From Sedimentibacter sp. zth1 (GTDB taxonomy: Bacteria > Bacillota > Clostridia > Tissierellales > Sedimentibacteraceae), in contig NZ_CP071445.1 of NCBI RefSeq assembly GCF_017352195.1, positions 1,860,001 through 1,924,000 of the forward strand: 64,000 nucleotides of DNA, in the 5' to 3' direction. The position numbers and the translations under genes are program-made. Below, one piece after another: positions 1 through 64,000 of this stretch (position 1 is its first letter; the number at the start of each line of letters is the position of its first letter). The notes beneath the pieces were generated by a model that was not told where the DNA came from, ran no database searches, and was given only the letters and a program-made list of their open reading frames with translations.

Positions 1-3000
1 CTTCCTTATTTCCATCTTCAAATGAAGGTCTTGATACTATACTTTCAGAATATTTATATAAAGATGGCTTTACAATTTCTTCATCTGTACTTGTAAACTT
101 CCAATTATAACTTGTATCTTTTCCTTCTAATTTGAATGGCATTTTTACAGATTGTGCATCAAATACTGTTTCATCTTTATTTTCAAGATAACACGCATCT
201 AAAGCTCCTTGAAGCTCTTTCTTTAGTGCATCACTAGAAGATTTATCTAAGGCTTTTATAGCAACCTCAAAATCTCTTGTCACAAAAATATCTGTATCAT
301 CATCAATAAGCTTGAGAGTTATAGCTATTTTTTTATCACCATCTTCAAATGAAGGTCTATTAACCTCAGCTCCTATATTATAAGTATTTACATCAAATGA
401 TACTAAACTACTTTTACTACTCCACTCAGTTGTATAATTACTACTATAACCTTCTTTTTTTAATTTAAAATCTTCAGTTATAGAATTTTTATCATTATCA
501 TCATAACTTAAAGTAATAAACTTATCATTTGTAACATAATTAGTATCAATATAACTATTTAATTTAACTTTTACTTCTTTTTCTTCTTTTTCCTTTAAAA
601 ACTTTTCTAATTTTTCATAAATCTCTACAATTTTATTTCCATTTACAATTTTACTTTTTCCGTTTTCACTTAAAGTACTGTAAATATTATTAAGACTTTC
701 TATTTTTCCCTGTTCTAATAAAATATTCTCATCTGTTGTTGGAAGTAAAGCTATTTCATCTTCTAAATATTTTTTACTTACAACTACAATTTTATAAACG
801 CTTTTAGCTTTTGGTGTAGAATAACTATATTTTTTTCCATCTTCAACTTCTATTTTAATTGTTCCACAGCCATTTGTTAAAGCTATATCTTTAGTACTTC
901 CACTAGTTATTTTACTGCTATTAACACTAAGCTCTGCACCTGTATTTTCAAGTATAGGGGTTACTGTTACAGTATCAAGTGTTTTATCTGTTACACACTC
1001 ATACTCTAATGTATTTTTATCAAATGTGATTTCAGCACTTGATAATTTAAGACTTGATAAGTATGCATTATATGCTTTAATCGTTAAATTTAATTCTACT
1101 TGAACTTCATCTACCTTATCAGGATAAACTAAACTTTTTACTTTTGCAGTTAAAGTCACAATTTTATCGTCTTCACCTTGATTAGGTCTCTTTGAAAGTT
1201 TAAATCCTGAATACCCATCAATACTAACAAATGATTTATCAGATGATGAAATCCATTGAATTTCTACATTATCATCAGACTTTTTAGAAGCATAGTTTCC
1301 TGTATTCCATCTTATTGTACCATCTGCATTCACCTTAGCATAGAGCGCTTTTTCAAGATTCTTTGTAACAGCATCCACTGATGTATTTTCGTTTTTAATA
1401 CCATCAAACAAATTATCTTTTATAGTATTAAGATTATTTTTTTCTGCTAAAATATCTTCGTTTGATATTGGAATAACTGTAAATTCAAATGTCTTTTGAA
1501 CTGTAGCACTTTTAATTTGTTTATGTGTTATATTAAGTGTTATAGTTATTATTTTAGGATCTTCTCCAACATTAGGTCTTTCTATAATTATTTTACCTTT
1601 ACCGTTACTTGCTTCTGCTATTAAATTATCACTTGATGTCCAAGTATAATTATAATCATATTGTTTACTTGTATCAGTAGGTTTATTTTTAACTATCTTA
1701 ATGTCTGATTTTACTGTGCTTGAGTTTTCTCCATCTGCATATTCAATATCAGTTTTAGTTAAAATCTCTTTAACTAAATCTATTGCTGCATTTTTTTCAT
1801 CATCAGTAAATTTTTTTATTGTTAAAGTAAACTCTTTTGTTGCTGTAACTTCTTTATTTTCTTTATTAGTTAATGTAAGTGTTACTATAACTGTTTTATC
1901 AACACTTTCGTCTCTATTTACATAAGCATATCCGCTTGTATTCATAATATCTATAATTTTTTCATCACTTGAGGACCACTTATAGCTATATTTAGAACCA
2001 TAGCTTTCTTTATTTAATTTTATTTTAGGTGCAATTATATTATCAAAATCTAAAAAAGTACCATTTTCATAATCTAAAATTGCTTTTTCATCTGTATAAT
2101 TTAAAGATAAATAGTTATCAAGCTCTTTTTGCAAGATAAGATTTATATTAGCTTCAATTACTTCTTGCAATTTAGTATTAAATTCAATAAGTTTTGCACC
2201 ATTTGAAATTTTTGCTTTATTTGTATCATCTAACTTGTTGTACTGTACTAAAAGTTTTTCAACATTATCTTTTTGCGCAAATATAACTTCATCTGTTTCT
2301 GTAATATCAGGAAGTTTAGCTATTTCATCTTCTAAAAATTTCTTGCTGACTATTACAATTTTATATGTTTTTGTCTGAGAAGAATCCTCTGATGAAATAG
2401 TAATATCTGTTGATCCATCTACTAAACTTACAATATGTTGTTCATTTGGATTAACTATTTCCTCATTAATTTTAATTGTAGCACCTACATTTTCAGGTGT
2501 AACAGTTATTTTAGCTTCATTTAAAACATTATCCGTTAGTATGTTATATGTTGTAGCTTTACTATCAAAAGTAAAATCAACACCTTCTATTGTAATACTT
2601 TTTAAATTTGGATTTATAGCCTTTAGTATTAAGTCTAAACTTACTTCATTTCTGCATAATTTTTTCAAATCTTCATTATTAGGATAAATTTCAGCGTATT
2701 TACCTAAAAGCTGACTTGTAAAGCAAGTTTTAAAGGAAATGTTTGTATCCTTATCAGGTCTTTTAGATAATTTCATAGTTACTTCACTAAAATATCCTGA
2801 AGGGTCAAATTTATAGCTATCCTCTGTATCATATGGATCACTTGGATTTGGAAACAAGTCATCAGGTTTAAATCCAGTTCCTGTTTGTGCCTTATAATCA
2901 TAACCCCAAACTAATTTACCATCTTTTTCGTAAACACAATATATGTCATTTAGATTATTTGCTATGTTGTCTTTATCTATGTTATTTCCATCATTTATTC

Positions 3001-5167
3001 CTTCCCATATATTTGCCTTTACTTTTTCCATCAATGCAATTTCTTCATCAATTTCAACTTGTGTAAGAGGTGCTATTGTAAATGGTATTACTTTTTCAAC
3101 TGAAACTCCTTTTTTTGTCATTGTTATTGTCACATTAGCTGTTTTTTTATTTTCACCAATATTTGGTCTTACAACTCTTGCAACATAATTAACAAATCCA
3201 CTTTTAAAAACCTCAAAGCTAAATAAAGATGGATCAGAGCTTTCGTGTGTATAAGTAACATCCTTTGGTATTTGTCTTCTTATATCAGGAACTTTAAAAT
3301 TATATCTTACATTGTTATTTTTATAATCTTCCTGTAAGCTTATTGAGCTATCTTCTATGGCTACATATTCACCGAATTTTTCTATAGTAAAATTTTCTTC
3401 TAAGATTTTACTCAATTCTGCTTTAATGATATCTGTTTCATTTCCTGAAACTGCCTTTATAGTAATTGGAACAATCTTTTCAACTGTAATTGGATCATCA
3501 CTAAAACGATATTTAAATGTTGCAGTAAGACTGGCTTCAGTATCCTCTGTTGGAATTGTAACATTTCCTTTGTATCCGTCTAGCGAGTTGCCCTCAATTT
3601 TTATAAGGTCACTATTAGATTCCCAAGTAATCCATGATTTTTTACTGCCTATTTCACTAGGTAAAATAAGCTGTGTTTTAACATTTTGCAAATCTACATT
3701 CTCATTTTTTATAGCATCCTCAGTCAATAAGTTTACATCTTGTTCAGTCATAAACTTAATTATCTTATCATTATCTAATGGAATAACAGCTATAATAGCG
3801 GACTCTTGTTCAACTGTATTTAGATTAAATTTAAAATTTACATTTACTTGTGCCACTTTGTTGTTTGTATTAGATGTATTGTCATACCAATTATCTATGT
3901 TTCCATTTGCACCAATGTATATAACAAAGCTACTTTCTTCTGAACCAATATTGTTTGCTGAAACAAATTCTACTTTAACATCACTTCTACCTTTTTTAGC
4001 AAGTGTAGAATTTAATAAAGTTACAACATTTATATCAGTGCCATATACAGGATGAATAGCACTTAAACTTTTAATAACATTTTTTAAATCAGTTTCTGTT
4101 TCTTCTAAAGTATAAGGTTTTACCTGTAATTTAAATTCTTTATTTACAGAAGCAAAGCCTTTTTTTATTGTAGCAGTAAGCGTAACTTCCAAATTTTTAT
4201 CAGAAGGATATGCTGGCCTATTTACTACTCCATTTGATGAAATTATACTTTCATCTGAGCTTGACCATTCTATGATAGTTTTTCTGCTTTCACCTCTATT
4301 AACAAGTTCAAGCTGATCTATTGCTACTATATTTTCATTTATATTTTTTATTGTTAATAATTCTTTATCAGCATTAACTACTGCTAAATCAGCATCTATT
4401 GCTCCACCGCTTGTAACTTTTACAACAGCATATGGACGTGATATTTGTTCCTTACCGTTTACCACATTTTTAGATGTAGCTGATAATATATATGTACCTG
4501 CTTTATCAAAAAAGATTTCTGCAATTCCTTCACTATTAGTAGAACTACTTGTTTCTATTGTTGCTTTATTAACATTCACAACAGATTTTATTATTTTCGC
4601 ACCATTAACAGGACTAACATTACTTGATAAATCACCCATTGAAGCATCATCTTTTAACAATTTAACTTCAAATGGCGTATTTATTGCTGTTTCATACTCA
4701 ACATGCTCAAAATACGAATATACTGTATTAACACTACCATAATAAATAGCATAAAATTCAATACTATCCCCTGGTTGCACTATATATTGGTTGGCATTAG
4801 CCCCTGTAGATGCATCAAGCATTGGAAGTTTCCCGTTAACTCTAAACATCCAATATACATCTTTGCTATTTTTGTCAGGGTAACCATTAATTTTAGATAT
4901 CATATCTATGCCATCAACAGTTGCCACCTTTTTCAAAACATCATATGCTGTCTCTCCCTGAGTAAAATTAATTGTAGTAGATGATACATCTGTTTCACCA
5001 ATTCTTTCTACTCTTATTGTTGCAGTTTGTGAACTATTTGCAACTTCCGATGCCATTGCCTCGTATGTACTACCTGGTAAAAAACCACTAAATACCATAC
5101 CAAGCACAAGCATCATAACAATAATTCTTTGTATTGCCTGTTTTCTCAATTTCTGTCTCTCCTTCAT
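1..5167 (-). CDS. Giant secreted DUF4430/Ig-repeat surface protein (C-terminus beyond window)
   Basis: The frame is open from the left edge to an ATG at 5167, giving more than 1,720 codons with no end inside the window. A signal peptide (basic start, hydrophobic segment VMMLVLGMVFSGFL) precedes a DUF4430 domain at about residues 45-135, recognised by QGETAYDVL, YWMFRVNG and VQPGDSIEFYAIYYG. This family is related to the beta domain of transcobalamin. Many atypical bacterial Ig repeats follow (W-x-SSD...G-x-V-x-RP...VTLTATI-x-KG). Two cadherin-like beta-sandwich domains occur near 2630 and 1075. The upstream cobalamin riboswitch supports a role in capturing corrinoid at the cell surface; that role is inferred. 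The cell-wall anchor, if any, is outside the window. Translation may begin at TTG 5149 rather than ATG 5167. Confidence 0.85.
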   Translation of the reverse strand, partial: MKERQKLRKQAIQRIIVMMLVLGMVFSGFLPGSTYEAMASEVANSSQTATIRVERIGETDVSSTTINFTQGETAYDVLKKVATVDGIDMISKINGYPDKNSKDVYWMFRVNGKLPMLDASTGANANQYIVQPGDSIEFYAIYYGSVNTVYSYFEHVEYETAINTPFEVKLLKDDASMGDLSSNVSPVNGAKIIKSVVNVNKATIETSSSTNSEGIAEIFFDKAGTYILSATSKNVVNGKEQISRPYAVVKVTSGGAIDADLAVVNADKELLTIKNINENIVAIDQLELVNRGESRKTIIEWSSSDESIISSNGVVNRPAYPSDKNLEVTLTATIKKGFASVNKEFKLQVKPYTLEETETDLKNVIKSLSAIHPVYGTDINVVTLLNSTLAKKGRSDVKVEFVSANNIGSEESSFVIYIGANGNIDNWYDNTSNTNNKVAQVNVNFKFNLNTVEQESAIIAVIPLDNDKIIKFMTEQDVNLLTEDAIKNENVDLQNVKTQLILPSEIGSKKSWITWESNSDLIKIEGNSLDGYKGNVTIPTEDTEASLTATFKYRFSDDPITVEKIVPITIKAVSGNETDIIKAELSKILEENFTIEKFGEYVAIEDSSISLQEDYKNNNVRYNFKVPDIRRQIPKDVTYTHESSDPSLFSFEVFKSGFVNYVARVVRPNIGENKKTANVTITMTKKGVSVEKVIPFTIAPLTQVEIDEEIALMEKVKANIWEGINDGNNIDKDNIANNLNDIYCVYEKDGKLVWGYDYKAQTGTGFKPDDLFPNPSDPYDTEDSYKFDPSGYFSEVTMKLSKRPDKDTNISFKTCFTSQLLGKYAEIYPNNEDLKKLCRNEVSLDLILKAINPNLKSITIEGVDFTFDSKATTYNILTDNVLNEAKITVTPENVGATIKINEEIVNPNEQHIVSLVDGSTDITISSEDSSQTKTYKIVIVSKKFLEDEIAKLPDITETDEVIFAQKDNVEKLLVQYNKLDDTNKAKISNGAKLIEFNTKLQEVIEANINLILQKELDNYLSLNYTDEKAILDYENGTFLDFDNIIAPKIKLNKESYGSKYSYKWSSSDEKIIDIMNTSGYAYVNRDESVDKTVIVTLTLTNKENKEVTATKEFTLTIKKFTDDEKNAAIDLVKEILTKTDIEYADGENSSTVKSDIKIVKNKPTDTSKQYDYNYTWTSSDNLIAEASNGKGKIIIERPNVGEDPKIITITLNITHKQIKSATVQKTFEFTVIPISNEDILAEKNNLNTIKDNLFDGIKNENTSVDAVTKNLEKALYAKVNADGTIRWNTGNYASKKSDDNVEIQWISSSDKSFVSIDGYSGFKLSKRPNQGEDDKIVTLTAKVKSLVYPDKVDEVQVELNLTIKAYNAYLSSLKLSSAEITFDKNTLEYECVTDKTLDTVTVTPILENTGAELSVNSSKITSGSTKDIALTNGCGTIKIEVEDGKKYSYSTPKAKSVYKIVVVSKKYLEDEIALLPTTDENILLEQGKIESLNNIYSTLSENGKSKIVNGNKIVEIYEKLEKFLKEKEEKEVKVKLNSYIDTNYVTNDKFITLSYDDNDKNSITEDFKLKKEGYSSNYTTEWSSKSSLVSFDVNTYNIGAEVNRPSFEDGDKKIAITLKLIDDDTDIFVTRDFEVAIKALDKSSSDALKKELQGALDACYLENKDETVFDAQSVKMPFKLEGKDTSYNWKFTSTDEEIVKPSLYKYSESIVSRPSFEDGNKE
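5147..5164 (-). promoter_or_regulatory. Alternative ribosome binding site and TTG start of the giant protein
   Basis: AAGGAGA lies at 5164-5158, inside the first codons after ATG 5167, and is followed eight bases later by an in-frame TTG at 5149-5147. No purine-rich site precedes the ATG itself. The TTG start gives MRKQAIQRIIVMML, still a normal signal peptide. Confidence 0.55.
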
Positions 5168-5213
5168 AATTATTAATTTATTATTTATATAAAAAGGCTT
5201 AACCTTAAAATAT

Positions 5214-5310
5214 CGCAGTCTCTCACATAAATTTGGTTCTCGTTCACCCTAAAAAACAGGGTGCAGATCTCTTGACCTACCAACCATTTTCTTTTGAAAA
5301 TGGGGTTAGG
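5214..5310 (-). repeat. Structured repeat element, leader copy
   Basis: Read on the minus strand it has CCTAACCCCATTTTC, a 4-base loop, then GAAAATGGTTGGTAGGTCA, and later ACCAAATTTATGTGAGAG. It matches the elements beside the rRNA operons at 45 and 55 kb. The first stem is changed on both sides (TTTTC with GAAAA instead of TTTG with CAAA), so pairing is kept. The middle part differs and forms its own hairpin, CACCCT/AGGGTG. It sits between the riboswitch terminator and the start codon. Confidence 0.75.
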
Positions 5311-5314
5311 GCAT

Positions 5315-5349
5315 AAAAAAAAGGGCTGTAGCAAAATTGCTACAGTCCG
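5315..5349 (-). terminator. Riboswitch expression-platform terminator
   Basis: GGACTGTAGCA, loop, TGCTACAGCCC and then eight T on the minus strand. It lies about 70 bases after the cobalamin aptamer and 150 bases before the gene, so the riboswitch probably acts by premature transcription termination. Confidence 0.85.
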
Positions 5350-5416
5350 TATTTACTGTATAAGTAATAATGAGTAGACGCACTCTACCCTAATAGCTAC
5401 CAATTACCCGTTGGAC

Positions 5417-5600
5417 TATGTTATATTCTATGCAGGTCTTCTGGCTAACGACTCATCATCTTTTTCACCTTCCCAAGGTTAACACCTCAGTGGTATATTT
5501 GCTTAAGCAAAATTTGAAAAAGACTCCTCGTATACAGCGGCGGGACCGCATCGGATTTTCACCGATTTCCCTCTTAGCCACCAATATATGGTGGAACATA
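5417..5600 (-). promoter_or_regulatory. Cobalamin (B12) riboswitch
   Basis: The minus strand shows the core signatures of the adenosylcobalamin/cobalamin aptamer: GGGAA followed by GGTGAAAATCCGATGCGGTCCCGCC (5573-5540 area), the GCCACTG-like box seen as ACCACTGAGG, and the 3' motif GCCAGAAGACCTGC at 5444-5431. TATGTT (5600-5595) can close the outer stem with AACATA (5422-5417). A promoter lies just upstream and an intrinsic terminator downstream. In known members B12 binding lowers expression of the downstream gene, here the DUF4430 surface protein. Confidence 0.93.
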
Positions 5601-5625
5601 AAATATTTATTAATTTGTCAAATCA

Positions 5626-5654
5626 ATGCTACCATCTTTAGAAATGATTGTCAA
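5626..5654 (-). promoter_or_regulatory. Promoter for the riboswitch transcript
   Basis: TTGACA at 5654-5649, a 17-base spacer and TAGCAT at 5631-5626 on the minus strand. It would start RNA about 20 bases before the aptamer. Confidence 0.7.
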
Positions 5655-5779
5655 CCTTCATTTTTAATTATTTATTATAAACTAAATTCTTTTCCACATC
5701 ATCATAATTTGTACACTGCGCTATAAACCAATCGTAAATTCTGCTAAAAGCATTGATTATTACAGTTATAAATGATATT

Positions 5780-5801
5780 ATAGTATATACGTATATACTA
5801 T
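5780..5801. promoter_or_regulatory. Perfect 22-bp palindrome in a divergent intergenic region
   Basis: ATAGTATATAC is followed at once by its exact reverse complement. It lies between the minus-strand riboswitch transcript and the plus-strand chemoreceptor gene. It could be an operator; low sequence complexity makes chance possible. A second hairpin (CACCTAT ACAA ATAGGTG) lies nearer the chemoreceptor start. Confidence 0.35.
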
Positions 5802-5958
5802 TTAGTTTTATAATCATAATCCTTAAAAAAGAATTTAATAACAGTCTATAGACTTATACCCTACAATTATTTGTAAGGTTATTACATAACAACACCTATA
5901 CAAATAGGTGATTACATAAATAAGACATTTTAATATACAAATTCGGAGGAGAATAATT

Positions 5959-8085
5959 ATGAAAAAATCGCACAAATTTAACGTAAAAGATAAAAAACTT
6001 GCAACAAAATTATCCATATTTATTGGAACTTTAACAATTGTTATCTTTTTCATTATGAACTTCTTTTCACTCACGGTTAGCGGAAAACACTTAAGACAGT
6101 CAATTGACAGAGAATTTACCGGTATGTGTAATCAGAATGTATTGAAAATTCAAAACATTTTAGATGGCTGTTCTTCTATTGCTAATTCTACAAGTGACAG
6201 TTTACAAGTTATGTATCAATCGAATGATACAATAACTTTATCGGAAGGAGACACAAAAGCACAATATATCAGTAAGGTAAACAAACAACCTTTATCACAA
6301 AGCAGATATGATGCAGAAAATGTACTATTAAATGCAATCTGGTCAGCCGTTGAAGATAATGAAGGTATAGTAGGTGCAGGTGTATTCTTTGAACAAAACG
6401 CTTTTGCAAAAAATATAAAAGAATATGCTCCTTATGTTATGGAGGAAAACGTTACTAATAGAACAGTTGATCGTTATACATATAGTTATTTTAAAAATAA
6501 AGACTATTATGTAGATGCAAAAGCAAAAGAAACTATGAATTTTAGTGATGCGTATGTGGATTCAAACGGAATTGCAATGTTTTCTGTTTCATATCCTATT
6601 ATTTATAATGGTCAATTTAAAGGTATAGTGCTTTTGGACTTAAAAAGCGATATTTTCAATATAATTGATATTAAAAACAATAACTATAAGTCAATGTATG
6701 TAAATTTATTGAATAATAATAATAATATTCTTTACAGTACTCATACAAGTGTTATCGGAAAAAATTTCAATGAAACTGTTGACCAAAACACTTTCAACAA
6801 TATTACTGGTGAATTAAAAAACAAATCGCACTTTTCAATTGAAACAAGCAGTGGAAAAGATAAAAAAACAAGATTTTTTACCCCTATTAATGTGGGAACG
6901 GAAACTTGGTGGGTGCAATCTGCCCTTTTATCAAGTGAGTATAATTCATTTATGTCACTAATGACAATAGTGATGATTGTTATTTCAGTAACATCTTTTG
7001 TAGTATTGATTGTAGTTATGGTTATACTTCTTAAAAAAATGCTTAAACCTGTTGATGCAATAGTTGAAGCAGCTAAAAAGATTGAGCGTGGTGATTTGAA
7101 TATTGAACTTGAAGTAAAATATCAAGATGAGATTGGTATTTTATCATCTACGTTTAATGAAATGGCTCAAAACCTTAAAACAATCATTAAAGACATTTCC
7201 TATATATTGAATGAAATGTCTAAAGGTAATTTACAAATAGAAAGCGAAAATATAAAATATTACGTAGGTGATTATAAAGCCATTATTAATGGAATAAACA
7301 CAATTACTATGAATTTAAATTCTACTTTAAATGAAATTAATATAGTTTCAGACCAAGTAAATTCAGGAGCGGAGCAAGTATCATGTGCTGCGCAGGCTCT
7401 TTCACAAGGTGCAACCGAGCAGGCATCTTCTGTTGAAGAACTATCAGCAACAATGACAGAAATTACTGATAAAATTAAGCATAATGCAGAAAAGGCTGGA
7501 ACAGCAAATACTCTTTCCCAAGAGGCAGGAAATGAAGTTGTTATTAGCAATCAAAAGATGAAAGAAATGTCATGTGCTATGTACGATATTAAAGAAAAGT
7601 CCACTGAAATCGGAAAGATTATCAAAACAATTGATGATATTGCATTTCAAACTAACATACTTGCCCTTAATGCAGCAGTTGAGGCAGCTCGTGCAGGTTC
7701 AGCAGGTCAAGGCTTTACCGTTGTTGCAGATGAGGTTCGTAACCTCGCACAAAAATCTGCAGAAGCCGCAAAAAATACTACTATTTTGATTGAAGATGCT
7801 GTTGAAGCAATTGAAAATGGTTCAACTCTTACAGAAGAGGCAGAAAAGGCTCTTATTATAGTAGCAGAAAAGACAGGTGAAGTGAAAGAATTGATAAATG
7901 AAATTTCTAATAATTCACAGGAACAAGCAAATGGTGTTGAACAAGTATCCTTAGGTATTGAACAAATTTCAGCTGTAGTTCAGACAAACTCTGCTACCTC
8001 TGAAGAAAGTGCAGCAGCTTCAGAAGAACTTTCTGGACAATCCAATATGCTTCAAGAACTTTTTAGACAGTTTAAACTTCGTTAA
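5959..8085 (+). CDS. Methyl-accepting chemotaxis protein with extracellular Cache-type sensor
   Basis: 708 residues. A cytoplasmic N-terminus, TM1 (about 19-40), a roughly 290-residue extracellular domain of the dCache kind, TM2 (about 333-358), a HAMP region (about 355-410) and a long methyl-accepting signalling domain. The highly conserved hairpin tip reads [18 protein letters not shown], then [20 protein letters not shown]. It would signal to CheA/CheW at the inner face of the membrane; none of those genes is nearby. There is no C-terminal CheR-docking pentapeptide. GGAGGAG ten bases before the ATG fixes the start. The ligand is unknown. A terminator follows, so it is probably monocistronic. 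Confidence 0.95.
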
Positions 8086-8119
8086 TATTAATGCCACGTA
8101 TTTAAACAATTAAAAATTT

Positions 8120-8160
8120 ACGGACAAGCTATAAAACATACTTAGAGCTTGTCCGTTTCT
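8120..8160 (+). terminator. Terminator of the chemoreceptor gene
   Basis: ACGGACAAGCT pairs with AGCTTGTCCGT around a 15-base loop and is followed by TTTCT. Confidence 0.75.
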
Positions 8161-8164
8161 ACGC

Positions 8165-8191
8165 AAAAAAAAAGTAGCTTTTACAAGCTAC
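8165..8191 (-). terminator. Terminator overlapping the end of the amidotransferase gene
   Basis: On the minus strand GTAGCTTGTAAAAGCTAC is followed by nine T. The stem contains the stop codon of the gene ending at 8181, so the 3' UTR is very short. Confidence 0.8.
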
Positions 8192-8897
8192 CCTTCTCAT
8201 TATTAAAAAATACTTTAAATATATTTAGAAAATCTTCATATTTTTCTGATAAACTCTCTGGGTGCCATTGAACACACAATATATTGCCATCCTCTGATTC
8301 AACTGCCTCAATAATTCCATCTTTTGATTTAGCTGAGATTTTTAAACCTCTGCCTACAATTTTGATAGCTTGATGGTGAAATGAATTCACTCTAACAATA
8401 TCTTTTTTTAATATATTGTGAAGTAATGTATCCTCTAATATTTCTACATCATGATACAATAAATCATTGCTAATGTTTGACGGACTATGTCCATTAACAT
8501 CCTTTAACTGTTTGTATATATCCTGATATAATGTTCCACCCATAATTGCATTAATAAATTGGCATCCTCTGCAAATACCTAACAATGGTATCTTGTTTTC
8601 AATTGCCTTTTTTATCAAAATAGACTCTGTTAAGTCTCTGTCTGGGCTTAATCTACCAAGTTCCTGTATTGGCTGTTCTTTGTAATATTCAGGATTTATA
8701 TCCTCTCCACCACTTATAATTAACCCATCAACTAAATTTAAATACTTATCTAAAACCTTTTCATCACTTGTTATTGGAATAATAATAGGTATATAACCCA
8801 TCCTTATAACTGCTTTAATGTAGTCATAGTCTAGACACATATATGGATTGTTATTTTTATTTTCAATAAATGATGTTACTCCTATTTTAAAATTCAA
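8181..8897 (-). CDS. Gamma-glutamyl-gamma-aminobutyrate hydrolase family (class I glutamine amidotransferase)
   Basis: About 238 residues, typical for the PuuD/peptidase C26 family, which hydrolyses gamma-glutamyl amides. Visible motifs are the oxyanion/strand region GLIISGGEDINPEYY, the nucleophile elbow GICRGCQ (catalytic Cys) and the C-terminal QWHPES (His and Glu of the triad). The substrate cannot be read; no putrescine pathway genes are adjacent. A GTG at 8906 is possible but overlaps the Shine-Dalgarno sequence AGGTGA; TTG at 8897, giving MNFKIGVTS, is better spaced. It converges with the chemoreceptor gene. Confidence 0.9.
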   Translation of the reverse strand: MNFKIGVTSFIENKNNNPYMCLDYDYIKAVIRMGYIPIIIPITSDEKVLDKYLNLVDGLIISGGEDINPEYYKEQPIQELGRLSPDRDLTESILIKKAIENKIPLLGICRGCQFINAIMGGTLYQDIYKQLKDVNGHSPSNISNDLLYHDVEILEDTLLHNILKKDIVRVNSFHHQAIKIVGRGLKISAKSKDGIIEAVESEDGNILCVQWHPESLSEKYEDFLNIFKVFFNNEKGSL

Positions 8898-8920
8898 TCT
8901 GCTCACCTCATTATGTAAAT

Positions 8921-9103
8921 ATTTCTATTATTTTAACACATATTGATGTGGCTGTAAATAACAGTATTAAACAAATTTCTACTCAAAAATCTGAATTAAT
9001 TTCTACTGTATTGGTTAAAACAAATAAGGCAACATAACAATCAAGTGTATTGATTAGTTTACTGGTTGCTGTTCTATTTATTCTATAGCATTTTTTATAA
9101 CAT
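8921..9103 (+). pseudogene. Possible decayed membrane-protein fragment
   Basis: One plus-strand frame reads IDVAVNNSIKQISTQKSEL, then a TAA at 9035, a hydrophobic run SSVLISLLVAVLFIL and a TAG at 9086. Polar helix followed by a membrane segment resembles the end of a sensor or chemoreceptor input domain. With two in-frame stops and no start it would be a remnant. The rest of the 8898-9231 gap is AT-rich with no other recognisable feature. Confidence 0.3.
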
Positions 9104-9231
9104 TTTTTGTTTTTTTGTATATATTTGAATTAAAGTTTTATAATAATATCAATATATATTAGTCCATACATGAAAGGATAAAGAATGACTTTACAAATGT
9201 GTAATATACCAAAGAAAGCTGAGGAAAATAG

Positions 9232-9963
9232 ATGCATATTGCTATTATTGATAATGAAAAAACTTCTAGAGAAGAGTTAAAGCTTTTGTTGCAAGAATGT
9301 GTACCTTCTGCAACTTTATTTACTGGTTGTAATGGTGAGGACGCTCTATTATTGCTTGAGAAAGAATCTATCGATGTACTTTTTTTGGACATACAATTGA
9401 ATGATATTAATGGAACGGTTTTAGTTTCTCTAATTCAACGCGGATATCCAAATATTTTAATTATATTTGCAACTGCCTATGAAGAATATGCTGCAAAAGC
9501 TTTTGACCTTAATATTACTGATTATATTACTAAACCTTTTAGCAAGAAAAGATTGGAACAAACTATCAAAAAAATAATAAAAGCAAAATTAAATAGAAAA
9601 GAATTACCATTGGAATTCTATAATAATCTTCACAATCATAAAATAAGTGTGCAAACAGATAGAAAGATTGTTATATTAGATATAAAAAATATAATTTTCA
9701 TTGAAACATGTATGCGAAATTTAGTTATTCATACAACTAATGGTGATTACTTAGACACTACGTCATTAAATTATTATGAAAAAAGACTGGCACAACATTC
9801 TTTTTACAGAACACAGAAAAGCTTTTTAGTAAACCTAAATTATATAGAAGAAATTGTTCCATGGTTTAATGGTTATGGCGTTAAAATGAAAGGTATTAAG
9901 GATAAGATTTTACCAATCGGTAGAAGTCAGTTAAAAGTACTCCGAAAAATCTTTGCATTTTAG
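9232..9963 (+). CDS. LytTR-family response regulator
   Basis: 243 residues. An N-terminal receiver domain has acidic residues near position 7, the phospho-acceptor Asp53 in VLFLDIQL, the conserved Thr in FATAYEEY and the Lys in ITKPF. A C-terminal LytTR DNA-binding domain (about 140-240) has FIETCMRNLVIHT, FYRTQKSFLVNL and LPIGRSQ. No histidine kinase is adjacent. The gene lies 107 bp upstream of a CstA-family transporter on the same strand. LytTR regulators next to such transporters are known from the BtsSR/BtsT pyruvate system, so control of the neighbour is a fair inference. GAGG eight bases before the ATG supports the start. Confidence 0.92.
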   Translation: MHIAIIDNEKTSREELKLLLQECVPSATLFTGCNGEDALLLLEKESIDVLFLDIQLNDINGTVLVSLIQRGYPNILIIFATAYEEYAAKAFDLNITDYITKPFSKKRLEQTIKKIIKAKLNRKELPLEFYNNLHNHKISVQTDRKIVILDIKNIIFIETCMRNLVIHTTNGDYLDTTSLNYYEKRLAQHSFYRTQKSFLVNLNYIEEIVPWFNGYGVKMKGIKDKILPIGRSQLKVLRKIFAF

Positions 9964-9966
9964 GCA

Positions 9967-9987
9967 AACGTTTTTACGTTTTACGCT
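9967..9987 (+). promoter_or_regulatory. Candidate LytTR binding repeats before cstA
   Basis: Three ACGTTTT-like units spaced 8 and 7 bp (ACG at 9968, 9976 and 9983) directly follow the regulator stop codon. LytTR proteins bind imperfect direct repeats, but the spacing here is shorter than usual. Confidence 0.3.
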
Positions 9988-10069
9988 TATATAATTACCT
10001 CTTAAACCAAAACAAGTCCTCTTTTTAATATTTTATATTATAATATAAAAAAAAAGGAGGACTCATTAT

Positions 10070-11500
10070 ATGATTAGTTTTTTTATTTGTTTATTCATTC
10101 TTATAGCAGGTTACTTTTTATATGGTAAATTTGTTGAAAAATCATTTAATCCCGATGCTCGTTTAACACCTGCAACAGTTAATGCAGACGGTACAGATTA
10201 CGTTAAAATGCATCCTGCAAAAATTTTCTTAATTCAATTATTAAATATTGCAGGACTTGGGCCTATTTTCGGTGCAATAATGGGTGCATTATGGGGACCA
10301 CAGGTTTTCTTATGGATTACATTTGGAACAATTTTCGCTGGTGCAGTTCATGATTACTTGACTGGTATGATTTCTATGAGACATAATGGAACTACTCTAT
10401 CAGAATTAGCTGGTATTTATTTAGGAAACATCATGAAGCAAGTAATGAGAATATTCTCAGTTGCATTACTAGTACTTGTTGCAGTTGCTTTTTCAACTGG
10501 ACCTGCTGGACTGTTATCAATGCTAACTCCATCTGTTCTTAGCCGTAACTTCTGGTTAGTAGTTGTTTTAATTTATTACTTTGTTGCTACTTTTGTTCCT
10601 ATTGATAAAATAATAGGAAAATTGTACCCAATATTTGGAGTATGCCTAATTGTAATGGCTTTAGGTGTTGGTAGTGGAATCCTATTAAAGGGATATCATA
10701 TACCAGAAATAAGCCTTACTAATCTTCATCCAAAAGGCACTGCTGTTTGGCCATTTATGTTTATAACAGTTGCATGTGGTGCTATTTCAGGTTTTCATGC
10801 TACTCAATCTCCACTAATGGCTCGTTGTATAGAAAACGAAAAATATGGACGTAAAATATTCTATGGAGCAATGGTTTGTGAAGGTATTATAGCTTTAATA
10901 TGGGCAGCAGCCGGAGTTGCTTTCTATGAAAGTACTGGTGGATTGCTAGAAGCAATAACTAAATTCGGCGGTCAAGGTGGTGTTGTATATGAAATATGCA
11001 AAACATTACTTGGACCTATAGGTGCTGTAATTGCAATGATAGGTGTTATAGCATGTCCTATATCTTCTGCGGATACAGCTTATAGAAGTGCTCGTTTAAC
11101 TATCGCTGATGCTTTTCATTTAGAGCAAAAGTCTATCAAAAACAGATTAATTATTACTGTTCCATTATTAGCTGTTGGTGCTTTCTTGACACAAATTGAT
11201 GTTACTGTTATTTGGAGATATTTCTCTTGGTCAAACCAAACATTAGCAATGATAGCTCTTTGGATTGCAGCTGTTTATCTATGTGTTAACAAAAGTAAAT
11301 ACCTGATAGCAGCAATACCAGCAACTTTCATGTCTGCCGTAAGCTGTACTTATATACTTATGGCTCCAGAGGGATTCAAGTTATCAGCAGCAATTTCATA
11401 TCCTATAGGTATAATTTTTGCAGCTGCTTGCTTCACAATATTCATGGTATATGGAAGAAAAAGAAAAGTAGATATAGTTCAGCCTATATTTAATAAATAG
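10070..11500 (+). CDS. cstA: CstA-family carbon starvation / pyruvate-type transporter
   Basis: 476 residues with about 12-13 membrane segments. Family signatures are the N-terminal GYFLYGKFVEKSFNPD, the loop YVKMHPAKIFLIQLLNIAGLGPIFGAIMG, VHDYLTGMISMRHNG and SGFHATQSPLMARC. It is shorter than the roughly 700-residue enterobacterial CstA and BtsT and matches the compact Gram-positive form. Members take up pyruvate or peptides under starvation; the substrate is not determined here. AGGAGGA before the ATG and an A/T-rich TATAAT stretch at about 10045 give it its own start signals. It follows the LytTR regulator. Confidence 0.93.
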   Translation: MISFFICLFILIAGYFLYGKFVEKSFNPDARLTPATVNADGTDYVKMHPAKIFLIQLLNIAGLGPIFGAIMGALWGPQVFLWITFGTIFAGAVHDYLTGMISMRHNGTTLSELAGIYLGNIMKQVMRIFSVALLVLVAVAFSTGPAGLLSMLTPSVLSRNFWLVVVLIYYFVATFVPIDKIIGKLYPIFGVCLIVMALGVGSGILLKGYHIPEISLTNLHPKGTAVWPFMFITVACGAISGFHATQSPLMARCIENEKYGRKIFYGAMVCEGIIALIWAAAGVAFYESTGGLLEAITKFGGQGGVVYEICKTLLGPIGAVIAMIGVIACPISSADTAYRSARLTIADAFHLEQKSIKNRLIITVPLLAVGAFLTQIDVTVIWRYFSWSNQTLAMIALWIAAVYLCVNKSKYLIAAIPATFMSAVSCTYILMAPEGFKLSAAISYPIGIIFAAACFTIFMVYGRKRKVDIVQPIFNK

Positions 11501-11545
11501 ACAAGAACTGTTTAACAATAACTCTTTAAATTATTATAAACAAAA

Positions 11546-11660
11546 AAGTCATTCAAAGGATGGCATAATAGGGAAATTTTAAAAAAGCAAATAAATTCAA
11601 GACTGGCAAACAAATCGGTTGAAACTTTATTATCTGAAGCAAGCCCTATAACGAGTAAAT
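11546..11660 (+). pseudogene. Short orphan coding remnant
   Basis: An open frame without a start reads KSFKGWHNREILKKQINSR and then LANKSVETLLSEASPIT before running into the terminator. The composition looks protein-like. I do not recognise the family. It lies on the left border of the efflux island. Confidence 0.3.
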
Positions 11661-11697
11661 CCCATAGTACCTTCAAAAAGTACTATGGGATTTTTCT
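11661..11697 (+). terminator. Terminator downstream of cstA
   Basis: CCCATAGTAC and GTACTATGGG form a perfect 10-bp stem with a 9-base loop, followed by ATTTTTCT. Confidence 0.85.
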
Positions 11698-11767
11698 ACA
11701 CATATAGAAATTATCTTGCTATTCTAAAAATTATACTAATCAGATTACTACGTGCAAATTGCTAATT

Positions 11768-12775
11768 TTAATTTAATGATTTTCGTATATTTTTTGCACA
11801 TAGCTTAAATGCTAATGCACAAATTGCAAGAATGATTACTGCGTAGAGGGCAATTCCGCTCCAGCTCGATGTATGGTTGATGATTTCAGTCATTCCCTTA
11901 TATGCCCAGTAAAACGGACTCCACATAACTGTCCAATGCCATTTCGCACTGCAAAGTTCATAAACCAAAACTGATGCAAGCATCGGTACCATTAAAATTT
12001 TAATACTTCCTGCCGCCTCAATAAAATCGGAACTTGCAAGACCTATTGCAAAAGCAACTATGATGGATAACAGTCCAGCGGATAGTATCATTATCATCAT
12101 TTGCAACCAATTGATTTGAGCCATTCCCAGCACCAATAGAGAAATAACAGAACTAAAAATCAAAACCAAAAATCCGATAATACTTTTTGAAAGGATATAA
12201 CTTGTTTGCTTCATCGGAGTAACATTTGCTGCCCTGATTGTTTTATCAGCCTTTTCGTCCACAAGTCCTAAAGCAATAACCATAGCAGAAATAATGGTAG
12301 TCATAAGCAATAGTGCCACAGACAAAGACAGCTTTAACGGAGATATTTTCTCATTAAAGGTAAGAAAGGATAATCTGCTGCCACCACCTGCGGTAACCAG
12401 ACCATCAAGCTCATAAAGACTGTTAATAAGTTCTGCTGTTTTGAGCCCATTTTCCGATTCGTTTCCCTGAGAAATAAGCTCAATTCCGCTTTCAGCCTGA
12501 ACCATTCCGATTACTTCATCACGTCTAAGCACCCGTTCTTCAACAGCCTTAATATCATCATAAACCTCTACTTTTGCGTAGTTCTCCAAGGTTCCAATAT
12601 AGTCGCTGCCCACAGATGTATGCACTGCAAGCTGTAAGGTGCTATCATTTATACCCGGCGATACAAGCACAATGATAATCGCCAGCAAAATAGGTGCAAA
12701 ACCAATCCACAAAGCCATCGGATCTTTGAGAACAATCTGTAAATCTCTCCTAAATACACTGAATACTTTTTTCAC
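11768..12775 (-). CDS. ABC-2 type exporter permease, second subunit
   Basis: About 335 residues. TM1 at the N-terminus (FAPILLAIIIVLVSPG), a roughly 120-residue outer domain, then five membrane segments near the C-terminus with the ABC-2 motif VDEKADKTIRAANVTPMKQT. It pairs with the permease just upstream and the ATPase before that. Similar two-permease systems are often labelled drug or fluoroquinolone exporters, but that substrate is not shown here. GTG 12784 overlaps the AGGGGG site; GTG 12775 is correctly spaced and was chosen. Base composition is visibly more GC-rich than in the flanking genes. Confidence 0.87.
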   Translation of the reverse strand: MKKVFSVFRRDLQIVLKDPMALWIGFAPILLAIIIVLVSPGINDSTLQLAVHTSVGSDYIGTLENYAKVEVYDDIKAVEERVLRRDEVIGMVQAESGIELISQGNESENGLKTAELINSLYELDGLVTAGGGSRLSFLTFNEKISPLKLSLSVALLLMTTIISAMVIALGLVDEKADKTIRAANVTPMKQTSYILSKSIIGFLVLIFSSVISLLVLGMAQINWLQMMIMILSAGLLSIIVAFAIGLASSDFIEAAGSIKILMVPMLASVLVYELCSAKWHWTVMWSPFYWAYKGMTEIINHTSSWSGIALYAVIILAICALAFKLCAKNIRKSLN

Positions 12776-12787
12776 AAGTTGCACCCC

Positions 12788-13981
12788 CTATATTCCTAAA
12801 ATCTTTTTGTATCGTTTATTAGCCAAAAGGAACAAAACTATCGCGCCTATGACCATGCCCACGTTTGATAATAAAACAAATGCTACATCTGTTGTAACAA
12901 GCAAGGTTTCCTTAATTGCTTCAATCATATAGTAGGTTGGTAGTATTTTCATCCATGTTGGAGAAAAACTTGGTAATAGAAAAGTCAGTGCAGGTAGCAT
13001 TAGTACTATCATAACAAGCATTATGATTCCAAATGATGCCTTAATGTCCTTAAAATAGCTTGCTGTCAATAATCCTATGGTACATGATAAAATAGTTAAG
13101 CTGAGTGCTGTCAATATAAACAGCGGATAATTGGGATGTGTTCCCATTACGGGAATTGCAACAACAAGTGTGGACACTAAAGATGTGGTCAGTACCACCA
13201 TGATTTTACTTATCAGATACTGACTTGTTTTTGTGGGTGATACCGCCGTTGCCTTGATAAGCCCCTCGGATTTATCAATAGAAATATAGGCAATCAACAC
13301 CATCATTCCCATAAGACCATTCATCAGCACAACTGCCAGCGGAATCATATTTTGACGGTTGTTGAGTGTTCTGGGAGTTTCAAGAAAACGAACATTCTGA
13401 TTTGACATTTTGTCAATGAGAAGTTCCATATTTACTTTTCCGTGTACCGAAGCAATAAGATTTTTGTAGCGGTCTGTTTCCGTGCCAAACAAAACAGTTT
13501 TATAATAATCAAGACCGTCATCACCGTACCACATAACACTACCGATATATTTTTTAGCATAAGTAACTCTTAACATATCATCAAAATTATCAACAAAATA
13601 TTTCATTTTGGTATTTTTACCGGTTTCACTGTCAAAATAGCGATATGTTTCCAGTGTAATGGTCTTCTTGTCCGTATAGATTTTTTCTGTTTTTTCCCCT
13701 GTTATGTCGTCGTAATATACAATTGTTGCTGGTTTTAGTTTTATGGCAAGATCTTCTGTCCGTTCTAGACGACACTGGCCGATTTCCTTTTGTAATGTAT
13801 TTTTGTATTGCGTTTCGGTCATATCCATAAAAATAACTTCTTTTACAGAAAACTTTGGTTCTATAGGCACAACCAGAAGCAATACAGCAAGCAGTATAAT
13901 TGCAATTATAATTTCCATATAAAAATAGAAACCACGAGAGGCAATTTTCATTTCCTTGCAATAGTTACTCCACACTTTCAT
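12788..13981 (-). CDS. ABC-2 type exporter permease, first subunit
   Basis: 397 residues. One N-terminal membrane helix (MEIIIAIILLAVLLLVVP), an extracellular domain of about 180 residues, then five or six helices and the motif IDKSEGLIKATAVSPTKTSQY, equivalent to that in the next gene. It overlaps the ATPase gene by 17 bp and ends 12 bp before the second permease, which shows translational coupling. The two permeases probably form a heterodimer. Confidence 0.88.
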   Translation of the reverse strand: MKVWSNYCKEMKIASRGFYFYMEIIIAIILLAVLLLVVPIEPKFSVKEVIFMDMTETQYKNTLQKEIGQCRLERTEDLAIKLKPATIVYYDDITGEKTEKIYTDKKTITLETYRYFDSETGKNTKMKYFVDNFDDMLRVTYAKKYIGSVMWYGDDGLDYYKTVLFGTETDRYKNLIASVHGKVNMELLIDKMSNQNVRFLETPRTLNNRQNMIPLAVVLMNGLMGMMVLIAYISIDKSEGLIKATAVSPTKTSQYLISKIMVVLTTSLVSTLVVAIPVMGTHPNYPLFILTALSLTILSCTIGLLTASYFKDIKASFGIIMLVMIVLMLPALTFLLPSFSPTWMKILPTYYMIEAIKETLLVTTDVAFVLLSNVGMVIGAIVLFLLANKRYKKILGI

Positions 13982-14837
13982 CTGATGTCAGCCCCTTTCC
14001 TGTAACCTTGATAAAGATTTCTTCAAGAGTCGCTTCCTTGGAATGCATTGTAATAATCTCACAGTTGTTTATTATCTCGTTCAGCCTTGCCTTTTCCTCT
14101 TTAACTGCCGGTGCAAGATTTTCTTTTTTTACGATACCGTTTCCTATATACTCAACCTCAATGGTCTTTTCGCCATACTGCAATTTAAGATTTTTAGGTG
14201 AGTCTATAAGCATAATTTTGCCATCGATGATAAACGCAACTCTATCGCAAAGCTCTTCGGCAATGTACATATTATGTGTTGTCAAAAATGCTGTTGTACC
14301 TTTGTCACATTCTTTGCGAATAATATCCTTTATACCTGCTGCAATTGCAGGATCAAGTCCTGTTGTTGGCTCGTCAAGAAACCACAATTCAGGTTTATTG
14401 ATAAGAGAGCGTGCAAAAGTCAAGCGATGCTTCATACCCTTTGAAAATTCGCCTACCTTTTGTTTTTCCTTACCTTTCAAACCCACCATTGCAATCAATT
14501 CTTTAACGTCACGGGTAGGAACATCATACAGCTTTGCATAATAACGTAAATTTTCCTCTGCTGTAAGCTTTGAATAAAGGTTTGACTGCTCAAAGGATAC
14601 CCCGATTTTGTTAAATCTCCTTTTATCCTCTTTAGAAATGTCATAACCGTCTACAATCACCTTGCCCTTTTGCAACGTCAACAATCCTGTCAGGATATTT
14701 TGTGTTGTGGATTTGCCGGCACCAGACGGACCAAGAAACCCAAAGATTTCGCCCTTTTTCACTTCAAAGCTTACATCGCTAACTGAGTAATGCTCATCAT
14801 TGGAATAAGAGTGATAAAGATGCTCAACTTTAATCAT
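13965..14837 (-). CDS. ABC transporter ATP-binding protein (ABC-2 exporter)
   Basis: 290 residues. Walker A GPSGAGKST at about 37-45, a divergent signature FSKGMKHRL in place of LSGGQ, Walker B LWFLDEPTTGLDP and the switch His in LTTHN. A C-terminal extension of about 80 residues is typical of drug/antibiotic ABC-2 systems. It energises the two permeases encoded next. AGGGAGA before the ATG supports the start. It lies 15 bp after the TetR gene, in one transcription unit. Confidence 0.94.
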   Translation of the reverse strand: MIKVEHLYHSYSNDEHYSVSDVSFEVKKGEIFGFLGPSGAGKSTTQNILTGLLTLQKGKVIVDGYDISKEDKRRFNKIGVSFEQSNLYSKLTAEENLRYYAKLYDVPTRDVKELIAMVGLKGKEKQKVGEFSKGMKHRLTFARSLINKPELWFLDEPTTGLDPAIAAGIKDIIRKECDKGTTAFLTTHNMYIAEELCDRVAFIIDGKIMLIDSPKNLKLQYGEKTIEVEYIGNGIVKKENLAPAVKEEKARLNEIINNCEIITMHSKEATLEEIFIKVTGKGLTSDESVE

Positions 14838-14852
14838 AATAATTCTCCCTTT

Positions 14853-15482
14853 TTATTTAATTCCGTTTAGCAGGATGCCAACGGCTAATGCACTGAACTG
14901 GTCAAAATCTTTTTCACTAAATTCAAATTTATGGTTTTTATTTAACGATCCTATATACTCAATAATTGTAAGATTAATATTGACTATAAGCATAATAAAA
15001 AGCTCTGTCGTAATGCCTTTTCTTATTTCACCTTTTTTAATAGCTTCATCAATAAGAGGAATAATCCATGTATATATATTTGTCTGTGGCATTTGTTTCA
15101 TTATTTCTGAAAATAACGGTGTATCTTTAATTTGAAGTATAGAATTAGCTATTTTGCAAGCATCCTCATTTTGCACCGCAAAGCGAATACCGCCTCGATA
15201 GAGTGATTTTAACAATTCCTCTAAGTTATTGTTGCTAACCTTTTCAAATTCTTGTTGTAAATATTGTAGCTTTTCATTGGCTATCTCTACTATGATATAT
15301 ATAAACAAGTCTTTTATACCCTCGAAATACTGATAAAAACTGCCTGTGGCAATACCTGCCGACTTGACAATACGATTTACGCTTGCATTTTGAATACCAT
15401 ACTGAGCAAACTCTGAAATAGCCGCTGCTTTAATTTTTTGTTTCTTTTCATCTTTCAAATTTAAAAATGTATTTTTAGGCAT
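14853..15482 (-). CDS. TetR-family transcriptional regulator
   Basis: 209 residues. An N-terminal TetR helix-turn-helix (AAISEFAQYGIQNASVNRIV, then AGIATGSFYQYFEGIKDLF) and a helical ligand-binding domain. It is the first gene of the exporter operon and starts 21 bp from a perfect inverted repeat on top of its own promoter, so autorepression relieved by an exported compound is the likely logic. Confidence 0.93.
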   Translation of the reverse strand: MPKNTFLNLKDEKKQKIKAAAISEFAQYGIQNASVNRIVKSAGIATGSFYQYFEGIKDLFIYIIVEIANEKLQYLQQEFEKVSNNNLEELLKSLYRGGIRFAVQNEDACKIANSILQIKDTPLFSEIMKQMPQTNIYTWIIPLIDEAIKKGEIRKGITTELFIMLIVNINLTIIEYIGSLNKNHKFEFSEKDFDQFSALAVGILLNGIK

Positions 15483-15502
15483 ATATTATCCCGTCCTTTA
15501 TG

Positions 15503-15524
15503 AATGTGAATTCTTATTCACATT
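15503..15524. promoter_or_regulatory. TetR operator
   Basis: AATGTGAAT, four bases, ATTCACATT: a perfect 9-bp inverted repeat. Its right arm shares bases with the -10 box of the minus-strand promoter, so a bound repressor would block RNA polymerase. Confidence 0.75.
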
Positions 15525-15550
15525 ATATTGCTTTTACCTTTATTTGTCAA
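15522..15550 (-). promoter_or_regulatory. Promoter of the TetR/ABC-2 operon
   Basis: Consensus TTGACA (15550-15545), a 17-base spacer and TATAAT (15527-15522) on the minus strand. Confidence 0.88.
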
Positions 15551-15575
15551 TACAATTTAACAGCATATAATTTAC

Positions 15576-15604
15576 TTGACTTTGTGATAAAGTTGTTATA
15601 CTAT
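15576..15604 (+). promoter_or_regulatory. Promoter of the heterodimeric ABC exporter
   Basis: TTGACT, 17 bases, TACTAT on the plus strand. It starts RNA about 35 bases before the leader peptide and over 200 bases before the first transporter gene. It is divergent from the TetR promoter, 25 bp away. Confidence 0.65.
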
Positions 15605-15644
15605 AAATAATATCGAAAAGAAAGGGCAAGGTTGAAAATTAAAT

Positions 15645-15686
15645 ATGTGTACTCGCTTACTTTTTAACAACAATAGAATTCGCTAA
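15645..15686 (+). CDS. Putative leader peptide (13 aa)
   Basis: ATG to TAA encodes MCTRLLFNNNRIR. Its last codon and stop (CGC TAA) lie within the 5' arm of the large leader hairpin, so a ribosome on the peptide would disturb that structure. The site before the ATG is weak (AAGG further upstream). Short peptides ahead of antibiotic-response ABC genes, for example BmrB before BmrCD, act in ribosome-mediated attenuation. Confidence 0.45.
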   Translation: MCTRLLFNNNRIR

Positions 15687-15741
15687 ATAGTTATATTTAT
15701 TTACAGTATATAACTCCACAAAATTCGGGGTTTATTTAGTG
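15681..15741 (+). promoter_or_regulatory. Leader hairpin / attenuator candidate
   Basis: CGCTAAATA (15681-15689) pairs with TATTTAGTG (15733-15741). Nested inside, AGTTATAT pairs with ATATAACT. A T-rich stretch (TCTTTATTGTTTGTT) follows. The overlap with the stop codon of the leader peptide suggests control by translating ribosomes. Confidence 0.5.
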
Positions 15742-15822
15742 CGTCTTTATTGTTTGTTACGATATAAGATATGGTGTAACCATATATGTATGTAACTTTT
15801 GTTAGAAAGGTAGGCTATTTTT

Positions 15823-17400
15823 ATGCCCAAAAATAAAATTTCACGATATAAAACTGCCATAAGTTTTTTATGGCAAACGATAAAACCTCATAAAAAGCTG
15901 TATTCTACAGCCTCAATTATTTCGCTTGCTTTGGTCGGCACAGGGCTTTTAAAGGCAAGAGTAACACAGCTACTCATCGATAACGCAAAAAGCAGCAGTC
16001 TGCAAATAATAATTGTTTCGCTTGCACTGTTTTTAGTTCTTATTGCTGCCAATATGACACTTTCATATTTCAGCGGAATATGCGTTTCACGTCTTGCTGC
16101 AAAATCAGGATATGATTTGAAGCACAGGATATCAGATATACTGCTTCATGCAGAATACGGCGAACTAATCAAACTTCAAGCGGGAGATACATTGAAAACG
16201 GTAAACTCAGACACAGCGACTGTATGCGAATTTATCGGCGGCGATTTAATCGGATTATTTTCGCAATTCACAATGGCTATTGGTGCGCTTATTTATGTTC
16301 TGTGTGCTAATCCACTGCTTGCACTTGTTACCTTTGCATATACCCCTATTGGAATGTTTTTCACTTTATCACTGAATAAAAAGATGAACGTGCTATATCC
16401 TATTCGTGCAGACAGTGAAGGTCTAGCATTGTCGGTAACCGAGCAGGTTCTATCTCAGATTCCTGTAATAAAATCCTTCATAGCAGAAAAACAGATTAGA
16501 GAAAAAGTTGCAAATGAATACGAAGCAGTTTACCAAACCGATATTAAAATATCAAAATGGAGTGCTCTCATGCAAACAGCATGTTCCTCCACCTCAATGA
16601 TGCCTCGAATTATATATCTGATTTTTGCAGGATTAATGTCGGCAAACGGATATTTATCCGTAGGTGTATTACTTTCTGTGTTTGATTTGCTGGATTTCAT
16701 AATCGGACCAACTGTCTACATGCCGTTTTTACTTAACGGTTTAAACCGTAGTATTGCTTCAATGAACCGAATATCAAAGTTAACAGAATTACCTCAAAAA
16801 AATCAAATTACACAAAATAATAGCAGTGATGTTCCAAGTATAAAGCTCTACAATATTTCTTTTTCATACAATGAAGGTTCACCAATAATATCCAACTTGT
16901 CTTTTGAGCATACAGGCACGGGAATAATTGTACTATGCGGCAAATCGGGTAGTGGAAAGACAACATTACTTGATTTAATTGCTGGGCTTTATGAACCCGA
17001 CAGCGGTGTGATTGAAACAAACGGTAATATTTCTGTTGTTTCTCAAGATACATATCTATTTGATGATAGCATTATCGAAAATGTGCGTATTGCAAAACCA
17101 AGTGCAACAGATGATGAAGTAAAATATGCTCTGTCACTTGCTGGTGCAGATAACTTTGCTGATGTGAAAAATACTCCGAGCGACCTTTCTGGGGGGCAAA
17201 AGCAACGTATATCTCTTGCGAGAACAATACTAGCAGATACTGACATTTGGCTTCTTGACGAGCCGACAAGCGCACTTGATGCCCAAACTGAAGAAATTAT
17301 TCTCAGGACAATTAAGGCTGTTTCGAATAAAAAGTTAATACTAATTTCAGCACATCGACAGTCGCTAATCAACATTGCTGAAAGGAAAATTAATATATGA
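15823..17400 (+). CDS. ABC exporter half-transporter A (membrane + ATPase)
   Basis: 525 residues. An exporter membrane domain with about six helices (20-290) is fused to an ATPase (about 340-525) with Walker A GKSGSGKTT, signature LSGGQKQR, Walker B WLLDEPTSALD and switch motif SAHRQ. The stop codon overlaps the start of the next half-transporter (ATGA), so the pair is probably made one-to-one as a heterodimer. The ATPase domain lacks much of the usual tail after the H-loop and ends at INIAERKINI. Drug or peptide export is likely; substrate unknown. Confidence 0.92.
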   Translation: MPKNKISRYKTAISFLWQTIKPHKKLYSTASIISLALVGTGLLKARVTQLLIDNAKSSSLQIIIVSLALFLVLIAANMTLSYFSGICVSRLAAKSGYDLKHRISDILLHAEYGELIKLQAGDTLKTVNSDTATVCEFIGGDLIGLFSQFTMAIGALIYVLCANPLLALVTFAYTPIGMFFTLSLNKKMNVLYPIRADSEGLALSVTEQVLSQIPVIKSFIAEKQIREKVANEYEAVYQTDIKISKWSALMQTACSSTSMMPRIIYLIFAGLMSANGYLSVGVLLSVFDLLDFIIGPTVYMPFLLNGLNRSIASMNRISKLTELPQKNQITQNNSSDVPSIKLYNISFSYNEGSPIISNLSFEHTGTGIIVLCGKSGSGKTTLLDLIAGLYEPDSGVIETNGNISVVSQDTYLFDDSIIENVRIAKPSATDDEVKYALSLAGADNFADVKNTPSDLSGGQKQRISLARTILADTDIWLLDEPTSALDAQTEEIILRTIKAVSNKKLILISAHRQSLINIAERKINI

Positions 17401-19025
17401 AAAAATTATTTAAAAATTTCAATTTACCGATATTAACTCGATCAATAGCTCTTATGGGAAATAGAAAGAATATATTTGTTGCTTTCATTCTTGGTTTTTG
17501 TGCTGTTGAATTGTGCTGCACAGTTCTTTATACTATTGGAATAAAAGGAGTTATCAACGCCATAACAGAGATGAATCTGAAAGCATTTTGGGTACCAATG
17601 AGTTTCATCATAGCAAACCATCTGCTTTGGTGGACCTATGCGCCAATTTCGTCCTATGTAACTGGAAAGATATCTAAAGGTACAATGCGTAATTTCAAAA
17701 GCGATTTTTGCGAACATATTGTGCGACTTCCGATGCGTTATCATGACAACAAACCGACAAGCGAACTGTTGTCAGTGCTTTTAAACGATACTGCTTGCCT
17801 TTCAAAAGTATATGATTGGAGCCTTTTTCAGGTGCTTAGAAGTGCTACAGGAGGAATAGGAGGAATTGTTTTAATGGCAGCAATTGACTGGCGATTTGCA
17901 ATTGTAGTTTTCTCACTTGGTACAATTTCCATGTTGATTTCCTCACACTTTTCTAAGAAGCTTGAAGCAATCGGCAAAGAGCAACAAGAGCGACTTGCTA
18001 AAACAAGCACAGATGCATATGAGCTTATACGTGCGGCAAAAACTATCCGTCTGTTTCATCTTGAAGCTAACAGACAAACAGAATTCGCCAATATTGATCA
18101 TAATGAAGCTGCTATTAAAACAAAAGGTGGTAAAATCAACGCAAAAATGAATTCAGCAATATCTCTTTTCAATACGCTTTCTTATGTCACAGTATTATTT
18201 ATCGGGGCGATTTTTGTACATTATGGTCTTTCTGACTGGGGAACAGTTATTGCGCTTCTCAAACTTAAAGGTACTTCTGATATGTTATTTGTTGAATGCG
18301 GTCAGTTTATGGCAGGTATGCAAACGAATGTTGCAGGGATCAAGCGTGTCTTCGAGATAGCAGATACGGAAGAAGAAAGCGAGATATATTCAAAATCTTG
18401 TGATATCCCTATACTTAAAATGAGTAATATTGATTTTGATTATGAAGATGGGTTTCATGTATTGCAAAAATTCAACCTCTGCCTTGAAAGAAATACATTT
18501 ACTGTACTGGCAGGTGAATCAGGTTCTGGAAAAAGCACCGTAATGAAGCTAATACTAGGTCTGTACGCACCAAACAGCGGAACAATATTTACACAAAATG
18601 CTGATAATTTACGTAGTCTTACAGCATATGTTCCACAAGAACCTACACTTTTTCGTGGTACAGTTTATGATAACATTGCGTTCGGTAATTCCAATGCAAG
18701 TGAAGATGAAATCATTTCAGTAGCAAAAATGGCAGGAGCAGATGAATTCATTAGAAAACTTGGAAATGGATATCAAACTATTTTGTTTGATAACGGTGCA
18801 AATCTGTCAGGTGGTCAAAAACAAAGGATTGCTATCGCCCGTGCGCTTATTAAAGGTGCTTCAATATTATTACTTGATGAAATTACATCAGCACTTGATA
18901 AAGATATGGAGGTAGCCGTTATCAACACGATTAAGAATATAAGCAAATATAAAACTGTATTGTTTATTACCCACAATCCTGAAATCGTAAAAGATTCTGC
19001 TCATATTGTTACCATTAATCCATAA
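17397..19025 (+). CDS. ABC exporter half-transporter B (membrane + ATPase)
   Basis: 542 residues. A six-helix exporter domain followed by an ATPase domain (about 335-540): Walker A GESGSGKST, signature LSGGQKQRI, Walker B ILLLDEITSALD (the usual Pro after DE is Ile; the catalytic Glu is kept) and H-loop ITHN. Both ATP sites of the heterodimer look competent. A terminator follows about 100 bp downstream. Confidence 0.92.
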   Translation: MKKLFKNFNLPILTRSIALMGNRKNIFVAFILGFCAVELCCTVLYTIGIKGVINAITEMNLKAFWVPMSFIIANHLLWWTYAPISSYVTGKISKGTMRNFKSDFCEHIVRLPMRYHDNKPTSELLSVLLNDTACLSKVYDWSLFQVLRSATGGIGGIVLMAAIDWRFAIVVFSLGTISMLISSHFSKKLEAIGKEQQERLAKTSTDAYELIRAAKTIRLFHLEANRQTEFANIDHNEAAIKTKGGKINAKMNSAISLFNTLSYVTVLFIGAIFVHYGLSDWGTVIALLKLKGTSDMLFVECGQFMAGMQTNVAGIKRVFEIADTEEESEIYSKSCDIPILKMSNIDFDYEDGFHVLQKFNLCLERNTFTVLAGESGSGKSTVMKLILGLYAPNSGTIFTQNADNLRSLTAYVPQEPTLFRGTVYDNIAFGNSNASEDEIISVAKMAGADEFIRKLGNGYQTILFDNGANLSGGQKQRIAIARALIKGASILLLDEITSALDKDMEVAVINTIKNISKYKTVLFITHNPEIVKDSAHIVTINP

Positions 19026-19126
19026 AGCAAGGACATTCTATGCTAAATTAAGAAAATTATAAATTTATCTAAAAAAGTAAAAAAATAAATTAATGTAAAT
19101 ACTCATCTAAATTTAGCTTATTAATA

Positions 19127-19246
19127 TCAAAAATGTCTGTAAATATATGATTTTACAGACATTTTTTTATCTGCTAGCGTATCCCCTGATGGCTTGTCTT
19201 CAGTAACAAAATAAGCAAATGACTCTGCCATATATTCTTCTACATT
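19127..19246 (-). pseudogene. C-terminal remnant, possibly of a metallopeptidase-like protein
   Basis: The minus strand encodes NVEEYMAESFAYFVTEDKPS and then GDTLADKKMSVKSYIYRHF before TGA, with no start or N-terminal part. An EYMAESFAYF-type motif is seen near the C-terminus of lethal-factor-like zinc peptidases; the assignment is tentative. It lies at the right border of the efflux island. Confidence 0.35.
19129..19169 (+). terminator. Terminator after the ABC exporter pair
   Basis: AAATGTCTGTAAA and TTTTACAGACATTT form a long stem followed by T residues. The opposite strand also ends in TTTTT, so it could act both ways. Confidence 0.8.
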
Positions 19247-19306
19247 ATTTTCTTATTTTTATAAAACAATCATGTAAGCCTGTTGAAATGTCTTGAATTG
19301 TTCAAA

Positions 19307-19771
19307 CTATTTTACTATTCTTACATACAAAGTTTCATTTTTGATATAACTATAATATCTAATATTTTTGCTTTCTAAAAATGGTAGTAATTTATCATTT
19401 ATTACAGCTCTATCAAGCTTCCACGTAGTAATTATGTATATATCTCCATCGCTTTTTAAAACACGTATACATTCATTTACAATTTTTTCAATAACATCAG
19501 ATAAATGACCAATTGCATTGTACATAACTATTGTGTCAAAACTAGCATTGTCAAATCTCATATCTGTTGCATCCATTTTTTTAAATACTATATTAGAATA
19601 ACTATGTATTTCTTCTAGCAACCTATTTTCATCAATATCAATACAATTTACACACTTAGCGTATTTAGATGCTGTAATTGAAAACTCAGCACATCCACAC
19701 GCTACTTCTAGTACTGATTTGTTATATAATGATTCATAAATACTCTTTGTAACTTTTTCTACAGTCTTCAT
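19307..19771 (-). CDS. Small class I SAM-dependent methyltransferase
   Basis: About 154 residues. SAM-binding motif I is LEVACGCAEFS, the acidic end of strand 2 is INCIDIDENRL, followed by KMDATDMRFDNASFDTIVMYNAIGHL, as in Methyltransf_11/25 proteins. It is shorter than usual and lacks much of the C-terminal substrate-binding part; the target is unknown. An upstream in-frame TTG (19816) lacks a ribosome site, while ATG 19771 has GAGGG nine bases before it. Confidence 0.82.
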   Translation of the reverse strand: MKTVEKVTKSIYESLYNKSVLEVACGCAEFSITASKYAKCVNCIDIDENRLLEEIHSYSNIVFKKMDATDMRFDNASFDTIVMYNAIGHLSDVIEKIVNECIRVLKSDGDIYIITTWKLDRAVINDKLLPFLESKNIRYYSYIKNETLYVRIVK

Positions 19772-19976
19772 GCTAATAACCCTCGTATACATTTTTAACA
19801 AATATCTATTATTCAAGATTATTTAAATTATCAAACAAATTGTTAAATGATTATTGTCTATTACATAACCGTATGACATTCTTTATTCTCACCAAATTCT
19901 AACAAATAACACTTTGTTAGTTCTTCACTATTTATCATAATATACCCTCACAATCTTAAATATGTTTAACTTTAAA

Positions 19977-20933
19977 TTAAAATTCAGTATGTAATCTCCT
20001 GTTAAATAAATTATTGATGACTGTTTCTGCATTAATATTATTAAAAACAACATTATAAACACCTTCAATTATAGGTAAATCAATATTAAGTCTATCGTTC
20101 ATGTTAATTATTGCTTTTGCTGTATATACTCCTTCAGCCAATTTATTACTCGTTTGGTTCTTCACGAGTTGTTCTCCATACATGCGATTTTGACTATAAG
20201 TTGAAAAAACAGTTGCTTCATAGTCTCCTAAATGTGAAAGTCCATAAGCAGTATCACTACTTCCTCCTAAAGCTTTTATAAGTCTTGATACTTCAACTAC
20301 TCCTCGACTCATTAATGCTCCTTTTAAACTTGATAAATTTAACCCATCTAACATTCCTGCTGCTATACCAATGACATTTTTAACTGCTGCACCTATTTCA
20401 ACTCCTATAATATCTGAGTTTTTGTAAAAACGTATTAAATCAGATCCGAAATTTTCTATAATTTCATCCATGCATTTATTATTTGCACTTGAAACAACCA
20501 TGCAATTGGGAATATTATTAGTAAAATCTTGAACATGTCCAGGGCCAACCCAAACACAATAATTTAGCTCTTCACCCAATACATCTTCCATTACTGATGA
20601 TAATCTCATTCCTGTTGATATTTCTATACCTTTCATATTCAAAATAAATAATTTATCTTTATAGTCAAATTTTAAAATTTTTTCAGCTAAGTTTCTAAGA
20701 TTTTGGGCACTAATAGCAATTATAATTATTTCAGATTGTTTGATTGCATACTCCAAGTCAAATGTAAACTTAACATTAGTGAGTTCTACATATTCATTGT
20801 GGTTTTGTTCTATCAATTTTTTTAATTGCTTTGATCCACTTCTTCCCCACATTAATACATTATGACCAAGCTTCGAAGAATACCATGCCAAAAAGCTTGC
20901 CCATCTACCACATCCTAATATTGATACTTTCAT
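19977..20933 (-). CDS. gpsA: Glycerol-3-phosphate dehydrogenase (NAD(P)+) family, divergent
   Basis: 318 residues, normal length for GpsA, which makes sn-glycerol 3-phosphate for phospholipids. It has the dinucleotide-binding start ILGCGRWASFLA, the conserved KNVIGIAAGMLDGL segment with the catalytic Lys, and LKGALMSRGVVEVSRLIKALGG, GLSHLGDYEAT, SQNRMYG. The usual SGPSFA motif is replaced by VGPGHVQDF and the first loop is GRWAS instead of GSWGT, so it is a paralogue-like branch. It stands alone with about 190 bp of AT-rich DNA upstream and no clear partner. Confidence 0.82.
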   Translation of the reverse strand: MKVSILGCGRWASFLAWYSSKLGHNVLMWGRSGSKQLKKLIEQNHNEYVELTNVKFTFDLEYAIKQSEIIIIAISAQNLRNLAEKILKFDYKDKLFILNMKGIEISTGMRLSSVMEDVLGEELNYCVWVGPGHVQDFTNNIPNCMVVSSANNKCMDEIIENFGSDLIRFYKNSDIIGVEIGAAVKNVIGIAAGMLDGLNLSSLKGALMSRGVVEVSRLIKALGGSSDTAYGLSHLGDYEATVFSTYSQNRMYGEQLVKNQTSNKLAEGVYTAKAIINMNDRLNIDLPIIEGVYNVVFNNINAETVINNLFNRRLHTEF

Positions 20934-21127
20934 AAAAAATATTTAGTATAAATTGTTTATACTATTCCTTTCTTAATCATTATATATTAAATTATACAAA
21001 ACACAGAATTTTATATAAATAGTAAATATAGATTAATTTTACCACATATATACATAATACAGTATATGTTTTTTTATATCAAGCTTCTGTCATACTATAT
21101 AATAAATAAAAATTTCTTTACCATTCT

Positions 21128-22261
21128 CTATAGAACATCCTTGTAATACATCAATAGCGGATGAAGCATACCTTGCTCATAAAGCTTGTCTATTTCGCTA
21201 ACATTCATCCACTTTGCGTTAATCACTTCTTCTTTTTGTAGTATCAATTCAGGACAATCTTCACCAATATCAAACATCCAAACATCGTAAAAATCCTGGC
21301 TATCCTCACGCAAAATACTCTTGACAATTTTACCTGAATATTTGTACAAATCAACCCCCAATTCTTCTTTAACTTCTCTAATTGCTCCTTGTAAGCTAGT
21401 TTCACCCGCAAGAACAGAGCCGCCTGTACACTCCCAATATTCAGGATAGTTTTTTTCTGGATGACGCTGTGACATTAAATACTGACCCTTACTGTTACAC
21501 ACCCATATACTGACTACAAGATGATATAGCCCGTTTAGAATAGGCTGTCCACGCCTCAGTGTTAAGTTTGTTTTGTTTCTTTGTTTATCATATAAATCCC
21601 ATAACTCACCTACGAATGGAAAAGGAGCATCCTTAAAATTCATAATGTACCCATCAGCAATTTGCTCTATTTCTTTACGGTGTATTTCAGAATATTTATC
21701 ATAAATCCCGTAAACCTTCATACCTGCACTTTTTGAACTTTTAATTGCAGGTAATACATCTTCAAAAACAATACAATCCTTTGGATTAACGCACAGTTTT
21801 TCAGATGCAAGTAAAAATACATCGGGATACTCCTTACCACGAGAAACATCATTGGTTGAACACATGACATCAAACAACTCAAAAATACCGTTATTTTTTA
21901 ATGCTGGTTCATATAATTCCTTTGGCAATCCTGTTGCAACTGCTAATTTTATCCCTGCGGATTTCAACTGTTCCAAATACTCTTTTGCATAATATGTCAG
22001 ATTAATATTGTGACTGTATTCATATATTGCCATTGTATTCCACTCGTCAACAATATCATCTACTTTTTCTTGAAATCCAAACAACTTAATGGTATATTCG
22101 GCAGCTTCTTCAAAACTACGAGCGCATATCTCATTAATATAGCCTTCGGGTACACCATACCCTCTCTTTGCCAAGAATTCAATATCAATCTTTTCCCAAA
22201 CATCCATTGAATTTAACAAAGTTCCATCCAAATCAAAAATAGCAGCTTTGAAATCTATCAT
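21128..22261 (-). CDS. HAD phosphatase fused to Nudix hydrolase
   Basis: 377 residues in two domains. Residues 1-215 are a HAD-IA hydrolase: nucleophile motif FDLDGTLLNS, Thr motif AVATGLP, and FEDVLPAIKSSKSAGM near the acidic motif. Residues about 230-377 are a Nudix hydrolase: QRHPEKNYPEYWECTGG, then the Nudix box GGSVLAGETSLQGAIREV with KEELGVD. Such a fusion could clean up a phosphorylated or nucleoside-diphosphate metabolite in two steps; the substrate is not known. All catalytic residues of both domains are visible. Confidence 0.92.
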   Translation of the reverse strand: MIDFKAAIFDLDGTLLNSMDVWEKIDIEFLAKRGYGVPEGYINEICARSFEEAAEYTIKLFGFQEKVDDIVDEWNTMAIYEYSHNINLTYYAKEYLEQLKSAGIKLAVATGLPKELYEPALKNNGIFELFDVMCSTNDVSRGKEYPDVFLLASEKLCVNPKDCIVFEDVLPAIKSSKSAGMKVYGIYDKYSEIHRKEIEQIADGYIMNFKDAPFPFVGELWDLYDKQRNKTNLTLRRGQPILNGLYHLVVSIWVCNSKGQYLMSQRHPEKNYPEYWECTGGSVLAGETSLQGAIREVKEELGVDLYKYSGKIVKSILREDSQDFYDVWMFDIGEDCPELILQKEEVINAKWMNVSEIDKLYEQGMLHPLLMYYKDVL

Positions 22262-22397
22262 ATTAACCTTCCTTTCGTAAACAAGGCAGTGTCAAATAGA
22301 CACTCCTACTTTTCTTTATCTTCCTCTATGAGATTTAACTACTTCGTTTTAATTATAACATATATTAATATATCTCAATAGAATCTTTAACAAAATG

Positions 22398-22430
22398 AAA
22401 ATTCTCTAAAACTACAGTCTTAGAGAACAC
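22398..22430 (-). terminator. Terminator after the GNAT gene
   Basis: On the minus strand TTCTCTAA, a 9-base loop, TTTAGAGAA and TTTTC. Confidence 0.6.
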
Positions 22431-22476
22431 TTAACCTAGTAGAGAATCACTATCCACGCAATAAAAGAGTTTCTCA

Positions 22477-23367
22477 TTATGCGTGAGATAACAATGGAAA
22501 CATTAATTTATTATCTACAAAAATATTTTCCTTGCTTGAAAATACAAATAGTGTAGTATCATCCTCCTGTAAAAGAGTTGGTCGACAGTTTATAATTTCC
22601 TTAGGTGAAAATCCAAATACAACGTTTGTAATATCATCGCTTGCAGTAATAGCTAAAATATCATTTATATCACTTTCTCCATCGCAGAAAATATCAAAGC
22701 AAATTAAATTTTCATTATCTTGCATTGCGATTACAACAGCATCACAATCTTCAACATAGTAAACATATTCTTTCATAAACTGTAAACAGTAAAACATAAG
22801 TAAGCCTACATTATCAACCATTGGTAAAACAGAAAACGGATTGGAATTTTTGTACTTTTCAAATAACAATTCTCTGTCAATCGTACATGACATATCAAGT
22901 TTTCTAACAACTCCTTTTTTTGGAGTTATAGATATTTGGTATTGGTATTCATGTGCTTTTACAAAGCCAAATTTAGGATAAAAGTCAAGAACGGTGTCGT
23001 TTGCAAACAAATAAATTGCATCACACTTATCTTTCCATTCTTCCAGTACTTTTTCCATCAGCAGACGAGATAGCCCTTTGCCCCTATACTCACTATCTGT
23101 CATAATTGTTCCAAGTTGAATATATTGCTTTTTCTCATTTTTCCAAACAGTGTCTATAATGTTTACAGACACATTAGAAACAACACGCTCGCCATCTATA
23201 AGAACATAGGGAATATATTTCTCTGTCCAATAGTCATTTTGATACCAATTTTTAAAAGACAATCCAAAGGTTTTTTGAGCTAACTTATCAAAGCTCTGTC
23301 GTACCTTTCTGTTTTCTCTAATATTATCATCAAACATATATCCTGTTCCATTTATATAATATTGCAT
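22477..23367 (-). CDS. GNAT-family N-acetyltransferase with C-terminal extension
   Basis: 296 residues. The N-terminal half carries a GNAT fold with the acetyl-CoA loop TDSEYRGKGLSRLLMEKVLEEW at about 93-112 and AIYLFANDTVLDFYPKFGF. The remaining 150 residues form a second domain seen in two-domain GNAT proteins (Eis-like arrangement). Substrate unknown. It lies 215 bp upstream of the HAD-Nudix gene and has its own terminator. Confidence 0.85.
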   Translation of the reverse strand: MQYYINGTGYMFDDNIRENRKVRQSFDKLAQKTFGLSFKNWYQNDYWTEKYIPYVLIDGERVVSNVSVNIIDTVWKNEKKQYIQLGTIMTDSEYRGKGLSRLLMEKVLEEWKDKCDAIYLFANDTVLDFYPKFGFVKAHEYQYQISITPKKGVVRKLDMSCTIDRELLFEKYKNSNPFSVLPMVDNVGLLMFYCLQFMKEYVYYVEDCDAVVIAMQDNENLICFDIFCDGESDINDILAITASDDITNVVFGFSPKEIINCRPTLLQEDDTTLFVFSSKENIFVDNKLMFPLLSHA

Positions 23368-23468
23368 ATTACCCTCCTCGTGTTATATCTAGTAATGTCC
23401 CGTAGGTTCTAATTATAAAAAAATATATTCAACGTATTTTCTAATTTTTCAAACTACCACTATGATAT

Positions 23469-23504
23469 AAAAGGACTGCACATAAGTCTATAGCAGTCCT
23501 TTTG
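23469..23504. terminator. Bidirectional terminator
   Basis: AAAAGGACTGC and GCAGTCCTTTT frame a 13-base loop. T runs are present on both strands. It serves the ABC gene ending at 23527. Confidence 0.8.
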
Positions 23505-23526
23505 TTATTTTTATTTATTAATAATT

Positions 23527-25209
23527 TTAAACACTTGCATAATATAATTCATTAAAATATTCATTATTTTTTAACATGTCATCAAAATTACCCTGACCTA
23601 TAATCTTTCCTTCCTTGAAAGCTATTATTTTCTCAAAGTTTTTGATAGAATTTAGGCGGTGAGCTATTACTATTACTGTTTTGTATGATAGTAAATGCAT
23701 GACATTTTTCATTACATTTTCTTCAGTTATATTGTCTAAAGCCGAGGTTGCCTCATCAAGTATTACTATATTCGCTTCACTAAACCATAGTCTAGCTAAT
23801 GCTAATCTTTGTCTTTCACCACCAGAAAGAACTGTTCCTCTTTCGCCTAATTCCGTATCTAAGCCATTTTCAAGTTTGCTATATAAATCAAATAGTTCTA
23901 CTTGCTCTAAAACATTTTTTACATACTCAATATCTATGTCTTTATCAAATGCAAGATTTTCTCTTAGTGTTCCATCAAAGATTGGTGATTCTTGAGATAT
24001 GTATGCTATGTTGTCATAATAACTATTTAAATTTACCTTAGATAAATTATAATTATCTACCTTTATATTACCACCGCTTGGTTTTAATAGTCCCACCAAT
24101 AGTTTTATCAAAGTTGATTTTCCTGAGCCACTTTCTCCTACTAGTGCTACACTTTGACCACTTTTTATATTCAAATTAAAACCATCAAATATAACTCTAT
24201 TTTCATATAAAAAATTTAGACTACTAAATGAAATATCACCTTTTAAGGTTTTAATATTTTCTCCTCGTACAAGTTGAATATCTTCTTTTTCATCCAAGAA
24301 TTCAGTGTAACGCTCAAATGCTGTTTTGTCTAATTTGTATTGTACAAACAAAACATTAAATATAGCAATTGGAGTGTATGCATTGTCTACCAATGTTATT
24401 AGCGCAACAACTTTTCCTATACTTAATAAATTTGTTTTCCATCCATATACTATTATTGCTATCTTTATAAAAGTAACCAACAATGCAAAAATTGAAAAGA
24501 AAGCCTCATGAATAAGTGTCATCTTAACCTTTGAATTTACAATTTCTTTTTTTGCTGTTGTTGCTTTTTCAATCTCATATTTAAATCTTTTATTTATCCT
24601 AAACACAAGCATTTCCATGAAACCACGTACTAAATAGTGATTCATTTGTTCTTCATTAGATAAAATTCGATCCTTAATCTGGTACAATACCTTTAATAGT
24701 AAGTTTGTAACTATAAATACTATTACGTATCCTACCAATATTGTAAACATGATAGTTTTATTTATTTTGTATATAAATATCATACTAAACAATATTGATG
24801 GTATAAGCTCTCTAACTAGGCATAATGCAAAATCAAATAAAATGCCACTGCCAGCATAAGCACCATTTTCAATTTTTTGCACTAGCTTACCAGTTCCCAT
24901 AGTTTGATAAATCTGATAATCAATTAAACTAATTTTATTTAATGCCTTTAACTTTAAATCTAAAAATATTCCATGCTCAAGTTTGCGTCCTGGATACTCA
25001 TCTATATAATTCAATATATAAAATACAACTAGAACCGCTCCATAGACTGCGATAATTTTCACCGTCAATGAACCACTTTCAAAGCTGTCAATCAGATATT
25101 GAAAGTAATTTGCATTAAAATTATTTAAAAATGCCAATAAAATTCCTGACAATAAATAAACACATACTAATAACTTGTTTTTCTTTACTATTTCTATTAA
25201 ATATTTCAT
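23527..25209 (-). CDS. ABC exporter (fused membrane and ATPase domains)
   Basis: 560 residues. Six-helix membrane domain (1-300) and ATPase (about 330-560): Walker A GESGSGKST, signature LSGGERQRLALARLW, Walker B IVILDEATSALD, H-loop IAHRL. It would work as a homodimer. AAGGAG seven bases before the ATG fixes the start. A structured intergenic region separates it from the FtsX-type permease upstream; one regulon with that system is possible. Confidence 0.93.
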   Translation of the reverse strand: MKYLIEIVKKNKLLVCVYLLSGILLAFLNNFNANYFQYLIDSFESGSLTVKIIAVYGAVLVVFYILNYIDEYPGRKLEHGIFLDLKLKALNKISLIDYQIYQTMGTGKLVQKIENGAYAGSGILFDFALCLVRELIPSILFSMIFIYKINKTIMFTILVGYVIVFIVTNLLLKVLYQIKDRILSNEEQMNHYLVRGFMEMLVFRINKRFKYEIEKATTAKKEIVNSKVKMTLIHEAFFSIFALLVTFIKIAIIVYGWKTNLLSIGKVVALITLVDNAYTPIAIFNVLFVQYKLDKTAFERYTEFLDEKEDIQLVRGENIKTLKGDISFSSLNFLYENRVIFDGFNLNIKSGQSVALVGESGSGKSTLIKLLVGLLKPSGGNIKVDNYNLSKVNLNSYYDNIAYISQESPIFDGTLRENLAFDKDIDIEYVKNVLEQVELFDLYSKLENGLDTELGERGTVLSGGERQRLALARLWFSEANIVILDEATSALDNITEENVMKNVMHLLSYKTVIVIAHRLNSIKNFEKIIAFKEGKIIGQGNFDDMLKNNEYFNELYYASV

Positions 25210-25242
25210 AACTGTACTCCTTGTCTTCCTTTGATTAATTTT

Positions 25243-25362
25243 TTATATTTTAATTATCAAATTCAGCACAGTTGTGATGTTAGCAAGTTAATATTTTTAA
25301 ACCTCAGTACAATCTGCTAACAGATTACATCAACTGCACTGAGTAGTTACCTCGTTTTATTC
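25243..25362 (-). promoter_or_regulatory. Structured leader of the ABC exporter gene
   Basis: The region holds nested inverted repeats: CTCAGT/ACTGAG, AATCTG CTAA CAGATT, and TGTTAGCA/TGCTAACA plus CAGTTG-ATGT/ACATCAACTG bridging a longer distance. These pairings exclude one another, as in alternating RNA structures. No known riboswitch is recognised. Confidence 0.35.
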
Positions 25363-25442
25363 TCATATCACACTCACATCCTCATAATTATAAATTGCTT
25401 ACATTATTATACATTGTTTTTTAATTAATTACCATGTTTTTG

Positions 25443-27935
25443 TTAATCTACTTTCAAGCACTCAATTATTGTTTGTTTTGATATTATCTTATATCCAATA
25501 ACTGATACGCTTATTGACAATATAAGCATAATTGGTACTACAATTAAAATAGGTAAAATCGTAATTTTTAAAGTTAAAAACCACAACATATTACATGCAA
25601 TTTTTACAATAAAATAAATAAGACCTAAACCAATTGTCATTGTCATCAAGCATGTAGATATAAAATAACAAACACCTTCGCCAATTAACATTTTACATAC
25701 TTGTTTTTTTGTCATACCAATACATTGTAGCAATGCCAATTCATGTCTTCTTGAAATTAAAGAAGTAATTACTGTATTTACTAAATTAGCTAAACCTATC
25801 GTTGCTATTATAATAGTTAATATTGCTCCTACACCTAAAAAAGCATTTTTAACACTCATAACTTCTGCTTTAAATGTTTCTCTCGACTGATAGCTATAAT
25901 TAGGATTTATGTTTTTGCAATAATTTTCTAAGTATCGCTCCATATCTTGTTTATATCCTTCTTCAACATTTAGCAAAAGGTATAAATAATTACTTTCATC
26001 AAATATATTATTAAAATGGTTTTGTGACATATAAACATTAATAGATAGTGAATTGCTATATCTGCTTGATATATTGCCATCTATATTTCCAATTGCCATT
26101 ACTTCAAATTCTTTATTTTTTATAGTTATTTTATCTCCAATATTATAATAGTGCAGAGTACTATCAAATAAAAAAGGTTCTATAATAATATAATTTCCAC
26201 TATTCCACTTGTCTAAATCTATACACCCATTAACTATATTGATTTTGGATAATTGAGAGTTTTCTATACCATAAACTTGTGTATTTATATTTTTATTGTA
26301 TTCAATAATACTGGTCAAATCTTTTTCTAATGTTTCGTCAATTTTATCTGATTCAAAAAATTTATTAATATTATTTTTAAGTTCAATATCATATGGAGTT
26401 TCATAATCAACAAACCTTATACTACTGCTATCCTTTATACCCTCTTGAAGTAAAACAGCATCAATAGAATCTCGTGTTATTTTATCCTTGTTTTCGGTTT
26501 GAATATTAAAACTATTAGCATCATATATTAAGTAATCACAAACTAGATTTTCATTTACATATTTATCAATATCAAAACTATTAGTAATTACATATGTACA
26601 GTTTAATATAACTAAACTCAATGACAGCGAAACAATAACTAAAAATGCTCTACCTTTGTTTCTAAAAACATTTGAAATTGACAATCTATATAGTTTGTTT
26701 TTACCAGATTTTCTTGTAGGCTTTACTACATCGATATCAGCTAAAGTAAGTGCTTCCATGGGACTTGCTTGCGAAGCAATTTTCAATGGTTTTTTAACAC
26801 TTATCATTACTGTAAAAAATGAAAACAACGCTGACACAATAAATATCAAAGGATTTATAGATATTTTACAAACAGAAACATCAAATGATTTCATAACTAT
26901 AGGAGTAAGATACACCCCTACTATATATCCTAAAATCAATCCGATTGTTATACCTATAATACTTATTCTATACGCTTGTTTCCTAACTATTTTTTTTATT
27001 TGTTTTGATGTAGTCCCAATGGTTTTTAATAAGCCATAGTACTTGATATCATTGTATATTGATATATAAAATACATTAAAGATAATTAGATACCCGCAAA
27101 ACGCTATACATGAACCAGCTAGTATTATCCCCAGTATAACTTCAAAAGTAATGTTACTATCATCATTTAGATAAGCATAATTTATTTTAGTTTTGATTTT
27201 AGAAAAATCTAGTTTTGATTGACTTTCAAGATTAAACAACTTTTTTTCAAAATTTCTAGTATTATTAAATTTAATATCTAAACAGTATCGTCCAACCAAA
27301 TCATTTTCATCATTACGTTTATAATTAACTAATTTTTTATCTAAGTACTCTCTAGATACTAAAATCTGACCAGTTGGTGCTAATACATCCATATCCCAAT
27401 AACCTGATAACACAAATTCATCCTTAACTAATTTATCACCTAAATAATAGCTTAGATTTATCTTTTGACCTATTTGGGGATTATTGAAACCTAAGCATTT
27501 TAATGCATTGGCATCTAATGCTATTTCATTAAACATATTTGGCATTTTACCTATACTAGGATATACATATCCAAATTCAGCATTTTTTTCGTCCATATAT
27601 CTTATTTCACACTCATAAGTTTTTAATTCTTCGTTTGAAGCTAAAGCAAGAGGAATTGAATATCCATACTCTTTTATAATTTTTTGATTTTTGATTTGTT
27701 CAAACTGTTCCTCAGATATATTATCAATGCATATATGTGCACTTGTGCCAATTTGTCTTAAAGTAACATCCTGCATAGAACTTTTCATACTAGTTCCTAG
27801 TGTAATCAATGAAGTAAACAATATGGTTGTTAAAACAATTCCGATAATAGCAAAGATATTTCTTAACTTTTTAGATTTATAATATGAATTAGATACTTTG
27901 TCTAACATATTTTTATCTTTAGAAGTTTTCTTCAT
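25443..27935 (-). CDS. FtsX-like ABC transporter permease (double module)
   Basis: 830 residues. TM1 at about 25-50, an outer MacB-type domain to about 260, three membrane helices (265-390), then another helix near 430, a second outer domain, and three C-terminal helices containing NTVITSLISRRHELALLQCIGMTKKQV, the FtsX signature. The first copy has KYYGLLKTIGTTSKQIKKIV. It partners the ATPase whose gene it overlaps by 17 bp. Such pairs act in lipoprotein or antimicrobial-peptide handling; no BceRS-type two-component system is present to point to one. Confidence 0.9.
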   Translation of the reverse strand: MKKTSKDKNMLDKVSNSYYKSKKLRNIFAIIGIVLTTILFTSLITLGTSMKSSMQDVTLRQIGTSAHICIDNISEEQFEQIKNQKIIKEYGYSIPLALASNEELKTYECEIRYMDEKNAEFGYVYPSIGKMPNMFNEIALDANALKCLGFNNPQIGQKINLSYYLGDKLVKDEFVLSGYWDMDVLAPTGQILVSREYLDKKLVNYKRNDENDLVGRYCLDIKFNNTRNFEKKLFNLESQSKLDFSKIKTKINYAYLNDDSNITFEVILGIILAGSCIAFCGYLIIFNVFYISIYNDIKYYGLLKTIGTTSKQIKKIVRKQAYRISIIGITIGLILGYIVGVYLTPIVMKSFDVSVCKISINPLIFIVSALFSFFTVMISVKKPLKIASQASPMEALTLADIDVVKPTRKSGKNKLYRLSISNVFRNKGRAFLVIVSLSLSLVILNCTYVITNSFDIDKYVNENLVCDYLIYDANSFNIQTENKDKITRDSIDAVLLQEGIKDSSSIRFVDYETPYDIELKNNINKFFESDKIDETLEKDLTSIIEYNKNINTQVYGIENSQLSKINIVNGCIDLDKWNSGNYIIIEPFLFDSTLHYYNIGDKITIKNKEFEVMAIGNIDGNISSRYSNSLSINVYMSQNHFNNIFDESNYLYLLLNVEEGYKQDMERYLENYCKNINPNYSYQSRETFKAEVMSVKNAFLGVGAILTIIIATIGLANLVNTVITSLISRRHELALLQCIGMTKKQVCKMLIGEGVCYFISTCLMTMTIGLGLIYFIVKIACNMLWFLTLKITILPILIVVPIMLILSISVSVIGYKIISKQTIIECLKVD

Positions 27936-28614
27936 CTTTTACACCTTCTCCAACCATTAGCTTTCCATCTTCAATTCTAACTATACGGTCTGCCATTTTT
28001 GCAATTTCTTCATTGTGTGTAATCATGACAATTGTTTGATTGAATTTTTCACTTAATTTTTTCAATAAAATCATAACTTCGTAGGTTGTTTTTGAATCCA
28101 AATTACCAGTTGGTTCATCTGCTAAAATTATTGCTGGTTTAGTAGCTAGAGCACGTGCTATAGCAACACGCTGTTGTTGTCCACCTGATAAATTATTAGG
28201 CAGATTATTAGTTTTAGTTTCTAATCCTAAAGTTTTAATTATTTCATCAATAAACTTTTTATCGGGAACTTTACCATCTAATTCAATCGGTAATACTATG
28301 TTATCATATACGTTTAAAGTATTAATTAAATTATAATTTTGAAAAATAAATCCTATATTTCTACGTCTAAATACAGTAAGTTCATCACTTTTAAGGTTAT
28401 ATATATTCCTTTCATTTATTCTAACCGAGCCATCAGTTGGAATATCTAATCCTCCTAACATTTGTAAAAGTGTTGATTTTCCACTTCCTGATGTGCCAAC
28501 TACTGCAACAAATTCACCTTCATCTACAGTAAAACGAACATTATCAAGAGCTTTAACTAAATTATCTCCTTGTCCGTAATATTTTTTTAAATTGTGTGTT
28601 TCTAAAACATACAT
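27919..28614 (-). CDS. ABC transporter ATP-binding protein (MacB/LolD type)
   Basis: 231 residues. Walker [10 protein letters not shown] at about 40-48, Q-loop region [12 protein letters not shown], signature [15 protein letters not shown], Walker [14 protein letters not shown]-loop ITHNEE: all canonical for the FtsX-permease subfamily. AAAGGGGG before the ATG. It is the first gene of the pair. Confidence 0.95.
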
Positions 28615-28708
28615 TTTAAAACCCCCTTTTCTAGTATATATGGATGTTGAATATATTTTATTTTACCATATATTTACACATCGTACAATAAATTAAACTA
28701 CAGAATAT

Positions 28709-28748
28709 AAAAAACTGGTCAAAGCAACCACAATTGCCTCAACCAGTC
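28709..28748 (-). terminator. Terminator of the PII-like/antiporter operon
   Basis: On the minus strand ACTGGTT, a 20-base loop, GACCAGT and six T. Confidence 0.7.
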
Positions 28749-28770
28749 ATATATTTTTACTATTCTATTT

Positions 28771-29958
28771 CTAATTATCGTTTGGATTTATTACAATTTC
28801 CCCAGACTTTTCAAGAGCAATTTTTGCAACAACCGGTCCAATAATTGAATAAATAAATGTAGAGCATAATATAACAACACGAATTTGAGGTGCATATTCA
28901 GGAATAACATTACCTGCCGCTACAATTAATCCCAATGCAACTCCTGCCTGTGGCATAAGAGTAGGACCTAAATACTTACATATTTTATCCTCCTGTTTCG
29001 CAAGTTTACCTCCTGCCCAAGCACCAATACATTTTCCTATAACACGCATTACAACATATACTAATCCTATTACGCCAATTCCTTGTAAAGCAGAGATTTC
29101 AAAACCAGCTCCAGAAATAACAAAGAAAATCATAAAAATTGGTGGACTAAAAGAATCCGTTATCTTAACAATACTATCAATTTCTTTGAAAATATTTACT
29201 AACACACCACCAAGAGCCATACAAGCCAATAAAGGTGATCCGTGTAATACATTTGCTGACCAATAAGTGAATAAAATAAAAGCTATAATGATACACAATC
29301 TGTTTGATGACTTTCTAAACCATCTAAACATTAACTTCATTATAATACTTGCAACAAACCCTATTATAAATGATATAACTATTTCATAAATAGGGCTTAA
29401 TATTGATAAAACAATATTTGTATCAAGATTAGAAGACATCATTTTAACTATTGTTGTTGCGCATCCAAATCCAATAAGTGCGGTAGCATCATCAATTGCA
29501 ACAACACTCATAAGCATAGATGTTAATGAACCTTTTGCCTTATATTGATTAACAACCATTATTGTTTGAGCAGGTGCAGTAGCAGCTGCAATAGCTCCTA
29601 ACATAATAGAAAGTTTCACATCGAAGCCCAAAACAATTAACGTTACTGATACAAGTACAATTGCTATAGAAGATTCCATAATAGCTATGATAATAGGTGC
29701 AATTCCAACCTTTTTAAAATAAGTTAAATTAAATTCGCTTCCAATTGAAAAAGCAATGAAACCCAATGCAATATCAGAAATGACGGAAAAGTTGTCTACC
29801 ATATCAATTGGTATTATATTTAAAAATGATGGGCCTAATAAAAGTCCTGCTATTAAATATCCTGTTACATTTGGAAGCTTAATATATTTAACAAGCCTTC
29901 CAAAAACAATTCCGGAAAATAGTAATATTGCTACGTCTATAAGTATTTTATTTTCCAA
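28771..29958 (-). CDS. Cation:proton antiporter (CPA2/KefB-like membrane domain)
   Basis: About 395 residues and roughly 12 membrane helices. The PF00999-type segments LPNVTGYLIAGLLLGPSFL, ALGFIAFSIGSEF, GAIAAATAPAQTIMV (unwound helix region) and VVAIDDATALIGFG (tandem Asp expected at the ion site) are visible. It lacks the TrkA-N and TrkA-C domains of KefB. A TTG at 29958, one base after the upstream stop and preceded by AAAGGGG, is the best start; the longer ATG frame would overlap the upstream gene by 71 bp. Tight coupling to the PII-like gene implies regulation by that protein. Confidence 0.9.
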   Translation of the reverse strand: MENKILIDVAILLFSGIVFGRLVKYIKLPNVTGYLIAGLLLGPSFLNIIPIDMVDNFSVISDIALGFIAFSIGSEFNLTYFKKVGIAPIIIAIMESSIAIVLVSVTLIVLGFDVKLSIMLGAIAAATAPAQTIMVVNQYKAKGSLTSMLMSVVAIDDATALIGFGCATTIVKMMSSNLDTNIVLSILSPIYEIVISFIIGFVASIIMKLMFRWFRKSSNRLCIIIAFILFTYWSANVLHGSPLLACMALGGVLVNIFKEIDSIVKITDSFSPPIFMIFFVISGAGFEISALQGIGVIGLVYVVMRVIGKCIGAWAGGKLAKQEDKICKYLGPTLMPQAGVALGLIVAAGNVIPEYAPQIRVVILCSTFIYSIIGPVVAKIALEKSGEIVINPNDN

Positions 29959-29959
29959 T

Positions 29960-30301
29960 TTAATTAATCCCCTTTGTAAAGTCGATCGGTAAGCTGAAAA
30001 CAACACCATTATCCTTAGCAGAAAGGTCACCTACGACACTTTCAATAATATTTATTGCTTCTTCTAGTTGGTCATCATGTATGACAGCAAATATTAAATT
30101 TCCTTTTTCTCTTTCAGGACTTAAAAATTTTCTTAAAGAACCTAAAAAAGGAATTTCGTCTTCGCAATGATTATGACTTAATAAACGAGCCATACCCATG
30201 CTTTCTAAAACAGTAGCACCACCAATATTTCCACGTGCAAATGCAGCTAAAATATCATCTAGTTTTTCTGTTTTACTTAATACATAAAATAATAATCTCA
30301 T
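29960..30301 (-). CDS. PII-like signalling protein paired with the antiporter
   Basis: 113 residues. The sequence MRLLFYVLSKTEKLDDILAA, then FARGNIGGATVLESMGMARLL, and a long loop followed by NLIFAVIHDDQLEEAINII has the beta-alpha-beta, large loop, beta-alpha-beta pattern of PII/PII-like proteins. The canonical uridylylated T-loop Tyr is not evident. These small trimeric proteins bind nucleotides and often control a membrane transporter encoded next to them. GGAGGAG before the ATG supports the start. Confidence 0.75.
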   Translation of the reverse strand: MRLLFYVLSKTEKLDDILAAFARGNIGGATVLESMGMARLLSHNHCEDEIPFLGSLRKFLSPEREKGNLIFAVIHDDQLEEAINIIESVVGDLSAKDNGVVFSLPIDFTKGIN

Positions 30302-30488
30302 TGTCTCCTCCTTATGTTATAAATCAAAGTATTTGTTATATTATCAAAAAAATAATTATACAATCTGTTTTATTAACATATAATGTTATATCACTTATTA
30401 AATGATATTGCAAGAAAATATTTATCTGTATTCTTTTGAATTTTCCTTTAAGACCCTGATGAGTTTGGAACCCAAGAGCCCTTTATAT

Positions 30489-31169
30489 TTACTTAATTTT
30501 AATTTTAAATTCTTTCTTATCAAAACCAAGAACTTTTGCTAATTGAGCATTCAATTTTATATTTATATCTGTATTAGATTTTACATCTATAAAAAAATAG
30601 GACATGCCTTCTCCACCTGGACCACCTGCAGATGGCATTTCTTCATAACCACTATAATCAAGCACTTCAATCCAAGGTTCTTCTATTCTTGAAGTATAAG
30701 AACTATCCACCTTTAACATTAAAAGATTATATAATACATTGATTTGTCGTCCTACAACAATAGCGAAATTATTATAATCAAGTTGTATATCATTCAATTC
30801 ACTTATTTTAATTTCATCACCTATTCTATTAAATTCTTTATCAATTTCGTATAATTTTAGAGAATAGTTACTACCCTCTAAATATATATCTTTTAATTCA
30901 TTTTCATCAAATCTTGATAATAAACTACTAATAATATTTACATAAGTCTCATCAACTGTGCAATAACTACGTTCTTTTTCACTTAATTTGCTTAAACACT
31001 CTTGTAATCTACTATCAGTATTTTCGCATTCGACTTTTAAATTATTATGTTCAGTTTTAATAGTAGTAAAATCATTTTTCAAATTTCTAATTTTAAAACC
31101 TAGAAAAACTATTACAATTACTAATATTATTAAAATAATACCAATACAAATATTCTTTTTATTATTCAC
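30489..31169 (-). CDS. Hypothetical membrane-anchored coiled-coil protein
   Basis: About 226 residues. A single N-terminal helix (ICIGIILIILVIVIVFLGF) is followed by a coiled coil (about 40-75: heptad-like LKNDFTTIKTEHNNLKVECENT) and an extracellular domain with no recognised family. The PSAGGPGGEGMSYFF loop is glycine-rich. GTG 31169, nine bases after GGAGG, is preferred over the upstream ATG 31199. It stands between unrelated genes. Confidence 0.7.
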   Translation of the reverse strand: MNNKKNICIGIILIILVIVIVFLGFKIRNLKNDFTTIKTEHNNLKVECENTDSRLQECLSKLSEKERSYCTVDETYVNIISSLLSRFDENELKDIYLEGSNYSLKLYEIDKEFNRIGDEIKISELNDIQLDYNNFAIVVGRQINVLYNLLMLKVDSSYTSRIEEPWIEVLDYSGYEEMPSAGGPGGEGMSYFFIDVKSNTDINIKLNAQLAKVLGFDKKEFKIKIK

Positions 31170-31299
31170 TTTACTTACCTCCATCAATAGCTTGGACATA
31201 AGTCCAGAAAGAAGATGATGTTTAATATTAATCTTCTTTCATTTTATACTTATTTTTAAAAAATTGTGATCCTGCTCTATAATCGAATACTCATTTAGC

Positions 31300-32061
31300 C
31301 TACTTGAGTTCATTCTCCAGAACATCTGCAAATCTCTGAATATGTATACCCAAAGATTTAAGCCATTCCTTAATTTTTTTATCATTCTTATATTTCATTG
31401 GCTCATTGCGAATGCATAGAACTTTTTCCATTACTTCTATTTCAGGGCATAATTCATTTTCAAGTGCCCATTCACCTGCTTTAGTCTTTGCAATTACATT
31501 CCCTGTTCGTATTGTATATATACCTCGTGCTATATCTAACATCCAACCGGCAGAATATAGGCTTTCATCTGTAGATACAGCATATTTTCTTATTGTCTCA
31601 AGGTGCCTTTTTACTTCATTTACCAATTCATCGTAAGTTGGTTTATTAAATCCATTTCTAATATCTTTCCCATAAATAAGCATCCCTGAATCCAACAATT
31701 CAAACATACTAAACACATCAAAATAATACTTTTCTGTAATTCTTTGCCCACTTGTTCCCCAATACACAACTTTTTCTTTTTGCTTATCAGTTTGAAATGT
31801 ATTCACTGTTAAAATGCCACCTTCAAATAACCGATAATATTTATTATCCGGTTCTTTTTTCAATAAATTTTGACGTAAATTTACAAGTTTTTCAGCCTGT
31901 TCATCTGAAATTTGGTATTGAGTCAGACATAAAATATCAATATTACTCCATCCCAGTTTAAAATCATCAAAACACACAGACCCGAATAAATAAATACTTA
32001 TCTCATTTGGACTCAATATATTAACTATACTATTCATTGTCATTTCAATAGCCGATTTCAT
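31300..32061 (-). CDS. AadA/ANT-like nucleotidyltransferase with altered catalytic motif
   Basis: 253 residues, the size of aminoglycoside (9)-adenylyltransferase-like proteins. The N-terminal nucleotidyltransferase motif reads LFGSVCFDDFKLGWSNIDIL: Gly27-Ser28 are present, but the first of the two metal-binding Asp is Asn40 (codon AAT) while Asp42 remains. A C-terminal helical region (DUF4111-like) follows. Known active relatives have SDID/SDLD here, so antibiotic modification should not be assumed. GGAGGTG before the ATG. Confidence 0.82.
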   Translation of the reverse strand: MKSAIEMTMNSIVNILSPNEISIYLFGSVCFDDFKLGWSNIDILCLTQYQISDEQAEKLVNLRQNLLKKEPDNKYYRLFEGGILTVNTFQTDKQKEKVVYWGTSGQRITEKYYFDVFSMFELLDSGMLIYGKDIRNGFNKPTYDELVNEVKRHLETIRKYAVSTDESLYSAGWMLDIARGIYTIRTGNVIAKTKAGEWALENELCPEIEVMEKVLCIRNEPMKYKNDKKIKEWLKSLGIHIQRFADVLENELK

Positions 32062-32219
32062 AATGCACCTCCAATTTAAATATAAATAACCGCCACTACA
32101 TATTCTGCAAAGGCTTATAAAAGAACTAGTGTTTTTTTAGCATATCACTCCATCTAGTTTTCCTTACCAATCCAGAAGGTAGCAATTGACCATATACTAA
32201 TTAAAAAACTATTGGATAT

Positions 32220-33407
32220 CTAATCGATTAGTTTCATGTTCTTTTTGTTTTCATACATTCTTTTATCCGCAAAAACTATCAAAGATTTTATATCTTTGAT
32301 TTGATCTTCATTCATAACTGCAAGACCCATTGCAAAGCTTATTTGAATTTCATTTTGTTTGTTATTATGTATAATCTCCCGCTTGAGATTTGCTATTTGT
32401 TTTTCTATTTGTTCTAAACTCATTTCGGTGAAAAAAATAAAAAACTCATCACCTCCTGTTCTATAAATAATTTGCGAATCGTCAAATGAAAGTTTTAAGA
32501 TATTAGAAAAAGTTTTGATTAATTCATCACCTTTATTATGTCCATAAATATCATTAGACTTTTTAAGATTATTCAAATCCATCGAGAGGCAAGCTATCAT
32601 ATCTTGATTCTCAATGTTTATGGATAAGATCTTCTTCCTTTCTTCAAAAGATGCACGGTTTTTTAAACCTGTTAAAGCATCCGTATACGCCATTTTATAA
32701 TATATTTCCTTGAGCTCAAGCTGACTGTTTTGAAGAGCTAATTTCGTTTCAAGCAACTCTTTATCCCGCTGTTCATTATAAATCATGACTGATTTCATTA
32801 CTGTCTGATATATAACTATATAAACAGTTATAACAATAATACTGAAAAGAATTGCAACAGGTATGTATTCTCTTCTTTCTATCATAGCAACGGGGTAAGC
32901 AATAAGTAAGTAGATCATTATATAAAACAATATCGAAACTAATGTAAAACTCCTCCATCCACTGTGAAGAGTTCTTTGTATTTTAATATACTGTTTCCTA
33001 AATTTCCATGATATAAATAATAGAAACGATAATCCCATATTAATTAACAATAGAATGATAACAGGGTTATCATTAAATAAGATAGCAACGGCTCTTGAGA
33101 TAATAATAATAATAAATCCCATAATATCTACGGAACAAAATGTAAAAACAAATCTACTGTCTTTATTTTTTGAAAGAAAAAATAATAAAATCAGGGATGG
33201 AATTGTAAAAGTAATTGCTGAAGATATCCCTCTATTAAATCCCATAGATATAAATTTTATATATGCTAAAAAAGAAAAGATTATAAAAGTAAATATAGAA
33301 ATAAAAACAACTTTTTTTGAATATTTCATTTCATTTAAGATCAAAAAAATAATTGCAAGATAAATACATGTTACAAAATCGCTTACGTCTACTAAGATAG
33401 AATTCAT
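32220..33407 (-). CDS. Membrane-bound diguanylate cyclase (GGDEF)
   Basis: 395 residues. Seven or so membrane helices (1-205), a short coiled linker (about 205-235) and a GGDEF domain: DALTGLKNRASFEERK, MDLNNLKKSNDIYGHNKGDE, and the active loop YRTGGDEFFIFF at about 316. An Arg-x-x-Asp inhibitory site is not seen five residues before the GGDEF. The product would be cyclic di-GMP. The N-terminal sensor resembles 7TM/MASE-type modules; its signal is unknown. Confidence 0.92.
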   Translation of the reverse strand: MNSILVDVSDFVTCIYLAIIFLILNEMKYSKKVVFISIFTFIIFSFLAYIKFISMGFNRGISSAITFTIPSLILLFFLSKNKDSRFVFTFCSVDIMGFIIIIISRAVAILFNDNPVIILLLINMGLSFLLFISWKFRKQYIKIQRTLHSGWRSFTLVSILFYIMIYLLIAYPVAMIERREYIPVAILFSIIVITVYIVIYQTVMKSVMIYNEQRDKELLETKLALQNSQLELKEIYYKMAYTDALTGLKNRASFEERKKILSINIENQDMIACLSMDLNNLKKSNDIYGHNKGDELIKTFSNILKLSFDDSQIIYRTGGDEFFIFFTEMSLEQIEKQIANLKREIIHNNKQNEIQISFAMGLAVMNEDQIKDIKSLIVFADKRMYENKKNMKLID

Positions 33408-33549
33408 AAATTTACCTTCTTTGATAAAATATTTTTACTAATAAAAAGCCTATAATGTTCTCCCATATTAAGACAAAACGGCTCATTTCCTACTCGATTT
33501 TTCACTCGTTTTTCGTTCAAAGCCACAACATCTTGTGGCCTAAGTGCCC

Positions 33550-33650
33550 TTATTTATCATTTTTACCACAACATGTCATCATTATCACACATTCCACATG
33601 ACTCAATGAAGAAACATGTCTACTGGTTGAATTTCTTCCACCTTTCTTAT
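33550..33650 (-). pseudogene. Displaced 3' end of an rlmD/rumA-type gene
   Basis: The minus strand encodes VEEIQPVDMF, then after a one-base loss SHVECVIMMTCCGKNDK and a stop. This is the C-terminus of a 23S rRNA uracil-5-methyltransferase. The matching end of the intact gene at 35.9 kb is IQPVDMFGHSTHVETVV, and both DNA copies share CTACTGGTTGAATTT and CCACATG on the plus strand. It abuts the stop of the FUSC-family gene. Confidence 0.7.
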
Positions 33651-33651
33651 A

Positions 33652-35367
33652 CTAGAAATTCATTAAATTTTTGCTTGCATAATTTTTAAAATCTTTATGA
33701 GAAATTTTATCATTTTGCACCCATATATACATTTCGTATATATTATCAATAACTTTCTTTTTATTTTTTATATAATCTTTATATTCTTTACTTTTATTTA
33801 TAATTAACTTATTTTCTATAAAAGACGATATCATAAATAAATTTTCTATACTATAATTATTGTTTTTTCGCAGATTATATAATTTCACTTCTTTAATCAA
33901 TTGTTCTATAATAGAATTACTCATACTAATTAAATCTCTATTAGCATCATTTAAACTATATGGGAATATAAATTTATTAACCAATAATGCTAATCCTACT
34001 CCCAAACCTACAAATAAAATCCTAAAAAATAATACTCCTCCAATACTTGAAGTTATTGATGCTACACCCAGCGCAGATATTGTAACACAGATAATTTTCC
34101 TATCGTATCTAGTATTATATCCATCTACATATCCAGCCCCCATAACAATTAGAGATCTTATAGTTGAATCATTAAATATGCTAAATAATATAATAAAAAT
34201 TATTCCTCCTATCAATGTTCCTTTAACTCTTTGTTCAGATTTAATTTTACTATGTTCTGCATAAGGCTGTATAAGTGAAAAAACTGTATATGCCATCCAC
34301 CTTCCTTCATAAACCTTAAAATAATCCATTATAAAAATTGAAATAGTAACACCCACTGCTAACTTAAAAGCATATGAAAATTTCAAAGTATTAATTGTAA
34401 AATTTCTTTTCATTATATTTATAAAATTAAATTCACTGGGAATAGGAATATTTTTATTAATACGATTATGTTCATCTAAATTATTTAATTTTACAAAACA
34501 ATTACATAATATATCTATATTATTTACTATTCTGCTTACACAAATATTACTTTCTTCATTTTTAATCCTCTTCAATAAATCTATATCATTCTTATTTTGT
34601 GATATCTTGTAAAGTTTATTGTAAACATCATTTAAAATTTTTGTTATATCATCTTTATTAAATTCTTTGTACAAATCACTTATTATAGTATTTATACATT
34701 CTAATGTAGCTACTATATTAACCTTTATTCTTCCACCTTCAGTTAAATAAAAAAAATCCTTTCTTTTATTGTATATAAGCTTCTTTAACTCTCCTATGTC
34801 TTTTTTAATACACTTGTCTATATTAGTAACATCCTTTTCTTCTATTAGTAATAGTATTTTTTTAAATAAATTCTCAAAAGATTTTTCTATAATTTTGTTA
34901 CCAGATTTAATCAATCTATTTTTATTGCAAATCACTTGCATAATTATAATAAATACGGCTCCAAAAACTAAAGAAAGTAATCTAACACCCAAATCTTTCC
35001 CATCCACTGGAACACTTAACATAAATAAATATTGAAGTCCAAAAGGAATATACATGTTACTTTTTAAATCATAACATAGTAAAAATCCTATGCCAAATAT
35101 TGTTATGAAATTTCCAGGAATACCAATCCATAAATTTTCACTTGCTACAAAGGCAGCAATACCAAGAAATAAATTTATACCTATAATATATATTAAGTAT
35201 TTAAAAGGAGATAAAGTAAAATCCCTTTCTAATAACATTAAGGCTGCAGTTATAACTGTTACTCCTATAAGAGTATTTTCAATTCCAAATATTTTTTGAA
35301 ATGCTACTATAAACAAAATTATAAATACAAATAATACTGTTTTAGATACAAATAATTTTTTATTCAT
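33652..35367 (-). CDS. FUSC-family / aromatic-acid-exporter-like membrane protein
   Basis: 571 residues. Five or six N-terminal helices (1-150), a soluble helical middle (150-345), a second set of helices (350-480) with YEGRWMAYTVFSLIQPYAEHSKIKSEQRVKGTLIGG, and a helical tail. The repeated half-membrane design and the RVKGTLIGG motif are typical of FUSC/YccS/ArAE proteins. Substrate unknown. GAGGTGA before the ATG. It lies between rlmD and a duplicate rlmD end and may be cargo of an old insertion. Confidence 0.82.
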   Translation of the reverse strand: MNKKLFVSKTVLFVFIILFIVAFQKIFGIENTLIGVTVITAALMLLERDFTLSPFKYLIYIIGINLFLGIAAFVASENLWIGIPGNFITIFGIGFLLCYDLKSNMYIPFGLQYLFMLSVPVDGKDLGVRLLSLVFGAVFIIIMQVICNKNRLIKSGNKIIEKSFENLFKKILLLIEEKDVTNIDKCIKKDIGELKKLIYNKRKDFFYLTEGGRIKVNIVATLECINTIISDLYKEFNKDDITKILNDVYNKLYKISQNKNDIDLLKRIKNEESNICVSRIVNNIDILCNCFVKLNNLDEHNRINKNIPIPSEFNFINIMKRNFTINTLKFSYAFKLAVGVTISIFIMDYFKVYEGRWMAYTVFSLIQPYAEHSKIKSEQRVKGTLIGGIIFIILFSIFNDSTIRSLIVMGAGYVDGYNTRYDRKIICVTISALGVASITSSIGGVLFFRILFVGLGVGLALLVNKFIFPYSLNDANRDLISMSNSIIEQLIKEVKLYNLRKNNNYSIENLFMISSFIENKLIINKSKEYKDYIKNKKKVIDNIYEMYIWVQNDKISHKDFKNYASKNLMNF

Positions 35368-35884
35368 TTTATCACCTCATTGCTAGTTTTTAAATTCTTC
35401 AGAGAATATACTTAGTAAATAGCAATGAAAAGCGTATCACAATTTTCACTCGTATGCAAATTTTTATATCAATAATAAAAGGTAGATTTTTCGATACTGA
35501 TTTAAATTTTAGTTTTTTGTTTGTTTTCATTTTTATTAATTTCTTTCTTCCTAATGGCCATTAATAAATCCAAACTACATTTTCACTTCTCTGTTAATAT
35601 AATCTGATAAAAGGCTCCTTTGTGTCTGATTTTGTCTCTTAATTCATAAATTAAATTTCGCCTTTCTTTTTACCATAATTTTAATATTCTTTCTCATTTT
35701 TTAGTATCTACTATAATAACTACTCTATTTCCAATACTTTTTTCATTTTCTTAGACGTGTTCCCACATACCATATCATATAGCAATTCTTATTTCTATAC
35801 TCCTTTTTTGGTCTTTTTCAATGTAATTTTCGCTATTTTTACTAAAAGAATAGAAATCACAGAACTGATTAAATACTAGTAAAA
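35368..35884. other. Gene-free AT-rich stretch, possibly decayed coding sequence
   Basis: No intact gene. Minus-strand frames show short protein-like stretches (for example NLIYELRDKIRHKGAFYQII and CSLDLLMAIRKKE) broken by many stops. I do not recognise the source. Confidence 0.35.
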
Positions 35885-37246
35885 TCAATGGTTTTGACGA
35901 CATAGTCGTACTACTGTCTCCACATGCGTGCTATGCCCGAACATATCTACTGGTTGAATTTTTTTTAGAATATAGCCACTGTCTACTAGTAGTTTCACAT
36001 CTCTTGCTAGTGTTGCTGGGTTGCATGATACATAAACTATTTTTTCTGGGTTTATATCTGAAATTGTTTTTAGTACTTCCTTTTCACAACCCTTTCTTGG
36101 TGGGTCTACTATAATTATATTTGGTCTTATATTCTTTTTATAAAGTTTAGGTAAAACTTCTTCTACCTTGCCTGTAAAGAATTCTGTATTACTTATATTG
36201 TTATTTATTGCATTTTTCTTAGCATCTTGTATTGACTGCTCTACTATTTCTACCCCTATTACCTTTTTTGCTTTTCTTGCTGCCATTAATGATATAGTAC
36301 CTATACCACAATACAAGTCAAAACATACATCATCTTTTGAAATCTCAGCATAATCAATGGCTGTTTCATATAACTTTTCAGTTTGATTTGGATTGACTTG
36401 AAAAAATGTATGCGGTGATATAATAAATTTCAAGTCATCAATATAATCAACTAATGTACCAGCTCCATACAAAATTTTATTTTTATAACCTAATATTTTA
36501 CTCGTGCTTTTAGAATTTATATTTTGAACTACTGTTTTTATCTGTGGTACAAGTTTTATAATTTCTTCAACTATTTTTTTGCTATTTTCCAATTCTTTAT
36601 TATTTGTAACAATTATAAGCATTATTTCCTTATCTCTATTTTGTCGTATAACTATATGTCTTACATTACCTTTATTTAATACTTTGTCGTATGTATTTAC
36701 ATTGTATTTATTAAATATTTGCTTTGTAGCTAATACTACTTTATCACATATTTCATCTTGCAAAACACATGTATCAATATCTATTAAATTATGTGAATTC
36801 GATTCATACGTTCCTATTTGAACTTTACCTCTATTTTTACACACTGAAAAGGCTGTTTTATTTCTATATCTAAATGGTTTATCCATGCCCAATGTATTAT
36901 TCACTTGAACATTTTCTAAATTTATTCGAGCCTTTTTAAAATCGTTAATTACTCTGTTGCATTTATATTTTAATTGCTCTTGATAATCAAATCCTAATAT
37001 TTGACATCCACCACATTTAGGAAAATATTCACACTTTTTATCAACTCTGTATATTGATTTTTCTATTATTTTTTCAATTGAACAAATTGCAAAATTCTTT
37101 TTTAACTCTACAATTCTTGCAATTACTTTATCCCCTGTTACTGCTTCATTTACAAAATAAACAAAGTTATCAAGTTTAGCTACCCCTTGACCCTCATGAT
37201 TTATATCAATTATACTTAATTCTACAAAATTCGTTATATTATTCAT
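35885..37246 (-). CDS. rlmD: 23S rRNA (uracil-5-)-methyltransferase RlmD/RumA type
   Basis: About 453 residues. An N-terminal TRAM domain (VELSIIDINHEGQGVAKLD), an iron-sulphur cluster site (CEYFPKCGGCQILGF), and the SAM-dependent methyltransferase core with FDLYCGIGTISL, IVDPPRKGCEKEV and the catalytic VYVSCNPATLARD. It methylates uridine at C5 in 23S rRNA; the exact site cannot be told from sequence. ATG 37246 with GGAAGGA upstream is preferred over TTG 37261. A copy of its 3' end lies at 33.6 kb. Confidence 0.94.
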   Translation of the reverse strand: MNNITNFVELSIIDINHEGQGVAKLDNFVYFVNEAVTGDKVIARIVELKKNFAICSIEKIIEKSIYRVDKKCEYFPKCGGCQILGFDYQEQLKYKCNRVINDFKKARINLENVQVNNTLGMDKPFRYRNKTAFSVCKNRGKVQIGTYESNSHNLIDIDTCVLQDEICDKVVLATKQIFNKYNVNTYDKVLNKGNVRHIVIRQNRDKEIMLIIVTNNKELENSKKIVEEIIKLVPQIKTVVQNINSKSTSKILGYKNKILYGAGTLVDYIDDLKFIISPHTFFQVNPNQTEKLYETAIDYAEISKDDVCFDLYCGIGTISLMAARKAKKVIGVEIVEQSIQDAKKNAINNNISNTEFFTGKVEEVLPKLYKKNIRPNIIIVDPPRKGCEKEVLKTISDINPEKIVYVSCNPATLARDVKLLVDSGYILKKIQPVDMFGHSTHVETVVRLCRQNH

Positions 37247-37394
37247 GTTTTTTCCTTCCAAATTACTTATATATACATTATATTATACAATATATACATA
37301 GATTTTAACAATATTTTTAATTTGTTATTTATTTTTTTGTGTTTTTAGTATATACTTAAATATATATATATATTAATTTTGTGGGGTTATTTTT

Positions 37395-38732
37395 ATGAAA
37401 ATTTTGTATCACATTTTACTTATTTTTTTAATAGGATTTTTCTCATCTACATTTTTATTTGTATTATCACCTATAGACTATGATGATTCTATTGTTATTG
37501 ATGAGCCAGAAGAAAAGCCAGAACTAACTTTATCGTTAGAAGGTGAAAACAATTTAGAAAACCCAACAAATATTGTAATTAAGCATACAACAAATAAGCA
37601 AATGTCTTTGACTAATTTGCCATCTAATATATTTACAACAATAATTTACAAGGGTGAAGAAATTATATCATCAGACACATTTAATTTAAGTGAAACAACT
37701 ATTACTATTAATGATAACGATATAATTATTGATATTGATAATGATTTAACAACTACATTGAATATTAGTCAGGAAAAGTTGAATTTAAAAGATGGAAGTT
37801 ACAAAATTGTCTTAACATCTAATTTAATTAGCAATACTGAAAATAACTCAATAGATATAAATGTTAAATATGATTCAGGTTTTGTTTATTATGAAGCTAC
37901 TAACGATAATAAATTAGGATTAATGGGCTTGACAATTTACTACCCTGATATTGAAAAGAAAGCTATAATACCTGTTACAAGATTTATCACTAAAGAATTA
38001 TCACTTAATAAACAGGTTTTGAATGAACTACAACAAACGCCTAAGGATAGATCACTAATTAAAGTTGTTGATGATGTAAATTACTGCATATATAAAGATA
38101 GTTATGTTTATATTGACATTCCGGCATCCAATGAAAACTATAATTCAGCTACTGATGGTCCTCTTGTATTTAGTACAATAACCAAAGCATTTTATCAAAT
38201 GGATAAATATTTATCATTGGATTATATAAGATATACTGTTGATAAAGCAAGGATTGATGAATATTTTGGTGGAATTAAAATTGGTTCTGATATAGAAAGA
38301 AAAGTAATACCTAAAATTTATTTAGGTTACAAGCTTGATGATAGAATGTATTTAACTGATATAGATTTAACTGATATAGATTTAAATACTGATATTCAGA
38401 CTATATCTAATAAAATATTAGAATACTATACTACAAATGTTCCAAATAATTATTATAGTCCATTTGTACAAGGACTTGAAATTAAAAATACAACTCTTAA
38501 TGGAGATAATTTAATTTTAAATTTCAATGATACTTTGTTAACTACCTTTGAAGATGACCAAAACAAAAAGAAATTTTTAGTTGACTCTTTGATTTATACA
38601 TTTACAAGTCTCAATAATGTTAAGAGCATTAGTATTCAAGCTGACGGCAAACCTGTAGAAAACTTTATTGATGAAAAAGATATTACGGGTATTTTAACAG
38701 CACCTTGGTTTATAAACCCTGAAAATATTTAA
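37395..38732 (+). CDS. GerMN-domain membrane-anchored protein
   Basis: 445 residues. An N-terminal helix (HILLIFLIGFFSSTFLFVL), an acidic linker, a beta-rich domain, then one clear GerMN-like domain at about 180-290 (VTRFITKELSLNKQVLNELQ, SLIKVVDDVNYCIYKDSYVY, DGPLVFSTITKAFYQM) and a second related region to the C-terminus. GerMN domains occur in spore-formation and germination proteins of Firmicutes. There is no lipobox Cys. GGGG before the ATG is weakly spaced. It runs against the flow of its neighbours. Confidence 0.72.
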   Translation: MKILYHILLIFLIGFFSSTFLFVLSPIDYDDSIVIDEPEEKPELTLSLEGENNLENPTNIVIKHTTNKQMSLTNLPSNIFTTIIYKGEEIISSDTFNLSETTITINDNDIIIDIDNDLTTTLNISQEKLNLKDGSYKIVLTSNLISNTENNSIDINVKYDSGFVYYEATNDNKLGLMGLTIYYPDIEKKAIIPVTRFITKELSLNKQVLNELQQTPKDRSLIKVVDDVNYCIYKDSYVYIDIPASNENYNSATDGPLVFSTITKAFYQMDKYLSLDYIRYTVDKARIDEYFGGIKIGSDIERKVIPKIYLGYKLDDRMYLTDIDLTDIDLNTDIQTISNKILEYYTTNVPNNYYSPFVQGLEIKNTTLNGDNLILNFNDTLLTTFEDDQNKKKFLVDSLIYTFTSLNNVKSISIQADGKPVENFIDEKDITGILTAPWFINPENI

Positions 38733-38744
38733 TTTAACAATCAG

Positions 38745-38785
38745 AAAAAACAAATCCGCTCACAAACTATGTAAGCGGATTTTTC
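38745..38785. terminator. Bidirectional terminator between the GerMN and HPr genes
   Basis: AAATCCGCT and AGCGGATTT with a 12-base loop, T run on the plus side and poly-T on the minus side (AAAAAA at 38745). Confidence 0.85.
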
Positions 38786-38793
38786 ATATTATT

Positions 38794-39060
38794 TTATTCA
38801 TCTTCATCAATAGAAGCTAACAATTCTGATAATTCAACAATAGCTACATCTTCATCTAAACCCTTTGCAAGAATAGTAATTTCATCATCTTGGTGAGCTC
38901 CTAAAGCCATTATACCAATAATACTTTTACCGTTTGCTTCTTGCATTTCTTTTTTAAGTATTATATCACTTTCATATTCTCTTGATTTTTTTACAAATAT
39001 TGCAGCTGGTCTAGCGTGTAACCCTACTTTATTTTTTATTTTTACAACTTGAGATCTCAT
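38794..39060 (-). CDS. ptsH: HPr-family phosphocarrier protein
   Basis: 88 residues, the exact HPr size. The active-site His15 lies in GLHARPA, and the regulatory Ser46 in NGKSIIGIMALGA is present, the target of HPr kinase in Firmicutes. Because His15 is kept it can carry PTS phosphate, unlike Crh, which has Gln there. The gene overlaps the end of whiA by 32 bp. GGAGG lies 12 bases before the ATG, a wide spacing. Confidence 0.92.
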   Translation of the reverse strand: MRSQVVKIKNKVGLHARPAAIFVKKSREYESDIILKKEMQEANGKSIIGIMALGAHQDDEITILAKGLDEDVAIVELSELLASIDEDE

Positions 39061-40021
39061 TTTGTGTTTTATCCTCCTTTAATAAGTAATCCTCTGCTAG
39101 TTTTTCAATTTTTTTCAATCTATGGTTTACTCCAGACTTTCCTAATGGTGGTACTAGCATTTCTCCAAGTTCTTTTAGACTTGCATCTTCATTTTCTAAA
39201 CGCAAGTAAGCTAATTCTTTTAGCCCATCAGGAAGTTTATTTATTACATTATGTTTCTGTAATACCATAATACTATTTTTCTGTCGTATTGATGTATCAA
39301 CAATTTTACCAAGGTTTGCAGTTTCGCAATTAACAACTCTATTTACATTATTCCTTGTTTCTTTTATTGCACGAATATTTTCTATATATAATAGTGAATT
39401 ATAAGCACCCATAACATTTAAAAGATCAACAATTTTTTCACTATCTTTAAGATAAGTTATGTATAAATCTTTTCTAACTATCCTTTTAGCACCTAGATCA
39501 TAGACATTTATAAGTTTTTCTAAATCTGTACAGTGTATTTTCTTATTGCTAACAAATTCAACATGATATGATTTTTCAGGATCACTTATTGAACCACATC
39601 CTAAAAAAGTACCTCTTATATATGCTCTCTTGCAATAGTCATTATTTATCAAATTTTTAGGTATTCCAAAGTTAAACTCTAAAATATTTATATTGTCATT
39701 TTCAATTAATTTAGTGTCTTTTAAAATTTTTTTAACATCTTTATCATTAACTTTTACACTATAATTATTATGCTTTTTCAATCTGTTTGATCTCTTTACT
39801 ATAATTTCACTATTAGAACCATAAAGATGTTTTATCATTTTAAAAATTCTTCTTGCTACAGCTGCATTTTCCATTACAAATTCAATATCGAATTTATTGT
39901 ATCCTTTAATAGATATATAACCCGTTGTTCGAATTAAGGCAGCTAATTCAGATACCATACAACAACTATTTTCTAAATTTTTTCTTGATAATTCATCTTT
40001 ACACTTTGAAGAAAAAGTCAT
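39029..40021 (-). CDS. whiA: DNA-binding protein WhiA
   Basis: About 330 residues. The N-terminal LAGLIDADG-like fold includes ELAALIRTTGYISIKGYNKFDIEF and RAYIRGTFLGCGSISDPEKSYHVEF. The C-terminal helix-turn-helix reads LGEMLVPPLGKSGVNHRLKKIEKLAE. WhiA helps control cell division and chromosome segregation in Gram-positive bacteria. Its usual partners rapZ and yvcK are absent here; only the HPr gene follows. ATG 40021 with GAGG upstream was chosen over ATG 40036. Confidence 0.95.
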   Translation of the reverse strand: MTFSSKCKDELSRKNLENSCCMVSELAALIRTTGYISIKGYNKFDIEFVMENAAVARRIFKMIKHLYGSNSEIIVKRSNRLKKHNNYSVKVNDKDVKKILKDTKLIENDNINILEFNFGIPKNLINNDYCKRAYIRGTFLGCGSISDPEKSYHVEFVSNKKIHCTDLEKLINVYDLGAKRIVRKDLYITYLKDSEKIVDLLNVMGAYNSLLYIENIRAIKETRNNVNRVVNCETANLGKIVDTSIRQKNSIMVLQKHNVINKLPDGLKELAYLRLENEDASLKELGEMLVPPLGKSGVNHRLKKIEKLAEDYLLKEDKTQNEISSCKNKK

Positions 40022-40101
40022 ATTACACCTCATCATATTTTGCTATATTACAAGTTCCTTTATTGATACATACTCTGTAATTTCCATAATACAACACTTT
40101 T

Positions 40102-40110
40102 ATTATAGCA
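40102..40110 (-). promoter_or_regulatory. Extended -10 promoter of whiA
   Basis: The minus strand shows TGCTATAAT at 40110-40102, about 80 bases before the whiA start, without a convincing -35 box. Confidence 0.5.
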
Positions 40111-40178
40111 CATAGACTGTAATTAAGCACATAATATTTACATTCTTGATAATTAATCATATGTTTTAACTGTATAAT

Positions 40179-41321
40179 TTATTGTTCTGGTCTTTGACCA
40201 TAATACTGATAATATTCAACTTTTACATCACCATTGTATAGTTTTCTTCTTCTATCAGCTTTTTTACCATAATCTTTTTCAAAATTCTCTATAGAAGTTA
40301 TAATATAATTAGACCATGTAGGGTTACGACCAAAAACTTTTCCTATTGTTTTATGAATTTCACTAATTTCTTCTACACTACCAATTCTTTCACCATATGG
40401 TGGGTTAGTAATTAATATACCGTAATCAAATGGTGTTGTTTTAAATGTATTAATATCCTTAGCCTGAAATTCTATACAATCTTCAACTCCCGCTTCAATT
40501 GCATTTTGTTTTGCTATTGCTATTGCACGTTTACTAATATCATAGCCATATATTTTGATTGGTGTTTCTAAATCTATTTTTTTACGAGCTTCTATTTTTG
40601 TGTTTTTCCAATATTCAGATTTAACTTTTTCCCACTTTTCCGAAGCAAAAGTTCTATTTAATCCTGGTGCTATATTTCTACCTATTAGGGCTGCCTCTAT
40701 AGGAATTGTACCTGATCCACACATTGGATCTATAAGTATTCTATCTTTATTCCAATAGCTTAGTTGAATAAGTGCTGCTGCCATTGTTTCCTTAAGTGGC
40801 GCTATTGTTGACTTTTCTCTATATCCTCTTTTAAATAAACCTTCTCTTGCACCAGTTGTATCTATTGATAATGTTGCAATGTCTTTGTGTATTGATACAA
40901 GAATTGTAAATTCGGCACCACTTTCTGAAAACCATTCTATATCATATTTCTCGCTTAATTTTTTTACTACTGCTTTTTTAACTATTGATTGACAGTCTGG
41001 AACACTAAATAATTTAGATTTAACAGACTTTCCTTTAACAGTAAATTTACCGTCAGCACTTATCCAGTCCTCCCATGGTAAATCATAAGCTTCATTAAAT
41101 AATTCTTCAAAACTTAATGCTTTAAATTGCCCTAAAACAAGCATCACTCTTTCAGCACTTCTTAAGTTAATGTTTGTCTTTGCTATATCTTCTATATTAG
41201 CATCAAAATATACCCATCCGTTGTCTGTAGTTAAATTTTCATATCCCAAATTTTGTAATTCTCTTTTTACTACTGCCTCAAGTCCAAAAGTACAAACTGC
41301 AGCAAGTTTAATATTGTTCAT
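40179..41321 (-). CDS. THUMP-domain 23S rRNA guanine-N2 methyltransferase (RlmL/YpsC type)
   Basis: 380 residues. The N-terminal THUMP domain (about 50-160) delivers RNA. The methyltransferase core has DPMCGSGTIPIEAALIGRNIAPGL and the catalytic N-P-P-Y motif in ILITNPPYGERIG, typical for guanine N2 methylation. It is the last gene of the lysA operon, 21 bp after dapF. The protein matches the YpsC-like form without the second RlmK domain. AAAGGA before the ATG. Confidence 0.93.
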   Translation of the reverse strand: MNNIKLAAVCTFGLEAVVKRELQNLGYENLTTDNGWVYFDANIEDIAKTNINLRSAERVMLVLGQFKALSFEELFNEAYDLPWEDWISADGKFTVKGKSVKSKLFSVPDCQSIVKKAVVKKLSEKYDIEWFSESGAEFTILVSIHKDIATLSIDTTGAREGLFKRGYREKSTIAPLKETMAAALIQLSYWNKDRILIDPMCGSGTIPIEAALIGRNIAPGLNRTFASEKWEKVKSEYWKNTKIEARKKIDLETPIKIYGYDISKRAIAIAKQNAIEAGVEDCIEFQAKDINTFKTTPFDYGILITNPPYGERIGSVEEISEIHKTIGKVFGRNPTWSNYIITSIENFEKDYGKKADRRRKLYNGDVKVEYYQYYGQRPEQ

Positions 41322-41342
41322 ATTTATCCTTTCAATTTATAT

Positions 41343-42179
41343 TTATAAGTCTTCATCAAGTATTTTACCCATAGCCACAACTTTTGTATCACCTATAAGA
41401 TATAATTTATTAATTATTTTATCCTCAGTTACATTTAAATCAATAGTTAATTCTCCACCATCAGTTATTAAACTTATATTAGAACTTATATTATCATTTT
41501 TCATAAACATTGTAACAGCGCAAGCACTTGCTGCTGTTCCGCAAGCTAAAGTAAAATTTTCTACTCCACGCTCATATGTTTTAATGGTTGCTTTATCAGT
41601 ATCTATTATATCATAAAATGTGACATTTGCACCTTTATTAAATATTTTATTATACCTAATTTTTTTAGCAATACTATATAGCTCATCACTTTCTATTTGC
41701 TTATAGTTCTTCAAATAGATTAATGCATGCGGTACTCCAGGTTTTCCTAACTCAATATATGAATATTCATAATTTATTCCATCAATATCAAGATTTCCAT
41801 ATAGGTTAATTATCGATGGTTTCATGAATTCAATTTTATAAATTCTGTCGCTAATTCTTTGTGCTGAGAACTCTCCCGCTGGTGTTTCAATGTTCATTGT
41901 TTCCCATGCTATTTTATTGTCATATGCATATCTTGCAACACACCTTGCGCCGTTTCCACACATTTCGGCTTTGCTACCATCAGAATTAAAAAATATCATT
42001 TTGAAATCTGCATTACCATCTGCTCTTTCAACAACAATTAATCCATCTGCTCCTATGGATAGCTTTCTTCTGCACAATACTTTTGCTAAATGTGACAATT
42101 TTGAAACAGGCAATCCAACCCTTGTATTGTCAATTACGATAAAATCATTTCCCGCACCTTGAATTTTAGTAAATTCCAA
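41343..42179 (-). CDS. dapF: Diaminopimelate epimerase
   Basis: 278 residues, normal for DapF, which converts LL- to meso-diaminopimelate for lysine and peptidoglycan. Both catalytic Cys are visible: MCGNGARC at about 72-79 and ACGTAASA near 215. The N-terminal TKIQGAGNDFIVID matches. Translation starts at TTG (42179) after GGGGGGAG. It lies 19 bp after the M20 gene. Confidence 0.97.
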   Translation of the reverse strand: MEFTKIQGAGNDFIVIDNTRVGLPVSKLSHLAKVLCRRKLSIGADGLIVVERADGNADFKMIFFNSDGSKAEMCGNGARCVARYAYDNKIAWETMNIETPAGEFSAQRISDRIYKIEFMKPSIINLYGNLDIDGINYEYSYIELGKPGVPHALIYLKNYKQIESDELYSIAKKIRYNKIFNKGANVTFYDIIDTDKATIKTYERGVENFTLACGTAASACAVTMFMKNDNISSNISLITDGGELTIDLNVTEDKIINKLYLIGDTKVVAMGKILDEDL

Positions 42180-42198
42180 TTATAACTCCCCCCAAAGT

Positions 42199-43380
42199 TT
42201 AATTTTGTAACAAAGCCAATAAGCTTTTAACCTGCAACATTACTCCTGTCTTAATACATGTTTCATCTACATTAAATTTATCACTATGCAATGGTTTATT
42301 TATTTCAAGATTTTTGTTACCACAACCTAAATGATAAAACGCACTCTTGGCTTTATCACCGAAGTATGCAAAATCTTCACCGCACATTGTAGGACTTTGT
42401 TTTATATATATATTATCTTCCCCAATTGCATCAATAGCAACCTTTTTTATAATATCAACTACGTTGTTATCATTTATTAGCTGTTTATATCCACCTTTAA
42501 ATTCAACTATACAGTTGCCTCCGTGTGCACTACATATATTATTTGCAATCTCAATTATTCTATTTTTCGTATAATTTCTTGTATCTTCATCTAATGTTCT
42601 TAAAATGCCTTCAATTTTAACTTCATTAGCTATAATATTACTTTTTGTTCCACCATTAATTTTTCCAATACTAATAACAACACTATTTAATGGTGATATA
42701 TTTCTACTAACAATGTTTTGCAATGATGTTATTAGATTTGATGATAATATTATTGCATCAACAGATTTCTCAGGATATGCGCCATGTGATGATTTGCCAT
42801 TTACAACGATTTGGAATTCATCTGTTGCAGCATAAAAATTATCATACTTTATTTCTATTTTTCCAGCAACAACGAATGGTTGAACATGCAATCCAATAAT
42901 ATATTTAACATCTGGGTTTTCTAAACATCCTTCTACAATCATTGGTCGTGCACCACCAACAGTTTCTTCAGACGGTTGAAATATTAGCTTTACATTGCCA
43001 CATATTTCATCTTCAAATTTCTTTAATATCTTTGCTGTTCCCAATAGAATTGTTGTATGAACATCATGTCCACAAGCATGCATTACTCCTATGTTTTTTG
43101 AAATATATGGTGTATCATTTCTTTCAGTCAAAGGCAATGCATCCATATCTGCTCGAGCTGCAACTGTTATACCTTGCTTTTTACCCTTTATTATTCCTAC
43201 TACACCATAGTTATTTTCTGAAGTTGTGTATTCTATACCCCATTTATCAAGCAAACAACATATTTTTTCTTTAGTTTTTATTTCCAATTCACTTAATTCT
43301 GGGTACATATGAAAATTCCGTCTAATAATTATAAGTTCATTATAAATTTTTTCGACTTCTTTTTCAATATTCAAGTTCAA
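42199..43380 (-). CDS. M20-family amidohydrolase, probable N-acetyl-diaminopimelate deacetylase
   Basis: About 393 residues. The M20D features are RADMDALPLTE, HACGHDVHTTILLGTA (metal ligands), FQPSEETVGGA (Glu base), GLHVQPF and GEDFAYFG. The family includes N-acetyl-diaminopimelate deacetylase, hippurate hydrolase and related enzymes. Its place between lysA and dapF makes the acetyl-DAP branch the best guess. TTG at 43380, just after GGGAG, is the probable start; the ATG at 43404 would overlap lysA. Confidence 0.85.
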   Translation of the reverse strand: MNLNIEKEVEKIYNELIIIRRNFHMYPELSELEIKTKEKICCLLDKWGIEYTTSENNYGVVGIIKGKKQGITVAARADMDALPLTERNDTPYISKNIGVMHACGHDVHTTILLGTAKILKKFEDEICGNVKLIFQPSEETVGGARPMIVEGCLENPDVKYIIGLHVQPFVVAGKIEIKYDNFYAATDEFQIVVNGKSSHGAYPEKSVDAIILSSNLITSLQNIVSRNISPLNSVVISIGKINGGTKSNIIANEVKIEGILRTLDEDTRNYTKNRIIEIANNICSAHGGNCIVEFKGGYKQLINDNNVVDIIKKVAIDAIGEDNIYIKQSPTMCGEDFAYFGDKAKSAFYHLGCGNKNLEINKPLHSDKFNVDETCIKTGVMLQVKSLLALLQN

Positions 43381-43393
43381 AATCACTCCCTTT

Positions 43394-44686
43394 TTATAAA
43401 TCAACTAATACATCATTTTCTATTAGACCATCATACGTTTGTCTTTTTACAATAATCTTACTTTTTCCATCGCTTACTAATATAACTGCAGGTATTGTAT
43501 TTTTGTTATAATTGCTTGCCATAGAATATCCATATGCACCAGTTGAAAATACAGCAATGAAATCATGCTCTACAATCTTTGGTAGATATACATCTTTTAT
43601 CAATATATCACCTGATTCGCAACATTTACCACATATAGTATATTTCTCTGTACTTGCTGTACTTGCTTTATTAGCTACTAAGCAATCATGTTTTGAATTG
43701 TACAAAGCTGGTCTAATATTATCTGTCATACCACCATCAACAGCTACATAAGTTCTAACTCCTTTTATTTCTTTAATATTTCCTACCTCATATAATGTCA
43801 TTCCAGCCTCTCCAACAATGCTTCTTCCTGGTTCAATTACAACAGTTGGAATAGGTATAGTAATTTGATTAAAAAATTCAATTATTCTTTTCATTATGGG
43901 ATCTAAGAAGTATGAATATGGTTTAACATTATCTTCATCTGTATATCTTATTCCAAAACCACCACCAATATTTATTTCTTCAACTACAAAATTGTATTTA
44001 CTTTTTAAATCTTTTATTAATTTCAATGATGTTTCTAATGCAATAAGATATGGCTTGTTATCATGCAACTGAGAACCAATATGAAAGTGGAAACCTAAAA
44101 AATTTACAAATTTAGAATCAATTGCTTTTTTCACATAAGGAAATAAAATACCTTCTTCTATTGGTATACCAAATTTTGAATCTTTTTTGCCCGTTGCTAC
44201 ATATTCATGTGAATTTATATTAACTCCAGGTGTTATTCTAAAAAGAACTTTTACTTTTTTATTTTTATTTCTACAAATATTCTCAATAATTTCAACCTCT
44301 GTTAAGCTATCGACTATTATTCTACCTATGTCATTTTCTATGGCATATTCAAGTTCGAATTGTGTTTTGTTATTACCATTAAACTCTATTTTATCTGCTG
44401 GGAAGCCTGATTTTAATGCTATAAATAATTCTCCACCTGACACTACATCAAGACATAGCTGTTCTTCATTTATTATTTTACACATTGTAAGAGTTAAAAA
44501 AGCTTTAGCAGCATAGGCTACCCTAACATTTTGATATTTATTTATAAAACATTTTTTTAATTCACGACACTTTTTTATTATTTTATTTTTTGAGTAAACA
44601 TAAATTGGTGTTCCATACTTTTGTGCTAATTCAACTGTATTACAACCATCAAAATAAAGTATATTATCTTTAACTTTTTTTATCAT
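43394..44686 (-). CDS. lysA: Diaminopimelate decarboxylase
   Basis: 430 residues. The PLP-binding Lys lies in RVAYAAKAF. HIGSQLHD, NIGGGFGIRY, EPGRSIVGEAG and the substrate Cys region CGKCCESGDIL are all canonical. It makes L-lysine from meso-DAP. First gene of the operon lysA-M20-dapF-rRNA methyltransferase with gaps of 13-21 bp. GAGG before the ATG. No lysine riboswitch is visible upstream. Confidence 0.97.
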   Translation of the reverse strand: MIKKVKDNILYFDGCNTVELAQKYGTPIYVYSKNKIIKKCRELKKCFINKYQNVRVAYAAKAFLTLTMCKIINEEQLCLDVVSGGELFIALKSGFPADKIEFNGNNKTQFELEYAIENDIGRIIVDSLTEVEIIENICRNKNKKVKVLFRITPGVNINSHEYVATGKKDSKFGIPIEEGILFPYVKKAIDSKFVNFLGFHFHIGSQLHDNKPYLIALETSLKLIKDLKSKYNFVVEEINIGGGFGIRYTDEDNVKPYSYFLDPIMKRIIEFFNQITIPIPTVVIEPGRSIVGEAGMTLYEVGNIKEIKGVRTYVAVDGGMTDNIRPALYNSKHDCLVANKASTASTEKYTICGKCCESGDILIKDVYLPKIVEHDFIAVFSTGAYGYSMASNYNKNTIPAVILVSDGKSKIIVKRQTYDGLIENDVLVDL

Positions 44687-44930
44687 AACAAAACCTCATT
44701 TTTTAATACTTTTATAAATATGTTTATATTATTATCATTTTAACACTAATTATTATTATATGTATATATTAAAAAATAAGTATTGAGTATTATTATATTC
44801 AAATAATAAAAAATAGTTTGTTTATATTTAAATTTAAATTTATATTTATAAATTTAAAATATTATTATACATGTAAAAAAAGCTTCTATTATTAAAAAAA
44901 TTCTTAATAATAAAAACTCCTAAATAAAAA
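44687..44930. other. Extremely AT-rich intergenic region upstream of lysA
   Basis: Long runs of A and T including TTTAAATTTAAATTTATATT. Several TATAAT-like strings make a unique lysA promoter hard to choose. Confidence 0.5.
44874..44916 (-). terminator. Weak A/T-stem terminator after the first rRNA operon
   Basis: On the minus strand TATTATTAA and TTAATAATA pair around a T-rich loop, followed by GAAGC and seven T. It lies after the whole repeat array. Confidence 0.45.
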
Positions 44931-44945
44931 TAATCTGGCGATGTC
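44931..44945 (-). repeat. 5S rRNA 3'-end stub (distal)
   Basis: GACATCGCCAGATTA on the minus strand repeats the last bases of 5S rRNA, but the rest of the 5S gene is missing and the structured repeat adjoins directly. Confidence 0.7.
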
Positions 44946-44952
44946 TGCTTGC

Positions 44953-45085
44953 CCTAACCCCATTCGCACACTTAAGTACTATCTTTCATAGCAAATGGTT
45001 GGTAGGTCAGCCGCAATGAGTACCAAATCTATGCGAGCATGGTCTTTGCGAACAAATAGATTTGCTGTACGAAACTGCGCTTGCT
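44953..45085 (+). repeat. Structured repeat element, copy 1
   Basis: Begins CCTAACCCCATTCG. GCAAATGGTTGGTAGGTCAG closes the first stem. CCAAATCTATG and ATAGATTTG form the second. Ends GAAACTGCGCTTGCT. Antisense to rRNA transcription. Confidence 0.85.
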
Positions 45086-45220
45086 CCTAACCCCATTTGT
45101 TGTCTTAGTATACTTTCTTTCATAGCAAATGGTTGGTAGGTCAGACAGCAATGAGTACCAAATCTATGTGAGCATGGTCTTCGCGAACAAATAGATTTGC
45201 TGTACGAAACTGCGCTTGCT
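45086..45220 (+). repeat. Structured repeat element, copy 2
   Basis: 135 bp, directly joined to copies 1 and 3. Stem arms CCATTTG/CAAATGG and CAAATCTAT/ATAGATTTG are perfect. Confidence 0.88.
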
Positions 45221-45350
45221 CCTAACCCCATTTGTTGTCTTAGTATACTTTCTTTCATAGCAAATGGTTGGTAGGTCAGACAGCAATGAGTACCAAATCT
45301 ATGTGAGCATGGTCTTCGCGAACAAATAGATTTGCTGTACGAAACTGCAC
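45221..45350 (+). repeat. Structured repeat element, copy 3
   Basis: Essentially identical to copy 2 up to GAAACTGC; its tail (ACACTTTCTC) joins the sequence that normally flanks 5S rRNA. Confidence 0.88.
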
Positions 45351-45389
45351 ACTTTCTCTATTCTTAAGAGCCAAATTACTTTTTTCTTG

Positions 45390-45412
45390 CATAAAAATAA
45401 TCTGGCGATGTC
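45390..45412 (-). repeat. 5S rRNA 3'-end stub (proximal)
   Basis: GACATCGCCAGATTATTTTT (minus strand) matches the 3' end and flank of the real 5S gene at 45597. The following TTGCAT-side flank and GAGCCA sequence are also repeated. Confidence 0.75.
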
Positions 45413-45419
45413 TGCTTGC

Positions 45420-45546
45420 CCTAACCCCATTTGCACACTTAAGTACTATCTTTCTTAGCAAATGGTGGTAGGTCAGCCGCACTGAGTACCAAATCTATGC
45501 GAGCATGGTCTTCGCGAACAAATAGATTTGCTGTACGAAACTGCGC
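45420..45546 (+). repeat. Structured repeat element, copy 4
   Basis: CCTAACCCCATTTG ... GCAAATGGTGGTAGGTCAG ... CCAAATCTATG ... ATAGATTTG. One base (T) is missing after the first stem. It lies 50 bp from the 5S gene. Confidence 0.87.
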
Positions 45547-45596
45547 ACTTTCCCTATTCTTAAGAGCCAGATTGTTTTTTTCTTGCATAAAAATAA

Positions 45597-45713
<117 letters not shown>

Positions 45714-45826
45714 TATTTATAACTCGTAATTTAAAAATTACTTCGTTATATTGTATATTAAGTTATCATTAAATTGAAAGTTTGAACTTTCAAAATTGTA
45801 CAGGAAAAACTTTTTGAGATTTGTCT

Positions 45827-45923
45827 GACTGCATCACAAATCTATTTACTCACTTACGTTCGTATAGATTTGGATTTCGCTGGATCTGACCTACCATCCA
45901 TTTGAGAATCAAATGGGGTTAGG
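45827..45923 (-). repeat. Structured repeat element in 23S-5S spacer, operon 1
   Basis: Inverted relative to copies 1-4. Minus strand: CCTAACCCCATTTG, ATTCT loop, CAAATGGATGGTAGGTCAG, then CCAAATCTAT and ATAGATTTG. Loops differ from other copies while stems are kept. It begins ten bases after the 23S 3' end. Confidence 0.85.
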
Positions 45924-45932
45924 CTCATTATT

Positions 45933-48860
<2,928 letters not shown>

Positions 48861-48868
48861 TCTTAAAC

Positions 48869-49020
48869 TCGTTCTTTTTCATTTATGCTGTGTCTCTCGT
48901 CACTTCGAATGCTCACATACTATTCGTATGCTCCGCTTCTCCGCTTCTCTGCTTCTCTGCTTCTCTGCTTCTCTGCTTCTCTGCTTCTCGTTTCGTGCCT
49001 AAATAAAAAATCACTTCGTT
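48869..49020 (-). repeat. rRNA spacer module (with tandem repeat), operon 1
   Basis: Starts AACGAAGTGATTTTTTATTT on the minus strand, contains hairpin GAGCATAC GAATA GTATGTGAGC and ends AATGAAAAAGAACGAG. Related modules occur at 49029, 49238, 55681, 58917 and 51170. Confidence 0.65.
48936..48991. repeat. 8-bp tandem repeat (VNTR)
   Basis: Seven units of CTTCTCTG; the middle five are perfect and the outer two end in CG or GT. The matching place in operon 2 has no repeat. Confidence 0.9.
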
Positions 49021-49028
49021 TGTTACTC

Positions 49029-49092
49029 GGTCTTTTTCATTTATTCTTCGTTGGTCATCCTCAAGATTTCCAACTTTGCCTAAATAAAAAAA
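49029..49092 (-). repeat. rRNA spacer module, partial copy
   Basis: Shows the conserved ends (CTAAATAAAA and TCTTTTTCATTTAT on the plus strand) with a shorter, different middle. Confidence 0.5.
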
Positions 49093-49237
49093 AGACTTAG
49101 TAATTTGCAATCATCAGTTCTTAATTGTGCGTCTTTACACAACTATTTTTTGGTTACTCTTGTAATTCTTATCCGCTTTCGCTTCAATTCTTTACTTAGT
49201 TATATTGTTTTTTTTGATGTTTTCTCTCGTTTCAAAC

Positions 49238-49350
49238 TTGTTCTTTTCAATTTATACTTCGTTGATCGTCGTCTCCGGTGCTCACATATTATTCATATGC
49301 TTTGCTCCTCGACTCCTCTCGCCTTGTCTAAATCAAAAATTACTTCGTTT
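49238..49350 (-). repeat. rRNA spacer module, second full copy in operon 1
   Basis: Minus strand AACGAAGTAATTTTTGATTT ... AGCATATGAATAATATGTGAGC ... TTGAAAAGAAC. Same plan as the module at 48869 with diverged sequence. Confidence 0.6.
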
Positions 49351-49394
49351 GTTTTTTCCTATACAATTTTCAAAGTTCAGCGATTTACTTTTAT

Positions 49395-49470
49395 TGGTGG
49401 AGATGAGGAGAGTCGAACTCCTGACCCCCTGCTTGCAAGGCAGGTGCTCTCCCATCTGAGCTACACCCCC
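49395..49470 (-). tRNA. tRNA-Ala (UGC)
   Basis: 76 nt with encoded CCA: GGGGGTGTAGCTCAG, anticodon loop CTTGCAA (anticodon TGC), GTTCGACTC T-arm. The acceptor stem has the G3-U70 pair that identifies alanine tRNA. It lies in the 16S-23S spacer and is absent from operon 2. Confidence 0.97.
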
Positions 49471-49622
49471 ACATCAGCAAATCTTTTATCCACTACTCAA
49501 ATTCTCACTTGAGTAGCAATGAAACAGCATAAGTTCCTTGTTTCGAACATGCTTTTCTGGCGTTCAAACCAGAAAAGCGACATTGAAACAAAATGTAAAC
49601 TAATACATTTTGTTTTCTGTCT

Positions 49623-51140
<1,518 letters not shown>

Positions 51141-51414
51141 TATCTGTTCTCAAGCTTACGCTTGGCACTAACTCGCTATTTTTGTTATCTGCTACGTCAC
51201 TGCTCTTCATCACTCGCTTACGTACTTTAGCACGCGCGCTCGTTCTTCATCGCATTCCTTGCATATAGCAAAACTATCTTCGTTAGTTGTTGTTGTTTTT
51301 ACTGTTTTTTGTTCTATTTCTATACTCTTGCGAGTACTGAAACTAAAGGTTGTTCTTATGCTGTTTTATTGTCTAAGGTTCGTTTTTTTTTGCTGTTTCA
51401 ACGACAGCTTTATT
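51141..51414 (-). other. rRNA leader of operon 1 with an inserted module
   Basis: Compared with operon 2, about 105 bp at 51170-51295 are extra and resemble the spacer module at 55681 (TACGTCACTGCTC, CGTTCTTCATCGCATTCC). The shared leader parts (GAGTACTGAAA, GCTGTTTCAACGACAGC) flank it. Confidence 0.6.
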
Positions 51415-51443
51415 AGTTTATCATAATTATTATAGCTTGTCAA
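51415..51443 (-). promoter_or_regulatory. rRNA operon 1 promoter, proximal
   Basis: TTGACA (51443-51438), 17 bases, TAAACT (51420-51415) on the minus strand. Confidence 0.8.
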
Positions 51444-51507
51444 GATTTTTTCAGAAAATTCTTTTTTTATATTTCAATATTCATCAATCAATTTTGACAA
51501 CTTCACT

Positions 51508-51536
51508 ATTATACTTTATTTGTACTAATTTGTCAA
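51508..51536 (-). promoter_or_regulatory. rRNA operon 1 promoter, distal
   Basis: Perfect TTGACA (51536-51531), 17 bases, perfect TATAAT (51513-51508). Tandem promoters are usual for rRNA operons. Confidence 0.9.
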
Positions 51537-51743
51537 GAATTCTTATTAATTAAATTTTCATTTAATAATCTTATTCTTATTAACAATTAATAAATAAAAC
51601 TTTCTTTTTGAAAGCTTTATTATAATAACATAGTAGTTAACTAATGTCAATATATTATTGCATTGTATATTTTACCAATAGCATTAATGCATACAAGCAT
51701 ATTCTATATATACTGTATTTTTACTAATCGTTGATTATTTAAA

Positions 51744-51792
51744 ATAAAAAAATAGCATAGTGTATTTTATATTTAGATATACTATGCTATTT
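51744..51792 (-). terminator. Terminator of the MoxR operon
   Basis: On the minus strand AAATAGCATAGT and ACTATGCTATTT form a long stem followed by seven T. It isolates the operon from the rRNA promoters downstream. Confidence 0.85.
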
Positions 51793-51795
51793 ATA

Positions 51796-53070
51796 TTAAT
51801 TTCTATTGTTGATTCTATTACACAATTCTACACATTTATCTACATCTTGCTTAGACATATTTTCAGTAATGTTATATCTTGCTTTTATATATATTTTTCT
51901 CAATTCCTGTTCTGTATCATTGTTCATGTTTATTACTGATTTATATTTATTTGAAATTGATGCAGTTGTGTCACAAATTTCTAATTTAACATTTCTTTTT
52001 TTACAAAGTGACAAAAATTTATTATAATAATGCCTAATAGCATCTCTTGAATTTTTCAAACTTTTTTTATGCTTAGTTTTATTTTTGGTTACTTCTATCT
52101 TTTCTCTTGTCTGCTCAACGGCAATATAGTTTTTTTGCTTTAGATTTTTATTATGTAAAATATTGATAATTGCTATGAAAATTATCAAAACACATACTAC
52201 AATTAAAACATACATTGCATATGTAAACCAATCCACATCAAAAACATTCGCCTCTTCTTCACTAGAAAGTGTTACTGCTTCGTTTGCAACATTTAACTTA
52301 CTTATATTTTCAGCAATTGTTTCTTTATTAGTTTCATGTATATTTTTACAAAGAATTCTAACTTTATCGCCTAAGTCCAATAAATTAATATTATTAAATT
52401 TACTACTTATAAATACTAGGATATTACCTATACAAGATACTATAAAATTAATAATTAGCAATAATAAATGCAATAAAATTGTTGGTAGTTGTTTTACAGT
52501 TGAAAAAAAACATACTCCCATAAATAAAATAAAATCTCTTAATTGTTTTTTCTTATAAATCATATCATTAGTTTTGTATCTATTATCTCTTAATAACCTC
52601 AACAATAATACACCAACAACTAAAAATATTAAATAATATACTCCTGCATATGATAAATGTTTTAGGCAATAATTATGATCACTAAGAAGCGTTATTCCAA
52701 AAAATATGATACTAGCTAATACTAAAACTTTAAATGACTTTGCCAAATCTTTATGTTTTATATTATATAGTTCTCCATTTATAATGTTACCTAAATAAAA
52801 CCATATTGCTACAAATTGTATCTTAAATGCCGTGTTTTCAATAAATAACATTAATAAAATAGGAAAGGTCAATGCTAGTGTTTTAACGTTTTTTTTATAT
52901 TTTTCACTTTTTTTAGAATTAGTTGTTATAAAAGTAATTATACAGCTCAGTAATAATACAATAAAACCTAAATAGCTTGCTTTCTTATTGGAGAATAAAC
53001 AAATTAAATATGTTGTTATAGCATAAATATAGCTGATATTGAATATTGTTTTATAAAAGTTAGCTAACAT
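51796..53070 (-). CDS. Membrane protein with DUF4129-like C-terminus
   Basis: About 424 residues. Seven or so helices in the N-terminal half, a helix at about 300, a Lys-rich linker and a C-terminal helical domain (DAIRHYYNKFLSLCKKR ... LRKIYIKARYNI) like DUF4129. In MoxR-DUF58 clusters the third gene is often a transglutaminase-like protein with this arrangement; the transglutaminase core is missing here. ATG 53070 with GAGGAGG was chosen. It overlaps the DUF58 gene by 11 bp. Confidence 0.75.
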   Translation of the reverse strand: MLANFYKTIFNISYIYAITTYLICLFSNKKASYLGFIVLLLSCIITFITTNSKKSEKYKKNVKTLALTFPILLMLFIENTAFKIQFVAIWFYLGNIINGELYNIKHKDLAKSFKVLVLASIIFFGITLLSDHNYCLKHLSYAGVYYLIFLVVGVLLLRLLRDNRYKTNDMIYKKKQLRDFILFMGVCFFSTVKQLPTILLHLLLLIINFIVSCIGNILVFISSKFNNINLLDLGDKVRILCKNIHETNKETIAENISKLNVANEAVTLSSEEEANVFDVDWFTYAMYVLIVVCVLIIFIAIINILHNKNLKQKNYIAVEQTREKIEVTKNKTKHKKSLKNSRDAIRHYYNKFLSLCKKRNVKLEICDTTASISNKYKSVINMNNDTEQELRKIYIKARYNITENMSKQDVDKCVELCNRINNRN

Positions 53071-54169
53071 GAATAGTATCCTCCTCGCAGTAATTATTTG
53101 CATACAATGGATATACATTAATGTTTCTTTTATTCTTCAAATAATTTAGATGAATCAATGTTTTATCATCTTGTGAACACGATATATATATAATAGAATT
53201 ATTAGAACCCGAATTTTTCATTGTACTATTATTCAAATAGTCAAAAAATATTTCTATTGTACATACAGGGAAATATGTACAACTACCAAGTAATTCTAAA
53301 ATATTAATAAAGTTTTTGTTCCCCTGTCCTGAACTATTTATATTACTAATATTCTTATCTCTGTTAATAATACATGCGTTTGTTATTAAATTATATGCTA
53401 CCTTTTTTTGTTCTAAAAACTGGCATACTGTCCTTGTCATAGCAAAACAAGTTTCTAAGTTTTCATGTGATTTTCCAAAATCATTTTTATAAGTTATATC
53501 AAGAACAACTGTTACAGACTGTTCTTGAGTATAATCATATTCTTTTACTATTGGTGAATTTCTTTTTGCTGTTTGATTCCAACTAATAGATTTAAGAGGT
53601 TCAAGTCCAGTGTAATCATGGTATCCTAATACCAAAATAGGATCTCGAATGAGCATTCTATTAACTAAAAAGTCTCCGTAGAAATTGCTTAAAGCTATTA
53701 ATAATTTTTTATTTTCCAATAACTTTGGATATATTATAATATTTTTATTTTGTTCAATTTCTCTATTCGGCTTATAAAATCCTAAAAAATCAGAACTATA
53801 TATTGTACACCCTTTAAAAGCATATACTCCCCTTTTATTTATAGAAACTTTCATTTTTCTTCTTATCAATTCTCTTCTTCTTATGAAAATTGCAGTGGTA
53901 AGCTCTACACTGTCTTTGTTCTTTAATATGCTTAGCTTATCACTATTGTTTATTGATATGTTTTCTGGTAATTTTTCAGTTATCTCTAAATTTGGTATAA
54001 AAATTAATCCATGATTTGATAATAGGCTATTAATTTCAAACATTTCCGATACTTCAGCGCTTCTGACTGAAGGTTTACAAGAGTATTGTATTTTATCAAG
54101 CTTTATAATAAGAGATATTTGTTCCACTACGAAAGCTAAAAATATTAATACAAAAATAAATTTACCCAA
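53060..54169 (-). CDS. DUF58-domain protein
   Basis: About 369 residues. An N-terminal helix, a beta-rich middle, and the DUF58 signature DYTGLEPLKSISWNQTAKRNSPIVKEYD at about 195, followed by a VWA-like domain starting VTVVLDITY. It works with MoxR ATPases, probably in envelope or protein-complex maturation. GTG 54184 overlaps the GGAGG site; TTG 54169 eight bases after it is the better start. Confidence 0.87.
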   Translation of the reverse strand: MGKFIFVLIFLAFVVEQISLIIKLDKIQYSCKPSVRSAEVSEMFEINSLLSNHGLIFIPNLEITEKLPENISINNSDKLSILKNKDSVELTTAIFIRRRELIRRKMKVSINKRGVYAFKGCTIYSSDFLGFYKPNREIEQNKNIIIYPKLLENKKLLIALSNFYGDFLVNRMLIRDPILVLGYHDYTGLEPLKSISWNQTAKRNSPIVKEYDYTQEQSVTVVLDITYKNDFGKSHENLETCFAMTRTVCQFLEQKKVAYNLITNACIINRDKNISNINSSGQGNKNFINILELLGSCTYFPVCTIEIFFDYLNNSTMKNSGSNNSIIYISCSQDDKTLIHLNYLKNKRNINVYPLYANNYCEEDTIHVS

Positions 54170-54183
54170 GCTTATTTCCTCCA

Positions 54184-55134
54184 CTATTTAATAGTATCTT
54201 CTAAAGGTACTTTTATTTCATTAACCATATTATTAAATGTCCTGCTATTTTCTTCGTAATTTGACACTCCTCTAAATGTTAATCTGTGAATTAGTATTAA
54301 CGGCGCAAGACTTTTTATATCTTCTGGAATAACAAACTTTCTTCCACTAATAGCTGCTTTAACTTGTGAAGCTTGATAAAGCGCTATAGCTCCTCTTGTG
54401 GATGAACCTAAAAGTATATTGTCATTTGTTCTTGTTTCCTCAATAATATCCATTAAATAGTTACATACATCCTCGCTCACTTCTACTTGATGGAAACTTT
54501 TCTTAAGATCGCTTATTTCTTCTAATGTAACTACACTATTTAAATTATTTAAAATATCTATTGAGCTTTCTCTTTTGATAACATCCATTTCTTCATTTCT
54601 TTTCATATACCCTAAAGATAATCTCATCATAAACCTGTCCATTTGTGCCTCTGGTAAAGGAAATGTACCGTATGATTCAATAGGATTTTGTGTTGCAGCA
54701 ACCATAAATGGATCATCAAGTTCAAATGTTTTTCCGTCAATTGATATTTGTTTTTCTGCCATTGCCTCTAATAAACTTGACTGTGTACGTGGTGTTGCAC
54801 GATTTATTTCATCTGCTAACACTAAGTTTGAAAATATAGGACCTTTTTTAAATTCAAAGTCTCCATTTTTAACATTATAAAAATTAATGCCTGTAACATC
54901 TGATGGCATAACATCAGGAGTGAACTGAATACGTTTGAATTTAGCACTTATACTTTTAGAAAATGCTCTAAATAACATTGTTTTTCCCGTTCCAGGAACA
55001 TCCTCGAGTAAAATGTGTCCTGAACATAAAAAACAAATTACTATATTAGATATTTCCTCTTCTTTACCAACAACTACTTTTGAACAATTATTTACTATTT
55101 TTTTATTAAATTCAACAAATTTTTCTGTTTCCAT
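54184..55134 (-). CDS. MoxR-family AAA+ ATPase
   Basis: About 316 residues. Walker A EDVPGTGKT, Walker B LVLADEINRATPRTQSSLLEAM, sensor 1 VAATQNPIE and the arginine-containing PEAQMDRFMMRL segment. It acts as a chaperone-like ATPase with the DUF58 partner encoded next. ATG 55134 with GAGAGG is preferred over ATG 55161. Its promoter begins only 15 bp after the repeats that follow the second 5S gene. Confidence 0.94.
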   Translation of the reverse strand: METEKFVEFNKKIVNNCSKVVVGKEEEISNIVICFLCSGHILLEDVPGTGKTMLFRAFSKSISAKFKRIQFTPDVMPSDVTGINFYNVKNGDFEFKKGPIFSNLVLADEINRATPRTQSSLLEAMAEKQISIDGKTFELDDPFMVAATQNPIESYGTFPLPEAQMDRFMMRLSLGYMKRNEEMDVIKRESSIDILNNLNSVVTLEEISDLKKSFHQVEVSEDVCNYLMDIIEETRTNDNILLGSSTRGAIALYQASQVKAAISGRKFVIPEDIKSLAPLILIHRLTFRGVSNYEENSRTFNNMVNEIKVPLEDTIK

Positions 55135-55160
55135 TTTTAAACCTCTCGACATTTTTGACA

Positions 55161-55189
55161 ATTATAACACAATTAGATTTTTTTTACAA
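55161..55189 (-). promoter_or_regulatory. Promoter of the MoxR operon
   Basis: TTGTAA (55189-55184), 17 bases, TATAAT (55166-55161), giving a short leader of about 20 nt. Confidence 0.75.
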
Positions 55190-55210
55190 CTAATACCAAT
55201 AAAAAATGAC

Positions 55211-55230
55211 AAAAAAATAATCTGGCGATG
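55211..55230 (-). repeat. 5S rRNA 3'-end stub, operon 2
   Basis: CATCGCCAGATTATTTTTTT on the minus strand, again directly next to a structured repeat. Confidence 0.7.
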
Positions 55231-55239
55231 GCTGCTTGA

Positions 55240-55374
55240 CCTAACCCCATTTGTTGTCTTAGTATACTTTCTTTCATAGCAAATGGTTGGTAGGTCAGAC
55301 AGCAATGAGTACCAAATCTATGCGAGCATGCTTTTTGCGAACAAATAGATTTGCTGTACGAAACTGCGCTTGCT
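55240..55374 (+). repeat. Structured repeat element, copy 5
   Basis: 135 bp. Matches copy 2, with GCATGCTTTTTGCG in the second loop instead of GCATGGTCTTCGCG. Confidence 0.87.
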
Positions 55375-55503
55375 CCTAACCCCATTTGCATACTTATATA
55401 CTATCTTTCAGAGCAAATGGCTGGTAGGTCAGACAGCAATGAGTACCAAATCTATGCGAGCATGCTTTTTGCGAACAAATAGATTTGCTGTACGAAACTG
55501 CAC
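55375..55503 (+). repeat. Structured repeat element, copy 6
   Basis: CCTAACCCCATTTG with a changed first loop; GCAAATGGCTGGTAGGTCAG and intact second stem. Ends 51 bp before 5S. Confidence 0.87.
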
Positions 55504-55553
55504 ACTTTCTCTATTCTTAAGAGCCAGATTACTTTTTCCTTGCATAAAAATAA

Positions 55554-55670
<117 letters not shown>

Positions 55671-55680
55671 TATTTATAAC

Positions 55681-55795
55681 TCGTTCTTTTTCATCAACTC
55701 TACGTCATTACTCATTCTTTCGTCAGTTGCGTACCTAATGTACGTGCCTTCCTCATTCATTCGCATTTCTTGATTTGATAAAAAATTACTTCGTT
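55681..55795 (-). repeat. rRNA spacer module in 23S-5S spacer, operon 2
   Basis: Insertion absent from operon 1, where only the ends TAACTCG and AAAAATTACTTCGTTAT remain. Contains TACGTCATTACTC and TCATTCGCATTTC like the operon 1 leader insert. Confidence 0.6.
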
Positions 55796-55874
55796 ATGTT
55801 ATATATTAAGTTATTATTATATTGAAAGTTTGAACTTTCAAAATTGTACAGGAAAAACTTTTTGAGATTTGTCC

Positions 55875-55971
55875 GACTGCATCACAAATCTATTTACTCA
55901 CTTACGTTCGTATAGATTTGGATTTCGCTGGATCTGACCTACCATCCATTTGAGAATCAAATGGGGTTAGG
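55875..55971 (-). repeat. Structured repeat element in 23S-5S spacer, operon 2
   Basis: Nearly identical to the operon 1 spacer copy at 45827 (one C/T change just before it). Confidence 0.85.
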
Positions 55972-55980
55972 ATCATTATT

Positions 55981-58908
<2,928 letters not shown>

Positions 58909-58916
58909 TCTTAAAC

Positions 58917-59029
58917 TCGTTCTTTTTCATTTATGCTGTGTCTCTCGTCACTTCGAATGCTCACATACTATTCGTATGCTCCGCTTCTTAGCTCCTCGTT
59001 TCGTGCCTAAATAAAAAATCACTTCGTTT
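58917..59029 (-). repeat. rRNA spacer module, operon 2
   Basis: Copy of the module at 48869 without the CTTCTCTG array. The rest of this spacer lacks tRNA-Ala. Confidence 0.65.
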
Positions 59030-59363
59030 ATTGTTAATCATCAGTTTAATTGTGCGTCTTCACACAACTATTTTTTGGTTACTCTTGTAATTAATATTTG
59101 CTTCCGCTTATATTTTTTACTTAGTTTTATTGTTTTTTTTGATGTTTTTCTCGTTTGTTTTTTCCTATACAATTTTCAAAGTTCAGCTTGCTTTGAACAT
59201 TTTGTTGCCAAAATTTTCTCTGCATTAGTCTTAATACTCAAATTCTCACTTGAGTATCAATGAAACAGCATAAGTTCCTTGTTTCGAACATGCTTTTCTG
59301 GCGTTCAAACCAGAAAAGCGACATTGAAACAAAATGTATTACTTTACATTTTGTTTTCTGTCT

Positions 59364-60881
<1,518 letters not shown>

Positions 60882-61017
60882 TATCTGTTCTCAAGCTTAC
60901 GCTTGGCATTAACTCTCGTTAATTGTTGTTGTTGTTTTTACTGTTTTAGTTCTATTTCTATACTCTTGCGAGTACTGAAATCAAAGGTTGTTCTTATGCT
61001 GTTTTATTGTCTAAGGT

Positions 61018-61212
61018 GCGAACAAATTTCGTCAAAAATTTTAAGTCAATTTGCACTTCGCAACGGCGTTAGCCATGTTGCGGGTTCTTATAAATTATCT
61101 TTTTTAGCACTTTCTGTGTTTACTTTCATTTTCCAGTGCTCGTGTATTCTTATACACTGCGCGCTTCAAATTTCAGTCGCCTTGAAATTATCTAAAAAAT
61201 ATTAATTTATAT
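61018..61212 (-). repeat. Insertion in the operon 2 rRNA leader
   Basis: About 190 bp between GTCTAAGG and TTTTTTTGCTG, replacing a short TTCG in operon 1. Minus strand begins near GATAATTTCAAGGCGACTG, contains GTGTAT AAGA ATACAC and GAACCCGCAACATGG. No coding capacity on the sense strand; looks like a non-autonomous intergenic repeat. Confidence 0.55.
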
Positions 61213-61241
61213 TTTTTTGCTGTTTCAACGACAGCTTTATT

Positions 61242-61270
61242 AGTCTATCATATCTGTCGAGGTTTGTCAA
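61242..61270 (-). promoter_or_regulatory. rRNA operon 2 promoter, proximal
   Basis: TTGACA (61270-61265), 17 bases, TAGACT (61247-61242). Confidence 0.8.
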
Positions 61271-61323
61271 CAACTTTTTTTATTTATTTTTCTAAGTTGT
61301 TCTCTGTGATATTCAGCTTTGTT

Positions 61324-61352
61324 ATAATACCACATACGTTTACTCGTGTCAA
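61324..61352 (-). promoter_or_regulatory. rRNA operon 2 promoter, distal
   Basis: TTGACA (61352-61347), 17 bases, TATTAT (61329-61324). Confidence 0.8.
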
Positions 61353-61402
61353 TGCTTTTTATAACATTTTCAAAATTAAAATTTAAATATCTTATAAATA
61401 TA

Positions 61403-61445
61403 AAACCTATGAGGTATTTTACATTTATAAATACCTCATAGGTTC
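61403..61445 (-). terminator. Terminator after the metallophosphoesterase gene
   Basis: AACCTATGAGGTATTT and AAATACCTCATAGGTT pair around an 8-base loop, followed by TTATATTT on the minus strand. Confidence 0.85.
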
Positions 61446-61447
61446 TT

Positions 61448-62137
61448 TTATACTTTTATTAATTTCAATTTAAAATCCAAGTAGTCACTTGCTACACAAT
61501 AAAAGTTTATACCATTTATTATACCCTCTTTAGCAAGTTTATGTCCCTCTGCACCATGTAGGTGTCCATATATACATGTGTCGATACTATATTTTTGCAT
61601 TATATTAACAAAATCATTTGGTGATTTATCAATATTAAACGGTGGAAAATGTAACAATGCTATTTTTTTACACTCTACGTTTTTAGTCAACTGCAAAGAC
61701 ATTTCAAATCTTAAAAGTTCTCTTTTGAAAATTCTCTCGCTATCTTTGTTTGATTCTATGTCATAAGTATCCCATCCTCGACAACCACATATAGCTATTC
61801 CATTGTAAATAAAGCAATCATTGCTAATGAACTCTATAGTATCAAGTTTTAACCTATTTAGCTTATTCTTTGTTGTCCACCAATAATCATGATTTCCTCT
61901 AATACATACCTTTTTACCAGGCATATCATCAATCATTTTTAAATCTATATTTGCTTCTTCTAATTTTATAGCCCAAGAGATATCACCTGGTATTAGAACC
62001 ATATCATCATCTAATACATTTTCTCTCCAGTTGTCAAATATCTTTTGCTCATGACCTATCCAGTTTTGACCAAATATATCCATTGGTTTTTTTCTCGTGC
62101 TATCTAGATGAAGATCTCCTATTGCAAAAACTCGCAT
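61448..62137 (-). CDS. Metallophosphoesterase
   Basis: 229 residues. All calcineurin-type motifs are visible: FAIGDLHLD, LIPGDISWA, CIRGNHDYWW, LLHFPPF and TCIYGHLHG. The family includes phosphatases and nucleases; this short form has no extra domain. It follows an SbcC/YhaN-like ATPase gene by 11 bp, so a role with that protein on DNA or nucleotides is possible. AAAGGA before the ATG. Confidence 0.92.
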   Translation of the reverse strand: MRVFAIGDLHLDSTRKKPMDIFGQNWIGHEQKIFDNWRENVLDDDMVLIPGDISWAIKLEEANIDLKMIDDMPGKKVCIRGNHDYWWTTKNKLNRLKLDTIEFISNDCFIYNGIAICGCRGWDTYDIESNKDSERIFKRELLRFEMSLQLTKNVECKKIALLHFPPFNIDKSPNDFVNIMQKYSIDTCIYGHLHGAEGHKLAKEGIINGINFYCVASDYLDFKLKLIKV

Positions 62138-62148
62138 ATTTTTTTCCT

Positions 62149-64000
62149 TTACTTTATAATTGTTATAATATTACACTCAATTCCTAATTCTTTAACTATA
62201 TTAATTTCCCTTTGTTGGCATGTAAATAATATAACCTGTCTCTTTCTACTTTCCTTACTTAACATCTCTAAAGATTTTTTTAATCTATTTTCATCATATT
62301 GTATAAAGCTATCATCTAGAATAAGTGGTATTTTTTTATTATCACTGATTAAATTACTTAATCCTAATCTTAATGAAATATATAATTGATCAAGTGTACC
62401 ACCACTTAAAGAATTTAGATCATTAATGATTTCATTATCTTTATTTACCACTGATATATTCATATCTTCATCAATTAGAACTTCTTTATAATTACCTGAT
62501 GTAACATACTTAAAATTATCACTTATAGCACTTTTAAGTAATGGTACAAAATCGCCTTTAATATAATCTGAAATAAGCATAATGTTTTGCATTGCAATAT
62601 CAGCAATTTTAACTTTTTCAGTTCCTTCTTTTATTTTGTCCTCATAAAACTCAATCTCTTCTTCTATTGAAACTAGTCTTTTCTCAACCTCTTCAATTGA
62701 TTCTATGTTACTATCAATACTATCAATTTCTTTTTTAATCAAAACTTTCATTTCTTCTTTGTTTTGTATTTCTTTAAATTTTTGCTCTTCATTAAATGAT
62801 TGATTATTTATAGTAGATAGATTAATAGTATCATGCGTATCAAGTATATTAGTTATTTGTTCATAAGTATAATTATCAAGTATATTATCTATAATTCTCT
62901 CAAGTCCAACTATTTTATCTTTGAGCTGCGATATTTTATAGTTATTATTAACTATTGATTTAAATTCATCGATACATTTAATATTATTAGTAGTCAATAT
63001 AATATTACATCTTTTTTGCTCATAATCTAATTCTTTTTCTATGTTTCTATAATTTTGTTGAAGTTTATCTAACAAAATAGATTTTTTGTTGATTTCTTGT
63101 CGAGTTCTATCTTTTTCTAATACTATATCCGAAACTTTTTTTACACTTTCATCAGTTACTTCAAATATGTTATATTTTACTAGTCTACTTAGCAAATCTT
63201 CTTCTATGATTTTTCTATTTTTTATTGCATTTTTTAAATTATCATTATCAAATTCAAGAAGTTTTTGCTTTTCTAAAGCAATTTCTTTTACAGAATTATT
63301 ATAATCATATTTTTTCTTTAATTCAATTATAGTAGAGCATTTATTTTGTGTATATATTTTACTGTTTTCATCTATGCAAGCTTTTAATTTATCCGCTAAC
63401 TCTTCTTGCTCACTTTTTATGGTCAAGAGTTCATAATTAAGACCTTTTAGCTTTGTATTAGCTTTAGACGCAATGATAAAAAGTATGATTGATATAATAG
63501 AAACACTTGCGCCATAATAATAAATTAAGTTCTCAAAATAGTACCCAGCAAAAGCAGCACCAGATGCAATTAATAAAAATAATATTCCAAAACAAATACT
63601 AAGTACTTTTTTAACTTTTGATCCCTTTATTATTTTTGTAACTAAATGTTCCGTTGAATCATTTTTTAGGTTGTTTATTCTAACAATTTCTAGTTCGTTA
63701 TTATTTGCTTTATTGTATGTATCTTCAAACTTGTTTATTTCTTCTAAATCATTTTGTTCTAGTAATTTTGTTCCTTGATTTATTTTTTCTTGTAATTCAT
63801 TAATGCTTTGGATTGCTTCATTATATGTTTTGTAATCAATATTCAATTTTGTTAAAAACGCTTCAGTTGACTCGTCATAATTTGATTCTTTCTCTAAAAG
63901 TACCATATCACGATTAATCTCAATCATTTCTTCTTCTATTCGTTTTTTTTCAGTTTTCATGGAATTTAATACTGTTATAAGCTTAAGCGCTTCTTCATAA
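62149..64000 (-). CDS. SbcC/YhaN-like ATPase, C-terminal part (N-terminus beyond window)
   Basis: The frame stays open past the ATG at 63960 to the right edge, so the true start lies outside. Visible: long coiled coils, two hydrophobic segments near the middle (VLSICFGILFLLIASGAAFAGYYF and YGASVSIISIILFIIA region) and the C-terminal ABC-ATPase lobe with signature LNSLSGGTLDQLYISLRLGL, Walker B IPLILDDSFIQYD and ILFTCQQRE. This is the layout of YhaN-type AAA proteins, membrane-anchored relatives of SbcC. The Walker A lobe must be upstream. Confidence 0.85.
   Translation of the reverse strand, partial: YEEALKLITVLNSMKTEKKRIEEEMIEINRDMVLLEKESNYDESTEAFLTKLNIDYKTYNEAIQSINELQEKINQGTKLLEQNDLEEINKFEDTYNKANNNELEIVRINNLKNDSTEHLVTKIIKGSKVKKVLSICFGILFLLIASGAAFAGYYFENLIYYYGASVSIISIILFIIASKANTKLKGLNYELLTIKSEQEELADKLKACIDENSKIYTQNKCSTIIELKKKYDYNNSVKEIALEKQKLLEFDNDNLKNAIKNRKIIEEDLLSRLVKYNIFEVTDESVKKVSDIVLEKDRTRQEINKKSILLDKLQQNYRNIEKELDYEQKRCNIILTTNNIKCIDEFKSIVNNNYKISQLKDKIVGLERIIDNILDNYTYEQITNILDTHDTINLSTINNQSFNEEQKFKEIQNKEEMKVLIKKEIDSIDSNIESIEEVEKRLVSIEEEIEFYEDKIKEGTEKVKIADIAMQNIMLISDYIKGDFVPLLKSAISDNFKYVTSGNYKEVLIDEDMNISVVNKDNEIINDLNSLSGGTLDQLYISLRLGLSNLISDNKKIPLILDDSFIQYDENRLKKSLEMLSKESRKRQVILFTCQQREINIVKELGIECNIITIIK

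Follow-up and report, generated by a model that had tools for sequence, protein, structure and literature searches.

Why should a cobalamin riboswitch stand in front of the gene for a giant cell-surface protein, and what would such a protein have to do with B12? The question is raised by the genome of Sedimentibacter sp. zth1, at one end of the 64-kb stretch of DNA analysed here (hereafter the window), which comprises bases 1860001-1924000 of one 3.13-Mb contig. The features with which the argument begins are the following:

5626..5654 (= L005 17654-17626), minus strand: sigma-70-type promoter-like site, a consensus match
5414..5616, minus strand: cobalamin riboswitch aptamer (RF00174), covariance model, 122.4 bits
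5316..5350, minus strand: intrinsic terminator, likely the expression platform, with an 8-bp stem (CTGTAGCA/TGCTACAG), a loop of 4 and a T8 tail
1..5167, minus strand: 5' 5167 bases of the gene for a giant SLH surface protein, an ORF that starts at 5167 and is open past base 1
5048..5167, minus strand: predicted signal peptide, residues 1-40, a hydrophobic core followed by AMA-SE, recognised by eye
4751..4987, minus strand: N-terminal DUF4430, residues 61-139, with the fold of the transcobalamin beta domain and a shortened hairpin insert
4118..4378, minus strand: aBig_2 repeat (atrophied bacterial Ig), residues 264-350, the best of six, Pfam
830..1060, minus strand: residues 1370-1446, a cadherin-like beta sandwich; the complete protein has three

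A complete cobalamin riboswitch in the leader

The leader is a full cobalamin riboswitch. The match to RF00174 (window 5616-5414, minus strand) scores 122.4 bits where the cut-off is 31.5, has an E of 3e-30 over the 64 kb and takes in model positions 1-189/189, that is, a complete aptamer; a terminator hairpin of -14.4 kcal/mol (5345-5316) sits between it and the giant gene. The full aptamer and terminator that a preliminary description of this DNA had placed upstream of the giant are therefore upheld, and the covariance model accepts the aptamer without difficulty. The promoter described in front of the aptamer fares less well: a consensus site is indeed present at 5654-5626 (TTGACA, 17 nt, TAGCAT, with the TG of an extended -10), and such matches are equally frequent in shuffled sequence, so that the site is not separable from chance. 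Cobalamin riboswitches are regarded as OFF switches (PMC11477304), with which the terminator agrees, and we infer the same direction of control here, in which B12 would repress the giant through its leader. Transcribed divergently on the plus strand (window 5959-8085) is a 708-aa methyl-accepting chemotaxis-type gene, whose start lies about 300 bases from the riboswitch.

Architecture of the giant surface protein

As read from the genome, the whole giant gene (G000:C1:1855895-1865167) encodes 3090 aa, and 4105 of its bases lie outside the window start. Pfam and the full-length gene agree with the earlier picture of a very large secreted protein with Ig repeats and DUF4430 as its first domain (Pfam match at residues 71-139 with 40.2 bits, the cut-off being 23.8). 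Over the entire chain the DUF4430 family (PF14478) scores 78 bits in all, in two stretches, the second and better of which (residues 2583-2677) follows a PQQ/BamB-like propeller at residues about 2151-2500; the C-terminal end carries three SLH domains (PF00395, 117 bits). The bulk of the chain consists of Ig-like, cadherin-like and propeller repeats, and a family-profile search of the chain found no alpha toroid. Membership of the giant in the transcobalamin/intrinsic factor/haptocorrin family was rejected because the alpha toroid and the beta domain are not in one chain.

Six aBig_2 repeats are also found in another giant ORF elsewhere in the genome (3389 aa; G000:C1:3098677-3101451, plus strand), which is without DUF4430 and has no cobalamin riboswitch match nearby. 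The window also contains two near-identical rRNA operons (16S, 23S, 5S; 45596-60881, minus strand), arranged head to tail about 10 kb apart, with a tRNA between 16S and 23S reported by Rfam in the first operon only.

A predicted B12 uptake locus

Beyond the window, on the same strand and directly 3' of the giant, come in order a second riboswitch and the genes for a toroid+SLH protein, a membrane DUF4430 protein, EcfT, EcfAA' and an S component. The giant had been described as an unusual target, apart from BtuFCD or cob genes; gene order instead identifies it as the putative first part of a B12 uptake locus with an ECF transporter, and not as an isolated odd target. The second cobalamin riboswitch (1855747-1855567; L005 7567-7747, minus strand; 41.8 bits) stands before the toroid gene with its own terminator and promoter-like site. 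Its aptamer is degenerate, with the P10-P11 region unmatched and other conserved core parts kept, and its function may be weakened by the loss of P10-P11.

The 537-aa neighbour combines a toroid with the fold of the transcobalamin alpha domain and three C-terminal SLH domains (120 bits), while the 216-aa DUF4430 protein (PF14478, 53.5 bits) has a hydrophobic anchor at its N-terminus. EcfT (296 aa) matches CbiQ weakly, below the cut-off, and the fused EcfAA' (553 aa) matches TIGR04520 with 357 bits. The S component (247 aa) matches CbrT (6fnp_A), with E 4.5e-9 for the single sequence and 2.3e-20 for a profile built from six relatives, and in the PDB search nothing but CbrT comes near. By sequence, then, the S component is a CbrT homologue and the transporter of the CbrT type; CbrT itself binds cobalamin and cobinamide with nanomolar affinity and transports both (PMC5997447). 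BtuFCD was rejected as the target of the window riboswitch, there being no BtuF, BtuC or BtuD at the locus. Inspection of translations showed that two other cobalamin riboswitches of the genome precede BtuFCD-type genes, followed at one of these loci by corrin-ring genes, and the possession of corrin-ring genes and of two BtuFCD-type loci already raises doubt about the need for a third uptake route, a point against reading the giant's locus as a corrinoid trap.

Structural likeness to animal B12 carriers

The DUF4430 copies of the locus are not equivalent. In the N-terminal copy of the giant the hairpin insert, whose counterpart in transcobalamin contacts the ligand, is short by about 12 residues, and the family-profile score of this copy is only 21 bits, against 80 bits for the C-terminal copy. 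As far as sequence can tell, the hairpin region is kept in the latter and in the 216-aa membrane protein, both of which appear canonical. The predicted structure of the N-terminal domain is of middling confidence (pLDDT 70.9), and Foldseek against the PDB places haptocorrin, transcobalamin and intrinsic factor at ranks 1-12 (best E 2.1e-4); the VIA Z of 9.7 for transcobalamin exceeds the 8.7 of other beta-grasp folds by a slight margin. Modelling of this domain therefore bears out the link from DUF4430 to transcobalamin drawn in the preliminary description as far as the fold is concerned, with the reservation that this copy is without part of the ligand-contacting hairpin. The same reservation applies to the argument that riboswitch and domain both point to B12: the CbrT-like S component agrees with it, and the N-terminal DUF4430 on which it relied is shortened.

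In the PDB, a profile of 44 bacterial DUF4430s from these loci matches transcobalamin-2 best (E 8.4e-5), followed by haptocorrin (E 0.003) and then, weakly, intrinsic factor (E 0.3). The profile had to be limited to the domain because a PDB search with the whole membrane-protein alignment gave chance matches only. Ranked in the midst of the animal B12 carriers, a solved bacterial structure also matches the DUF4430 fold: PDB 3u7z (Ruminococcus gnavus RUMGNA_00854, annotated 'putative metal binding protein'), which might in fact bind corrinoids.

A two-domain model was built from L083, a genome that belongs to the Tissierellales and to the same family, in which a riboswitch-controlled protein of 1343 aa has a toroid adjoining DUF4430. 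The model (pLDDT 89.8, pTM 0.85) finds only transcobalamin, intrinsic factor and haptocorrin at Foldseek ranks 1-15, over about 450 columns and hence both domains (E 9e-12 to 9e-9), and the next other protein follows at E 2.5e-5. The rmsd of these matches is high, which suggests that the domains are placed differently in the model and in the B12-bound animal proteins. With VIA-align the toroid alone was aligned, squalene-hopene cyclases and sugar epimerases came top (Z up to 24), and no transcobalamin was among the 50 matches listed, an outcome that leaves the Foldseek result standing. A PDB search with the whole toroid+SLH alignment returned S-layer proteins and squalene-hopene cyclases, not transcobalamin.

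Recurrence across genomes

DUF4430 is present in 16 of the 41 genomes of the order, and a same-strand cobalamin riboswitch lies at most 10 kb upstream of 36 of the 51 DUF4430 matches in these 16 genomes, against 0.64 expected; the counts are not independent, since several DUF4430 domains share one operon, and 13 of the 16 genomes contribute to the pairing. Matches without a riboswitch are mostly at contig ends, and nhmmer added two further riboswitches. The order toroid+SLH, DUF4430 membrane protein, EcfT, EcfAA' and S is kept in most of the DUF4430 genomes.

A scan of GTDB genomes with the membrane DUF4430 protein yielded at least 583 relatives, of which the top 80 loci belong mainly to Paenibacillus and Clostridia. 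A riboswitch profile of this group, which recovered 21/21 held-out examples, detects a B12 riboswitch in 64 of the 80. Within these 80 loci, 35 of the 54 DUF4430 ORFs of at least 1000 aa sit no more than 1.2 kb behind a B12 riboswitch, so that further riboswitch-DUF4430 pairs exist in both samples. Rfam confirmed the B12 riboswitch in 7/7 loci checked and found no other Rfam RNA family in those seven. In two relatives (L014 98-173 and L040 7813-7927), riboswitch-like leaders precede the toroid gene, where the group profile matches and the Rfam search is silent; these leaders are possibly variant cobalamin aptamers.

The 54 large ORFs also differ in where the toroid resides. Twenty-two giants end in a toroid, and in none of these 22 does a separate toroid gene follow. 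Another 21, in which the C-terminal end is not a toroid, are followed by such a gene, and the remaining 11, of which some are truncated at contig or locus ends, show neither arrangement. This fused-or-separate distribution suggests joint action of giant and toroid. The architecture most like that of the Sedimentibacter locus is found in L071, with a riboswitch, a 1652-aa DUF4430-propeller-DUF4430-SLH protein, toroid+SLH, membrane DUF4430, EcfT and EcfAA'S. Up to four toroids or four DUF4430 copies per giant occur in L013, L029, L044, L091 and others, as if for multivalent binding.

Discussion

Sedimentibacter sp. zth1 probably gathers B12 from its environment by means of a transcobalamin-like trap on the cell surface, and we regard it as likely that the locus encodes a B12-repressed, S-layer-anchored corrinoid trap of this kind, from which a CbrT-type ECF importer is supplied. 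With adenosylcobalamin in good supply, the leader RNA would fold so that transcription ends at the terminator; with little of it available, the giant would be made, exported and fixed in the S-layer or cell wall through its SLH domains. There, DUF4430 domains on a long Ig/cadherin/propeller stalk would hold corrinoids at the cell surface, and the corrinoid would be clamped against, or passed to, the alpha-type toroid of the SLH neighbour and the membrane-anchored DUF4430 protein. It would then reach the CbrT-like S component, with import driven by the EcfT-EcfAA' module. The candidate ligand of the surface proteins, to judge from their domains, is B12, and the clamp or hand-over between chains, like the order of the relay, is our proposal. 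What the preliminary description had called a Gram-positive surface corrinoid trap gains from the SLH domains, the CbrT-type ECF transporter, the toroid and the dozens of genomes with this arrangement, and loses in that the N-terminal DUF4430 is incomplete.

In transcobalamin, the alpha and the beta domain each bind cobalamin when isolated, and the two come together around it (PMC5599065, PMC11107200); separate DUF4430 and toroid chains could therefore clamp a corrinoid between them. More tentatively, and with somewhat less than even confidence, the system may be a split transcobalamin, with beta domains on a wall-spanning stalk and on a membrane anchor and the alpha toroid on a separate SLH protein; to the same tentative degree, the corrinoid itself might clamp the chains together and pass down the wall to the CbrT-type importer. 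Loosening of one clamp partner could release the corrinoid to the S component.

The alternative that survives best, unlikely as we judge it, is that the giant has a structural or adhesive role in the S-layer: its DUF4430s would be docking or spacer modules without corrinoid binding, and the giant would be co-regulated for another reason, such as keeping the toroid at the proper depth within the wall, while the downstream toroid, membrane DUF4430 and ECF transporter alone would handle B12. A degenerate N-terminal DUF4430, a chain made up mostly of Ig-like, cadherin-like and propeller repeats with no toroid, and the many divergent DUF4430 copies in relatives are what such a protein would lead one to expect. 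However, the C-terminal DUF4430 of the giant is canonical at 80 bits, many relatives have riboswitch-controlled giants that combine toroid and DUF4430 (in the one modelled, transcobalamin is the nearest structure), and isolated beta domains of transcobalamin do bind cobalamin (PMC5599065, PMC11107200).

Somewhat less probable again is that the substrate is cobinamide, another corrinoid precursor or breakdown product, or cobalt, and not intact cobalamin. The T component does match CbiQ weakly, cobalt transporters are also found under cobalamin riboswitches (PMC11477304, PMC3766115), and cobinamide is accepted by haptocorrin and CbrT (PMC5599065, PMC5997447). Yet the match of the S component is to CbrT, with none to CbiM or CbiN, a metal ion needs no large two-domain clamp, and uptake of cobinamide would be a shade of the corrinoid-trap explanation without contradicting it. 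Cobalt transport as the main role was rejected because the S component is CbrT-like, not CbiMN. That the riboswitch adjoins the giant by chance, or is a decayed, non-working relic, is very improbable in spite of a promoter-like match not above chance and a partly degenerate second leader, given a complete 122-bit aptamer with a terminator and a pairing that recurs far above chance in 16 genomes (36/51 against 0.64 expected) and in 35/54 large DUF4430 genes, counts on which we reject chance pairing.

The idea of a surface B12 trap is not new, having been foreseen in 2007 by Burroughs, Balaji, Iyer and Aravind (PMC1796856), who described a transcobalamin-like SLBB clade in Gram-positive bacteria, proposed B12 scavenging as its role and further proposed a transfer of B12 carriers from such bacteria to animals. 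Their proteins resemble ours in that a secreted SLBB domain is joined to a toroid, to Ig-like domains or to a beta-propeller, and their operons in having CbiO- and CbiQ-like genes together with a second extracellular SLBB paralogue. The giant of the window differs in having two beta domains and no alpha toroid, and while, in their account, such bacteria are usually without B12 synthesis, the Sedimentibacter genome has corrin-ring genes. The words 'riboswitch' and 'S-layer' are absent from the text of that paper, which predates the characterisation of CbrT. To the 2007 prediction the present analysis adds the pairing of these genes with riboswitches, an S component of the CbrT type, the matches at the level of structure, and the finding that giant and toroid are either fused or separate; the supplements of a 2013 riboswitch regulon study (PMC3766115) may already list some of these genes. 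Judged by titles and abstracts, none of the papers found on DUF4430 concerns bacterial B12 uptake. In searches of open-access main texts for transcobalamin-like proteins of bacteria, the 2007 paper alone turned up, and no later experimental work.

Transcobalamin, intrinsic factor and haptocorrin share with these bacterial proteins the beta-grasp fold of DUF4430 and the alpha toroid, and several relatives carry both domains in one chain and in the same order. In the genome of the window, by contrast, alpha and beta domains are on separate SLH- or membrane-anchored chains, there is no endocytic receptor, and sequence identity to the animal proteins is about 15 %. Animal carriers depend on proteolysis for the release of B12 (PMC11107200). 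The importer resembles ECF-CbrT of Lactobacillus delbrueckii (PMC5997447, PDB 6FNP) in its homologous S component, EcfT and two EcfA ATPase domains. It differs in that a dedicated energy module is in one operon with surface capture proteins, and in that the two EcfA domains are fused, in many relatives to S as well. In the Gram-negative Bacteroides, B12-capture lipoproteins pass B12 to a TonB-dependent receptor, and their capture domains are not known to be related to those considered here. The likeness is that these surface-exposed lipoproteins also catch B12 ahead of the importer (PMC6143338). A further parallel is the S-layer-anchored haem protein of Tarlovsky 2010, as cited in PMC10327494, which catches a tetrapyrrole-type cofactor and passes it inward; in that citing account it uses a NEAT domain and haem in place of DUF4430 and a corrinoid, and the parallel implies no homology.

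Capture of corrinoids outside the membrane of Gram-positive bacteria is little studied, and, as far as we found, the case for a descent of animal B12 carriers from such bacteria has so far been a sequence argument only. Here four lines meet at one locus: a riboswitch, a transcobalamin-type beta domain, a toroid and a CbrT-homologous S component. Because the arrangement recurs in culturable genera, Paenibacillus above all, function and ancestry are directly testable with small soluble domains. A split transcobalamin, if that tentative reading is true, would be a Gram-positive counterpart of the relays that handle haem and a living relative of the form from which the B12 carriers of animals arose, one in which the cofactor is released to an importer without proteolysis.
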